From assembly GCF_003086295.3 (NCBI RefSeq), contig NC_092054.1, positions 39,377,294 through 39,441,293 of the forward strand: a DNA stretch of 64,000 nt, written 5' to 3'. The notes under the pieces are model-generated. The model searched no databases. It had not been told where the DNA came from and worked only from the letters and a program-made list of their open reading frames with translations. Positions within the stretch are counted from its first letter, which is position 1. The number at the start of each line of letters is the position of its first letter. This document shows, in pieces, positions 1 through 64,000 of this stretch. The stretch comes from Arachis hypogaea. Its lineage: Eukaryota; Streptophyta; Magnoliopsida; Fabales; Fabaceae. A program made the position numbers and the translations under genes.

Positions 1-528
1 GATTGGGCCAGAAAATTAGAAGATGCAATCTGGGCATATAGAAAAGCATTCAAAACTCCTATTGGAAAGTCTCCTTTTTAGTTGTTATATGGAAAATCTT
101 GTCACCTCCCTGTAGAGCTTGAGAATAAAGCTTTCTGCGCCACTAAACTCCTCAACCTTAATTCTCAGGCAGCAAGAGAAAAGAGGCTATTGCAATTAAA
201 TGAGTTGGATGAGTTTAGACTGAAAGCCTATAAAAATGCTAAGATATACAAGGAAAAAGTCAAGAGATGGCATGACAAAAGGATCTCAAAGAAGGAGTTC
301 AAACCAGGACAGTAAGTACTCTTGTATAACTCCAGGCTCAAAGTTTTCCCTGGAAAACTCAAGTCCAAATGGACTGGCCCCTACTTGGTAACAAAGGTTC
401 TACCTTATGGAAGCCTTGAACTCCTAGATGAAGCAATAAAGAGCAATTTCACAGCAAATGGTCACAGGGCAAAGCATTACTTGGGAGGCCATTGGGACAA
501 AGAGAAGGAGATTCAGAAATTAAGCTGA
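1..528 (+). pseudogene. Integrase C-terminal fragment of element Z pol
   Basis: Translation gives the end of a Ty3/gypsy integrase: the WAY-KTPIG-SPF stretch, then YGK-CHLPVE, the KRWHD region and the [19 protein letters not shown] chromatin/DNA-binding tail, closing near [10 protein letters not shown]. It aligns codon by codon with element A at 18452-18979. Two in-frame stops break it: an amber at 79-81 where A has CAG (Gln), and an ochre at 313-315 where A has CAA (Gln). Both are single C-to-T changes. No function is expected. Confidence 0.88.
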
Positions 529-542
529 GCAAGAATGAAGGA

Positions 543-590
543 TGTCAAGCTAGTGACACTAAAAGAGCGCTTGTTAGGAGGCAACCCAAC
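543..590 (+). other. Post-pol double hairpin (element Z)
   Basis: Hairpin 1 is TGTCA/TGACA (543-558). Hairpin 2 is GTTAGGAGGCAACCCAAC (573-590), whose 6-bp stem has one A-C mismatch. They are joined by a spacer containing GAGCGCTTG and lie 15 nt after the pol stop. The same two-hairpin layout recurs after pol, or after the truncated ORF, in A, B, C, D, E and F. Confidence 0.7.
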
Positions 591-2048
591 TAAAGGTAGT
601 TTTCTTCTCCTAAACTATTTCAATAAAAAGGTTGAGTAGATTTATCTATAGTGCAAGGAGCTAAGTTTTGTGTTGCACACCAAAATAATTTAAGGGTGAA
701 TGAAGGATGCTAAGTTCGGTGTTCCACCCAAAATCTTATTTAAAAACACATTTCAACCCTCTGCATAGATGGTTACTAGCTCCAAGCGATCAGGGAAATC
801 ACTAAACCATTGTCTGTCTTCTAGTTGTTAGTTTTATTACTTTTAACAAAAGCACATTTTTTTCATGTAACTGATGCATCATAAGACAGTAGCAAGGGAC
901 TAAGTTTGGTGTTCCCTCACCAAAGTAACTTCAAGAAACTACAATAGTTCATGCATGCTAACCATTTGCCTAAGTGCTTGGAAAAATAAGCAACTTTTGA
1001 TAATTATGTAGAAAAGACACTCAGCCTCTTAAAAGAATCATCACCAAAGGAAATACAAAAGTAAAAGATGATGATGACAAAAGAAAAGCTGCAAGACACT
1101 CCTGGAAAGTTGTATTGTCACAAAATTCACTTTGCTTTGAAATGTTCTGAATGAGAAGTTGCTGTTTGCCTTGATGTTTAGTTTAAATAATGCAAATTTT
1201 GATGTCTGCACTAGTTTAAATGCTTGTCTTCATCTTCATCTGCATTAAGCCCATGTCTTGTTTCCCTTTTGGCATCAATAAGAGAAAATGTTTGAAAAAA
1301 GAAAGTGATTGTCCAATGTGGTAGGAATTAGAATGAAGTTTTGTGGTGGTAATTTCTTGATTGGATGATAAGCTCAATAATAAAAGCTGCATAATAGAAT
1401 GTTCTATGTAGGGTGAACTAAGTTGCTGTCATAAAACCTTTTATTAATGAACATCCCTGCAAAATGAAGAAAAGTGAGAAAGAAAAGAAAAAAAAGAAAC
1501 AAACAATAAGGCTAGACACCAATAGCTTGGACCTTAGGACATATGCCTGTTGTGCTTCTTGTACTAGGATATGCTTGGACAATTAGGTTCTGATGAGTCT
1601 TTTAAAACTTGGTAACTTGGATTAACTAATCCGGGATTATCAACCGAAAGTCCATTATCAAGAGCAACCTAGTTACAAAACATTTAGTAACCCAAAGAGG
1701 TGCTGGGCATCAATGTTCCTAAGAAGAATTGTGAGCCAAGTGTCTGTAGTGAAGAAGTGTTGAGCAAAATTGAGCCAAAAGGCTGCTGCAACACTTGACA
1801 CTGAGTTGCCATTGAGAAATAAGCTTTCTAAACAAAAGAAAGAAAGAAAAATTAAAAAGGGATCAAGCAAAGAGCAAGGCATTATGACAGCAACTCTAGT
1901 GAATAATCAAAAAGGCATTTCTTATCTATCAGCAAAGAATAAGTGAGCTGCATCTTGTCTGCATAAAATCCCATGGTTTTAATTCAATTACCTGCTAAAT
2001 AAGGATATATGCTTCTCGGTTTCATTTAATTCCTTCTCATGTTTAGTG
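591..2048 (+). other. Non-coding 3' region of element Z
   Basis: There is no credible ORF. Three copies of a TAAGTTTGGTGT-like motif lie near 662, 710 and 902, each followed by C-rich CACC or CCACC. An A/G-rich tract lies at about 1463-1505, followed by a block (GGCTAGACACCAATAG) also present in A at about 30830. Conservation between Z and A without coding potential suggests cis-acting sequence. Confidence 0.6.
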
Positions 2049-2085
2049 CTTGCTTGGGGACAAGCAAGTTTTAAGTTTGGTGTTG
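2049..2085 (+). promoter_or_regulatory. RGGA hairpin and polypurine tract of element Z
   Basis: An 8-bp perfect stem CTTGCTTG/CAAGCAAG closes a GGGA tetraloop (2049-2068). It is followed at once by TTTTAAGTTTGGTGTTG, which abuts the LTR. By position this is the plus-strand priming site. Confidence 0.8.
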
Positions 2086-3989
2086 TGATGACAAGTCATC
2101 TTATGCTGGTTTTACAAGCATTTTTCATTAGTTTCATTAGGTTTTATGCACTTTCTTGCACAATAAGTAAGTAATTGGAGTGGATTTTCATGATTATTTT
2201 GAATCAATCAACCATCAATTATTTTGCACAAAATCATAGGGTTTATGCTAGAATTAATTGATTTTCATGAATGATGCAAAGACCTTGTGAATTTGGTGAT
2301 ATTTTGATTAGTTGTTTGGTTGCTTGTAGGTGAAGAAATGAGAAACAAAAGGCAGCGTTCAAAGAGTGAACGCCCATGAAGGAAACCAGCAAACCAAGAC
2401 TCACACCCAAAGGCTAGCGTTCAAAAGAGTGAACGCTAAGTTCACTTTAGTGAACGTTTTCGGGCTTGGAACCAAGGGAAGCTGGGCGCACATCAAAGCA
2501 ACACAAGGGTAGCGTTCAAAATAGTGAACACCACGTTCACTCTTTCCAAATTTATCGTGGAATTCAAGCTAGGGGAGGAAGGCTCAGTTAAGTAGCGCTC
2601 AACAATTTGAGCGTAGCGCTCAACCTAGGGAGCGCTAAGAAGCACTCGACCAAGGGAGCGCTGGGAGCGCTCAAGGAAGGCAACGTAGTGCTCGAAACGG
2701 GAGTTCCCAAGAGGGGAACTCGCGCACCAAGGCACATGCCAAAGAGCCACGTTCAGCAAAGTGAACGTCACATTCACAAAAGTGAACTTTTTTGTGACTC
2801 TTGGCCAAAGAAGCATGCATACCCACCAACGAGCCAAGGAAACACCAAGGAGCAACGTTCACATTTGGAACGTGACGTTCAAATAATGAACGCTAAGGGC
2901 ATTGTTGAGCACACGTGACATGGCACACAAGGAGAAGTGAACGCCAAGTTCACAAAACCCAACGGAGCGCTCCACTGGAGCATGCCTCCAACCCAATTTC
3001 AATCAAGTGCCATTTTGGATCCATTTTTTCACAAATCAAAAGGCCCACTCCAAAGTCTTGAAGAGTGAAAATAGAAAGTGCATAAATAGGATCAAATTTA
3101 ATTTGTAAAGAACCTTTAGCTCATTTTGAGTTTTTTTCACTTTTGAGTTTTCATTTGGAATTTGGGAATTGGGATTAGATCTAGTTTTCTTTCTATTTGT
3201 TCTTGCTTCTGCAACTATTTTCTGTTTTGGGTTTTTGAATTGAGATTTAAGAATTCCATTGAATTTCTAGATCTGAGAATCATCTTTGCTTTTCTTTCAT
3301 ATAGTTATAAGAATTGGAGAATTGGATCTAAATATTCTTTTCTGTTTTCAATTTTTATTTCTTCTGCAATTTGTTTTCTGTTTGGTCAAGGGAGTGATTG
3401 AGATCTAGAGCTACTTTCTAATCTCATTGCTCTTCTTCGATCATCAATTTCTCTTTTAGAATTTCATAATTGACCTAAGTTTTCTTGATGTTTTGTTTCT
3501 TCAAGCAATTCTCCATTTCTGTTTTGCTACTGAGCTGAATCTCTTCATCTTATAGCTCTCTGATTTACTTCAATTTACATTTTCTAGTTCAATTATGAAT
3601 CCCAGTACTCAAATCCCTTTTATTCTTTCAGCAATTTACATTTCCCAGCAATTTAGATTCAGCAATTTAAGTTTCAGTCATTTACTTTTCTTGCAATTTA
3701 AGTTTCAGCTCTTTTACTTTCTTGTTCTTTAAGTTTCTGCAATTTACTTCTTCTGCACTTTAAGATTCAGTCAATTTACCCTCTCCCTTTTATTTACTTG
3801 CAATTTATCTTCTGTTAATCAAGTTTCACTCAAATCATCAAATATTCGCTTAACTAAATTCATCACCTAACTAAAATTGCTCAATCCATCAATCCCTGTG
3901 GGATCGACCTCACTCTTGTGAGTATTACTACTTGATGCGACCCGGTACACTTGCCGGTGAGTTTGTGTGGAATCGTTTTTCCCTCATCA
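2086..3989 (+). repeat. 3' LTR of element Z (1904 bp)
   Basis: It begins TGATGACAAG and ends CCCTCATCA. U3 holds a dense array of short inverted repeats (AGCGTTC...GAACGCT and AGCGCTC...GAGCGCT, about 2355-2960). A TATA-like CATAAATAGG lies near 3081. U5 ends with the conserved GGGATCGACC block and a CCGG(N)nCCGG hairpin at about 3951. Only one LTR of the pair is visible. Confidence 0.88.
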
Positions 3990-4519
3990 TACCTCTATCC
4001 TCTCTCTCTCTCAAATATTTTCTTAGTAAACATTATTAGTATTAGAAATGTGTAGTTTTATATTTGATTTACTATTTTTTGTTTTGTTTATAGGAAAACT
4101 ATGTTAAAGGGAAAACCGAACTTAATTAAGGTCACAACTTTTAAAGTGAAAATGTTAGAGAGTAAAAGTCATGAACTTGTGGACATGATGATGGTAAACC
4201 TACTTGCTACTTAGTTATTTTAACTCTCTTTTGTTATTATATTTTTTGCAAAATTAGATGATATAGTTCGAGGTTGTTATGATTTAGGCTAGTATTATAT
4301 TATTTTAAAAAACGATGATGATAGAATTACTAGTTATGACTTAGACTAGTATTATGGTATTTTACAATGATGATATAATATGAGATTGTGGATCATACAT
4401 AATACTCTATATATCATATTTGATGGTAAATATTTAATTAGTTTTTTTTAGTATAATTTGATTCAAATAGTTATGGTTATTTATTGACACTAAATTAAAA
4501 AAATAGGTGGAATTAATTT
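3990..4519. other. AT-rich segment, possible CACTA transposon interior
   Basis: It starts with a (CT)n tract at about 4001-4015. At about 4093 there is a plausible intron/exon edge (TTTATAG followed by an open stretch encoding KTMLKGKPNLIK and more) up to a possible GT donor at about 4194. I do not recognise the product. It may be the inner part of the DNA transposon whose end follows, or unrelated sequence interrupted by Z. Confidence 0.3.
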
Positions 4520-5042
4520 CACTACATGAGAAAATTATAGTAAATAAAGAATTAAAGAATTAAAAAAATTGTTGTCAAAAGTTACAAAAGGCAATGATGT
4601 TAAAACCGTTGCCAAAGACAGACACAAAATGACAATGGTATTAAAACCATTGCACATAACCAACACCGAAGGCAACAACTTAAAACCGTTGTCTTTGTGA
4701 AGAACAAAACTACAATAGTTTAAAATCGTTGCCTATTCAGCTATGGTTTTAAACCTTTACGTCATCAAAGACAACGGTTCTAAACCGTTGTCTATATAGT
4801 AATGGTTCTAAACCGCTCCTAAAAAAGGATTGACAAAACCGTTGTCTATGCCAGTAACTATGGCAACATTTTTTTGGTTGCCATTGACTTAGGTAAAAAA
4901 CCGTTGCCTATGAGTATTGGCAACGGCCACATATACCACAGGTAAAAAACCGTTGCCAAACCGTTACCTAAAGTTTTAAGAACGATTTTTTATTTATGGC
5001 AACGATTTTCGACCATTGCGAAAACCCTTATTTGTTGTAGTG
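4520..5042 (-). mobile_element. CACTA-like (En/Spm) terminal region with subterminal repeats
   Basis: On the minus strand the segment begins CACTACAACAAATAAGGG, a typical CACTA terminus. On the plus strand a weaker CACTACATGAGAAAA occurs at 4520. Between them lie about ten copies of a subterminal motif (AAACCGTTGYC) in both orientations, some as direct palindromes, as expected for transposase-binding repeats. No matching 3-bp target duplication is seen (TTT versus ATA), so 4520 may not be the true other end. The right end at 5042 is firmer and marks where element E resumes. Confidence 0.6.
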
Positions 5043-5512
5043 ATAAGCTCAAAAACTCACAAGGTATTTTGTTCTATCTCTCTTCTATGTTCCATAAAAA
5101 TTATTCAAGCAAGTTTAAAAAAAAAATAATTTTCCAAATCAATTCAATAGAACGGCCTAAAAACAAAATTCTTGGAAATTTTTGTTGTTTTTTACCAAAA
5201 TTATTTCCTATATGTGTGTATGATGTGATAGATGCAATTTAAATTTCCTAGTTCTATTCCTAATTTTTAACATCCAAAAACTAACATGAACAATTAGGAC
5301 AAAATTGAACTAGGCACTATACTATTCACATCATCTAACCACAACTTCTATCTATAAAATATATACCATGCAAAAAATACAAAATGCAATATATATTAAC
5401 TAAAGTAAAGATGCAATAGTAAAAAATACTAACAAATATCTACAAGAAACATAGTAAAAGAAAACAAAAATAAAATGCAAAGTATTCGGAAAAGAGAATT
5501 TACGCCCCAAAA
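5043..5512 (-). other. Non-coding 3' region of element E
   Basis: It is collinear with element C at about 35190-35518 (shared TCACAAGGTAT and TTGTTGTTTTAC blocks). No ORF is present. It is truncated at 5042. Confidence 0.6.
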
Positions 5513-5520
5513 GTGGTGAA

Positions 5521-5559
5521 TCCTCCCCCACACTTAAGCGTTGCACGGTCCTCTGTGCA
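5521..5559 (-). promoter_or_regulatory. Internal RGGA hairpin with PPT-like tract (element E)
   Basis: On the minus strand a stem TGCAC/GTGCA encloses AGAGGACC. After four bases (ACGC) comes TTAAGTGTGGGGGAGGA, a polypurine-like run. This is the internal copy of the motif that C and F also carry at the 3' LTR junction. Confidence 0.65.
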
Positions 5560-5650
5560 TGAACACAATCCGGGGAGAATGGCTTTAAAGCGCACCACTT
5601 TCAGCTCGTGGATGCGGGGGCTTGGGTTGATGAAAAAAAAAGTTCCTAAG

Positions 5651-5720
5651 TTCAATGCAGCTCGGCATTTCCATACTCGGCATCCTCCTCCTCTACCGAC
5701 TCCTTTCCTTTATGTTTCAT
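5651..5720 (-). pseudogene. Stub of element E ORF3
   Basis: The ATG at 5720 follows TTCTTTTTGAG|G on the minus strand, matching the acceptor-plus-start layout of ORF3 in C and F. It reads about 22 residues (basic, then acidic, starting MKHKGKESV) and then stops. The core of the ORF3 domain is missing, apparently deleted between here and the internal PPT-like site. Without C and F for comparison it would not be recognisable. Confidence 0.45.
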
Positions 5721-5721
5721 C

Positions 5722-5739
5722 CTCAAAAAGAATGAATAG
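5722..5739 (-). promoter_or_regulatory. Predicted 3' splice acceptor before E ORF3
   Basis: On the minus strand it reads CTATTCATTCTTTTTGAG, then G and ATG. Position and spacing are identical to the acceptors in C and F. Confidence 0.45.
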
Positions 5740-5746
5740 AGTATAA

Positions 5747-6735
5747 TTAGGAATCATAGGAAAAGTAGCACACAAAAGGCAAATAATAGAGCAAATACAA
5801 TGTATACTTGGAGCCAATATAAAATGAACAAGCGTTTAATTGAGGAAGTATGCATAGTGGTGTGGTATGATAAAATTATACGCGCGAGTAGAACACACAT
5901 AACGGCCGATTAAAATGGCACCCACACAGTCAAAAAGTAAGCATGAGTTCCTCAATTAAATGGCCTAAGATGCAAGCAATAAATGAGTATCAATTAAAGA
6001 CAAGCAAGCTTAGGCAATTACAACAAGAGTGAATTGAATTCTAAGAATATTGGATATTGAAATGTGCAAGTAAAATCGCAAGATTAAGAAAAAATAGCAC
6101 AACAACAATAACCAATTCACTAATGAAAAGAACATTACTTATTCATCCTCAAGAATAATGAAATAATCACATGGATAAGGTGCTTGTTACAAAAAGTGAC
6201 AAGTTTGATAAGAATCAAGTCAAGTTAATTCAAACAAATGCAAAGCATTAACAAGAAACAAGTACCTTGTTATGTGATTATATTGATTTAAAACCCATGA
6301 TGAACAAGCAATTCAATTCAATTCACTAAATTCAATATGTACTTGTTAAAAAGTTCCACCAAATAAGAGACAGATGTCATTTTTCATATCAATTTGGTGT
6401 TAGTAACTCAAAGTAATGAACAAGTACATTATTGAAATTTCATTCCAAAATAACATGATCATCATTCAAAAGTGCACAAATCTTGTTTAGGATGCCAAAC
6501 AAGGATATAGTCTAACACATATGGTAGCTACAACACATGAATAAAACAAAAAGTTCATCTAGGTATTATGTCAAACACATGGTATGCGGTGCACAAATTC
6601 AACAATTTCAAGCAAAAATTTGAGAATCAATAACCCATAGATAAAAAAATTGAACACTTGCAATCCAACAACAACTAATTAACCAAAATTTAAGCTAGAT
6701 TACCAAAATTAAATAAAGAAAATGAAAATTAAGCA
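5747..6735 (-). other. Non-coding AT-rich region of element E
   Basis: It lies between the pyrimidine-rich tract and the ORF3 start on the sense strand and corresponds to 42540-43500 in C (shared TCGGCCGRTT-type block at about 5903 and 42676). No ORF is supported. Confidence 0.55.
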
Positions 6736-6737
6736 AG

Positions 6738-6860
6738 AAAATAAACAAGACAAAGAAGAGTAAAGAGAGAAGAAGAAGAAGAAAGAAGAAGAAGGAAGAG
6801 GGGAGAAGAGGAGTGGTGGCGCGGTGGTGGCGCCGCCGACAGCAATGGTCACCGGAAGAT
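6738..6860 (-). repeat. GA-rich tract (pyrimidine-rich on the sense strand), element E
   Basis: GAAGAAGAAG-type microsatellite runs are followed by a GC-rich stretch (GGTGGCGCGGTGG). C has the same arrangement at 43600-43760, and F has a purine-rich tract at 53840-54090. B has an equivalent pyrimidine tract before ORF3. Confidence 0.55.
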
Positions 6861-6954
6861 GAGGGCGGGCTAGGGTAAAGGGGGTGAAGAAGGAAGAAAG
6901 GGAATGGGGGGAGGGTCTGGCGTAATAGGACATCCTTCCTGATTAACGCCTAGT

Positions 6955-7300
6955 ACGCGACATGTGCGTACGCACAAGGACGTATGCACACGCACAAAAG
7001 GGAAAAACAAAGGGGATGCGAACGCACAGGGTGTGCGAGCGCTCTTGACAGGAAGGGTGTAAAGGCATATGCGTACGCACAACAGGAGACTCTTCTCTCT
7101 TTTTTTTTAAACAGGGCATAAAGATCATGTGTGCGTACGCACAAGTTCTATGTGTACACACAAGGGAAAAAATTTAGGGTCCACGTGCACAAGCATGTGC
7201 GAATGCTCCCAACAGAAGGCGTGCTGATAAGTGTGCGTACGCACAGATGTCAAAATCTGGGGAAAGTGTGCGTGGGCACAGGTGTGTGCATACGCATACT
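6955..7300 (-). repeat. Internal palindrome array of element E (TGTGCGTACGCACA family)
   Basis: About a dozen imperfect copies of a self-complementary GTGCGNNCGCAC core lie here, for example at about 6964, 7072, 7131 and 7231. The same motif occurs in the U3 of E and C. The array lies between the double hairpin (7539-7590) and ORF3. Confidence 0.75.
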
Positions 7301-7538
7301 GTCCTGTTCTGCAACAAATTTAATGCCTCTAAGGCACCAAACATGACATCCAAAATAGTTTTTCAAGCCCCAAAACATATTAAAACCTCAAAAACATATT
7401 ATTCCACTAAAAATACATGATCAAAACTAACATGCAACTAAATTAAGCCTAAAATCTAATCAAACTAAGCCAATCAAAGGGATAAAATTCAATTACCAAA
7501 AGCTAAAAGAAGAGAAGAGTTAGAATGATGTTACCATG

Positions 7539-7590
7539 GTAGGGTGTCTCCCACCTAGCACTTTAGTTTAAAGTCCTTAAGTTGGACTTT
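7539..7590 (-). other. Post-ORF double hairpin (element E)
   Basis: On the minus strand, hairpin 1 has the 7-bp stem AAAGTCC/GGACTTT (7570-7590). Hairpin 2 is GGTGGG/CCTACC with loop AGACAC (7539-7556) and keeps pairing through one G-U wobble. The spacer contains AAAGTGCTA. The sequence ACCATGG follows immediately. Confidence 0.7.
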
Positions 7591-7710
7591 TTGAGCGAAG
7601 CTTGTATCATGGTGGCTTATGCTTCAACTCATCCTTGAGTCACTACCCATGTTTGCTCTTCAAAGCTCCTCTGAGATCCCAAACGAACTACATTAAGTTC
7701 TCAAGCAACC

Positions 7711-8518
7711 TCAAGCAAGTAATTGGGACCCAAGATAGTTGGTTGTAGAATTGTATGCTGGATCCCACACTTTAGTTTCCCGGTCATCCTCTTGTTGATT
7801 CTTGCTCTTGCACTTGGATGAACAACCTCTCCAAGCACCTTTGAAGCACCCAAATAAACCTTGGAATCCTCCTAATTGAGCCTTGCACCACTTATGCCTT
7901 GAACTCGTTTGGGAACCAACACCCATGTCTTCCTTGTTGAACACCTCAAGAAGGATCTTAAGCTGGTGATCCGTTTCCAAGAGAACATATTGGTGTGGAC
8001 CTATGAAGCTCATTGAGGATATTGTTACCCCCTCAATTTTTTCTTGGGTTGTAGTCATCCTATTAAACTCTTGCATGAAAGCTTCCACTTCTAGGGTGTC
8101 TACCTCTTCCTCACCACCTTTTTCTAGTCCCTCCTCACCAACCTCCTCTAAGTTTTCTCTACTATCATTCAATCCAAATTTAAGAGGTTGTGTGAGGTCT
8201 ACTTTCATATCTCTCTTAAACTCAAAGGAGATAAGTTCATCAAGATCATTGAGGGGATTGACCAAGGTGGATAAAAAATCATGGATAATAGAATCCACTT
8301 CTTGATCAATGTCCCTCAATTTTCTATTTACCTCTTTTGATTCAATTATTTAAACTTTCTCCTCTTGTTGCACTTCTTGCCTTAGCTTTACTTCTTCCAT
8401 CTTAGACTCCATGTACTCCTCCCCACTACACTCCTTAGTTGATTCTCCGCATTCCTCAAGGAGAATGTCTTGATTGCTTGAGCGTAGTAGGGCCAAGCAG
8501 TTCACCGCTTCAGCTATG
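7711..8518 (-). pseudogene. C-terminal part of element E gag-like ORF
   Basis: The minus strand carries about 200 open residues to 7711, rich in Glu and with a Cys-containing tail (KWCKAQLGGF...CSSKCKSK) that does not fit a CCHC knuckle. The upstream part from 8518 continues the same gag-like protein: it follows the shared F-QEQ...MAT region of the N-terminal half at 47175-47534, broken by the insertion of C and by a stop near 8350. The role is unknown. By position and by the proline-rich N-terminal half it replaces gag in this non-autonomous group. Confidence 0.5.
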
Positions 8519-8523
8519 GTAGC

Positions 8524-9647
8524 TGATGATGGCCTAAAGTGGGTTAGAAATTTTTCTCAAAATAGAATTACCGTTGCAAGTATAGTCCAAACTCAACAAT
8601 TGACCAACCACCAAAGTTTAGAAGGACAAATTGTCACTATTCAAAACAAATATAAACCAGGAGTTTTAATTCTCGGGTCGTCTCCCAAGGACTAGTGATC
8701 AATGAGTGCACAATTTCGGTTGTGATAATCAAGGGGAATTTTCAATAAAGAGATGAACAATTAAAGGAATAAAAGAATACTCAAAATTGCAATTAATGAA
8801 CTAATAAAGGAATTAAAGAACTAGCTATGTAATATGAACAAGTAAGATATAAAAGTGATTGATGTATGTGTGTGTGGGTGATTCAAAGCATAAATGGATT
8901 CTTGGCTTGGGATGAGCTAGGGAATCCTTTTCTTGTTGCAACCACAACTATGACAATTGTAATAGATTAATCTCACTTAGTTAACTCTTACATCAATGAG
9001 TAGGTCAGGTGAGCATAGTTGTTCTTAATCCACAAATCCTAACTCACTTACTAATTTTCTTAGCAACAAGTTAGTGTTAGTGGAAACAAGAATAATTAAC
9101 AATCCAAGAATTATCACTAAATGTTGGACATTCCAACTCTAGGAACCCATATGCTTATTTTTCCCAAGTCAAGAGGTGGAAATTTAGCCCATAATCAAAC
9201 TTGATATTTCCACAAATACTTGGTGGGCATAAACATTAAACATGGGAAAATAGAGAAAATGTTTGAAACTATGAGCAACAAATGATCAAAAGCAACAATA
9301 CTAACTCAAACAAGCATATAACAATCATCAATCATCAAAATCATCAACAAGAGATCAAAATTACAAAAAGTATATATATTAACACTATGACTTTAACTAC
9401 AAGAAAGAGTATCAAAATTGTAACTATAAAGAGTAGTAATTAAGAAATACTTACAATGGAGGCAAGCAAAAATCCAAGATCAAAATGGAAAATGGCACTT
9501 GAAATGTAAAACCCTAATATAAACCCTAATGGTGTTGAGAGAAAACTTAAAGAAAAACTACCTAAAACCCCCTACTACTATCTACTACTACTCCTAATGA
9601 TATGCTCTCCTTCCTCAATGTTTGCCCCTTGCAATATGAGCTCTAGC
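8524..9647 (-). repeat. 3' LTR of element C, first piece
   Basis: It matches the 5' LTR at 45450-46600 almost base for base. A (GT)n tract is shorter here (about 8863) than at 45786. It is cut by element A, whose duplication CTAGC lies at 9643-9647 and 33428-33432. Confidence 0.93.
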
Positions 9648-11669
9648 TGATGATAAGTCATCTTATGCTAATTTTTCAAGCATTTTTTCACTTGTTTCAT
9701 TAGTTTTTATGCACTTTCTTGCATTGTAAGTAAGTAAAAATAGAGTGGAATTGCATGGTTTCCTTGAATCAATCAACCACCCTTTAATTGATACTAAATC
9801 ATGAGGTTTAAGCTAAATTTAATTGGTTTTTGGATGATTTATAAACCTTGTGAATCTAGTGATACTTTGATTGGTTGTTTTGATTACTTGTAGGTGAAGA
9901 AAAGAAGAAAACAAGAAAGCATAGCCTAAGAAGCATGGCCCAAGGAAGAGAAAAATGTGGTAAAAGAAACAAAGGAAGCGTGGCACAATGAAGGAGGAAA
10001 GCCACAATGCTCTCTCCAAGAGCTCAGTGCTCTCCAAGGGAGCACAATAATGAACCAAAGAAGCAAGGCTTGGATGCTACGCTCTACTCCTTGAGAGCTG
10101 AGCACTATTTTCAACCAAGAAAGAAAGGGGAGAAGCATAATGCTCCGCTCTTGTCAAGAGCATTATCGGGCTTCACCCAAAAATAAATTCAAGGGTAATG
10201 GTTGCCAATGCTTGCCACAAGATTCGAACCAAGCACCTAAGGAAGGAAGGAAGCGCTACTCACCAAGGAAAATAAGCCAAAATTGGCCAAATGCATTCCC
10301 CAAGTTTCGAACTCAAGGACGCCCCACTCAAGGCATGCGCTAGCTTGATTTCCTTCACAAACAAAAAAAGCCAGCAATGTTTTCCCAAGGTTTCAAACTT
10401 GAGACCTCACCAAAGCAAGGGGAGTGCTACGCTCTTGCCAAGAGCAGAGCGCTACTTTCCTTATTCCTTGATGCATGAGGCGCAAGTGTGACACGGCCAG
10501 GGAAGCATGTCAAGCACAATTTGGCACAGTCAAGGAGCTTGGAGCGTACAAGACACGCCAAGGCAAGGCAATGCTGCGCCCTCACCAGGAGCAGAGCACA
10601 CCACTGGGAGAAAACACCCATGGGCCACAATTGAACCAAAATTCAATTTAAATTCAATTCTTCACCAAATTAAAAGGCCCACTCCAAATTCAAAAATCCA
10701 AAAATAGGAAGTATATAAATAGAAGCTAGTTTGATGCAGATAGAACTTTTACTTTCTTTTAGAATTTTAACTTGTAATTTTGAGAGCTTTACTTTGATTT
10801 TAGGATCTCTGAGTTTATTTTGGAAAATTGGGAAGGAGAATTGATCTCTCTTCTTCCTTGTTCTTACCTTTGCATTCTCTACTTCTTGCCTTGGATCTTG
10901 GATGGAGAATTGAAGAAATTCGGTTTCAATCTCACCTTGGGATTTCTTTGTTTATTTTTCTGCAAAATTTCAGCAATTGAAATTTGAATCAAATTCTCTT
11001 TACTGCTTTCTTCTCTACTTCTCCTGCAATTTACTTTTCCACTTCTGTTGCAATTGTTCCTGGTTGGATCAAGGAAGGATTGAGATCTAGACTTGTTCTC
11101 TAGTCTCTTCTAACCCTGAGATCTTTGACTTCTCTTGAACCATTGCAATTGATAAACATTTTATTTTCTGTTTGGTTTTCAAAGTGATTTTCCTTTTCTT
11201 GTTTAAATCTGCTGCATCTTAGTTCTTTTTCTACTTCTCTGTTAATTGTCTTTTACTTCTGCTTGTTTAATTTCTGCAATTCCAGCTCCCAATTCCTTTT
11301 ATAATTCAAGCAATTTACATTTCTTGCACTTTAAGATTCAGTTATTTATATTTCTTGCAATCTAAGTTTCTGCAATTTAATTTACTTGTTCTTTAAGATT
11401 CAGCACTTTTACTTTCTGTTCTCTTTAATTTACTGCAATTCTTCCATCTCCCTTTACAATTCATGCAATTTAGCTTCTGTCAATTACAAACCACTCAAAC
11501 CAATACTTGATTCGCTTGACTAAATCAACCCCTAAACTAAAGTTGCTCAATCCTTCAATCCCTGTGGGATCGACCTCACTCACGTGAGTTATTATTACTT
11601 GATGCGACCCGGTCCACTTGCCGGTGAGTTTTAAGGTGATTGAAAATCATTTTCCAAAAATATCCATCA
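9648..11669 (+). repeat. 5' LTR of element A (2022 bp)
   Basis: It starts TGATGATAAG and ends ATATCCATCA. U3 carries inverted repeats based on GCTCTYnnnnRAGAGC (about 10010-10160 and 10431-10455). The TATA box TATATAAATAG lies at about 10712. U5 contains GGGATCGACC and a CCGG/CCGG hairpin near 11608. The small ORFs inside it are chance and do not survive comparison with the 3' LTR. Confidence 0.94.
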
Positions 11670-11675
11670 AGTTTT

Positions 11676-11693
11676 TGGCGCCGTTGCTGGGGA
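11676..11693 (+). promoter_or_regulatory. Primer-binding site of element A (tRNA-Asp)
   Basis: TGGCGCCGTTGCTGGGGA is the complement of the plant tRNA-Asp 3' end except for one G-U-tolerant position. It lies 6 nt inside the LTR end. Confidence 0.85.
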
Positions 11694-11884
11694 TTGATTA
11701 GATTGACAATGATAAAGTGAGGTGGTGGTCTAGATCATGCACTTTTTCTTTTCTGTTTCTTTACTTTTCAATTAACCCACTAATTGTTTGAATTTTTGCC
11801 TAAGCTAACTAAAATTTCACTCTAGCAATGGATTGAAGTGTTACTATTTTTCTGGTTTTGTGTGATTTTCATTGTTTTAGTTGT

Positions 11885-13882
11885 ATGTCAGGAATAAGGG
11901 GAGCTATACCCACTTTTTGTGAACAAGACGAAAGAACCCTCAGGAGATTAAGAAGTGCAGAGAGAGGGAAAGGTATTGTTGGAGAAGAAGATTCAGAAGA
12001 AGAATTCCAGGACATGGAAGAACACTCAACAAACCCAACAAATCCACCAGGAGGAGCAGCCAATAACAACAACAATCCACCACAGAGAAGAGTTTTGGCT
12101 TCCTATACATTTGCAAATCCTAGACATTGTGGGAGTAGCATTCTCACCCCAAATGTTAATGCAAACAACTTTGAACTGAAGCCACAACTCATCACCTTGG
12201 TTTAAAATAATTGCTCCTATGGAGGAGGACCACTTGAAGATCCGAACCAACACTTGTCTACCTTCTTGAGGATTTGTGATACTGTCAAAACTAATGGTGT
12301 GCATCCTGACAGCTACAAGCTATTATTATTTCCATTTTCCCTCAGAGACAAAGCTACTCAATGGGAAGATCTAGTGAGCAAGTTCCTTGCCAAATTTTAT
12401 CCACCTCAAAGGATCATCAGGTTGAAGACTGAAGTACAAACATTCACACAAATGGATACTGAACCCATCTATGAGGCATGGGAGAGATACAAGGCTCTAA
12501 TTAGGAAGTGCCCTCCTGAAATGTTCAATGAATGGGACAGATTGCAGAATTTTTATGAAGGCTTAACATTGAAATCTCAGGAGGCTCTGGATCACTCAGT
12601 AGGAGGCTCGTTACAATTGATGAAGACTACAGAGGAGGCCCAAAATCTCATTGATATGGTGGCTAAGAACCAGTATTTCTTTGCACACCAAAGGCAACAC
12701 CAATCATCACAAAGGAAAGGAGTGATGGAGTTGGAAGGAGTGGACTCAATCCTAGCTCAAAACAAAATGATGCAATAGCAAATTCAACAATAATTTGAGC
12801 AAATGGCCAAGAGGATTGATAGCCTCCAAGTTGCAGCAGTAAACACAAGCCAACCATCACCAACGTGGGGGACAAATGAAGAAACTCAAGAGGATCAGCA
12901 ATAAGAACAAGTCCAGTATATGCACAATCAAAATTCTGGATCAAATGAAGTTTATGGTGACACTTACAACTCCTCCTGGAAGAACCACCCCAACCTCAGA
13001 TGGAGAGACAACCACACTCAGACTCAACAGCCATGGCAAAGGAATTCAACCCAAAACAGTTGGAAAAACACAAACCACAACAACCAGCAGAATAATAACC
13101 AAAACACATACAGAAAATCACAAAACACTTACCCCAACTCTAACCATCATCCATCCAATAACCAAGCCACCAATCAAAATATTTACCATCAATCCTCAAC
13201 ACCCCACAACCAACCAATCTCACAAGACTCTCAGAGGATCACCAACTTGGAGATCTTAATGGAGAAAATGATGAAACACCAAGAGATGACAACAAAGAAC
13301 TAGGAAGCTTCCATGAAGAATATGGAGAGGCAGATTGGATAGCTTTCTAAGAAAATTGCTATTGAGAGACCTTTAAGCTCACTTCCAAGTGACACCATTC
13401 CAAATCCAAAAGAAGAGTGCAAAGCCATACAGCTAAGGAGTGGAAAGATCTTGATGAAAGATGAAGGAGCAACCAAGAAGCCAAAGGAAAATGACAATAA
13501 GCAGGTTGAAAAGGAGGAAGCCAATGACAAGGATATAACAGCAAGCAAGCAAACTCAAAATCAAGCTCAAGAAAAGGAAGACCAGCCACAAATTTCAAGA
13601 AAAGGGAAGGAAGCAATGGAGGAACCAACCAAGGATCACAGGCAGGGAGTGAACTTCACACCTCCATTGCCATATCCCCAAAGGTTCAACAAGGAGACTA
13701 AGGATCAACATTTCCCAAAATTTCTTGAAGTCTTCAAGAAATTGGAGATCAACATTCCCTTGGCTGAGGCATTAGAACAAATGCCCCTATATGCAAAGTT
13801 CTTGAAGGAGCTCATCAACAAGAAGAGAAGCTGGCAAGAGAAGGAGACCATTATGCTCACTGAAGAATGTAGCGCATTGTGA
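11885..13882 (+). pseudogene. gag: gag of element A
   Basis: One reading frame runs through the region from the ATG at 11885. It contains an acidic Asn/Pro-rich N-terminus, the NNFELKPQLI motif, the retrotransposon gag core (ICDTVKTNG, then FLAKFYPPQ and YEAWERYK), the conserved NSSWKNHPNLRW tail and a Lys/Gln-rich end running into protease. Stops sit at 12203, 12776 and three further places, each explained by Gln codon to TAA or TAG. About a dozen residues before FLAKFYPP are missing compared with B. The frame is lost at 13880, where pol continues in another frame. It would form the particle core if intact. Confidence 0.85.
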
Positions 13883-16757
13883 TTCAAAGGGGTATCCCAC
13901 CAAAGCTCAAAGATCCAGGGAGTTTTTTGGTTTCATGCACCATAGGCAAGATGATATTGGAAAACGCCCTATGCGATTTAGGTGCCAGCATCAACTTGAT
14001 GCCCCTCTCAATGATGAGAAAGCTTGCTATAGAAGAAATCAAACCTACTAGGATGTCACTAGTGATGGCTGATAGATCAATCAAGACATCCAATGGAATT
14101 GTGGAAAATTTACTAGTGAAGGTTGGAGAGTTTATCTTCCCTGCAGACTTTGTGATCTTGGACACAGAAGGGGATGGAAACAACTCAATCATCTTAGAAA
14201 GACCATTTCTAGCTACAGCAAGAACCACTATTGATGTAGAGAAGGGAGAAATGACCTTCAGGGTGCATAATAAGCAAATGGTCATCAACGTTTTCAAATC
14301 AATGCAACATTCCTCTGAGCAAGAAAATTACATGAAGGTGGATGTGATAGAAAGCTTGGTAGAAGAAATGTTTGAGGACAACTATCAAGAGCACCAGGAG
14401 AAGCAAGGAGAGGAAATGGTAGAAATATCCATCAAAGATAAGGAAGAGGATAAGCCAAAACAGGAGTTGAAGCCTCTCCCTCCTCACCTCAAATATGTAT
14501 TTCTTGGGGAAGAAGAAGCCTTGCCAGTAATCATAAACTCCTCCTTGAACATGGAAGAGGAAACAAAGTTGATTGAAGTATTAAAGGCTCACAAAATAGC
14601 CTTGGGCTGGACAATTGAGGATATCAAAGGCATCAGCCCTGCCATCTGTATGCATAAAATTTTATTGGAAGAAGAGTCAAAACATGTGGTTCAACCTCAG
14701 AGAAGACTCAACCCAACCATGAAAGAGGTGGTTCAAAAAGAAATGATGAAGTTATGGAATGCTGGGATAATCTTTCCAATCTCGGACAGTTCATGGGTGA
14801 GTCCGGTTCAAGTTGTACCAAAAATGGGAGGAATGACAGTCATCACCAATGAGAAGAATGAGTTGATCCCCACCGGGACAGTGACTGGGTGGAGAATACG
14901 CATAGATTACAGGAGACTGAATGATGCTACAAGAAAAGATCACTTTCCTCTGCCCTTCATTGATCAAATGTTGGAAAGATTGGCAGGCCATGCTTACTAC
15001 TGCTTCTTGGATGGATACTCTGGGTACAATCAAATAGTGGTGGATCCCAAGGATCAAGAGAAGACTTCATTTAAATGCCCATTTGGAGTTTTCACCTACA
15101 AGAGGATGTCCTTTGGGCTATGCAATTTCCCAGCCACCTTTCAAAGGTGTATGCTATCCATTTTTTCTGATATGGTGGAAAAATTTTTAGGAGTCTTCAT
15201 GGATGATTTTTCTGTCTTTGGTAATTCATTTAACACTTTCTTGCATCATTTAACTCTTGTTTTGAAAAGATGCCAAGAAACTAATCTGGTATTGAATTGG
15301 GAGAAATGCCATTTCATGGTTCCAGAAGGAATAGTTCTTGGGCATAAAGTGTCATGCAAATGTATAGAAGTTGATAAAGCTAACATAGAAATTATTGAAA
15401 AACTCCCTATACCTGTTAATGTGAAAGCAGTAAGGAGTTTTCTTAGGCATGCTGGCTTTTACAGGAGGTTCATCAAAGATTTTTCAAAAATAGCAAAACC
15501 ATTGAGCAATTTACTAATGATTGATACCCCCTTCATCTTTGATGACAACTGTAAATATGCCTTTGAAACTCTAAAAAGAAAATTCATTACAGCACCAATT
15601 ATCACACCCCCTGATTGGAACTTACCTTTTGAACTTATGTGTGATGCAAGTAACCTTGCTATTGGTGTTGTGCTGGGGCAAAAGAAAGACAAGTTGCACC
15701 ATGTCATATATTATGCCAGCAAGGTGTTAAATGAAATACAGAAAAATTATACCACTACTGAGAAAGAACTTTTGGCAATTGTATATGCATTTGACAAGTT
15801 TAGGCAATACTTGATTGGTTCAAAAGTTGTAGTGTACACTGACCATGCTGCTCTGAAGTATTTAATGTCTAAACAGGATTCAAAGCCAATGCTTATTAGG
15901 TGGGTCCTGCTACTACAAGAATTTGATATTAAAGTGAGAGATAGAAAGGGAAGTGAAAATCAAGTAGCAGATCATTTATCAAGAGTGCCACAAGAAGCTA
16001 ATCAAGATAGACCACAGTAAGTAAATGAGAATTTCCCTGACGAGCACCTTTTCCAAGTCCAACAAGCACCTTGGTTTGCTGACATAGCAAATTACAAAGT
16101 AGGAAGGAAGATACCTCAATAATTCTCTAAGAAACAAGTGAAGAAGCTACTCAATGAAGCAAGGAATTTCTTGTGGGATGAACCTTTTTTATTCAAGAGA
16201 TGCTCTGATGGAATGATTAGGAGGTGTGTCCCTGAAAATGAAATGAAAGATATATTGTGTCATTGTCATGGTTCAGCATATGGTGGAACTTTGGACCAGA
16301 GAGAACAGCTGCTAAAATACTGCAGAGTGGATTTTACTGGCCAACCATCTTCAAGGATGCCAGGGAGTTTGTTCACCAGCGTAATGAATGCCAAAAGGCC
16401 GGCGGATTGACAAGAAGGAACGAAAAGCCTTAAAATTTCATTCTTAAAGTGGAGCTGTTTAATCTTTGGGGCATAGATTTTGTGGGACCCTTCCCTCCTT
16501 CCTATTCCTTCAAATACATCTTGGTAGCAGTGGAATATGTCTCAAAGTGGGTGGAAGCAATAGCCACAACAACATGTGATGCACAAATTGTTCTTCAATT
16601 CTTAAAGAAGCACATCTTCACCAGATATGGAGTACCTAAGGGACTTATAAGTGATGGTGGTAGTCATTTTTGTAACAAACAGATGGAGAAACTCCTTCAC
16701 AAATATGGGGTAATGCATAAACTAGCCACACCATATCACTCACAGACCAACGGCTGA
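13879..16757 (+). pseudogene. pol: pol of element A (PR, RT, RNase H, start of integrase)
   Basis: The 713-codon open stretch to 16020 carries an aspartic protease with DLGAS (about residues 33-37), the RT palm motifs FLDGYSGY (about 376) and FMDD (about 440), and RNase H with MCDAS (about 586) and YTDHAALK (about 652). After an ochre stop at 16018 the frame continues through an integrase HHCC region that is frameshifted around 16290-16440. The catalytic core GIDFVGPFP follows, then ISDGGSHF, whose second Asp is intact. Solo LTR S interrupts it at 16755. The RT stretch is unbroken and still looks well conserved. Confidence 0.9.
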
Positions 16758-18380
16758 TGAGCAGATAATTTATACGCTTTTTGGCATTGTTTTTAGTATG
16801 TTTTTAGTATGTTTTAGTTAGTTTTTATTATGTTTTCATTAGTTTTTATTTAAAAATCACATTTTTATATTTTACTATGAGTTTGTGTGTTTTTCTGTGA
16901 TTTTAGGTATTTTATGGCTGGAATTGAGGGACCTGAGCAAAAATCTGATTCAGAGGCTGAAAAAGGACTGCAGATGCTGTTGGATTCTGACCTCCCTGCA
17001 CTCGAAGTGGATTTTCTGGAGCTACAGAAGCCCAATTGGCGCGCTCTCAATTGCGTTGGAACCTGGGCTTTCCAGAAATATATAATAGTCCATACTTTAC
17101 CCACGATTTGATGGCCCAAATCGGCGTTCCAAGTCAGCTTAAGAATTCTGGCGTCAAAACGCCAGAACTGGCACAAAAGCTAGAGTTAAACGCCCAAACT
17201 GGCACAAAAGCTGGCGTTTAACTCCAAGAAAAGTCTCTACATGTGAAAGCTTCAATTCTCACCCCAATCACACACCAAGTGGGCCCGGAAGAAGATTTCT
17301 GCATTAATTACTTATTTTTGTAAACTCTAGGCTACTAGTTCTCTATAAATAGGACCTTTTTACTATTGTATTTTCGTCTTGGTTCTTCAGGTTCCCTCTC
17401 TGGGGCCGAAGCCAATGACCACCATTATCACTTTTGTATTTTCAACGGTGGAGTTTCTACACACCATAGATTAAGGTGTGGAGCTCTGCTGTTCTTCATG
17501 GATTAATGCAAAGTACTATTGTTTTTCTATTAAACTCAAGTCTATTTCTTCTCCAAGATATTCATTCGCACCCAAGAACATGATGAATGTGATGATTATG
17601 TGACACTCATCACCATTCTCACCTATAAATGCGTGTCTGACAACCACTTCCATTCTACATGCAAACAAGCTTGAATGTGTATCTCTTGGGTTTCTAATAT
17701 AAGATTAGAACCTTCGTGGTATAGGCTAGAATTATTGGCGGTCATTCTTGAGATCCGGAAAGTCTAAACCTTGTCTGTGGTATTTCGAGTAGGATCTGGG
17801 AAGGGATGACTGTGACGAGCTTCAAACTCGCGAGTGTTGGGCGTGTGACAGACGCAAAAGGATCAATGGATCCTATTCCAACATGATCGAGAACCGACAG
17901 ATGATTAGCCATGCGGTGACAGCGTGCGTAGAACATTTTCACTGAGAGAACGGAAAGTAGCCATTGACAACGGTGATGCCCAACATAAAGCTTGCCATGG
18001 AAAGGAGTATGAATGATTGGAAGAAGGCAATAGGAAAGCAGAGGTTCAGGAGGAACAAAGCATCTTCATACGCTTATCTGAAATTCCTACCAATGAAATA
18101 CATAAGTATCTCTATCTCTATCTTTATTTTATGTTTTATTTATCTTTAATTATCAATCCTCCATAACTATTTGAATCCGCCTGACTGAGATTTACAAGAT
18201 GACCATAGCTTGCTTTAAGCCGACAGTCTCCGTGGGATCAACCCTTACTCACGTAAGGTATTACTTGGACGACCCAGTGCACTTGCTGGTTAGTTGTGCG
18301 GAATTGTGACAAAGTGTGATTCACGTTTGAGAGCTCCAAGTCTTTGGCGCCATTGTTGATGATCACAATTTCGTGCACCA
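16755..18380 (+). repeat. Solo LTR S of the B family (1626 bp)
   Basis: It begins TGATGAGCAGATAATT and ends CGTGCACCA. It is flanked by ACGGC at 16750-16754 and 18381-18385. No internal sequence is present, so the element was lost by LTR-LTR recombination. U3 palindromes start at 17149, 17181 and 17212, close to the 31-bp spacing seen in B. The TATA box is at 17344. It interrupts the integrase of A between TNG and the following QAE. Confidence 0.95.
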
Positions 18381-18385
18381 ACGGC

Positions 18386-18979
18386 CAAGCAGAGCTTGCA
18401 AATAGGGAATTAAAGAGGATTTTGGAGAAGACTGTGGGAGCAACTAGGAAAGATTGGGCCAGGAAGCTTGAGGATGCAGTCTGAGCATATAGGACAGCAT
18501 TCAAAACTCCTATTGGGAAGTCCCCATTTCAGATGCTATATGGAAAATCTTGTCACCTCCCTGTAGAGCTAGAACATAAAGCTTTTTGGGTCACTAAGCT
18601 CCTCAACCTTGATTCTCAATCAGCAGGAGAGAAGAGGCTGCTACAACTAAATGAGTTGGATGAGTTTAGGCTAGAAGCTTATGAGAGTGCTAAGATATAC
18701 AAGGAAAGAGCTAAGAGGTGGCACGACAAGAAAATCTTAAAGAAGGAGTTCAAATCAGGACAGCAAGTACTTCTATATAATTCAAGACTCAAGATCTTCC
18801 CTGGCAAGCTCAAATCAAAGTGGACTAGTCCATATGTGGTGACAAAGGTTTTTCCCTATGGAACCCTGGAATTATTAGATGAAGTAACAAAGACTCATTT
18901 CACAGCCAATGGTCACAGGGCAAAGCACTATTTGGGAGGCCAATGGGACAAAGAAAAGGAGGTTCAAAACTTGAATTGA
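18386..18979 (+). pseudogene. pol: Integrase C-terminal part of element A
   Basis: It continues the integrase after solo LTR S, with the frame preserved once S and one duplication are discounted. It contains the catalytic Glu region (ELANRELKR), the [10 protein letters not shown] block, KRWHDKK and the [21 protein letters not shown] tail. One stop (TGA for Trp) lies at about 18482. It ends at 18977-18979 immediately before the double hairpin. Confidence 0.88.
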
Positions 18980-18994
18980 TTAAAGAATGGAGGA

Positions 18995-19042
18995 TGTCAA
19001 GCTAGTGACAATAAAAGAGCGCTTGTTGGGAGGCAACCCAAC
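18995..19042 (+). other. Post-pol double hairpin (element A)
   Basis: Hairpin 1 is TGTCA/TGACA around AGCTAG. Hairpin 2 is GTTGGG/CCCAAC around AGGCAA (19025-19042), with a perfect 6-bp stem. The spacer is ATAAAAGAGCGCTT. It lies 15 nt after the pol stop. This is the best-preserved copy of its type. Confidence 0.72.
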
Positions 19043-19220
19043 CTGAGGTAGTGTTCTTTTCATAACTATTTTAATAAAAAGGTTAATTAGTTTTATCTAC
19101 ATTGTAAGAAGCTAAGTTTGGTGTTGCACACCAAAACAATCTAAGGGAGAATGAAGGATTCTAAGTTTGGTGTTCCACCAAAAACTTCATCATAAAACAC
19201 ATTCTCACCTTCTGCATAAT
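19043..19220 (+). other. Start of non-coding 3' region of element A
   Basis: It has two TAAGTTTGGTGT motifs (about 19107 and 19150) followed by CACACC or CCACC. Element B is inserted after ATAAT at 19216-19220. Confidence 0.6.
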
Positions 19221-20916
19221 TGATGAGCGGATAATTTATACGCTTTTTGGCATTGTTTTCACATAGTTTTTAGTATGATTTAGTTAGTTTTTAGTATATT
19301 TTTAAATAAATTTCACATTTCTAGACTTTACTATGAGTTTGTGTGTTTTTCTGTGATTTCAGGTATTTTCTGGCTGAAATTGAGGGACTTGAGCAAAAAT
19401 CAGATTCAGAGGCTAAAGAAGGACTGCAGATGCTGTTGGATTCTGACCTCCCTGCACTCAAAGTGGATTTTCTAGAGCTACAGAAACCCAAATGGCACGC
19501 TCTCAATTGCGTTGGAAATTAGACATCCAGGGCTTTCCAGAAATATATAGTAGTCTATACTTTGCCCGAGTTTAGACGACGCAAACTGGCATTCAACGCC
19601 AGCTTTCTGCCCTATTCTGGCGTTAAACGCCAGAAACAAGTTGCAAACCAGAGTTAAATGCCAGAAACAAGTTACAAACTGGCGTTCAACTCCAAGGAAG
19701 ACCTCTACACGTGAAAGCTTCAATGCTCAGCCCAAGCACAAACCAAGTGGGCCCCGGAAGTGGATTTCTGCATCATTTACTTATCTTTGTAAACCCTAGT
19801 AACTAGTTTAGTATAAATAGGACTTTTTACTATTGTATTCGGGATATCTTTGATCAGTTTTATGCTATCTTAGACCTTTATGGGGGCTGGCTATTCGGCC
19901 ATGCCTGTACCTTCATCACTTATGTATTTTCAACGGTAGAGTTTCTACACACCATAGATTAAGGTGTGGAGCTCTGCTGTTCCTCATGAATAAATGCAAA
20001 GTACTATTGTTTTTCTATTTAATTCAAGCCTATTTCTTATCTAAGATATACACTTGTTCTTCAACATGAGGAAGGTGATGATCCGTGACACTCATCATCA
20101 TTCTCACCTATGAACGCGTGCCTGACAACCACTTCCGTTCTACTTGCAATAGCTTAAGTGCGTATCTCTTAGCCTCCTGGTTCATGACGCATGGTTGCCT
20201 CGCCTGACAACCGAGCCTTCCATTCCATGAGATCAGAGTCTTCGTGGTATAGGCTAGAATTATTGGCGGCCATTCTTGAGATCCGAAAAGTCTAAACCTT
20301 GTCTGTGATATTCCGAGTAGGATTTGGGAAGGCATGGCTGTGACGAGCTTTAAACTCGCGAGTGCTGGGCGTAGTGACAGACGTAAAAGGATTACTGAAT
20401 CCTATTCCAGTATGATCGAGAACCGACAGATGAATAGCCGTGCGGTGACAGCGCATTTTGGACCATTTTCACTGAGAGGATGGGAAGTAGCCATTGACAA
20501 CGGTGATGCCCTACATAAAGCTTGCTATGGAAAAGAGTAGGAATGACTGGATGAAGACAGCAGGAAAGCAGAGGTTCAGGAGGAACGAAAGCATCTCTAT
20601 ACGCTTATCTGAAATTCTCACCAATGGATTACATAAGTATCTCTATCCCATTTTATATTTTAATTATATTTTAATTATCAATTCACTATAACCATTTGAA
20701 TCCGCCTGACTGAGATTTACAAGGTGAACATAGCTTGCTTCAAGCTGACAATCTCCGTGGGATCGACCCTTACTCACGTAAGGTTTATTACTTGGACGAC
20801 CCAGTGCACTTGCTGGTTAGTTGTGCGAAGTTGTGACAAAGAATTAAGATTATGAACGTGAGTATTAAGTTTTCAGCGCGTTACCAAGGAATGAACGATC
20901 ATGATTTCCCACACCA
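19221..20916 (+). repeat. 5' LTR of element B (1696 bp)
   Basis: It begins TGATGAGCGGATAATT and ends CCCACACCA. Four U3 palindrome units start at 19587, 19618, 19649 and 19680, exactly 31 bp apart. TATAAATAGG lies at about 19812. U5 has GGGATCGACCC and a CCAG(N)CTGG hairpin near 20799. Confidence 0.95.
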
Positions 20917-20922
20917 AGTTTT

Positions 20923-20940
20923 TGGCGCCATTGCCGGGGA
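20923..20940 (+). promoter_or_regulatory. Primer-binding site of element B (tRNA-Asp)
   Basis: TGGCGCCATTGCCGGGGA has one mismatch to the tRNA-Asp complement and starts 6 nt after the LTR. Confidence 0.85.
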
Positions 20941-22783
20941 TTGTTCGAGTTTGGACAACTGACGGTTCATCTTGTTGCTCAGATTAGGTAATTTTATTTT
21001 AATTTTAAGTTTTTGTTTTTCTTTTTATTTTTGAAAAAAAAATATTAAAAATTTTAAATTATTCTATGTTCTTCAGAATTTTTAAGAATGAATTCTAGAG
21101 TTTCTTCATGATTTGTTGAAGCCTGGCTTGGTTGTCAAGCCATGTCTAAATTTTTGGACTGAGGCTTCCACTTATCATGGCAAGAGCCCTTGGACTCTCA
21201 TCTAATCAGCTGTTATATGCCTGATTTGTATCTGCTGAAGCTTGGCTTGCCATTGGCCATGTCTAGTGTTTTGGACCGGAGCTTTTACTGAAAGCTTGGC
21301 TGGCTAGTGTGCCATGTCTAATTCCTGGACCGGAACTTTAGACTAACATTGCATGATTCCTGGAATTCTTATTAAAAATTTTGAAATTCTTATTTTTCTT
21401 TTTCCAATTAATTTTCTAAAAATCCAAAAAAAATTTATCAAATCATAAAATCAAAAATATTTTTGTGTTTCTTGTTTGAGTCTTGAGTCAAAATTTTAAG
21501 TTTGGTGTCAATTGCATGTTTATCTCTTTCTTGCATTTTTCGAAAATTCATGCATTGCATTCTTCATGATCTTCAAGTTGTTCTTGATGAATCCTCTTGT
21601 TTGATCTTCATATTTTCTTGTTGTGTGTTGCATCTTGTTTTTCATATGCATTCTTGCATTCATAGTGTCTAAAAATTAAAAATTTCTAAGTTTGGTGTCT
21701 TGCATGTTTTCTTTTCTTAAAAATTTTTCAAAAATAAGTTCTTGATGTTCATCATGATCTTCAAAGTGTTCTTGGTATTCATCTTGACATTCATAGTGTT
21801 CTTGCATGTATCATTTGTTTTGATCCAAATTTTTTATGCATTGAGTCTTTTTGTTGTTTTTCTCTTTCATCATTAAAAATTCAAAAATAAAAATATCTTT
21901 CCCTTTTTCTTCTCATAAAATTCGAAAATTTGAGTTGACTTTTTCAAAACTTTTTAAAATTTAGTTGTTTCTTATGAGTCAAGTCAAATTTTCAATTTAA
22001 AAACCTTATCTTTTTCAAATCTTTTTCAAAAATCAAATCTTTTTCATTTTTCTTTCATAATTTTCGAAAATTTCAAATTGATTTTCAAAAATCTTTTTCT
22101 TATTTTGTTTCGTAATTTCAAAATCTTTACTAACAATTAATGTGATTGATTCAAAAATTTTAAGTTTGTTACTTGCCTATTAAGAAAGGTTCAATCTTTA
22201 AATTTTAAATCATATCTTTTTGTTTCTTGTTAGTCAAGTAATCAACTTTAATTTTCAAAATCAAATCCTTTTAAATTTCTTTTTCAAATCTTTTTCAAAA
22301 TAAATTTCAATCACATCTTTTTCAAAATCAATTTCAAAATCTTTTCTAACTTCTTATCTTTTCAAAAATTGATTTTCAAATCTTTTCCAATTAACTACTT
22401 GACTTTTTGTTTGATTTTAAAAGTTTACTATTTCAATCATATCTTTTTCAAAACTACCTAACTAATTCTCTCTCTAATTTTCGAAAATCACCTTCCTCTT
22501 TTTCAAAATTTCTTTTTAATTAACTAATTGCTTTAACTTTTAATTTAATTTCATTTTTCTTTTTTTTAAAAAAAATTTCGAATTTTAACTTAATTTAAAA
22601 TAAAAAAAAATATTTTTCTTTTCTTTTCAATTATTTTCGAAAATTCTTCCCTCTCTCATCTCCTTCTAATTATTTATTTATCTACTAACACTTCTCTTCT
22701 TCTTAAAAATTCAAACCCTCTCTCTCTTTCTGTGTTCGAATTCTTTCTCTTCTCTTCTACTCACATAAAGGAGCCTCTCTACT
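20941..22783 (+). other. Long untranslated leader of element B
   Basis: It is 1.8 kb without an ORF. Three imperfect copies of a unit GCTTGGCTNG...GCCATGTCTA...GGACYGRAGCTT lie at about 21119, 21238 and 21293. Two TTTAAGTTTGGTGTC or CTAAGTTTGGTGTC motifs lie at about 21497 and 21687, each followed by a copy of TGCATGTTT. The remainder is T-rich with recurring TTTTTCAAAATC. By position it should hold the packaging signal. Confidence 0.5.
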
Positions 22784-24580
22784 GTGGCAAAGAGGATCCC
22801 TATTATTTTCTATTTTCTTCTTTTTCATATGAGCTGGAACAAGGATAAGAACATTCTTGTTGAAGCTGATTCTGAACCTGAAAGGACTCTGAAGAGAAAG
22901 CTAAGGGAAGCTAAAGCACAACTCTCTGGAGAAAATCTGACAGAAATTTTCGAAAAAGAAGGAGACATGGCCGAAAATAATAACAATGCAAGGAAGATGC
23001 TTGGTGACTTTACTGCACCAAATTCCAACTTACATGGAAGAAGCATCTCAATCCCTACAATTGGAGCAAACAATTTTGAGCTAAAGCCTCAATTAGTTTC
23101 TCTGATGCAACAGAACTGTAAGTTTCATGGACTTCCATCAGAAGATCCTTTTTAGTTCTTAACTAAATTCTTGCAAATCTGTGATACTGTTAAGACCAAT
23201 GGGGTTGATCCCGAGGTCTACAGGCTTATGCTTTTCCTGTTTGGTGTAAGAGACAGAGCTAGAATATGGTTGGACTCTAAACCTAAAGATAGCCTGAACT
23301 CTTGGGATAAGCTGGTCACGGCTTTCTTAGACAAGTTCTTTCCTCCTCAAAAGCTTAGTAAGCTTAGAGTGGATGTTCAAACCTTCAGACAAAAAGAAGG
23401 TGAATCCCTCTATGAAGCTTGGGAGAGATACAAGCAACTGACCAAAAAGTGTCCTTCTGACATGCTTTTAGAATGGACTATCCTGGATATATTCTATGAT
23501 GGTCTGTCTGAATTATCTAAGATGTCATTGGACCATTCTGCAGGTGGATCCATTCACCTAAAGAAAATGCCTGCAGAAGCTCAGGAACTCATTGACATGG
23601 TTGCAAATAACCAGTTCATGTACACTTCTGAAAGAAATCCTGTGAGTAATGGGACGCCTCAGAGGAAGGGAGTTCTTGAAATTGATGCTCTGAATGCCAT
23701 ATTGGCTCAGAACAAAATATTGACTCAGCAAGTCAATATGATTTCTCAGAGTTTGAATGGATTGCAAGATGCATCCAACAGTACTAAAGAGGCCTCTTCT
23801 GAAGAAGAAGCTTATGATCCTGAGAACCCTGCAATAGCAGATGTGAATTACATAGGTGAACCCTATGGAAACACCTATAATCCATCATGGAGAAATCATC
23901 CAAATTTCTCATGGAAGGATCAACAAAAGCCTCAACAAGGCTTTAATAATGGTGGAAGAAACAGGTTTAGCAATAGCAAGCCTTTTTCATCATCCACTCA
24001 GCAACAGACAGAGAATTCTGAGCAGAATCCATCTAGCTTAGCAAATATAGTCTCTGATCTATCTAAGGCCACTCTAAGTTTTATGAATGAAACAAGGTCC
24101 TCCATTAGAAATTTAGAGGCACAAGTGGGCCAGCTGAGTAAAAGAGTCACTGAAACTCCTCCTAGTACTCTCCCAAGTAATACAGAAGAGAATCCAAAAA
24201 GAGAGTGCAAGGCCATAACCTTACTTGGTATGGACGAACCCAGAGAGGAGGAGGAGGACATGAATCCTAGTGAGGAAGACTTCCTGGGACATTCAGTGAC
24301 CAATAAGGAGTTTCCCTTTGAGGAACCAAAGGAATCTGAGGCTCATGCAGAGACCATAGAGATTCCATTCAACTTGCTTCTGTCCTTCATGAGCTCTGAT
24401 AAGTATTCTTCCTCTGAAGAGAATGAAGATATTATTGAAGAGCAAGCTGCTAAGTACCTTGGTGTAATCATGAAGTTGAATGCCAAATTATTTGGTAATG
24501 AGACTTGGGAAGATGAACCTCCCTTGCTCACCAATGAACTGAATGCATTGGATAGGCAGAAATTACCTCAAAAAAAATAG
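22784..24580 (+). pseudogene. gag: gag of element B
   Basis: It is one frame with a single internal amber at 23153-23155, where Gln (CAG) is expected. The first ATG that fits is at about 22829 (MSWNKDKN). Features in order: acidic/basic N-terminus, NNFELKPQLV, the gag core with LQICDTVKTNG, W-SW-KLVTAFLDKFFPPQKL and YEAWERYKQL, the NPSWRNHPNFSW tail, and an acidic linker reaching the protease. No CCHC knuckle is visible. A second TAG at 24578 separates it from the protease in the same frame. It is only two substitutions from a continuous gag-PR ORF. Confidence 0.87.
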
Positions 24581-24595
24581 GATCCTGGTAAAATC

Positions 24596-25159
24596 TTAAT
24601 ACCCTGTATCATAGGCACCATGACCTTTGAGAAGGCTCTGTGTGACCTGGGATCAGGAATAAACTTAATGCCACTCTCTGTAATGGAGAAACTTGGGATC
24701 TTTGAGGTGCAAGCTACCAGAATCTCATTAGAGATGACAGACAACTCAAGAAAACAGGCTTATGGACAAGTAGAGGACGTATTAGTAAAGGTTAAAGGCC
24801 TTTACATCCCTGCTGATTTCATAATCCTAGACACTGGGAAGGATGAGGATGAATCCATCATCCTTGGAAGACCCTTCCTAGCCACAGCAAAAGTTGTGAT
24901 TGATGTGGACAGAAGAGAGTTAGTCCTTCAACTGAATGAGGACTACCTTGTATTTAAGACTCAAGGTTCTCCTTCTGTAACCATGGAGAGGAAGCATAAA
25001 AAGCTTCTCTCACTGCAGAGTCAACCAAAGCCCCCACAGTCAAAATCTAAGTTTGGTGTTGGGAGGCTACAACCAAACTCTAAGTTTGGTGTTGAACCCC
25101 CACATTCAAACTCTAAGTTTGGTGTTGGGAGGTCCCAACAATGCTCTGAACATCTGTGA
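24596..25159 (+). pseudogene. Protease domain of element B with SKFGV repeats
   Basis: Aspartic protease region: CIIGTMTFEKALCDLGSGINLMPLS has the active-site Asp in DLGSG (A has DLGAS), and ILGRPFLATA closes the fold. The ORF then ends in a tail with three copies of SKFGV, each encoded by a TCTAAGTTTGGTGTTG-like repeat (about 25046, 25079 and 25112), and stops at 25159. All of RT, RNase H and integrase is missing. Gly after DLGS instead of the Ala-Ser form may still allow activity; I cannot tell. Confidence 0.85.
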
Positions 25160-25177
25160 GGCTTCATGAGAGCTCAC

Positions 25178-25226
25178 TGTCAAGCTATTGACATTAAAGA
25201 AGCGCTTGTTGGAAGGCAACCCAATG
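25178..25226 (+). other. Double hairpin after the truncated pol (element B)
   Basis: Hairpin 1 is TGTCAA/TTGACA with loop GCTA (25178-25193), longer than in A because A-T pairing is restored at the sixth position. Hairpin 2 is TTGG/CCAA around the AGGCAA core. It is retained although the pol sequence upstream is deleted. Confidence 0.7.
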
Positions 25227-25374
25227 TTATTTAATTATATCTATTTATTTTCTATTGTTATTTTATTTTATTTTTTAGGTTGATGATCATGTGGAGTCAC
25301 AAAAACTACTGAAAAATTAGAAAACAGAATGAAAAATAGCTTTAAAAACAACTCACCCTAGAGGAAGAACTTAC

Positions 25375-25575
25375 TGGCGTTTAAACGCCAGTAAGAAACA
25401 TCAAACTGGCGTTTAATGCCAGAGAGAAGCATCAAGCTAGCGTTAAATGCCAGAAACAAGCACCAGACTGGCGTTTAACGCCATAACAGAGCATGAAAAT
25501 GGCGTTTAATGCCAAAAACAAGCAGCAGTCTGGCGTTAAACGCCAGGATTGCACACTAAGGGCGTTTTGCACGCC
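25375..25575 (+). repeat. Internal 31-bp-period palindrome array of element B
   Basis: Seven units begin at about 25375, 25407, 25438, 25469, 25500, 25531 and 25560. Each is a 14-18 bp inverted repeat (TGGCGTTTAACGCCA type) followed by about 14 bp of A-rich filler (AGAAACAAGCA-like). The same unit and period occur in the U3 of B and S. Confidence 0.88.
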
Positions 25576-25619
25576 TCAATAGAGCAGGGATGTTAAGTCC
25601 TTGACCCCACTGGATCTGT

Positions 25620-26042
25620 GGACCCCACAGGATCCCCAAATCTTCTTCTCTCCTCTTCACACCTTTTCATAACTCTCTTCCCTAAATACCCTTCACCAAT
25701 CACCTCAATCACTCTTCCCCATCACCTCTTCACCACTCACATCCATCCGCTCTTCCCCATAAACCCCACCTACCTCCAAAATTCAAATTCTTTTCCCTCC
25801 CAAACCCAACCCTAATGGCCGAACCTAAACCTCCCCACACTCCTATATAAACCCCTCATCACCCCTTTATTTTCAAACAACACAACCCTTTCTTCTTCCC
25901 ATTGGCCGAATACACACCTCTCTCCCTCTCCTCCATTTTTCTTTTTCTTCTCCTTCTTTCTTTCTTTTTTTGCTCGAGGACGAGCAAATATTTTAAGTTT
26001 GGTGTGGTAAAAGCATTGCTTTTTGTTTTTTCATAACCATTA
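25620..26042 (+). promoter_or_regulatory. Candidate ORF3 promoter and pyrimidine-rich leader (element B)
   Basis: A long C/T-rich tract (25620-25980) contains CTATATAAACCCC at about 25841, a good plant TATA box, about 200 bp before the ORF3 ATG. TC-rich patches resembling plant Y patches follow it. It could equally be a polypyrimidine tract for a splice acceptor. Confidence 0.4.
25970..26006 (+). promoter_or_regulatory. Internal RGGA hairpin with PPT-like tract (element B)
   Basis: Stem TTGCTCG/CGAGCAA, loop AGGA, then ATATTTTAAGTTTGGTGTGG. It differs from the terminal copy (TTGCTTG/CAAGCAA) by a compensated base pair. It lies 36 nt upstream of the ORF3 ATG. Confidence 0.7.
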
Positions 26043-27200
26043 ATGGCACCTAAGACTAGAGAAACCTCAAGAAAGAGGAAAGAGAAGGCAATTGCTTCCA
26101 CCTCTGAGTCATGGGAGATGGAGAGATTCATCTCAAAGGTCCATCAAGAACACTTCTATGAAGTTGTGGCCAAGAAGAAAGTAATCTCTGAGGTTCCTTT
26201 CAAGCTCAAAAAGAATGAGTGTCCGGAGATCCGACTTGAGATCCAAAGAAGAGGTTGGGAAGTTCTCACCAACCCCATTCAACAAGTCGGGATCTTAATG
26301 GTTCAAGAGTTCTATGCAAATGAATGGATCACTAGGAACCATGATCAAAGTGTGAACCCGAATCCAAAGCATTGGCTTACCATGGTTCGGGGGAAATACT
26401 TAGATTTCAGTCCGGAAAATGTAAGGCTGGCGTTTAACTTGCCAATGATGGAAGAAAACGCACGCCCCTACACTAGAAGGGTCAACTTTGATCAAAGGTT
26501 GGACCAAGTCCTCATGGATATATGTCTAGAAGGAGCTCAATGGAAAGTTGACTCAAGAGGCAAGCCGGTTCAATTGAGAATACTGGACCTTAAGCCTGTA
26601 GCTAGAGGATGGTTGAAGTTCATTCAACGCTCAATTATTCCTACTAGCAACCGGTCTAAAGTTACTATAGACCGGGCCATCATGATCCATAGTATCATGA
26701 TTGGGGAGGAAGTGGAAGTTCATGAGATTATACCTCAAGAACTCTACAAGGTGGCTGACAAGTCTTTCACTTTGGCAAGGTTAGCCTTTCCTCACCTTAT
26801 TTGCCACTTGTGCAATTCGACTGGAATTGACATAGAGGGAGACATCCTCATTGAAGAGGACAAGCCCATTACTAAGAAAAGGATGGAGCAAACAAGAGAG
26901 CCCACTTATGGACCTCAACAAGAGCATGAGGAAATTCCTCACCATGAAATCCCTGAGATGCCTCAAGGGATGCACTTCCCTCCACAAAATTATTGGGAGC
27001 AAATCAACACTTCCCTAGGAGAATTAAGCTCCAACATGGGACAACTAAGGATGGAGCACCAAGAGCACTCCATCATCCTCCATGAAATTAGAGAAGATCA
27101 AAGAGCTATGAGGGAGGAACAACAAAGACAAGGAAGAGACATAGAGGAGCTCAAGAGCACCATTGGTTCTTCAAGAAGAGGAAGACGCCACCCTCACTAA
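26043..27200 (+). CDS. ORF3 of element B, plant-transposon-protein-like domain
   Basis: It is an intact 385-codon ORF in the env position of Athila elements. The N-terminus is basic (RKRKEKA, possible nuclear signal). The core has VQEFYANEW (about residue 87), a KYLDFSPENVRLAFNLP stretch, GWLKFIQRSIIPTSN (about 188) and LAFPHLICHLC (about 246). This fits the family I know as 'putative plant transposon protein'. The C-terminal 60 residues are a Gln/Glu/Arg-rich heptad-like coiled coil ending in RRGRRHPH. I see no signal peptide or membrane segment, so it does not look like an envelope glycoprotein. It is the only long undamaged frame in B, although the polymerase genes are gone. The function is unknown. 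Confidence 0.82.
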   Translation: MAPKTRETSRKRKEKAIASTSESWEMERFISKVHQEHFYEVVAKKKVISEVPFKLKKNECPEIRLEIQRRGWEVLTNPIQQVGILMVQEFYANEWITRNHDQSVNPNPKHWLTMVRGKYLDFSPENVRLAFNLPMMEENARPYTRRVNFDQRLDQVLMDICLEGAQWKVDSRGKPVQLRILDLKPVARGWLKFIQRSIIPTSNRSKVTIDRAIMIHSIMIGEEVEVHEIIPQELYKVADKSFTLARLAFPHLICHLCNSTGIDIEGDILIEEDKPITKKRMEQTREPTYGPQQEHEEIPHHEIPEMPQGMHFPPQNYWEQINTSLGELSSNMGQLRMEHQEHSIILHEIREDQRAMREEQQRQGRDIEELKSTIGSSRRGRRHPH

Positions 27201-28330
27201 GGTGGACCCGTTCCATAATCTCCTTATTCTTATTTTTCTATTTTTCGTTTACTATGCTTCATGTTTAATTATGTTTCTGTCTTTACTATATGATCATTAG
27301 TGTCTAAGTGTCTATGTCTTAAAGCTATGAGTGTCCTATGAATCCATCACCTCTCTTAAATGAAAAATGTTTTAATTACAAAAGAACAAGAAGTACATGG
27401 TTTTAAATTCATCCTTGAAACTGGTTTAATTATTTTGATGTGGTGACAATACATTTTGTTTTCTGAATGAATGCTTGAACAGTGCATATGTCTTTTGAAA
27501 TTGTTGTTTATGAATGTTAAATATGTTGGCTCTTGAAAGAATGATGAAAAGGATAAATGTTATTAATAATCTGAAAAATCATAAAATTGATTCTTGAAGC
27601 AAGAAAAAGCAGTGAAGAACAAAGCTTGCAGAAAAAAAAAGAAAAAAAAAAGAAAAAAATGCGAAAAAAAGAGAAAGAAAAAGAAAAAAAGCAAGCAGAA
27701 AAAGTCAAAAGCTCTTAAAACCAAAAGGCAAGAGCAAAAAGCCAATAACCCTTTAAACCAAAAGGCAAGGGTAATAAAAAGGATCCAAGGCTTTGAGCAT
27801 CAGTGGATAGGAGGGCCTAAAGGAATAAAATCCTGGCCTAAGCAGCTAAACCAAGCTGTCCCTAACCATGTGCTTGTGGCGTGAAGGTGTCAAGTGAAAA
27901 CTTGAGACTGAGCGGTTAAAGTCGAGGTCCAAAGCAAAAACAGAGTGTGCTTAAGAACCCTGGACACCTCTAATTGGGGACTTCAGCAAAGCTGAGTCAC
28001 AATTTGAAAAGGTTCACTCAGTTATGTGTCTGTGGCATTTATGTATCCGGTGGTAATACTGGAAAACAAAGTGATTAGGGCCACGGCCAAAACTCATAAA
28101 GTAGCTGTGTTCAAGAATCAACATACTGAACTAGGAGAATCAATAACACTATCTAAATTCTAAGTTCCTATAGATGCCAACCATTCTGAACTTCAATGGA
28201 TAAAGTGAGATGCCAAAACTATTCAAGAGGCAAAAAGCTACTAGTCCCACTCATCTGATTGGAGCTAAGTTTCATTGATATTTTAGAATTTATAGTATAT
28301 TCTCTTCTTTTTATCCAATTTGATTTTCAG
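27201..28330 (+). other. Non-coding 3' region of element B
   Basis: It contains an A/G-rich tract (27595-27700) and a block GTGCTTGTGGCGTGAAGGTGT (about 27870) that recurs, inverted, in element D and in looser form in A and Z. The short ORF over the A/G tract is low complexity and not credible. Confidence 0.6.
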
Positions 28331-28367
28331 TTGCTTGGGGACAAGCAACAATTTAAGTTTGGTGTTG
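28331..28367 (+). promoter_or_regulatory. RGGA hairpin and polypurine tract of element B
   Basis: Stem TTGCTTG/CAAGCAA, loop GGGA, then CAATTTAAGTTTGGTGTTG abutting the LTR. Confidence 0.8.
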
Positions 28368-30059
28368 TGATGAGCGGATAATTTATACGCTTTTTGGCAT
28401 TGTTTTTACACAGTTTTTAGTATGATTTAGTTAGTTTTTAGTATATTTTTACTAGTTTTTAAATAAAATTCACATTTTTGGACTTTACTATGAGTTTTTT
28501 TTTCTTTGATTTCAGGTATTTTCTGGCTGAAATTGAGGGACTTGAGCAAAAATCAGATTCAGAGGCTGAAGAAGGACTGCATATGCTGTTGGATTCTGAC
28601 CTCCCTGCACTCAAAGTGGATTTTCTAGAGCCACAAAAATCCAAATGGCGCGCTCTTAATTGCGTTGGAAAGTAGACATCCAGGGCTTTCCAGCAATATA
28701 TAATAGTCCATACTTTGCCCAAGTTTAGATGACGCAAACTGGCGTTCAACGCCAGCTTTCTACCATATTCTGGCGTTAAACGCCAGAAACAAGTTGCAAA
28801 GCAGAGTTAAACGCCAGAAACAAGTTACAAACTGGCGTTCAACTCCAAGGAAGACCTCTACACGTGAAAGCTTCAATTCTCAGCCCAAGCACACACCAAG
28901 TGGGCCTCGGAAGTGGATTTCTGCATCATTTACTTATCTCTGTAAATCCTAGTAACTAGTTTAGTATAAATAGGACTTTTTACTATTGTATTCGGGGAAT
29001 CTTTGATCAGTTTTATGCTATCTTAGACCTTTATGGGGGCTGGCTATTCGGCCATGCCTGAACCTTCATCACTTATGTATTTTCAACGGTAGAGTTTCTA
29101 CACACCATAGATTAAGGTGTGGAGCTCTGCTGTTCCTCATGAATTAATGCAAAGTACTATTGTTTTTCTATTCAATTTAAGCCTATTTCTTATCTAAGAT
29201 ATACACTTGTTCTTCAACCTGAGGAAGGTGATGATCCGTGACACTCATCATCATTCTCACCTATGAACGCGTGCCTGACAACCACTTTCGTTCTACTTGC
29301 AATAGCTTAAGTGCGTATCTCTTAGCCTCCTGGTTCATGACGCATGGTTGCCTCGCCTGACAACCGAGCCTTCCATTCCATGAGATCAGAGTCTTCGTGG
29401 TATAGGCTAGAATTATTGGCGGCCATTCTTGAGATCCGGAAAGTTTAAACCTTATCTGTGATATTCCGAGTAGGATCTGGGAAGGGATGGCTGTGACGAG
29501 TTTCAAACTTGCAAGTGCTGGGCGTAGTGACAGACGCAAAAGGATTACTGAATCCTATTCCAGTATGATCGAGAACCGACAGATGAATAGCCGTGCGGTG
29601 ATAGCACATTTTGGACCATTTTCACTGAGAGGACGGGAAGTAGCCATTGACAACGGTGATGCCCTACATAAAGCTTGCCATGGAAAGGAGTAGGAATGAC
29701 TGGATGAAGACAGCAGGAAAGCAGAGGTTCAGGAGGAACGAAAGCATCTCTATACGCTTATCTGAAATTCTCACCAATGGATTACATAAGTATCTCTATC
29801 CCATTTTATATTTTAATTATCAATTCACTATAACCATTTGAATCCGCCTGACTAAGATTTACAAGGTGACCATAGCTTGTTTCAAGCCGACAATCTCCGT
29901 GGGATCAACCCTTACTCACGTAAGGTCTATTACTTGGACGACCCAGTACACTTGCTGGTTAGTTGTGCGAAGTTGTGACAAAGAATTAAGATTATGAACG
30001 TGCGTATTAAGTTTTCAGCACCGTTACCAAGGAATGAACGATCACGATTTTCCACACTA
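28368..30059 (+). repeat. 3' LTR of element B (1692 bp)
   Basis: It is nearly identical to the 5' LTR; the last bases read CACACTA instead of CACACCA. Close similarity of the pair indicates a recent insertion. Confidence 0.95.
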
Positions 30060-30064
30060 ATAAT

Positions 30065-31371
30065 GCTAGCCTCAAGCAATCAGATAAACTAATTATCCAA
30101 TCTGCTATTTCAGAGTTTTTTTAGTTTTATTACCTTTAGCAAGGAAAAAGGATTTCACATATGGTTAATTTGCTGCATGAGAAACACTGGCAAGGAACTA
30201 AGTTTGGTGTTCACACACCAAAATAAGTTCAAAAGCCCACAATTAAGCTTTGCATATTAACCGGGTACCTAAAGGGCTTGAAAAGCAAGCAACTTTTGAG
30301 GAGTATGCAGGAAAATAGCCAATAAATTAAAGAACCTCTGCATTATGACTCAGAAGGGGCACAACAGAAGGAAGAATGGAAAGCTGCAACCCAACAGGTT
30401 GTATTTACACTTGATCCTTGTTGTTGTGAAATGTTTTAATTCAGGGATTTCTTTATGTCTGGCTAGAAGGTTCATTCAGTTGTAAGTGGAAGTACATGTT
30501 AAAGAAAGCTATCTGCATAATCTTGTCATCCTTCATTAGCTTGAGTATTTTGTCTTGTTCCCCTTGCTATTTTAATAAAAGAAAAAAAGATTTGATTTAG
30601 AAAAGTAATTGTTCAATGTTGCAAAAGTTAGGATGAAAGTTAGTGGTGGTATGTGTTTGATTCAATTGTTAGCTCACAAAATAAATGCTGCATAATGACA
30701 TGTTCTTTGAAGTCTAAGCTAGTTTGCTGCTATGAAGCCTTATATTATTGAAAATCCCTTGAAAAAGAATCAAAACAAAAAGAAAAAGAAAAAGAAAAGC
30801 CAAAAAGTGGCAAAGAAATAAACAATAAGGCTAGACACCAATAGTTTGGACTCTGGGACACATGCATGTGGTGTTTTTGTACTAGGATATGCTTGGACGA
30901 GTAAGTTCTAAGGAGTATTTCAAAACTTGGCCACTTAGATCAACTGATTTGGGATTGCCAACTGAAAGTCCACAATAAAGAGCAACCTAGCTACAAAACA
31001 CTTAGTTACCCAAAGAGATGCTGGGCACCAATGATCCTAGGAAGAAAAAGGTGAGCCATGTGTCTGTGGTGAAGGAATGTTGAGTACAATTAAGCCAAAG
31101 ACTGCTGCAACATTTGCCACCAAGCCTTCAATAAGTAATAAGCTCTCTAAGCAAAAGAAAGAAGGAAAAAGCTAACAAGGGAAGTAAGAAGAAAGCAAGG
31201 CATTGTAACAGCAACCTTAGTGAACCCTTGAGGAAACATTGTTTATTTAGCAGCAAGTAATAAATGAGCTACCATTGATCTGCATAAAACCCCATAAACC
31301 AAGTTCAACTATCTGCTAAATAAGGGCATCCATACTTCTCTATTTCATTCTATCTTATCTTATGTTTAGTG
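30065..31371 (+). other. Continuation of the non-coding 3' region of element A
   Basis: It resumes after B and matches Z from about 770 to 2048. It has a TAAGTTTGGTGT motif at about 30199 and an A/G-rich tract at about 30768-30815. No ORF is present. Confidence 0.65.
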
Positions 31372-31408
31372 CTTGCTTGGGGACAAGCAAGTTTTAAGTT
31401 TGGTGTTG
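31372..31408 (+). promoter_or_regulatory. RGGA hairpin and polypurine tract of element A
   Basis: Perfect 8-bp stem CTTGCTTG/CAAGCAAG, loop GGGA, then TTTTAAGTTTGGTGTTG up to the LTR. Confidence 0.8.
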
Positions 31409-33427
31409 TGATGACAAGTCATCTTATGCTAATTTTTCAAGTATTTTTTCACTTGTTTCATTAGTTTTTATGCACTTTCTTGCATTGTAAGTAAGTAATT
31501 TGGAGTGGAATTGCATGGTTTCCTTGAATCAATCAACCACCTTTAATTGATACTAAATCATGAGGTTTAAGCTAAATTTAATTGGTTTTTGGATGATTTA
31601 TAAACCGTGTGAATCTGGTGATACTTTGATTGGTTGTTTTGATTACTTGTAGGTGAAGAAAAGAAGAAAACAACAAAGTGTAGCCTAAGAAGCGTGGCCC
31701 AAGGAAGAGAAAAATGTGGCAAAAGAAAGAAAGGAAGCGTGGCACAATGAAGGAGGAAAGCCACAATGCTCTCTCCAAGAGCTCAGTGCTCTCCAAGGGA
31801 GCACAATAATGAACCAAGGAAGCAAGGCTTGGATGCTACGCTCTCCTTGAGAGCTGAGCACTATTTTGAACTAAGAAAGAAAGGGGAGAAGCATAATGAT
31901 CCGCTCTTGTCAAGAGCATTATTGGGCTTCACCCAAAAATAAATTCAAGGGTAATGGTTGCCATTGCTTGCCACAAGATTCGAGCCAAGCACCTAAGGAA
32001 GGAAGGAAGCGCTACTCACCAAGGAAAATAAGCCAAAATTGGCCAAATGCATTCCCCAAGTTTCGAACTCAAGGACGCCCCACTCAAGGCATGCGCTAGC
32101 TTGATTTTCTTCACAAACAAAAAGAGCCAGCAATGTTTCCCCAAGGTTTCGAACTTGAGACCTCACCAAAGCAAGGGGAGTGCTACGCTCTTGCCAAGAG
32201 CAGAGCGCTACTTTCCTTATTCCTTGATGCATGAGGCGCAAGTGTGACACGGCCAGGGAAGCATGTCACGCACAATTTGGCACGGTCAAGGAGCTTGGAG
32301 CGCACAAGACACGCCAAGGCAAGGCAATGCTGCGCTCTCACCAGGAGCAGAGCACACCACTGGGAGCAAACACCCATGGGCCACAATTGAACCAAAATTC
32401 AATTTAAATTCAATTCTTCACCAAATTAAAAGGCCCACTCCAAATTCAAAAATCCAAAAATAGGAAGTGTATAAATAGAAGCTAGTTTGATTTAGATAGA
32501 ACTTTTACTTTCTTTTAGAATTTTAACTTGTAATTTTGAGAGCTTTACTTTGATTTTGGGATCTCTGAGTTTATTTTGGAGAATTGGGAAGGAGAATTGA
32601 TCTCTCTTCTTCCTTGTTCTTACCTTTGCATTCCCTACTTCTTGCCTTGGATCTTGGGTGGAGAATTGAAGAAATTCTGTTTCAATCTCACCTTGGGATT
32701 TCTTTGTTTATTTTTCTGCAAAAACTTCAGCAATTGAAATTTGAATCCAAATTCTCTTTACTGCTTTCTTCTCTACTTCTCCTGCAATTTACTTTTCCAC
32801 TTCTGTTGCAATTGTTCTTGGTTGGATCAAGGAAGGATTGAGATCTAGACTTGTTCTCTAGTCTCTTCTAACCCTGAGATCTTTGACTTCTCTTGAACCA
32901 TTGCAATTGATAAACATTTCATTTTCTGTTTGGTTTTCAAAGTGATTTTCCTTTTCTTGTTTAAATCTGCTGCATCTTAGTTCTTCTTCTACTTCTCTGT
33001 TAATTGTCTTTTACTTCTGCTTGTTTAATTTCTGCAATTCCATCTCCCAATTCCTTTTATAATTCAAGCAATTTACATTTCTTGTACTTTAAGATTCAGT
33101 TTTTTACATTTCTTGCAATCTAAGTTTCTGCAATTTAATTTACTTGTTCTTTAAGATTCAGCACTTTTACTTTCTGTTCTCTTTAATTTACTGCAATTCT
33201 TCCCTCTCCCTTTACAATTCATGCAATTTAGCTTCTGTCAATTACAAACCACTCAAACCAATACTTGATTCGCTTGACTAAATCAACCACTAAACTAAAT
33301 TTGCTCAATCCTTCAATCCCTGTGGGATCGACCTCACTCACGTGAGTTATTATTACTTGATGCGATCCGGTCCACTTGCCGGTGAGTTTTAAGGTGATTG
33401 GAAATCGTTTTCCAAAAATATCCATCA
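31409..33427 (+). repeat. 3' LTR of element A (2019 bp)
   Basis: It is a close copy of 9648-11669, ending ATATCCATCA, followed by the duplication CTAGC. Confidence 0.95.
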
Positions 33428-33432
33428 CTAGC

Positions 33433-33963
33433 CATCAAAATTGGGCCTCCAAGACCCTCAAAACGCGAGTCACGTGCGTTTTTAATGAAGACATGTGCGG
33501 GTACTTGTGCGCACGCACACCTGGCCGAAATCTCAGGTTGTGCGCACACATACTTCGCGATACTTTGGATGATCGTGCGACGCGCAAGATGCTATGCGCT
33601 CGCACACTTCACTTTGCTTTGCTACCTGTGCGTATGCACAAGATGCTGTGCTGACACACACACCGCTTTGCTCTTCTCCTATGTTTCTTCATGCTTCCTC
33701 CTCCTTGCATGCTCCTCTTCCATTCTCACCAAGTCATTCCTACCTTATACATCTGAAATCACTCACAAACAGCATCAAGGTATCGAGTGGAAAGCAAATG
33801 GAATAAAATAGATTAAATTAAGCATAAAAGAGCATGTTTTCATGATCAAGCATAATTTAGGAGGAAAGCTCAAAAGCATGCTATTTAAGGGAATAAGTGT
33901 AGGTTTATATGATGAAATTCTCTCAATTTCAACCAAAAATTATCGTAAAATATGGACTCATCA
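33433..33963 (-). repeat. 3' LTR of element C, second piece
   Basis: It continues the LTR interrupted at 9647 and matches 46590-47157. It contains the U3 palindrome array (33500-33660, GTGCGNNCGCAC units) and ends GGACTCATCA. Confidence 0.93.
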
Positions 33964-34001
33964 ATTCTCCCACACTTAAACACTAGCATGTCCTCATGCT
34001 A
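33964..34001 (-). promoter_or_regulatory. RGGA hairpin and polypurine tract of element C
   Basis: On the minus strand: stem TAGCATG/CATGCTA, loop AGGA, four bases, then TTAAGTGTGGGAGAAT running into the LTR. The stem is unrelated in sequence to that of A, B, D and Z, but the loop and the downstream TTAAGT are kept. Confidence 0.8.
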
Positions 34002-35520
34002 ATCACATTCAAAGGAGATGAATGAAAGGGCAAACAATTTATTTAATGTACTATCTATATGCATACAACTATCCTAGATGTTACATACTAATATCTATTC
34101 TACTAAAAGTTGTTAAAAACAAACCATGAAATTCCACAATCAATCCCAAGAAAGTCTTAGGGCCAAGGCAAATAGTCAGTGCACTATGATCAATGTCCAA
34201 AGAATTGAATTGAGATTTTCAAAACTAACAAACAAACAACTTGCAAGAAGATACAATATAAGAGATAAGAACATAGAATTGAGCGATCGAACCCCTCATC
34301 GGATGTGTATTCACTCTATTCGCTCAGTGTTTAGGGCTTAATCACTCAATTCTCCTTTAATCATGTTTTTCTAAGATTTGCAAGTCATCTAACAATCAAC
34401 TAATATTTGATGCATGAAAACAAATATCATGAGGTCTTTGGAGGGTTGTAATGGAGCTAGGGTTAAGGTAGGATTAATATGGTTAAGTGGACTTAGTGAA
34501 TTAGATCTTTGATTAGCTCAAGTGTCCACCTAATCCTATATCATCCTATGTACACATAACAAAACAACCTAACTACCCATTTATCTCCTATCTCACATCC
34601 ACTCATAGATTTTCTTTCCAAAATACAAACATATGCATCCTTTATTTACCTTTTTATTTCATATGCTATTATGCACATGATTTGATTTGATTTCTGATTT
34701 TTTTTAATTACAAAATCAAAATTTTCTTGTTTTTGTCAATAAACAAGAGAAACATATGTCTTGAACAATGAATGCATGAGTATTTGCCCATTTTCCAAAT
34801 TTTCACAATCAATACCCTATGTAACTTCATCACCAATGTTTTCCAACAATTTTCTCCCACACTTTGAGTAACATACACACACTCCATCCAAGCTAATCAA
34901 AGAAGCAATCCAAGGACATCAATGGTTTTTCGCTTTAGGAAGAATAATGTGCTTAGAATTAGAACAAAAGGGGATTTAAAGGCTCAAAAAGGGGTTATAA
35001 AGGTGAATGTAAGGGTTGGCCATATGGGTTAGTGAGTTCAATATCAAAAATGGCCTCAATCATACTAAATGCATTCAAACACCAAATATAGGACATAAAA
35101 ATTTAAGCAAATCTAAGATCACAATAAAAAAAGAGTATAACACACAAGAACAAACTTTATGGTTGAATATGTGCAACCATCTATTAGAGCTCAAATCTCA
35201 CAAGGTATGTTGTTCTAGCTCTTTTTCTATGTTCTATGAAAAGGATACTTCAAACAAGTTGAAAAATAATTTTTTTTTCAAATTCATTCAATGGCACGCC
35301 CTAAAAAAGATTTCATGAAATTTTCTTGTTGTTTTACAAAAATTATTCACTCTATCATGCAACATGCAAATATTTACTACCATAACTATAAGCACTAAAG
35401 AAATATATATAAACAAAGCAAGCAAAGTGCAATAAAAACAAATTGCAAAAATGAAGAAAAAGACCAAAAAGTATTTCAAAGTGTCTAAGAAAGGAATTTT
35501 ACCCCTTCAAAGTTGCAGAT
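34002..35520 (-). other. Non-coding 3' region of element C
   Basis: There is no credible ORF. Blocks at about 34430 (CATGAGGTCTTTGGAGGGTTG) and 35040 (AATGGCCTCAATCAT) recur at the same relative place in F (about 50980 and 51597). Confidence 0.6.
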
Positions 35521-35560
35521 CCTCCCCCACACTTAACTAATGCACGGTCCTTCATGCATG
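35521..35560 (-). promoter_or_regulatory. Internal RGGA hairpin with PPT-like tract (element C)
   Basis: On the minus strand: stem ATGCATG/CGTGCAT with one wobble, loop AAGGAC, then TTAAGTGTGGGGGAGGA. It lies just after the end of ORF3. Confidence 0.65.
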
Positions 35561-35599
35561 CTCAAAATCCGGGAGAACGATAACTTGGGGGCTCCACCT

Positions 35600-35976
35600 T
35601 CAGTTGGTGATCACTGACATAGGTTGATGACTTCCATCATCCTCTTCCCTAACTAACTCTGATGAAGTTTTGGGAGTTGGACTGGGGTCTCTTCCTTGTA
35701 ATTTTGCCGCTATCCATTCGAAACGCTTGTGCTCAAGTCGCTCCATGTCGTGGATATCATGCAATATGTCTTGAAAGAAGTCCGGAAGAGACCGGAAAAA
35801 TGGTAGATGAGTTGATGAAGTTGGTGGATTTGATGATGGTGCTTGAGGTGCTTTCCTCTTGGCGGTTTTCTTCTTTGTCGATCAATCCAAATCTCCACGT
35901 GGAATGAATTGGTTGCCTTTTGGTATCTTGAACATGACGTTCGTTGGTTGCCTCTCTACTCCCGCTGCTATAGCTA
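35600..35976 (-). pseudogene. C-terminal part of element C ORF3
   Basis: The frame after the D insertion reads AIAAGVERQPTN and onward. It resembles the SAAGVSYRAGD segment of F ORF3, followed by a Lys/Pro-rich part and a helical end (DILHDIHDMERLEHKRFEW) comparable to the coiled C-terminus of F. One stop lies in it. It is separated from the N-terminal part by element D. Confidence 0.55.
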
Positions 35977-35981
35977 GTCGC

Positions 35982-37495
35982 TGGTATGGGATTTATAACC
36001 CACAAACTAATCGGCAAGTGCACTGGGTCGTACCAAGTAGTACCTCAAGTGAATGAGGGTCGATCCCACGAGGATTGATGGATTAAGCAACAATGGTTAA
36101 GTGATTTACTTAGTTAGACAAACAGAAATTGGTGTTTGAAGGTTCAAAAGCATTAACAGTAAATTCAGTAAATAAGAAAGCAAGCAGTAAACAAGTTGTG
36201 AATGATATATGGAGAAACAGTTAAGGCTTCAGAGTTATCTATTTTCCGGATTGACTTTTCTTACTAACTATTTTAATCATGCAAGATTTAATTCATGGCA
36301 AACTATAAGTGACTAAACCCTAATTCCTTAGACCTTTTTAGTCTCCTCTAAAATTCATCAACCGCCAATTCCTTGGTCACTTAATTCCAATTAGAGGGTG
36401 AAGTTCAATTCTAGTTTATTTGCCACAAAAACCCTAATTACCCAAATATAAGAAGATTATATGTCACGTATCCCGTTAAGTCCAGATAATTAGAAATTTA
36501 GGAGAATATGTTTTCAAGCTGTTGTTCAAGTAAAGAGCTTTTCCAAGTTATACAAGAACTCAATTAGAACAAGGGTCATACTTCCATTCCACCGAGGTTC
36601 ATAAAATAAAGAACAAAAATAATTCTTGAATTATAAATCAGTACATGAATTAAAATAGAAAAATAATAGTATCAATCCATACAATACACAGAGCTCCTAA
36701 CCTTAACAGTGGAGGTTTAGTTGCTCATGGTTCAGAGAGAAAAACTAGGATTCGTTAAAACTGTAAATTTCCGAATGAGGTAGAAGAGAAGAGAGCCCGA
36801 AGGGATGATTCTTTTCTCTTTTTATATCTAATCCTAATTAATGTAAAATATATTTCCTAAAAACTAAATAATATCTTTTCCTAATTATAAATAAAATAAA
36901 AGTTTAAATCCAAATTAATTTAATCAATCCGTGGGCCTTTGGAATGAATTGGGGACCACTTGAGTTATTGAGGTCCACGCTGAACTAGGAAATTCTCAAG
37001 TTCAATGTGGATGAGGTAGTGGCTAAACTTGTGCTTTTCTTGAGTCCACGCTGAACTTGGAAATTCTCAAGTTCAGTGTGGAGTGGCGTGCAAAACTTCC
37101 TTTGGTGCGTTGATGCTAGCACTGAACTTGAATGACTTCAAGTTCAGCGTGGAGGAGGCAGTGTGAAATGGAAGAAAAGAGTATACTATTATATATCATT
37201 GGAAATCTTTGGAAGTTAGCTTTCCAATGTCACTAGAATCACATCAATTGAATCTCTGTAACTCAAGTTATTTCTGTTTGAGTGCAAGGAGGTCGGAGTT
37301 GATAGCATCATTCTCTTTCTTCCTTTTCTGCTACAAAACTCCGTCAAATCCATCTGAATGCTACCTGAAATAAACAGGAATTGCAAACAACTCAAAGTAG
37401 CATTCATAGTGGCTAAAGGTAATTAAATCTTGATTAAACTCAACAATTTGAATGCAAATTTACTAAGAAAAGATAAAGAAGATGCTCACGCATCA
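35982..37495 (-). repeat. 3' LTR of element D (1514 bp)
   Basis: U3 contains three 36-38 bp inverted repeats of type CCACGCTGAACTT...AAGTTCAGCGTGG, starting at about 36975, 37046 and 37117 (period 71). A TATA-like TATAAAAAG (minus strand) lies near 36830. Confidence 0.92.
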
Positions 37496-37533
37496 CAACA
37501 CCAAACTTGAATTGTTGCTTGTCCTCAAGCAAC
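37496..37533 (-). promoter_or_regulatory. RGGA hairpin and polypurine tract of element D
   Basis: On the minus strand: perfect 8-bp stem GTTGCTTG/CAAGCAAC, loop AGGA, then AATTCAAGTTTGGTGTTG up to the LTR. Confidence 0.8.
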
Positions 37534-38562
37534 CAAAATTAGTACATGATAAAGATGTGAATTTGCATGAGAGGTGAGAGTTCAGTTAGGTTCATGTCTC
37601 TTCTTGAAGTGGGGTTTACTATTGTAATTCAGAACAGTTTTGGCATCTCACTCTCCTTTGAATTAGAGGAATGTCACTGTCATTCAGAATTAGGATCCAG
37701 ATCATATTATGAATTTTCTGATCTTTATACTTCAATTTAATCCTTGAACACATCAAATTTCCTTTAATTCTCTTTTCTTAGGTGCTTTGCACCTTGAGCC
37801 TAACCGTGACTTTAAATATTTTGTCTTAAACTTCACTTGACACAAAAACACCACAAGCACTTAACTGGAGAACTCTCTTTAGGTTCTTATTTTTCTTTTA
37901 GTTACTCCCAGACAGTTGGGCTCAAAGCCTTTGGCATACTCTGTTAAATACACTTGATCTCAACTCTTAGTGCTCTGTCTCAAGGATTACTTGACACAAT
38001 TACACCACAAGCATATGACTATGGAAACAACTCTTTGAGCTTTTAATCATGTCTGACCTTCCTAGTCATTGATGCTAAGAGCCTTGGACCTTGCTTTTAT
38101 TTTTCTTTTGCTTCAAGGATTAAGCTTTTGTTTAATTCAGAAAATTCATAGTAGTTCTCTAAATTCATATTTCTTATGCACCAACATCCCTTAATTCAAA
38201 TTCAACTATGCACTGTTCATATCATGCATTCAGAATCACAAATAATACCACCACATTTAAGTAAATAAGACTACTCTTAAATATAACTCAATTTCTCATG
38301 TAATACATCACTTCTTTTCTTTTCTTTTTAATTTCAAGCTCAGTGAGCAATACGTGAGACATTTTATTTTTTTTAACTAAAAGCAAATAATAGAATGAAA
38401 CTAAATCCAAGAACTGAAAGTACTAAAGATCATGCAGGCAATCAAAGCAACAGAAAATAGAAGACAACAAAATAAGAACGGAAGGGAAAATAGAATGAAA
38501 TGAACTCAACCACCTCAGTTATGCTGGTGGCCATCTCATTCCTCCGACTGTGCTCCTCTAAC
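37534..38562 (-). other. Non-coding 3' region of element D
   Basis: Two copies of CTTGACACAA(N)CACCACAAGCA lie at about 37836 and 37990, matching a single inverted block in B (about 27870). No ORF is present. Confidence 0.55.
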
Positions 38563-38595
38563 ACCAAACTTTAAAGTTTGCTTGTCCCAAGCAAA
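38563..38595 (-). promoter_or_regulatory. Internal RGGA hairpin with PPT-like tract (element D)
   Basis: On the minus strand: stem TTTGCTTG/CAAGCAAA with a 3-nt loop GGA, then CTTTAAAGTTTGGTGTT. Confidence 0.65.
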
Positions 38596-38781
38596 GAAAA
38601 ACTCCAGGGTGTCAAAAATTCTTTTTAATTGCTCCTGTTCCTGTTCTAATCACTCTGCATGACCAAAACACATGTAAAACAAGAAAAATTCTAAAAAAAG
38701 TAAGATAAAATAATTTAAAACCAGAACTAAAATAACTATAAAATTAAAACCAAAGTAACTGCAAAACCAAGGATACTAGTA

Positions 38782-38829
38782 GTTGGGTTGCCTCCCAATA
38801 AGCGCTTCTTTAATGTCATTAGCTGGACA
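38782..38829 (-). other. Double hairpin of element D
   Basis: On the minus strand, hairpin 1 is TGTC/GACA around CAGCTAAT and hairpin 2 is TTGGG/CCCAA around AGGCAA. The spacer is TTAAAGAAGCGCTTA. It is kept in an element that has lost all of pol. Confidence 0.68.
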
Positions 38830-39187
38830 CTTGATTGTTGAATTTTCTTCCTCTTCTTCCAGTTGGTTAAAAGAAATGTCTCCAAGGGGGGAGATGTGAA
38901 AATTAGTGCACCCTGACATAAATTCCTCCTGACAAGCTTTCTTGTATTGTGATTAGCTTAATTCACCTTGCTTGTTGGGGTAGAGGTTGGATTATTTTTT
39001 GCTGACCTTCTCTTTTTCATGGATATTTTCTTCTATTTCTTGATCCTAATCCCCTTTTTAGTGCTTTTCTTAGTTGCTTTCACTTCTTTGATTTCAAAAC
39101 ATGGGTGTTGTGTGATGGTTGGAGTGTACCCTTCATCAAGAACTTCTTGAATTGGTGGTTCAATAAACTCACCCTCTATGCCACTCT

Positions 39188-39802
39188 CTACTTCATTGGA
39201 GTGTAGATTCCCATAATTGTTTCATCCCTTACAACCTCCTTTGTTTGTGCATCTTCCTCTTTTTCCATGCGTGAGGGTGGAAAGTTCTCTAATTCACTGG
39301 AGTATGAATTCCTTTGATTGATTTTCTCACTTTCTTCCATAGGATCTTGTATTATATCTCTTGGGAAGGAATTTGCTTGTTCTTCTTTCTGGGGTTTGAT
39401 AATCATCTGCACATATTTCTCTACATTTTTGACATTCATCCTCATATCATGTATACATTCTTTCATGAGAAGCTCAAGAGCTGAAGGTTCTTGATATGAA
39501 TAAGGAGATGGTGGCTCTTGATATGAATAAGAAGGAGATAATGGTTCTTGATAAGAGTAAAAAGAGGATGGTTCTTGGTATGAATAGGTAGATGGTGGCT
39601 CTTGATATGGGTAGAAAGATGATGGTTCTTGATATGGATAGGGAGATGGTGGTTCTTGGTATGAATATAGAGATGGTGGTTCTTGATAGTTGGAACATGG
39701 AGCATTAAAGTTTCTTTAGTTTTGACTTTGCCAACCAAAATTCGGGTAGTTACTCCATCCACAATAATATAGATCACTACTTGGGTGTGAGTAGTAACCC
39801 AT
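39188..39802 (-). pseudogene. Reduced gag-like ORF of element D
   Basis: The ATG at 39802 opens MGYYSHPSSDLYY, then WSNYPNFGW, which is the W-NHPNF-W motif near the C-terminus of the gags of A and B. A stop (TAA for CAA) follows. The frame continues into seven to eight copies of a 9-residue unit (YQEPPSPYS type, from a 27-bp DNA repeat at 39486-39692) and a charged tail ending at 39188. There is no capsid core and no CCHC knuckle. Whether the protein was ever made is unclear. Confidence 0.6.
39486..39692 (-). repeat. 27-bp tandem repeat in D gag-like ORF (about 7.5 copies)
   Basis: Units begin GGTTCTTGATATGAAT on the plus strand. Six are 27 bp and one is 30 bp, so the frame is always kept. 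They encode the Tyr-Gln-Glu-Pro repeat. Confidence 0.85.
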
Positions 39803-39869
39803 GTGATCTCTCTCCAAATACCAAACAGAATTAAACGCACCATGTGGTAAATAGGCAAGCAAAGAAGAA

Positions 39870-40221
39870 AGAACATAAAGAAAAATAAAAATAAATAAAA
39901 AAATAAAAATAAAATAAAATATAAAAGAAAATAAAAATAAAAGAAAAATAAAGTAAATAAAATAAACTGAATAATTAAGAAAATAAAATAACTAATAAGC
40001 AAAAAGGAGTATAAAATTCAAACTCAATGAGTAAAATAACTAGGAAGAATAAAAACAACTAAGGGGACACCAAACATTATTTCAGAAATTAAGAGAAAAA
40101 AATTTAAATAAAATAAATCAAAATAATTTTTTTTAATTTTAAAGAAATAAGTTAAATGAAATTAAAGCAAAAATGCCTAATCTAAGAAATCAAACAACCA
40201 GTAGTTGTCAATCACAGTCAA
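39870..40221 (-). other. A/T-rich leader of element D
   Basis: AAATAAAAATAAAAT-type simple sequence lies between the gag-like ORF and the PBS. No ORF is credible. Confidence 0.5.
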
Positions 40222-40239
40222 TCCCTGACAACGGTGCCA
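40222..40239 (-). promoter_or_regulatory. Primer-binding site of element D
   Basis: TCCCTGACAACGGTGCCA on the plus strand is the tRNA-Asp 3' end with three changes. It is adjacent to the 5' LTR. Confidence 0.75.
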
Positions 40240-40245
40240 AAAACT

Positions 40246-41753
40246 TAGTGCGGGATTTATAACCCACAAACTAAACGACAAGTGCACCGGGTCGTACCAA
40301 GTAGTACCTCAAGTGCATGAGGGTCAATCCCACGAGGATTGATGGATTAAGCAACAATGGTTAAGTGATTTACTTAGTTAGACAAACAGAAATTGGTGTT
40401 TGAAGGTTCAAAAGCATTAACAGTAAATTCAGTAAATAAGAAAGCAAGCAGTAAACAAGTTGTGAATGATATATGGAGAAACAGTTAAGGCTTCAGAGTT
40501 ATCTATTTTCCGGATTGACTTTTCTTACTAACTATTTTAATCATGCAAGATTTAATTCATGGCAAACTATAAGTGACTAAACCCTAATTCCTTAGACCTT
40601 TTTAGTCTCCTCTAAAATTCATCAACCGCCAATTCCTTGGTCACTTAATTCCAATTAGAGGGTGAAGTTCAATTCTAGTTTATATGCCACAAAAACCCTA
40701 ATTACCCAAATATAAGAGGATTATATGTCACATATCCCGTTAAGTCTAGATAATTATAAATTTAGGAGAATATGTTTTCAAGCTGTTGTTCAAGTAAAGA
40801 GCTTTTCCAAGTTATACAAGAACTCAATTAGAACAAGGGTCATACTTCCGTTTCACCCAGATTCATAAAATAAAGAACGAAAATAATTCTTGAATTATAA
40901 ATCAGTACATGAATTAAAATAGAAAAATAATAGTATCAATCCATACAATAGACAGAGCTCCTAATCTTAACAGTGGAGGTTTAGTTGCTCATGGTTCAGA
41001 GAGAAAAACTAAGATTCGTTAAAACTGTAAATTTTCGAATGAGGTAGAAGGGAAGAGAGCCCGAAGGGCTGATTCTTTTCCCTTTTATATCTAATTCTAA
41101 TTAATGTAAAATATATTTCCTAAAAACTAAATAATATCTTTTTCTAATTATAAATAAAATAAAAGTTTAAATCAAAATTAATTTAATCAATCCGTGCGGC
41201 CTTTGGAATGAATTGGGGACCACTTGAGTTATTGAGGTCCACGCTGAACTTGGAAATTCTCAAGTTCAGCGTGGATGAGGCAGTGGCTAAACTTGTGCTT
41301 TTCTTGAGTCCACGCTGAACTTGGAAATTCTCAAGTTCAGCGTGGAGTGGCGTGCAAAACTTCCTTTGGTGCGTTGATGCTGGCGCTGAACTTGAATGAC
41401 TTCAAGTTCAGCGTGGAGGAGGCAGCATGAAATAAAAGAAAAGGATATACTATTATATATCTTTGGAAAGCTTTGGAAGTTAGCTTTCCAATGCCACTGA
41501 AATCACGTCAATCGGACCTCTGTAGTTCAAGTTATTTTAGTGCAAGGAGGTCGGGGTTGACAGCATCATTCGCTTTCTTCCTTTTCTGCTGCAAAACTCC
41601 GTCAAATCCATCCGAATGCTACCTGAAATAAACAAGAATTGCAAAAAACTCAAAGTAGCATTCATAGTGGCTAAAGGTAGTTAAATCTTGATTAAACTCA
41701 ACAATTTGAATACAAATTTACCAAGAAAAGATAGAGAAGATGCTCATGCATCA
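40246..41753 (-). repeat. 5' LTR of element D (1508 bp)
   Basis: It is nearly identical to 35982-37495, including the three long inverted repeats, which here have more perfect arms (GCTGAACTTGG...CAAGTTCAGC). Confidence 0.92.
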
Positions 41754-41758
41754 ATCGC

Positions 41759-42517
41759 ATCACCATCAATGGGAAAGGAATGTTGATCTTTTTCTTTTCA
41801 ATGAGTTTCCAAATCGATATGCATATCAAAGGCAAAAATGGATATTTTCTTTCTTTCCAAAATAGCCCAAATTAGCAAAGTAGCTTTAAGTCTGACATGG
41901 GTAGCGTGGGTGCTAGGAATTATATAGTCGGCCACAATTTAATGCCAAATACACGCCTTGGCATTCGAATTGGAATAAGCAATGCTAGCGGGAACATATT
42001 TTCTCCCCTTGCTATATTCCCATGATGCACCGAGATGGCCAATTTTCTTAAGAACAGGAGCCAAGGACATCCTCCCCTTGAACACATCCGCTTTGATCCT
42101 TGAATAATCATCCTTCGCAGGCAGAATGTGGGGAATCTTCAGAAGAGCTTCTAGAGCCTTGTTGGAAGTATCCAACGTCTTCCTTCGGAGAAATATGTAC
42201 TCTGCATCCTAAGCTTGATAGTTAGCGTAGAATTTTCGCACCATGGACTCATTTACCTCAATGGGGTCTTGCTCAGGAAATCCCCAATGAAGCGAGGCAA
42301 TCCTTTCATGGATGATCACCTTGTATTTGTTTGGAACCTTTAGTGTCCTCTCTCAATGGATTGTTCTTTTCTCAATTGCTTTATATTGGGAGTCAGCTCT
42401 TCGGTTAACCAAGGCACTTGGTCTCTCACTTTGGCGATCCATTAACCAAGTATTAGGAGGGCGAGTTGTTGGTTGCACAACCGGTGATGTGACCGGTGCT
42501 TTACCTTTTACGCGCAT
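41759..42517 (-). pseudogene. N-terminal and central part of element C ORF3
   Basis: The ATG at 42517 opens MRVKGKAPVTSP (basic, like F ORF3). Further on are VRKFYANY (compare VVEFYSNF in F and VQEFYANEW in B), a SKGRKYVPASIAYSNSNAK stretch and a DYIIPSTHATHVRLKATLLIWAIL segment equivalent to the PTSN region of B. Several stops and a frameshift break it, and element D splits it at 41758. It identifies C as a third family carrying this domain. Confidence 0.65.
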
Positions 42518-42518
42518 C

Positions 42519-42535
42519 CTAAAAAGGAGAATTAC
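42519..42535 (-). promoter_or_regulatory. Predicted 3' splice acceptor before C ORF3
   Basis: On the minus strand it reads TGTAATTCTCCTTTTTAG, then G and ATG: polypyrimidine tract plus AG one base before the start codon. Confidence 0.5.
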
Positions 42536-42572
42536 AAACAAAATTGAAATTCTTAATTGGAAGCACAAATAA

Positions 42573-43500
42573 AGTGAAGAAAAATTGAAATTCTTAATTG
42601 GAAGCTTTCAAAATAGTGTGATTTGAGATGAAATAATGTGTGTATTCCAAATGTGCACGCGGTTAGAACACACACATCGGCCGGTTGAAATGGCAATCGC
42701 ACTATTAAAACAATCAAAGTTCAATGCTTCTCAATCAAGTGTTTAAGTTTCAAGCATGGAGAATTAAGATCCAAGCAAACTTAAACAAGCACAACTTAAC
42801 TTAATTGAATTCTTTGAAGGAAATGGGTATTGAGGTTGTGGGCATGAAAGTTCATTATTAAAAAGGGTGCACAACAACAATAACCATTCAAGCAAAGTGG
42901 AATGTCATTTGTTCATCTTGAAGGTGTGAGAATCACATAAACAATGTGCTTAAGTTAGAGCAAAAGATATTTGATCAAGACATCAAGGAAGTGAACATTT
43001 GTAATGTGATTACTCACTTCAATTGCTAGGATGAACAATGAAAATTGAATTCAACTAAGATCAATGCATTCTCAAAAAAATCACCCATTAACAAAAAATC
43101 AAAAGTCATGTAAGACATGGGTGTTTGAAACCTCAAGTTCAAGAAATAAGGGAATGCATTGGTAAATTTAAGTTGATCATCATAAAAAATCATATTTGAA
43201 GTTGCACAAATCATAGACTATGCCAAATAAGAGAATGTTGAAAGCATATGATAGCCATCTCATATGAATCAAACAAAAGTTAACTTAGGCATTTCATCAA
43301 ACAATTAATGTGCATTGTGCAAACTTATCATAATTAAGCTCAAATTCAATCAAAAGCAACCCATCAATTCAGAGATCAAACTCTTGTAATACAAATATAA
43401 CTAAAGAAAGTAATAAACTCAGTCTAATCAACATGAAAAGAAAATAAAAACAATTTCAAAAATTAACATGAAAAGAAAATAAACCTGAAAATCAAAGGAT
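42573..43500 (-). other. Non-coding region of element C before ORF3
   Basis: It is AT-rich, matches E at 5760-6700, and has no supported ORF. Confidence 0.5.
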
Positions 43501-43549
43501 GAAGAAAGTAAGATGAGAAGATGAAACAATGGCACTTGTTATAGCCACT

Positions 43550-43800
43550 GTGAGTTCACGGCGGTTAGCTTCGCCGGAGACACACCGGAGTTCCACAGAG
43601 GGCGGAGGAGCTCTCCGGTGGAAGAGAAAGAAAAGATAAAGAGAAGAAAGAAAGCAAGAAGGAGGAAGAATAGAGAGAAAAAGGGGTGGCGGTGGCAGAC
43701 GGCGGCAGGACACTGGCGGCAGGGTCGCCAGAAGAGGCTGGGCAGATGGGCGCAGCAGCGGAGCAAGGAGAAGAAAGGAAGAAGCTGCTGGCTAAATAGG
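43550..43800 (-). other. GA-rich / GC-rich tract of element C
   Basis: On the sense strand it is C/T-rich with CCGCC and CTTCTTCC runs. It lies at the same position as the tracts in E (6738-6860), F (53840-54090) and B (25620-25980), between the palindrome array and ORF3. Confidence 0.5.
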
Positions 43801-43829
43801 GGTTTTACCTTGTTTAACGCCTAGGTCGA

Positions 43830-44305
43830 GGCTTGTGCATGCGCATACAGGTCCGTGCGCACGCACAAGAAGCGAAAAAGAGGGAGATGCGGACGCACAT
43901 AGCATGCGAGCACTCCCAGCAAAAGGTGCGTAAAGGAGTGTACGGGCGCACAGCACTATGCGCGCGCATAGAAAGCGTGAAAAGAGGATGCGTGCGTACG
44001 CACAAGCAGGTGCGCACGCACAAGAAGCAAAACGAAGGGGGATGCGGACGCACCAGACGTGCGAACACACCCATCATAGAGGGTGTATCAAGGTGTGCGG
44101 GCGCACAAAGCTGTGCACTCACACAGATGACTGAATTTTTTTTTTACTTGGGGAAAGGTCATGTGTGCATGCGCACACAGGTCCGTGCGCACGTACAGGA
44201 GTGAAAAGTTGCAAAGGTTCATGCGCACAAGCTGTGCCAGTGCTCCTAACAGAAAGGGTGCAAGCTGGTGTGGAAACGCACAAGCCTGTGCGCTCGCACA
44301 GAGAG
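43830..44305 (-). repeat. Internal palindrome array of element C
   Basis: About 15 units of GTGCGNNCGCAC type lie here, several in close pairs about 18-22 bp apart (for example 43834/43854 and 43992/44010). The motif is the same as in the U3 of C and E. Confidence 0.78.
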
Positions 44306-44440
44306 TGCGAAAAGAGTGAATCAAAGATTAAACCTATCTACTCAAAGATTAAACTAATCCTAAGTGAATCAACATAACAAAAAAACAATTAAGTTAAAGA
44401 ACTATAAACAAAAAGAGAAGGGTTAGAACAATGTTACCAT

Positions 44441-44491
44441 GGTGGGGTGTCTCCCACCTAGCACTTTGGTTTAAAGTCCTAAGTTGGACTT
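44441..44491 (-). other. Post-ORF double hairpin (element C)
   Basis: On the minus strand, hairpin 1 is AAGTCC/GGACTT around AACTTA and hairpin 2 is GGTGGG/CCCACC around AGACAC. Both stems are perfect. The spacer contains AAAGTGCTA. It lies 9 nt after the gag-like stop. ACCATGG follows. Confidence 0.72.
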
Positions 44492-44499
44492 GCATGAGT

Positions 44500-45189
44500 T
44501 CATTGATCATCCTTTGGAACTTCTTCAAGGAGGAAAATCTCCAACTCCTTGGCATGCTTGGTTTGAGGGTCTACCTTCTCAAGTGTCTCACTTCCCTTAG
44601 GATTTATAGCATCAATGCTAGACTTGAGGGTTGATGGAGGCGGCGAAGGTGGACCACTAGGTGTCACAAGTTGTGGAGGAGCAAGGTTGTTAGTGGCAGA
44701 GGGGAGTGTTAAATGGGACAAGACGTCGGCAAGAGTTGCCATGCAATTGTCTTGTTTCCTTTGAAATTTTTGTTGTTCTTGAATGAAGGCTTGGAGAGCG
44801 TTCTCTCCATGAGGAGGGTTGAAGTGAGTGGGATGATGGTGAAGGTTAGGTTGCTCCAAGTATGGTGATCGGTAAGGTAAATGAAGAGGAGTTGGTGGTG
44901 AGAATGGCAAAGAGACTTGAGAGCATAGTGGTTGTGTATCATGTATAGGATATGGAGCATGAACATGTAGAGGGGAAAAATTATAATGATGGTGTGTTCC
45001 ACTAGGTATGAGAGGTTGATAGGCATTAGGATCATAGGGTCCATGAGAAGGTCCTTGTTGCCAAGAATAGCTTGCTTGCGACCCTCCCTCAATTTGGCCT
45101 CCCATACTTTGATGCGATCCACTGTTGATATTGTCCTCCCCTACAACATGATAACAACCAAACTCCAAATCAAAGGGGTGATAGCTCAT
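44500..45189 (-). CDS. Gag-like ORF of element C (229 codons)
   Basis: It is an intact frame starting MSYHPFDLEFG, rich in Pro, His, Tyr and Gln, with the shared ALQAFIQEQQKFQRKQ segment also found in E (DLQYFLQEQAEFQKK). It lacks the gag capsid core and any zinc knuckle. Its last residues (KELEIFLLEE) resemble the last residues of the integrase ORF of F (KELEVFLLED) just before the same double hairpin. It therefore looks like a deletion product that fused a gag-type N-terminus to the end of pol. The role is unknown. The short unbroken frame could be chance survival. Confidence 0.62.
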   Translation of the reverse strand: MSYHPFDLEFGCYHVVGEDNINSGSHQSMGGQIEGGSQASYSWQQGPSHGPYDPNAYQPLIPSGTHHHYNFSPLHVHAPYPIHDTQPLCSQVSLPFSPPTPLHLPYRSPYLEQPNLHHHPTHFNPPHGENALQAFIQEQQKFQRKQDNCMATLADVLSHLTLPSATNNLAPPQLVTPSGPPSPPPSTLKSSIDAINPKGSETLEKVDPQTKHAKELEIFLLEEVPKDDQ

Positions 45190-45425
45190 GGTGAAAAGAA
45201 AAGATAAGGTTCAATAGTATTAACAAAAGTAATGAACAAGTGAATATATGTTCTAACTATCTCTATTTACCTAAGACTAAATAAATAAAAACGTTAGTTA
45301 CTAGTACTAATAGTTAGATAGAGGCGCCATCTACCAATTAGTGTCAAGTAACAAACAAAAATCAAGTATTCACACTATTCACATATTCACAACAACTGAA
45401 TTTATAGCACTCATTGCACTTAGTG

Positions 45426-45443
45426 TCCCCGGCAACGGCGTCA
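45426..45443 (-). promoter_or_regulatory. Primer-binding site of element C (tRNA-Asp)
   Basis: TCCCCGGCAACGGCGTCA on the plus strand has one change from the tRNA-Asp 3' end. Confidence 0.85.
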
Positions 45444-45449
45444 AAAACT

Positions 45450-47157
45450 TAATGATGGCCTAAAGTGGGTTAGGAATTTTTCTCAAAAAAGAATTGGCGT
45501 TGCAAGTATAGTCCAAACCCAACAATTGACGAACCACCAAAGTTTAGAAGGACAAATTGTCACTACTCAAAACAAATATAAACCGGGAGTTTTAATTCCC
45601 GGATCGTCTCCCAAGGACTAGTGATCAATGAGTGCACAATTTCGGTTATGATAATCAAGGGGAATTTTCAATAAAGAGATGAACAATTAAAGGAATAAAA
45701 GAACACTCAAAATTGCAATTAATGAACTAATAAAGAAATTAAAGAACTAGCTATGTAATATGAACAAGTAAGATATAAAAGTGATTGATGTATGTGTGTG
45801 TGTGTGTGTGTGTGATTCAAAGCATAAATGGATTCTTGGCTTGGGATGAGCTAGGGAATCCTTTCCTTATTGCAACCACAACTATGACAATTGTAATCGA
45901 TTAATCTCACTTAGTTAACTCTTACATCGATGAGTAGGTCAAGTGAGCATAGTTGTTTTTAATCCACAAATCCTAACTCACTTACTAATTTCCTTAGCAA
46001 CAAGTTAGTGTTAGTGGAAACAAGAACAATTAACAATCCAAGAATTATCACTAAATGTTGGACATTCCAACTCTAGGAACCCATATGCTCTTTTTCCCCA
46101 AGTCAAGAGGTGGAAATTTAGCCCATAATCAAACTTGACATTTCCACAAACACTTGGTGGGCATAAACATTAAACATGGAAAAATTGAGAAAATGCTTGA
46201 AACTATGAGCAACAAATGATCAAAAGCAATAATACTAACTCAAACAAGCATATAAAAATCATCAATCATCAATCATCAAAATCATTAACAAGATATCAAA
46301 ATTGTAAAAAGTATATATATTAACACTATGACTTTAACTATAAGAAAGAGTATCAAAATTGTAACTATAAAGAGTAGTAATTAAGAAATACTTACAATGG
46401 AGGCAAGCAAAAATTCAAGATCAAAATGGAAAATGGCACTTGAAATGTAAAGCTAATATAAACCTTAATGGTGTTGAGAGAAAACTTAAAGAAAAACTAC
46501 CTAAAACCCCCCTACTACTATCTACTACTACTCCAAATGATATGCTCTCCTTCCTTAATGTTTGCCCCCTTGCAATATGAGCTTTAGCCATCAGAATTGG
46601 GCCTCCAAGCCCCTCAAAACACGAGTCACATGCATTTTTAATGAAGGCATGTATGGGTACTTGTGCGTACGCACAAACGTGTGCGCACACATACTTGGCC
46701 GAAATCTCAGGTTGTCCGTATGCACAAGAGGTTGTGCGCACGCATACTTCACCATACTTTGGATGATCGTGCGACACGCAAGATGCTGTGCGCTCGCACA
46801 CTTTGCTTTGCTTTGCTACCTGTGCGTACACACAAGATGCTGTGCACATGAACACATCGCTTTGCTCTTCTCCTTTGTTTCTTCATGCTTTCTCATCCTT
46901 GCATGCTCCTCTTCCATTCTCACCAAGCCATTTCTACCTTATACATCTGAAATCACTCACAAACAGCATCAAGGTATTGAATGGAAGGCAAATGGAATAA
47001 AATAGATTAAATTAAGTATAAAAGAGCATGTTTTCATAATCAAGCATAATTTAGGAGGAAAGCTCAAAAGCATGCTATTTAAGGGAATAAGTGTAGTTTT
47101 ATACCATGAAATCCTTTCAATTTCAACAAAAAATTATCGTAAAATATGGACTCATCA
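45450..47157 (-). repeat. 5' LTR of element C (1708 bp)
   Basis: The U3 palindrome units start at 46662, 46680, 46713, 46733, 46769, 46787, 46821 and 46841, that is steps of 18, 33, 20, 36, 18, 34 and 20. U5 holds CCGGGA...CTCCCGG (about 45585). A (GT)n tract lies at 45786-45813. The base after the LTR starts the duplication GTAGC. Confidence 0.94.
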
Positions 47158-47162
47158 GTAGC

Positions 47163-47560
47163 CATGAATTCCCCTTACTTCTTCTGAAATTCTGCTTGCT
47201 CTTGGAGAAAATATTGAAGGTCTTGTTGTTTTTGGGGCAAGGGTTGGAGAACTTCATCTTTGGGTGAGAAAGAAGGTTCAATGGTTGGAAGAAAGGTTGT
47301 GTAGTTGGAAGGTGTGTTATGTGGGTGAGTGTATTGAGGTGGTGTGTAAGGAGGTGATGGTTCATATGGTTGGTGGCAAGGTGCATACACATTTGGATTC
47401 CATGGAGGTAGATGGTGTGGTGCTTGAAGGTTTGGTGTTTGAAGGTTGTGTAGGGGGTACCATTCATACCTTTGGATTTGGTATGCACAAGAGGAGGGTT
47501 TGGCTCGTCGTAGTATGGGAAAGGTGATTGCCATGAGTGTTGCTCACACGCAATTGGTTA
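47163..47560 (-). pseudogene. N-terminal half of element E gag-like ORF
   Basis: The minus-strand frame (47175-47534) is Pro/His/Tyr-rich (PHHLPPWNPN, PYEPSPPYTPPQYTH) and ends DLQYFLQEQAEFQKK before a stop. It aligns with the 229-codon ORF of C. The C insertion separates it from 7711-8518. Confidence 0.55.
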
Positions 47561-47814
47561 CTCCCTCAATTGATTCTCCCACTCCATGATGCAATCCTAA
47601 TTTGAAGTCATTATACCCTACAATATGATCACAACCAAACTCCAAGCAACAAGGGTGATAAATCATAAAGAAAGTAGGAAATAAAAGTAAAAGACATCAA
47701 TAAACAAGAAATACAAGAACCTAAATATTAACAAAAATAACCAAATAACCAAAAAGTAAGCTATTTACACTATGGACATATTCACAACAACCAAAAATAT
47801 AACACCAATTGCAT

Positions 47815-47832
47815 TCCCCAGCAACGACGCCA
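47815..47832 (-). promoter_or_regulatory. Primer-binding site of element E (tRNA-Asp)
   Basis: TCCCCAGCAACGACGCCA on the plus strand has two changes from the tRNA-Asp 3' end. Confidence 0.8.
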
Positions 47833-47838
47833 AAAACT

Positions 47839-49060
47839 TGATGTGAGACTTAATATTGATCTAGAATTTCATAAAATAGAATCTCTTTGTTGTAAGTATA
47901 GCCCAAATCAACAGCTAACTCCCATCAACAAAGTTTAGATTTTTCAAATACAAATATAACCAAGAGTAATTAAACCTCGGGTCGTTCTCCCTAGGAATGC
48001 AATTGAGATGTTACACTTTCGGTTGTGAGGAAAAAGGGTTTTGAAATCAAAGAACGAAAGATTAAAAGAACTAAGAAATAAAAAAACTAAGAAATGATCA
48101 AAATTGAAATCAATGCAATCAAAAAGGAAACAAGATCAAAACTAGTAAAAATGCTATAAATGCATAAAAGAGCCTTGACTTGGGGATGAGAATTAAGGAA
48201 TCCTATCATCGTCATAACCACAACTATGGCAACTATGATGAGTCAATCTCACTTCGTCAACCCCTAACATTGAGGAGTAAGTCAAGCAAGCATAATTGAC
48301 CTTAATCCATAAGTCCTAGCTAACTTACTAATTTCTTAGTAAAAAGCTAGCGTCAATGGAAACAAGAGCCAACTAACTACCCAAGAATTACCACTAAATA
48401 TCGGATATTATGACTCTAGTATCCTAGGAACCCAATTCCCAAGCCAAGGTGTGAAAATCTACTCAAAATTACCAAGTGGCATTTTCACAAACACTTGGTG
48501 GGCATAAAACCAAAACATGGTAAATTGCAAAAGATAATGAAAACTATAACCAAACTATTCACAAAATCAACAATAAACATGAAATCAAGCAAATAGAAAT
48601 CATAAAAGACAAAATTCATCAACCAAAACTTCAAGAAATCAAAATTGCATATATTAACAAGTAACTTGAACTAAGAGCAAAATGTAACAAGAGTAGTAAA
48701 ATTAAAGAGGAAATTAAAGAGTACTTACAATGAGATAGCAAAAACCAAGACCAAAATTGAACTATAAAATGCTACAATGAAAACTACATAAACCCTAAGA
48801 GAGAATTTCTATCTACACTACTCCTACTCCTAATGCATTTTTCTACCCTAAAAGACTAATCTAAAACCTAATGCCTTGATATGTGATGTTGTCCCCTTCA
48901 TATAGCCTTGAAATTCAGCTTCAGCATACTCAAAATTGGGCCAAAAGTCTCCCAAAATCGCGAGCCACGTGCTTCATTAATAAAGTCATGCGTGGTACCT
49001 GTGTGTACGCACACTTGCTGATTTTTCTATTTGTGCGTATGCACAGAAGTTGTGCATGGG
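47839..49060 (-). repeat. 5' LTR of element E, first piece
   Basis: It starts TGATGTGAGAC next to the PBS and follows the C LTR in layout (CGGGTCGTTCTCCC, AACCACAACTATGGCAA and so on) with substantial divergence. F is inserted after ATGGG (49056-49060). Confidence 0.88.
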
Positions 49061-50576
49061 TGAACAGCAGGCAGAAGTCGGCTAATTAAGAAATAACTTA
49101 TAGAATACGTTGTGAGTACAATCCTTAATCAGCTAAGGTCCGCCTCGTCAATTTAGAAAATTTGTCACAAATTTCAGAAATAAAAATACTGGGAGTATGA
49201 GTCCCAGGTCGTCTCCCAACGAGTTGCAGGAAAGGGTGCTATTTTATTAACTAGGAATTTTCCGAAAGTTTGAGAGTTGAGTAATGATGAATAATTGAAT
49301 AATTATAAATTAAAGCAATAAAAATAAACTAATAATAATTATTGATATTCCAAATAAAAAGCCTTGACTGGGAAAATGATTAATTGGAAGCTCTATCCTT
49401 GTTGGGGTCTCTTAAGTGTAGTATTAAAAAGGTTATTGTTTTCACTTAGTTAACCCTTACTAAATAAAGGAAAGTCAAGTGATTAAGCTAACCCTTATTC
49501 ACAAATCCTAGTCCTCTCCCTTAGGAAGGTCTAGCGTTAGTAAATACAGAACTAGCCAACAACATTCAATTTAACTAAGCACTTAAGCCTTCCAACTCAA
49601 GTGCTCTTAATCAACCCCCATGTCAAGTAGAAAAACTACTCCATTGACATGGATATAATACTCATAAAAATATAAGAAGACATAATAAATTAAATAAAAT
49701 AAAATAGAGAATTAACAATTAATTAAAAGTAAAGGTAACTCTATATATTAATAAATTCAAAATGCAACATACTTATCTGAATAGGGTCAATGATCAACTA
49801 AAGAGAGTAAAGGAATAAAGAAACAAACTAAAGTATTGTCTTCAACGGAGGTAATAACTCTTCAACATCCAAAATCCAAAGCAAAAGCATAAACTATCAA
49901 TGTAAAGCTAATCTAAATTCAGATCTAAAACTAAAAATAATCCTAATATCAATGTATCTGAATGTGTGTGGATGCGTGTTGAGTCTCTGCATGTTCCTTA
50001 GCTTTAGTCTGTGTTTTTGGACCGAAAACTGGGTCAAAACGCGGCCCGAAATCGCCCCCAGCGTATTCTGTTATTTCTGCAGATCGCGCAGGTCACGCGT
50101 ACGCGTCGTCCACGCGTTCGCGTCATTTAGCGATTTTCCTTGTCACGCAAGTGCGTCGTCCACGCGTTCGTGTCATACGTGCAGACTTCAATCCACGCGT
50201 TCGCATCAGGCACGCGTTCGCATCGCTGCAATTTCTTCATTTCGCGCGCTCGCGTGAGCCATGTGCTCGCATCAGTGTTCGCTGGTCATCTCCTTAGTTT
50301 CTTGTGTTCCTTCCATTTTTGCAAGCTTTCTCTCCATTCTCTGAGCCATTCCTGCCCTATGAAGCCTGAAACTCTTAACACACGGATCACGGCATCGAAT
50401 GGTATAAAGGAGAGTTAAAATGTACTAATTAAAGGTTTCTAGGAAGCAAGTTTTCAACCATAAATAGTACTAGGAAGGAATTATAAAATCATGCAATTTA
50501 TATGAATAAGTAGGTAATGGCTTGATAAAAACCACTCAATTAAACATAATATAAATAATAAAATAGTGGTTTATCA
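49061..50576 (-). repeat. 3' LTR of element F (1516 bp)
   Basis: U3 palindrome units (CACGCGTTCGCGTC type) start at 50094, 50111, 50144, 50161, 50194, 50211, about 50243 and 50260: steps of 17 and 33 alternate. U5 has CTGGGA...TCCCAG near 49188. A TATA-like run (minus strand) is at about 49742. Confidence 0.95.
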
Positions 50577-50613
50577 ACCTCCCCATACTTAAACATTAGC
50601 ATTTCCTCATGCT
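50577..50613 (-). promoter_or_regulatory. RGGA hairpin and polypurine tract of element F
   Basis: On the minus strand: stem AGCAT/ATGCT, loop GAGGAA, then AATGTTTAAGTATGGGGAGGT running into the LTR. Confidence 0.75.
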
Positions 50614-52018
50614 TAGCTTAAGGAGATAAAATAAATGAGTAGGGAAATGTAAGACTCATGCAATGCAATGCAACCTATATATATGAATGCAACTACATGA
50701 TTCTTGTCTACTTGGTTAAAAGTAAATAGGTTCTTCAAGACAAACATAAATCAAATTCCACTAATTCAAATTATATAGCAAAAACAGGTAAAATTGTAAG
50801 AAGACAGCTCATGAAAGCAGGGAACATAGATTTAAGCATTGAACCCTCTCTGATGGTGTATATGCACTCTAGTCACTCTAGTGTATAGGTAATCACTATT
50901 TCCTTCTCTAATCATGCTTTCTAAATTTTGTTCTTCACCTAACCAATCAACAATATTTAATGTACTAATACAAACATCATGAGGTCTTTTCAAGGTTGTA
51001 ATGGGGCTAAGGTAAGGGTAAGGGTATACATATGGCTAAGTGAGCTATAAATTGAATCTTTGACTAATCTAAGCTTTCACCTAATATACATACATTCTAT
51101 ATAACTCTAGAATCATGCCTAGCTACCCATAATTTTCACTTTTGCATTATATACTCATGTATCAACTTTTCTTTTAACTTATATCACATATGCATTGACC
51201 TTGGAGCTTATCTTTACTTAAAATTGGGGTAATTTTGTCCCCTTATTTATTTATTTATGTACTGAATATTTTTGGATTTTTTTTAAATAAACATAACATT
51301 ATCAATGCACATAGATTTTCAATTTTTCTAGTTTCACATGAGTAGGTACTCAAATTCCTATTATTTTATCATGACACATTCCCTTATAAACCCTTGTTCC
51401 CACAATCTTCCCATACTCAATTAACACACAATTTCTATCTTAAGCTAGCCAAAGATTCAATTAGGATATTTAATTATTTTTCTGCTTAAGGCTAGTAATG
51501 TGGTAAAATATAGAACAAATGGGAAAAAAGCTCAAAGTGGCTAACAAAGGTGATTGAAAGGGTAGCTTATATGGGGTAAGTGAGTTAAAACAATTAATGG
51601 CCTCAATCATATGCATGCATATAACACATTAAACATTGGACATATAGGATGAAACAAAATAAAGATTACAATCATAGAGAAGTGAACACACAAGAATAAA
51701 ATTTATGGTTAAATAATGTAACCATGTAGTTAGGCTCAAAATCTTACGGGTTGTGTGTTCTTATCTTTTTAAGCTATGTTCCAATTACAACTTCAAACAA
51801 ATTTAACACAAAAGTTTGATTTAAATTAGTGAAATTTTCCAAAAATAGGGTCTTAAAAAGAAACTTATTATTTTTCAATCAAGTAGAACATGCATGTAAA
51901 TAACATATTTCTATGCAATTTATCCTATTCTAAATAAAAGAAAAACTAACTAAATATCCTATTTTATTGGTATTTAAGGAAAAATAAATTACCTCCGGAA
52001 GTCAGGTAATGACCAACC
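50614..52018 (-). other. Non-coding 3' region of element F
   Basis: It is 1.4 kb with no ORF. It shares ordered blocks with C (34430-35240), including AATGGCCTCAATCAT near 51597. Confidence 0.6.
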
Positions 52019-52053
52019 TCCCCACACTTAAAGCTTTGCACCATCCTCGGTGC
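52019..52053 (-). promoter_or_regulatory. Internal RGGA hairpin with PPT-like tract (element F)
   Basis: On the minus strand: stem GCACC/GGTGC, loop GAGGAT, then AAAGCTTTAAGTGTGGGGAGG. It lies a few bases after the ORF3 stop. Confidence 0.68.
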
Positions 52054-52059
52054 CATCTA

Positions 52060-53292
52060 TTAGGAACAAAGGGGGCTGGTAGCAGCATCTCCACTGTTGG
52101 GACCATCATGACTCCCTGTGCTGGTAAATGAAGTGAAGTCCAGGGTGTCTGGATCTTCTTTAGGTGGGTGGTTACCAACAAGTAGCTCCTTGAGGTATGT
52201 AAATCTACGCTTGTTACGGCGCTCTCTTTGCTTTCCTTTTCGGTCAAGCCGATCTAGCCTCTCAAGTATCTGATGGAGTAGTTGGTTTGTTGAAGGTACT
52301 TGTGATGTGGAAGAAGAGGGGATATCTTCTGCTGGTTCTGTGCTCCGGTTGATAGTGGCTGCTGGAGGTCTGATATACTTCCCGTTAGGGACGTATTGAT
52401 CATCTCGTGGAATCATGGCCTTGGTGTCCCCAGCTCTATAGGAGACTCCGGCTGCTGAGACTAAATCTGAAACCAAGGCGGGAAAAGGTAGGTTTCCCAC
52501 AATTTGTACGTGTCCCATAGCATGCCGAATGTGTCTTGGTAAATTAAGGTGCTGGTCTGTAAGGATACACCAAAGTAAAACAGCCATGTCTGCAGTGAAA
52601 GAGGACTCGTGAGTGCTCAGAAAGACGCAATGGGACATGATCTGTGCCCATACTCGAGCCTCCAAGGTGAGTGCTGAAGCCAATATGCCCTTAGATCGGG
52701 AACGATGGTATCCGTAGATCCATATGCTTCCAGGTTGTGCGATAACTCTGAGAACGGTGTCCCAGTCGAATTGGTATGTCTGGCGCTTAAGTGAGGTTTC
52801 TTGAAATGCATCCAATCCTTCTGGAGTAGGGGGGAGATATAAAGCTCGCTGAATGGCTTCTTCTGTTATAGGGACTTGCTTCTGACGGACATAAACAGAC
52901 TGCATAGTTGGCATGTGAAAATTGGAGTAAAATTCGACTACCCATGAAAGATTAACCTGCCGTGGCTGTCTCCATAGGAATCCCCATTGTCTTCGCTCAA
53001 TGTGGGGCTCAACAAATTCAACAATGTTGGTCGGGAGGACGAGAAGGTATTCGTTATTATAATTCCTTTCAGCCAGGATGGGGAACATCTGCTCACAGTA
53101 GCAGTTAGTGAACCGCGCAGTGTCCTTTGCTGGAAAGGCTTTCTCTTTTTCATCGGCCTTGATGATTCTCTTGATTCGTTTTGTTGAGGGTTTCACCGTT
53201 GTTGAAGATGGTTCCGCCACTAATGCTCTTTTTGTTCCTCTCCTTGCTGGTGGTTTGGGAGTGGCTTTCTCTTTACCTTTCTTGGTGGCCAT
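52060..53292 (-). CDS. ORF3 of element F, plant-transposon-protein-like domain (410 codons)
   Basis: It is an intact ORF in the env position. The N-terminus is strongly basic (MATKKGKEKATPKPPARRG, then RIKRIIK), suggesting nuclear or nucleic-acid contact. The core has WVVEFYSNFH (about residue 114), a PITEEAIQRALYLP stretch, the LEARVWAQIMSHCVFLSTHES region and LPFPALVSDLVSAAGV (about 265-280). The C-terminus has LLHQILERLDRLDRKGKQRERR, a short coiled coil with a basic patch. The domain order matches B ORF3 although residues have diverged widely. No signal peptide or membrane helix is evident. A 3' splice acceptor lies directly upstream of the ATG, so a spliced message is plausible. The function is unknown. 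Confidence 0.83.
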   Translation of the reverse strand: MATKKGKEKATPKPPARRGTKRALVAEPSSTTVKPSTKRIKRIIKADEKEKAFPAKDTARFTNCYCEQMFPILAERNYNNEYLLVLPTNIVEFVEPHIERRQWGFLWRQPRQVNLSWVVEFYSNFHMPTMQSVYVRQKQVPITEEAIQRALYLPPTPEGLDAFQETSLKRQTYQFDWDTVLRVIAQPGSIWIYGYHRSRSKGILASALTLEARVWAQIMSHCVFLSTHESSFTADMAVLLWCILTDQHLNLPRHIRHAMGHVQIVGNLPFPALVSDLVSAAGVSYRAGDTKAMIPRDDQYVPNGKYIRPPAATINRSTEPAEDIPSSSTSQVPSTNQLLHQILERLDRLDRKGKQRERRNKRRFTYLKELLVGNHPPKEDPDTLDFTSFTSTGSHDGPNSGDAATSPLCS

Positions 53293-53293
53293 C

Positions 53294-53312
53294 CTGAAAA
53301 AAGAAAAAGAAA
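53294..53312 (-). promoter_or_regulatory. Predicted 3' splice acceptor before F ORF3
   Basis: On the minus strand it reads ACTTTCTTTTTCTTTTTTCAG, then G and the ATG. It is a textbook polypyrimidine tract with CAG|G. Confidence 0.6.
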
Positions 53313-54110
53313 GTAATATGTAAAGCTAAGGGTTCGAGCAAGAGAGCGAATATTATGGGTGATAATCAATGCACGGTAAAGAAGGATGTCGTTAACATAT
53401 GGTCTAGACTACATGTGAAAAGTTTATCAAAGGTAATATAGCAAGTGCATGTGATGGCAATTAAATGCAAGATGTTTATTGGCATGCCGGCAAAGGCATG
53501 AGTAGCATAGATTAAGCATTCAACGTCCAAGTTAGATTACCAACCCTTTCAAACTAATAACCTGTTTGTATTGACAATTATATTTAATTAATAAAATATA
53601 AAAGGGGTTTTTTGAAAAAAACAGGCATTAAAGTAGTATAATAGAATAATGTGCAATGCCATACTGGCTTTTTCACAAACACATAGCATGCATGGTAAAT
53701 ATGTTATTGAAAGTAGTAAATTGAACATGCAAGCAACCCTTTAAGAAGTGATATTAATTGTCAAACAATTTTACAATAGTTCACAAGAAAAATATAGAAG
53801 AATATAATCACCTAATTAAATTTCTAACACCAATTAAAGGAATAAAAAAAAGACATAGAAAAGAAAGGAAAAGAAGATATAGATAATGAAAGTGAAAAGA
53901 AAAAGGAAAAGAAAACATAAATATAAATAAAAGTAATAATGGGAAAATAAAAAGAAAGAAGGAAAAGAACCTTGAGAATGTATGTGAAAAATAAGGGAGG
54001 AGAAAGTAAAAAGTGAGAAAGAATAGAGAAGGAAGAATGGGGAAGAAAGAAATAAGAAGGGAAAAGAAAAATTAGGATTTGGAGAAGAAAAGATATAATA
54101 TTTGGCTGAT
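53313..54110 (-). other. Non-coding region of element F with purine-rich tract
   Basis: From about 53840 to 54090 the plus strand is almost all A and G (pyrimidine-rich in sense). The rest is AT-rich. Long overlapping frames here are low-complexity artefacts. Confidence 0.55.
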
Positions 54111-54134
54111 CTGGATAATCTGTGGGTCGCATGT

Positions 54135-54670
54135 GACACAGACGTGTGGTTGACGCGGTCGCATGGTGTGCGATGTTTTTCAAGTGACGCGAACGCGTGG
54201 GTCACGCGATCGTGTGACTTGATTCGTGCTACTGGCACGAAAGCAGCCTCGCGTTCGCGTGACTCTCTGTTTCAAACTCATTTTGCCAAAATTAAGGGTG
54301 ACGCGTTCGCGTGGGTGACGCGATCGCGTGAATGGCCATATTTTGGAAACGACGCAGACGCGTGAGGCACGCGGTCACGTGATAGGGCTGGTGCTTCCAG
54401 CATCATTCCAGCCCCACTCCATCGTAACTTGCTGCCATACACCTCTTTTACGTCGATTTTTAAGGGCACGCGTTCGCGTGGGTGACGCGGACGCGTGGGG
54501 AGGCTAATTTTCAAAATGACGCGGCCGCATCAGCAACGCGGTCGCGTGGGTATGTTTGTGCCTAAGGCACGCCTCCAGCCACGCTTTCGCGTGACTTTCT
54601 GTTCAATTCTCTTTTCTTCCGAATGCACCTATGACGCGGACGCGTCAGCGACGCTTACGCGTCGCGTGTG
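54135..54670 (-). repeat. Internal palindrome array of element F
   Basis: About 18 units of ACGCGNNCGCGT lie here in close pairs (54185/54202, 54300/54316, 54351/54367, 54467/54484, 54516/54533, 54630/54648), each pair 16-18 bp apart. Pairs repeat at about 50 bp or multiples. It is the same motif as in the LTRs of F. Confidence 0.85.
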
Positions 54671-54807
54671 TTTTTTTTTGTGCAATATGCAAATGCAAAT
54701 GCAGGCTATATGCAGCTATATGCAAAAATTATGAGAAGAGTTAATAACAAAAATTAAATAGAATAAAATAAAATAAAACTAAGACTGAAACAGAACGATC
54801 ATACCAT

Positions 54808-54859
54808 GGTGGGTTGTCTCCCACCTAGCACTTTGCTTTTACGTCCTTAAGTTAGACGT
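54808..54859 (-). other. Post-pol double hairpin (element F)
   Basis: On the minus strand, hairpin 1 is ACGTC/GACGT around TAACTTAAG and hairpin 2 is GGTGGG/CCCACC around AGACAA. Both are perfect. The spacer contains AAAGTGCTA. It starts 9 nt after the pol stop. ACCATGG overlaps the 3' arm. Confidence 0.73.
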
Positions 54860-54868
54860 TCTTCAGAC

Positions 54869-57800
54869 TCATTCTGCTTCTGTTGGTGGGTCTTCCAAGA
54901 GGAAGACCTCTAGTTCCTTGTGATCCTTCGTCTTTTCACCATGATAGAGCTTCAGGCGATGTCCATTGACCTTTAGAAATTTGGAGCTAGAAGGATGACA
55001 CAGGTGAAAAACTCTGTATGGCTCTGCCTTCTCTACTCTATAGGGACCTTCCCATCTTGATCTCAGTTTACCTGGCATAAGCCTCAGTCTAGAGTTATAA
55101 AGAAAAACTAACTCCCCTGGTCTGAATTCTCTTCTTTTTATGTGCTTGTCATGGACAGCCTTCATCTTCTCTTTGTATCACCTGAAATTGTCATATGCTT
55201 CTAGTCGAAGATTTTTCAGTTCTGCTAGTTGCAGCTTTCTTTCAACACCAACTTCCTCAAAATTCATGTTGCACTCCCTCACAGCCCAGAAAGCCTTGTG
55301 TTCCACCTCCACTGGAAGGTGGCAAGCCTTTCCGTATACTAAGCGGAAGGGGCTCATCCCAATGGGTGTTTTGTACGCTGTTCTATATGCCCAGAGTGCA
55401 TCTTGTAGCCTGGCACTCCAGTCCTTCCTATGAGGTTTTACTATCTTCTCCAAAATGCACTTAATCTCTCTGTTAGAGACTTCTGCTTGCCCATTGGTCT
55501 GGGGATGGTAAGATGTTGCTACTTTGTGAACTAACCCATGCTTCTTCAGTAATCCTGTTAGTCTCCTGTTACAAAAGTGAGTGCCTTGATTGCTCACGAT
55601 TGCTCGTGGTGATCCAAAGCGAAAAATAATATGGTTTCTAACAAAGGAAATGACAGTGTTAGCATCATCAGTACGGGTAGAAATTGCTTCCACCCATTTA
55701 GAAACATAATCTACGGCTAACAATATATAAAAGTAACCATTAGAATTTGGAAATGGACCCATGAAGTCAATGCCCCAAACATCAAAAATTTCACAGAAAA
55801 GCATAATCTGTTGAGGCATCTCATCCCTCTTGGATATATTACCAAACCTTTGGCAAGGGGAACAAGATTTACAAAATTCAGCAGCATCTTTAAAAAGACT
55901 AGGCCACCAGAATCCACAGTCTAGAATTTTTCTAGCTGTTCTTTGAGGCCCAAAATGTCCTCCACTCTCAGATGAGTGGCAGGCCTCTAAAATGGACTGG
56001 AATTCTGATTGAGGCACACACCGTCTAATTACCTGGTCAGCACCATACCTCCATAAATATGGATCATCCCATATATAATATTTGGACTCGCTTTTCAGCT
56101 TGTCTCTTTGATGCTTAGTAAAATTTGGAGGAAAAGTGTGGCTAACTAGATAATTAGCTACAGGTGCATACGAAGGAACTACTTCAGATACTGCATACAA
56201 GCTATCGAATGAAAAATTATCATTTATAGGAGTGGAGGCATCCTTAATGTGCTCAAGGTGACTCAAGTGGTCTGCCACTAAATTCTGGTTACCACTCCTA
56301 TCCTTAATTTCTAAATCAAATTCTTGCAGCAGCAGTATCCAACGTATTAGCCTTGGTTTGGACTCCTTTTTAGCTAGTAAATATTTTAGAGCTGCATGAT
56401 CTGAGTACACTACTACCTTAGTACCAAGTAAATAGGCTCAGAATTTATCCAGAGCAAAAACAATAGCTAGAAGCTCTTTTTCAGTAGTAGTGTAATTAGA
56501 TTGAGCAGCATCTAAAGTCTTAGATGCATAAGCAATTACAAAAGGATCCTTACTATCGCGCTGAGCCAGCGCTGCTCCTACTGCATGGTTGGAAGCATCA
56601 CACATAATTTCAAATGGCTGGCTCCAGTCTGGTCCTCTCACAATTGGAGCTTGAGTCAGGGCGATCTTCAGCTTATCAAATGCTTGCATACAACCCATAC
56701 TGAACTCGAACTCAATATCTTTCTGCAGCAATCTGGATAAAGGCAATGCTACCTTACTAAAGCCCTTAATAAATCTCCTGTAAAAACCTGTATGGCCAAG
56801 GAACGAATGGACTTCCCTCACGGAGGAGGGGTAAGGTAAACTAGAGATAACATCCACCTTTGCTGGATCTACAGAAATGCCAGTATTAGACACAACATGT
56901 CCTAGTACAATTCTTTATTTTACCATAAAGTGACATTTTTTAAAATTTAATACATGGTTTGAACTAACACATCTGTCTAACACTCTAGATAAACTATCCA
57001 AGCAAAGGCTAAATGAATCACCATATACGCTAAAATCATCCATAAAAACCTCCATACAGTTCTCAATGAGATCAGAGAAAAGACTCATCATGCACCTTTG
57101 GAAAGTAGCTGGTGCATTGCATAAGCCAAAGGGCATTCTCTTATAAGCATACGTTCCAAAAGGACATGTAAAAGTAGTCTTTTCTTGATCTTTAGGAGCT
57201 ATATGAATTTGAAAGTAGCCTGTATAACCATCTAAAAAGCAGTAATAGGATTTACCTGATAGGCGATCAAGCATCTGATCAATGAATGGTAAGGGGTAAT
57301 GATCCTTGCCAGTGGCTTGGTTGAGACGCCTATAGTCAATGCAAACTCTCCATGAATTCTGCACTCTAGTTGTCAGGAGCTCTCCATGCTCATTTCTTAT
57401 TGTTGTGACTCCAGACTTCTTGGGCACCACTTGTACTAGACTGACCCATTCACTATCTGAGATGGAATAAATGATATCTGCTTCAAGTAGTCTGGTTACT
57501 TCTTTCTTGACAACTTCTAAGATGGTGGGATTCAATCTTCTTTGAGGCTGACGGACAAGCTTTTCTCCCTCTTCTAAGAATATTCTATGCTCACAAACTT
57601 GAGGGCTAATGCCTACTATATCCACCAAGCTCCATCCAATTGCTCTCTTATGTTTTCGCAGCACATTAAGCAGTTGTTCTTCTTGTTGGGAAGTGAGTTC
57701 CCTTGCAATGATAACTAAAAACTTCTGCTTATCCTCAAGATAAGCATACTTGAGGTGTGGAGGGAGGGGCTTTAATTCCAATTTCTTTTCATGGCTAGGT

Positions 57801-58285
57801 TCTGGATCATTCGGGGCTAGTGATAATTGCAAAGGGTCTTCATCATGTTCAGAGGGTGTCCCCACACTTGGACCTTGCTCTATGTGCTTTTCTTCTATTT
57901 CTTCTTGGTGAACTTCAGCTACAGTTTCATCAATGATGTCCCACTGGAAGATAGAATGATCTTCCGGAGGGTGCTTCATAGCTTCATTTAAACTGAAACT
58001 CACTGTTCTGCCATCTATCTCAAAGAAGTAAGTTCCTGAGAATGCATCCAACTTGAACTTTAAAGTTTTCAGGAATGGTCTTCCAAGCAGGATTGATGAT
58101 GATCTTCCTGAGTCATTAGGGGGCATTTCCAGGATATAGAATTCAATGGGAAATGTGAGCCCTTTAATGCTCACTAATACATCTTCAGCAATTCCAACTA
58201 CTGTAATAATGCTTTTATCTGCTAACACAAAACGAGCTGTCGACCTTTTTAAGGGAGGGAGCCTCAAAGTATCATATATAGACAC
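54869..58285 (-). pseudogene. pol: pol of element F (PR end, RT, RNase H, integrase)
   Basis: One frame runs through the region with stops at 56915, 56438 and 55178. Motifs: ILLGRPFLKT (protease end), FLDGYTGYFQI, FGLCNAPATFQRCM and FMDDFSVYG (RT), MCDASNHAVG and [10 protein letters not shown] (RNase H), an integrase zinc finger ([11 protein letters not shown]...CKSCSPC) and GIDFMGPFP. The second catalytic Asp of the integrase is replaced: SNQGTHF is found where SDGG-HF is usual, so the enzyme would be inactive. The C-terminus ends KELEVFLLEDPPTEAE. The stop at 56438 is explained by CGA to TGA. Confidence 0.9.
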
Positions 58286-60434
58286 ACGCTCCTAAATCAC
58301 ACATGCAGTCAGAAAAAATTACACCTCCAATGGTGCAGTTAACCATGCATGGACCTGGATCACTACATTTTTCAGGTATACCTCCCATTAAAGCAGATAT
58401 AGAACTACCTAAAGGAATAGTTTCAAATTCATTAATTTTATCTTTATGTATGCACAAATCTTTTAGAAACTTTTCATATTTAGGTACCTGCTGAATGACA
58501 TCAAAAAGGGGAACAGTTACCTCAACCTTTTTGAATATTTCTATCCTTTTGGGATCAAGTTCCATCTGCTTTCTGGGCTTCCTTACAAGTTGTGGGAATG
58601 GGATAGGAAGGGCGTTACTTGCAGCTTCTACATCCTTTGGTGTTTCATTCTGTGGTTGAGCTGCTTCTTCTTCAACTATGTTTTGTACGTCCTCTTCCTC
58701 TTCAGCATCTTCCACTTCCACCTCATCCTCAGCTGGGACGTGTTCTGGTGAGCTTGGCTCCTCCTGGTTCCTCTCCTGTAATGTGGTTCCGGACCTTAAA
58801 GTGATAGAATTGATGCCACCTTTGGGATTAGGTAGGGGTTGAGAAGGAATTCCACTGGAGCTTGAAGGTTGATTGGTGGAATTAGGTGATGAATCTAACC
58901 GGGAGACGAGAGCTTGTAAAGTGGCAGTCAGACCATTTAAAGTAGAGTTCAGCTGCGTCTGCATGTCTTGTTGTCCTTGTGCAAGAGAACGGAGCATCTC
59001 GTCATTTGATGAGGAATTGGAATAAGTGATCTGAGGAACCTGTTGTTGGTTGTGCTGGAATCCTTGAGATTGTCTTAGGTGAGGTGCTCTGTAAGGCTGG
59101 TTCTGATTCTACTGTCTGTTGTTATTATTCCACCTCTGGTTTTCATTGTTATCTCTGCCTCCTCTGTTATAGTTGTCCCTCCAACTATGGTTAGAATTAT
59201 CTCTCCAACCTTGGTTGGAGTTATCTTGCCATCCTTGGTTATGATTTCCACCTTGGTTGTAATTGCCGCCTTGTTGATTGTATCCTTGATTTGGGCGGTC
59301 ATAGAAGTTATGAGTAGCTGCCACAGTGTTGTCTTCTTGTTGGAGCTATGGACATTCATCAGTATAATGACTATAATCGGCACAGATTCCGCATACTCTT
59401 TGTGGAACCAACTGTTGGCTGTTTTGTGGTGGGAGAAGCTGAGCTTGTTGTGCTTGTTGTTGATTTAACTGCATCTGTTTCAGTAGGTTGGTCATTTCAC
59501 ATATACTCTAGGTAAGAGCAGTAGTTTCAACACCAGAGGAAACCTCTGCAACAGCTTTTGAGTGGCTGCGCCTCTGCCTGTGATTTCTAGTGGACTCAGC
59601 TAAGTCGCTGATCAGTTGCCATGCTTCATCTGCGGTCCTGTACTTTTTCATAGAACCATTACTAGCACTATCCAGTGTAGTCTTATCCTGGAGATTCATG
59701 CCTTGAGTGAAGTAGCTGATCAACACTAGTCTGTCAATCATGTGATGGGGGCATACGTCTAGAAGGTTCTTAAAATGCTCCCAGTACTCATAGAGAGTCT
59801 CCGAGTCAACTTGAACAATGCAGAAGATTTCTTTTCTCAGTCTATCTGTAACTTTAGACAGAAAGTATTTTTCCAAAAATTCTCTCCTGAGCGTATCCCA
59901 GTTAGTAAAAATGGCTTCAGGTTGAGCGTAGTACCATTCCCTCACCTTTCCCTCAAGAGAAAATGGGAAGGCGGTTAACAGAATAGAAGTTTCATCTGCA
60001 CCATGACGCCTAACAGTAGAACAGGCTGTCTGGAAATCCCTAAGGTGCTTGATAGGCTCCTGAGCAGGTAAGCCATGAAACTTGGGCATCAAGTTAATTA
60101 GTGCAGTCTTCAGTTCAAAATCTGCAGCCAGATTTGGATGACGTACTTGATACGGTTGCAGTGTAAAATCTGGGGCTCCAGCTTCCTGGAGAGTAATCCT
60201 CCTAGGTTCTGCCATGTTACCTGCACGTGAATCAACTGGATCAGTAGTAAAGGAGCTTGTCTCACTCTCAGATGGCGGTTCAGATTCGCCCTCAGATGAG
60301 AATGGTGAATCAATAACAATCACTTCACCACCCTCAGAGGCTAACCGACGTCGAGCTCGCCTAATACGTGAAAGAGTTCTTTCAATTTCAGGATCAAAAG
60401 CGGCTAAGCTCGGATCAGGCAATGAACGCGTCAT
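58272..60434 (-). pseudogene. gag: gag and protease start of element F
   Basis: One frame from the ATG at 60434 has stops at 59508, about 59342 and 59109, the last two fitting CAG to TAG. Regions: acidic Ser-rich N-terminus, ADFELKTALINLMPKFHG, the gag core (FTNWDTLRREFLEKYF, LYEYWEHFKNLL), a canonical CCHC knuckle CGICADYSHYTDEC at about 59384-59425, a Gln/Asn/Gly/Trp-rich repeat region (WRDNSN, NQGG), and the protease active site CDLGAC at about 58280. A frameshift right after the active site moves translation to the pol frame. Confidence 0.88.
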
Positions 60435-60536
60435 TCAATGAGAAAGACATATAGCTCATAGTAACAAAATAAAAATAAAATGTGCAAATAAATAAAAATA
60501 TGCACACTAATTAATGATCTAGCACACTATTGCAAC

Positions 60537-60554
60537 TCCCCGGCAACGGCGCCA
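60537..60554 (-). promoter_or_regulatory. Primer-binding site of element F (tRNA-Asp)
   Basis: TCCCCGGCAACGGCGCCA on the plus strand is identical over 18 bases to the 3' end of plant tRNA-Asp as I remember it. Confidence 0.9.
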
Positions 60555-60559
60555 AAAAT

Positions 60560-62077
60560 TGAACAGTATGTAGAAGTCGGCTAATTAATAAATAACTTAT
60601 AGAATATGTTGTGAGTACAGTCCTTAATCAGCTAAGGTCTGCCTTGTCAATTTAGAAAAGTTGTCACAAATTTCAGAAATAAAAATACTGGGAGTATGAT
60701 TCCCAGGTCGTCTCCCAATAAGTTGCAGGAAAGGATGCTATTTTATTAACTAGGAATTTTCCGAAAGTTTGAGAGTTGAGTAATGATGAACAATTGAATA
60801 ATTATAAATTAAAGCAATAAAAATAAACTAAGAATAATTATTGATATTCCAAATAAAAAGCCTTGACTGGGGGAATGATTAATTGGAAGCTCTATCCTTG
60901 TTGGGGTCTCTTAAGTGTAGTATTAAAAAGGTTATTGTTTTCACTTAGTTAACCCTTACTAAATAAAGGAAAGTCAAGTGATTAAGCTAACCCTTATTCG
61001 CAAATCCTAGTCATCTCCCTTAGGAAGGTCTAGCGTTAGTAAATATAGAACTAGCCAACAACATTCAATTTAACTAAGCACTTAAGCCTTCCAACTCAAG
61101 TGTCTCCTCTTAATAACCCCCATGTCAAGTAGAAAAACTACTCTATTGACATGGATATAATACTCATAAAAATATAAGAAGACATAATAAATTAAATAAA
61201 ATAAAATAGAGAATTAACAATTAATTAAAAGTAAAAGTAACTCTATATATTAATAAATTCAAAATGCAACATACTTATCTGAATAGGGTCAATGATCAAC
61301 TGAAGAGAGTAAAGGAATAAAGAAACAAACTAAAGTATTATCTTCAACGGAGGTAATAACTCTTCAACATCCAAAATCCAAAGCAAAAGCATAAACTATC
61401 AATGTAAAGCTAATCTAGATTCAGATCTAAAACTAAAAATAATCCTAATATCAATGTATCTGAATGTGTGCGGATGCGTGTTGAGTCTCTGCATGTTCCC
61501 TAGCTTTAGTCTGTGTTTCTGGGCCGAAAGCTGGGTCAAAATGCGGCCCAAAATTGCCCCAGCGTATTCTGTTATTTCTGCAGATCGCGCAGGTCACGCG
61601 TATGCGTGGTCAACGCGTTCGCGTCATTTAGGGATTTTCCTTGTCACGCGAGTGCGTCGTTCACGCGTTCGCTTCATTCGTGCATACTTCAATCCACGCG
61701 TTCGCGTCAGGCACGCGTTCGCGTCGCTGCGATTTCTTCATTTCGCGCGCTCACGTGAGCCATGCGCTCACGTCAGTGTTCGCTGGCCATCTCCTTAGTT
61801 TCTTGTGTTCCTTCTATTTTTGCAAGCTTCCTCTCCATTCTCTGAGCCATTCCTGCCCTATGAAGCCTAAAACACTTAACACACGGATCATGGCATCAAA
61901 TGGTATAAAGGAGAGTTAAAATGTACTAATTAAAGGTTTCTAGGAAGCAAGTTTTCATCCATAAACAGTACTAGGAAGGAATTATAAAATCATGCAATTC
62001 ATATGAATAAGTAGGTAATGGCTTGATAAAAACCACTCAATTAAACACAATATAAATCATAAAATAGTGATTTATCA
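60560..62077 (-). repeat. 5' LTR of element F (1518 bp)
   Basis: It is very close to 49061-50576. U3 palindromes start at 61595, 61612, 61645, 61662, 61695 and 61712 (17/33 alternation kept). Differences from the 3' LTR are concentrated in this array. Confidence 0.95.
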
Positions 62078-62082
62078 ATGGG

Positions 62083-62440
62083 CACACTTGCTGATTTTCA
62101 TCCTGTGCGTACGCACAGAAAGTGTGCGTGGACACACTTTGAAATACTTTTCTCTTTTGTTTTCTTCATGTTTTCTCTCTTTTTGCATGCATTCTTCCAC
62201 TTTTGCCTATCCATTCTTGCCTAATTGACCTGAAATCACTCACAAAATATATCACGGCATCGAATGGAATAAAAGTGGGATCAAAATGATCAATTTAGGC
62301 ACAAAAACGCACGTTTTCACATTTAGGTCCAAATTAGGGAGAAATAACAAAAGTATGCTATTTTGGTGATTAAGTGTGAGTTTATATGATGAAATCCGTC
62401 CAATTTAAGCCAAAAATTATCGTCAAATATGGACTCATCA
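62083..62440 (-). repeat. 5' LTR of element E, second piece
   Basis: It resumes after the F insertion, contains GTGCGTACGCAC palindromes (about 62105-62130) and ends GGACTCATCA like the C LTR. The next bases ACCAC are the expected target duplication; the partner is outside the window. Confidence 0.88.
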
Positions 62441-63300
62441 ACCACCCTAGGTGATGCACTAGACTAAGGAGTTGCTGCTTGAGAGGATAGAATGTAATAC
62501 CCAGAATTTTTGGAAAAAAAATCTTATTATGAGCTAATTTCAATTTATTTATCTATTAAAGACATTATTTTTAGAAATTATTTTATTAAAAGTAACTAAA
62601 CCAAGTTTTGTTAATTAAACTATAAATTTTATTTAATTTTATAATTATTGAATAATTTCTATATTTAAATTATAATGCTTAGTAGTTGTAAAAGAATAAG
62701 AATTTTATATGATTTAGTTTAAATAATTTAGATTTTGGAATTTGATACTTTAACTTTTATAAACAAAGAAAATTAATTATATTGTCTCTAATTTCAAATT
62801 AGAATACTTTATTGAAAGCCAATGAGCAAATTGATAATTAAATAATATTTTTAAAGTAATTTTTAAAGAATTAAATTAGATTTTAAATTAAATACTCTAT
62901 ACCTCAATTTAATTAAAATTACCCAAATTTCAATTTACCCAAAAAAATCCTAATTTCATATTTTGCCCCAAAAGCAAACCATAACCTTAAATTACAAACA
63001 AAATTCTAACCCTAACCTTTTTACCCCACCACTATCCTCTTTCCAAAATTAAACAAAACACACACATATACTGAGAAATGAAAGAAAGAAAAGAGAAAGG
63101 GAAGAACAGAGAGGGAGGAGAAAGGAGAAAAGGGGGAAGGAAAAATAGAGAGAGGAATCCGACAGAGCAAAGGAGGAGGTGGAAGGGCTGCTGCCTCGCC
63201 GCCGCTCGCCACGCCATCGTGTTGCCGTCCAGCCGCGTCGAAGAAAGAGAGGCGACGCTGTCGTGAACCCACGTCGCTGTCACCATCGAATGGGCCAGCT
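62441..63300. other. AT-rich flank, possible chromovirus-like LTR fragment
   Basis: TGTAATACCCAGAATTTTTG at about 62491 resembles the start of Ty3 chromovirus LTRs. A GA-rich tract (63075-63150) is followed by a GC-rich stretch up to about 63295. No matching second end was found. ORFs over the GA tract are low complexity. Confidence 0.3.
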
Positions 63301-63389
63301 GAAGGAGAGTGAAAATATTATTCATAGGACTGATATTCTTAAAATATTAGTGAAAATATGTATATTAAATTTAATTTTAAATTTTTTAT

Positions 63390-63506
63390 TATTTTTTATT
63401 TTTTATTTACATAGGACTGGGTCAACCAGTGACCTACCAATTGAACCAGTGACCTAGTGACCCAGTAGCCTGATCAGTTCGATCATCAGTTCGGTTCTAA
63501 CAACTA
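63390..63506 (-). repeat. MITE-like end
   Basis: On the minus strand it reads ATAGTTGTTAGAACCGAACT and continues with CACTGG or CACTAGG repeats. A similar but diverged sequence in the opposite orientation starts at about 63690. Confidence 0.35.
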
Positions 63507-63670
63507 TGCTTTTGACTGAAACATGTTACATTCGCATTGAGCATAGTGAGAGACAAAGTTAAACACAATGTCGTCTATGTAGACAACCTTATCAAAGAGA
63601 CTAGCCTTTGCATCCTTATCCTCCAACACTTTTTGCTCCTCATCTCCCAAAATGTTTGTCTTAATAAAAA
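63507..63670 (-). pseudogene. Exon-like fragment of unknown gene
   Basis: On the minus strand, after TTTTTTATTAAG, an open stretch of about 50 codons encodes TNILGDEEQKVLEDKDAKAS and then FDKVVYIDDIVFNFVSHYAQ before a stop at about 63507. Codon use looks coding. It is flanked by MITE-like ends, so it may be a captured or degraded exon. I do not recognise the family. Confidence 0.3.
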
Positions 63671-63689
63671 AATTGAATCAAATTATTTT

Positions 63690-63784
63690 TACTATAGTTA
63701 TTGAAATCAAACCGGACCAATCGCTTTGACTAGAAAACTGATGAGTTGGACCTTAAACTAGTTTGATCCAGTATTCTGAGTGTT
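63690..63784 (+). repeat. Second MITE-like end
   Basis: It begins ATAGTTATTGAAATCAAACC and is loosely similar to the inverted sequence at 63390-63506. The identity is low. Confidence 0.25.
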
Positions 63785-64000
63785 TGATGAGCGGATAATT
63801 TATACGCTTTTTGGCATTGTTTTTAGTATGTTTTTAGTAGGATCTAGTCACTTTTAGGGATGTTTTCATTAGTTTTTATGTTAAATTCACATTTCTGGAC
63901 TTTACTATGAGTTTGTGTGTTTTTCTGTGATTTCAGGTATTTTCTGGCTGAAATTGAGGGACTTGAGCAGAAATCAGATTCAGAGGTTGAAAAAGGACTG
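63785..64000 (+). repeat. B-family LTR, truncated by the window end
   Basis: TGATGAGCGGATAATTTATA and the following 200 bp match the LTRs of B and S, including the ATTTTCTGGCTGAAATTGAG block. Whether it is a solo LTR or the start of an element is not visible. Confidence 0.92.

Follow-up and report, generated by a model that had tools for sequence, protein, structure and literature searches.

A block of about 50 nt, consisting of two hairpins and followed by a U-rich tract, recurs after stop codons in LTR retroelements of Arachis hypogaea, and is very probably a cis-acting RNA element of whatever role. As to that role, we infer, tentatively and with somewhat less than even confidence, a stop-anchored element that stabilizes the mRNA or insulates it from nonsense-mediated decay (NMD). 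The wider proposal, in which an undescribed family of stop-anchored RNAs (pseudoknot, hairpin and U-rich tract) serves as an NMD or termination insulator in Athila-type elements of flowering plants, is more doubtful still. If true, one compact element would tie the survival of transposon RNA to host RNA surveillance. Plant LTR RNAs with 3' regions of several kilobases are expected targets of NMD, yet they are hugely numerous, and the block is a concrete candidate for the means by which plant LTR elements escape decay, as well as a 50-nt marker for annotating its element group. No description of the block was found in the literature searched; an earlier mention, e.g., in the 2002 work on Athila4 and Calypso, is possible, and that paper, by Wright and Voytas, is reportedly the most relevant earlier one. 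Elements of this kind, cis-acting RNAs that follow a retroelement stop, are known, and it is the structure and the host range that appear to be new.

The window, i.e., the whole stretch of 64,000 nt that was analysed, had been claimed to hold seven copies of the block, in elements called Z and A to F, and all of them were found in their places and on their strands. The features, with hairpins 1 and 2 abbreviated to HP1 and HP2, are the following:

54869..54871, minus strand: stop codon TGA of pol in element F, 9 nt before HP1
54841..54859, minus strand: HP1 of F, ACGTCT-AACTTAA-GGACGT
within 54841..54859, minus strand: HP1 loop ACU of F, 5' side of the proposed pseudoknot
54827..54832, minus strand: spacer AGTGCT of F, its AGU being the 3' side of the proposed pseudoknot
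54808..54825, minus strand: HP2 of F, GGTGGG-AGACAA-CCCACC
54748..54807, minus strand: U-rich tract 3' of the F block, 60% T over 60 nt
55178..56437, minus strand: pol stretch of F with the RNase H end, integrase zinc-binding and integrase core
52060..53325, minus strand: env-like ORF of F (Pfam PF20167), some 1.5 kb 3' of the block
543..590, plus strand: block copy Z, pol stop TGA 14 nt before HP1
18995..19042, plus strand: block copy A, pol stop TGA 15 nt before HP1
25178..25226, plus strand: block copy B, stop TGA 18 nt before HP1
44441..44491, minus strand: block copy C, pol-like last codons, stop TGA 8 nt before HP1
38782..38829, minus strand: block copy D, no ORF of at least 28 codons ending within 60 nt
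7539..7590, minus strand: block copy E, no ORF of at least 28 codons ending within 60 nt

A covariance model of the seven window copies and of L008, a plant-type contig from a bacterial assembly, recovers all seven and no eighth strong copy in the window, and Rfam at gathering score gives no match at any block, its sole match in the window being snoR71. The domain order in F (gag PF03732, RVT_1, RNase H, integrase, then PF20167) is the Athila-type Ty3/gypsy layout, and the host element is presumably Athila; no protease was matched among the ORFs of F that were scanned. The integrase (INT) ORF of F is 58-67% identical to 17 chosen plant-type proteins, and tblastn of the INT ORF returned nothing in phages and only distant matches (<30% identity) in four plasmids. 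Upstream of the B block lie gag and a below-cut-off protease match, with no reverse transcriptase (RT) or INT found. The last codons of the C ORF resemble the pol end of F.

Both hairpins can be drawn in all seven copies, as the first-pass annotation had it, but their pairing is imperfect in several. The outermost drawn position of HP1 is unpaired in Z, A, B and L008, the HP1 closing pair of D is C.U, and HP1 of F is better drawn as ACGTCT/GGACGT with a U.G pair, while HP2 contains A.C in Z, A.C and G.U in B, A.C at the outer pair in D, G.U in E and U.U in L008. In the eight-row alignment of the seven window copies and L008, standard pairs make up 90.6% of the pair cells, and the covariation score of 0.360, vs. 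0.130 in shuffles, is reached by 0/500 of them; pairs changed on both sides and further pair types are not clearly above the shuffles, of which 166/500 and 42/500, respectively, reach the observed value. HP1 and HP2 are the top two by fraction paired among the gap-poor helices of the alignment (1,606 of 5 bp and 1,353 of 6 bp). Minimum free energy (MFE) z-scores stand out for F (-3.35) and C (-2.77) only, and are weak for A (-1.26), E (-1.10), B (-0.78), L008 (-0.18), D (0.00) and Z (+0.52). The lowest-energy fold of Z is without HP2, that of E places HP2 in another register, and that of L008, computed on a fragment 2 nt short, has no HP1 and a 4-bp HP2. Mean identity between families is 0.72 in the block, vs. 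0.54-0.64 in the flanks and 0.57 for the shuffled block. Peptide coding was considered as a source of this conservation and rejected: one frame of Z, A, B and D gives a VKLVTLKERLLGGNPT-like peptide, but the corresponding stretch of C, E and F is interrupted by an indel or stops, so that coding does not account for the block.

Covariation was set against phylogeny with an R-scape-like null, in which substitutions on a FastTree tree were re-dealt over the columns in 200 simulations. The covariation sum over the 15 structural pairs is 119.4, compared with a null mean of -2.5 and a null maximum of 96.4, so that 0/200 simulations reach it, and sliding the pairing partners along the alignment gives sums of just -14.4 to 16.3. 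The rows (the unparsable L011 left out) were parsed on GUC...GAC-like, RRCU and AGY motifs, and this anchoring favours the core by construction. The HP1 pairs H1.6 and H1.2 rank 1 and 2 of 1,225 pairs, with E of 5.7 and 8.8, and in a second motif-anchored alignment H1.6 has E 4.3 and H1.2 E 0.99; no single pair is significant at E < 0.05 in either of these alignments, the best values being 5.7 in the first and about 1 in the second. The earlier claim of covariation thus holds above phylogenetic expectation for the structure as a whole and fails for every single pair. The fraction of standard pairs is not a fair test against this null, because the null ignores column conservation. At HP2 position 2, the 66 parsed copies have U-A 42 times, G-C 15, C-G 4, U.G 4 and U.U 1. 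The fetched copies all come from contig C1; the patterns used to find them hold the spacer and HP2 constant, and some of these copies were picked for their rare variants. Only the 18 copies from arbitrary genome stretches are free of such selection bias. In this unbiased sample the outer pairs of HP1 are standard at position 2 in 8 and at position 6 in 12 of the 17 parsed copies. Outer HP1 pairs are broken in large families: the 100 listed copies without T at HP1 position 2 include 28 with A.A, and G stands opposite C in 48/56.

Beyond the two hairpins, a possible pseudoknot and the U-rich tract are additions to the earlier description. In all eight rows the HP1 loop is RRCU and the spacer AGY, with GCU facing AGC in Z, A, B, D and L008, and ACU facing AGU in C, E and F, and we propose that the loop RCU and the spacer AGY could form a compact pseudoknot with an A-rich crossing loop. 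The loop-spacer helix is one of two, among 2,163 gap-free helices of 3 bp, that are fully paired with a change on both sides. The loop-spacer pair is standard in 66/66 distinct parsed copies (GC 41, AU 16, GU 9), a count in which only A.C could have failed because the parse, which required RRCU and AGY, admitted just R and Y there. Under the phylogenetic null this pair ranks 15 of 1,225 in covariation, with E about 32, and among 100 listed genome copies two of the three with an ACU loop have an AGC spacer, i.e., A.C, which counts against the pseudoknot.

The block is abundant in the peanut genome. The core pattern TAAAN{2,9}AGYKCTNNKTGGGAGRMAMCCCA has 22,856 + 22,925 = 45,781 matches in the 2.557-Gb home assembly and 0 + 0 in the reversed control, and 20 arbitrary 10-kb genome stretches contain 18 copies of at least 45 bits, the next match having 13.9 bits. 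In one copy of this arbitrary sample (L094), the last 20 pol residues are identical to those of the Arachis stenosperma protein P0002. Looked for outside the home clade, the block is present in L008 and, judged by peptide, in apple. L008 and L009 are plant-type contigs in two bacterial assemblies, 99.7% identical to each other, whose pol has an integrase 60% identical to that of F; L010, from a third bacterial assembly, has a related pol and no block found by the covariance model. The model built on the window alone, searched in L008, L009 and L010, has as its sole matches the block in L008 and L009. The L008 block scores 34.4 bits (E 1.4e-7) with structure and 15.8 bits with a sequence-only model, a gain of 18.6 bits, and begins 12 nt after the TAG that ends a gag-pol ORF of 2,004 codons; from this ORF it is about 2.9 kb to the terminal polypurine tract (PPT)-like site. 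Three Malus pol proteins run beyond the end of other Malus relatives, with Cys or Arg at that place, into LEASSGWKTLKQALLGRQPM, and they are the only ones among 209 proteins (399,135 position-frames) able to encode the block pattern. To judge from their sequences, they seem to have lost their stop and to read into the block, the Cys and Arg suggesting a former UGA. Plant-type retroelement sequence was seen in bacterial records (L008, L009, L010, P0086 and P0123) labelled Solirubrobacter, Geminicoccus, Nomurabacteria, Salmonella and Modestobacter. In IMG/VR, pattern matches to TTGGGAGGCAACCCAA in 7 stretches look like chance, none being accompanied by the rest of the block; a degenerate block pattern had 0 matches there and pol queries found no relatives.

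The position of the block relative to stop codons was examined in 68 distinct copies (7 of the window, L008 and 60 fetched) with a look-back of 60 nt. In 62/68 an ORF of at least 28 codons has its end no more than 60 nt from the core, although a flank of about 150 nt leaves many frames uncertain; no ORF is given by the remaining 6/68, nor by 3/18 unbiased copies at a look-back of 45 nt. In 21 of the 22 copies with a pol-like ORF end, as judged by eye, the GUC core follows the stop at 10-16 nt, the exception being L061 with 44 nt. These 21 copies use TGA 10 times, TAA 10 times and TAG once, and in 13 of them the pol tail past the conserved motif was found to be 9-35 residues long. ORFs of at least 100 codons end 10-19 nt before the core in 12/12 cases of the 68-copy set and in 7/9 of the unbiased set, the other two ending at 38. 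Eight long ORFs belong to other families: a Pfam scan gave protease below the cut-off in three of B type, no match in five, and no RT or integrase in any of the eight, and seven of these ORFs stop 16-19 nt before the core, L088 doing so at 38 nt. The stop distance is thus kept although the protein end is not, across pol-bearing and other families alike. Together with the gain from structure on L008 and the covariation sum that none of the 200 simulations attains, this closeness to stops of ORFs without RT or integrase match speaks for the cis-acting RNA element proposed in the first-pass annotation.

The 60 nt after the block contain 56% T in five window families, vs. 31% at random (0/20,000 reaching the value), and 65% in L008. 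What the pol-bearing members have in common is a stop, a fold, a U-rich tract and an mRNA with a long 3' region, and a role tied to env, to an internal PPT or to one stop codon would not fit the members seen. The block may protect a long mRNA or guide the end of translation. On our proposal it would be the module that starts the 3' untranslated region of Athila-type LTR retroelements, with the order stop codon, HP1 with its core GUC/GAC, spacer AGY, HP2 of the plan KUGGG-AGRNAA-CCCAM, and U-rich tract. A ribosome at the stop would have the folded block just outside its mRNA entry; fold and U-rich tract would mark the stop as genuine, probably by excluding UPF1 or by recruiting an RNA-binding protein, and an mRNA with kilobases of 3' region would thereby escape NMD. 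Such insulation would be analogous to that by the stability element (RSE) of Rous sarcoma virus (RSV).

According to PMC2925335, the RSE lies just after the gag stop and acts with any stop codon, and a 400-nt stretch following the RSV pol stop can take its place there; the RSE is pyrimidine-rich (PMC6277124). The block resembles it in lying directly after a retroelement stop, with a very long 3' region and any stop codon, and is likewise trailed by a U-rich tract, where protein binding is putative. A site directly after the stop, with any of the stop codons, is indeed what was found, save for D, E, L061, the two copies at 38 nt and those without any ORF found. The RSE, however, has a minimal length of 155 nt and was tested in cells, whereas the block measures about 50 nt, comprises two hairpins and perhaps a pseudoknot, and is known from sequence only, and the likeness is a functional precedent that implies no kinship. 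In plants, according to PMC6277124, NMD resistance rose when a readthrough structure or an unstructured pyrimidine-rich region followed the stop, and the TCV and PEMV2 elements, properly placed, stabilized an NMD-sensitive reporter. Several observations argue against an insulator, and particularly a folded one: in the same paper NMD resistance was lost when a stable hairpin formed after the stop, and was not conferred by the TCV element placed 7 nt downstream of a stop, and in PMC2925335 the 3' region of RSV pol gave no protection after a premature stop. To these must be added that D and E have no nearby ORF end, that L010 with its related pol is without the block, and that outer HP1 pairs are often non-standard in the unbiased sample. 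The "hairpins" of the ATHILA paper PMC11410651 are synthetic RNAi constructs and not the block.

Packaging, splicing control and recoding are each less likely than insulation. A packaging or dimerisation signal, by which the block would mark genomic RNA for Gag and its near self-complementary AGYGCU could start a dimer, is improbable. It would suit the retention of the block where the preceding ORF has no RT or integrase match, and the spacer AGCGCU is palindromic, as is AGUGCU with G-U pairs; packaging, however, has no need for a short stop distance while the length of the pol tail varies, and the L008 spacer AGCUCU is no palindrome. Somewhat less probable again is a control of splicing or export, in which the block would shield a donor after HP2 or an acceptor ending the U-rich tract and so keep genomic RNA unspliced. 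A GTA follows HP2 within a few nt in many copies, TTTNTAG|GTTGATG-like acceptors end the U-rich tract in many B-type copies, and PMC2829016 reports predicted splice acceptors in BAGY2 and Athila elements. Donors and tract ends of this kind occur in some families only, though, with several families and L008 lacking the GTA when read by eye, and neither site would explain the stop spacing; nor is there an env-like match in the three L008 ORFs tested.

Recoding, with a pseudoknot about 10 nt after the stop promoting readthrough or reinitiation, is unlikely. The spacing and the proposed pseudoknot shape are reportedly like those of retroviral readthrough pseudoknots, and readthrough would extend the ORF by 46 codons in L008, 36 in Z and 23 in A. 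The folded readthrough and frameshift elements of TCV, PEMV2 and MoMLV, which likewise stand close after a stop, act by recoding, whereas the block occurs with TAA, TAG and TGA rather than with the defined stop of a readthrough pseudoknot, and the second in-frame stop of F follows one codon later. Reinitiation, one of the roles suggested in the first place, is disfavoured: the env-like ORF lies far downstream, about 0.8-1.5 kb 3' of the block in B and F, and none of the three L008 ORFs tested gave an env-like match. Equally unlikely is the absence of any present function, the block being a relic of descent and of copy-number bursts whose covariation stems from few lineages. The failure of every pair to reach E < 0.05 and the frequency of broken outer HP1 pairs among families would agree with a relic; the covariation sum beyond all 200 nulls, the block identity between families above that of flanks and shuffled block, and the prospective match of L008 by the window-only model would not.

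Least probable is an aid to plus-strand DNA synthesis from a second, internal PPT after pol, for although a PPT-like motif stands 71-83 nt past the block in Z, A and L008 and an extra PPT is published for the linkers of Athila4 and Calypso (PMC2829016), none was found within 900 nt at 2 mismatches in C and F, matches in E are poor, and in D and B the motif comes only at 210 and 768 nt. That internal tract occupies the same element part as the block, between pol and the 3' LTR, but is a primer sequence and not a fold, and was not found near the C and F blocks. The conserved Sirevirus motifs described in the same paper are, like the block, short, downstream of pol and kept in divergent plant retroelements; unlike it, they consist of copies of the PPT together with an inverted repeat at the junction with the 3' LTR, and belong to Ty1/copia elements.

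Some further features of these elements were noted. A G/T-rich motif, TTAAGTTTGGTGTTG (or TCAAG...), abuts the 3' LTR starts at 2071, 28353 and 31394 (+) and 37510 (-), at the place expected for the PPT, and has internal copies at 661, 710, 900, 19112, 19161, 25047, 25080, 25113 and 30198, three of them in tandem with a 33-nt period before the block of B; CACCAAA comes after several of these copies, which could fold. B-type elements (25113-25140 in the window, and fetched copies) carry, directly upstream of the block, GTTGGGAGG-N-CCAAC-like inverted repeats that resemble HP2. Another hairpin, with a GRGGAC-like loop, can be placed immediately upstream of the 3' PPT-like site in A, Z, B, D, F and L008 (window 31350-31408(+), 2027-2085(+), 28310-28368(+), 37495-37553(-) and 50577-50635(-); L008 8905-8978), its stems being CTTGCTT/AAGCAAG in A and Z, TTGCTT/AAGCAA in B and D, GCAT/ATGC in F and ACATT/AATGT in L008. 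It is present in the lowest-energy folds of A, Z, B and D, unclear in F and absent in L008, and its z-scores against mononucleotide shuffles are -2.7 to -3.7 in the five window elements and -0.01 in L008. Between pol and the 3' end, L008 has an antisense ORF of 148 aa at 6683-7126 (-) whose Pfam matches all fall below threshold (best ATG16, E 7e-4); Retand elements typically have antisense ORFs (PMC11963269). The published primer for Calypso and Diaspora is tRNA-Asp, and a tRNA-Asp gene is predicted within a repeated LTR-like stretch of the window at 17807-17888 (-). The snoR71 match, at 23360-23467 (-) with 42.4 bits (gathering 40), is antisense to the gag ORF of B.
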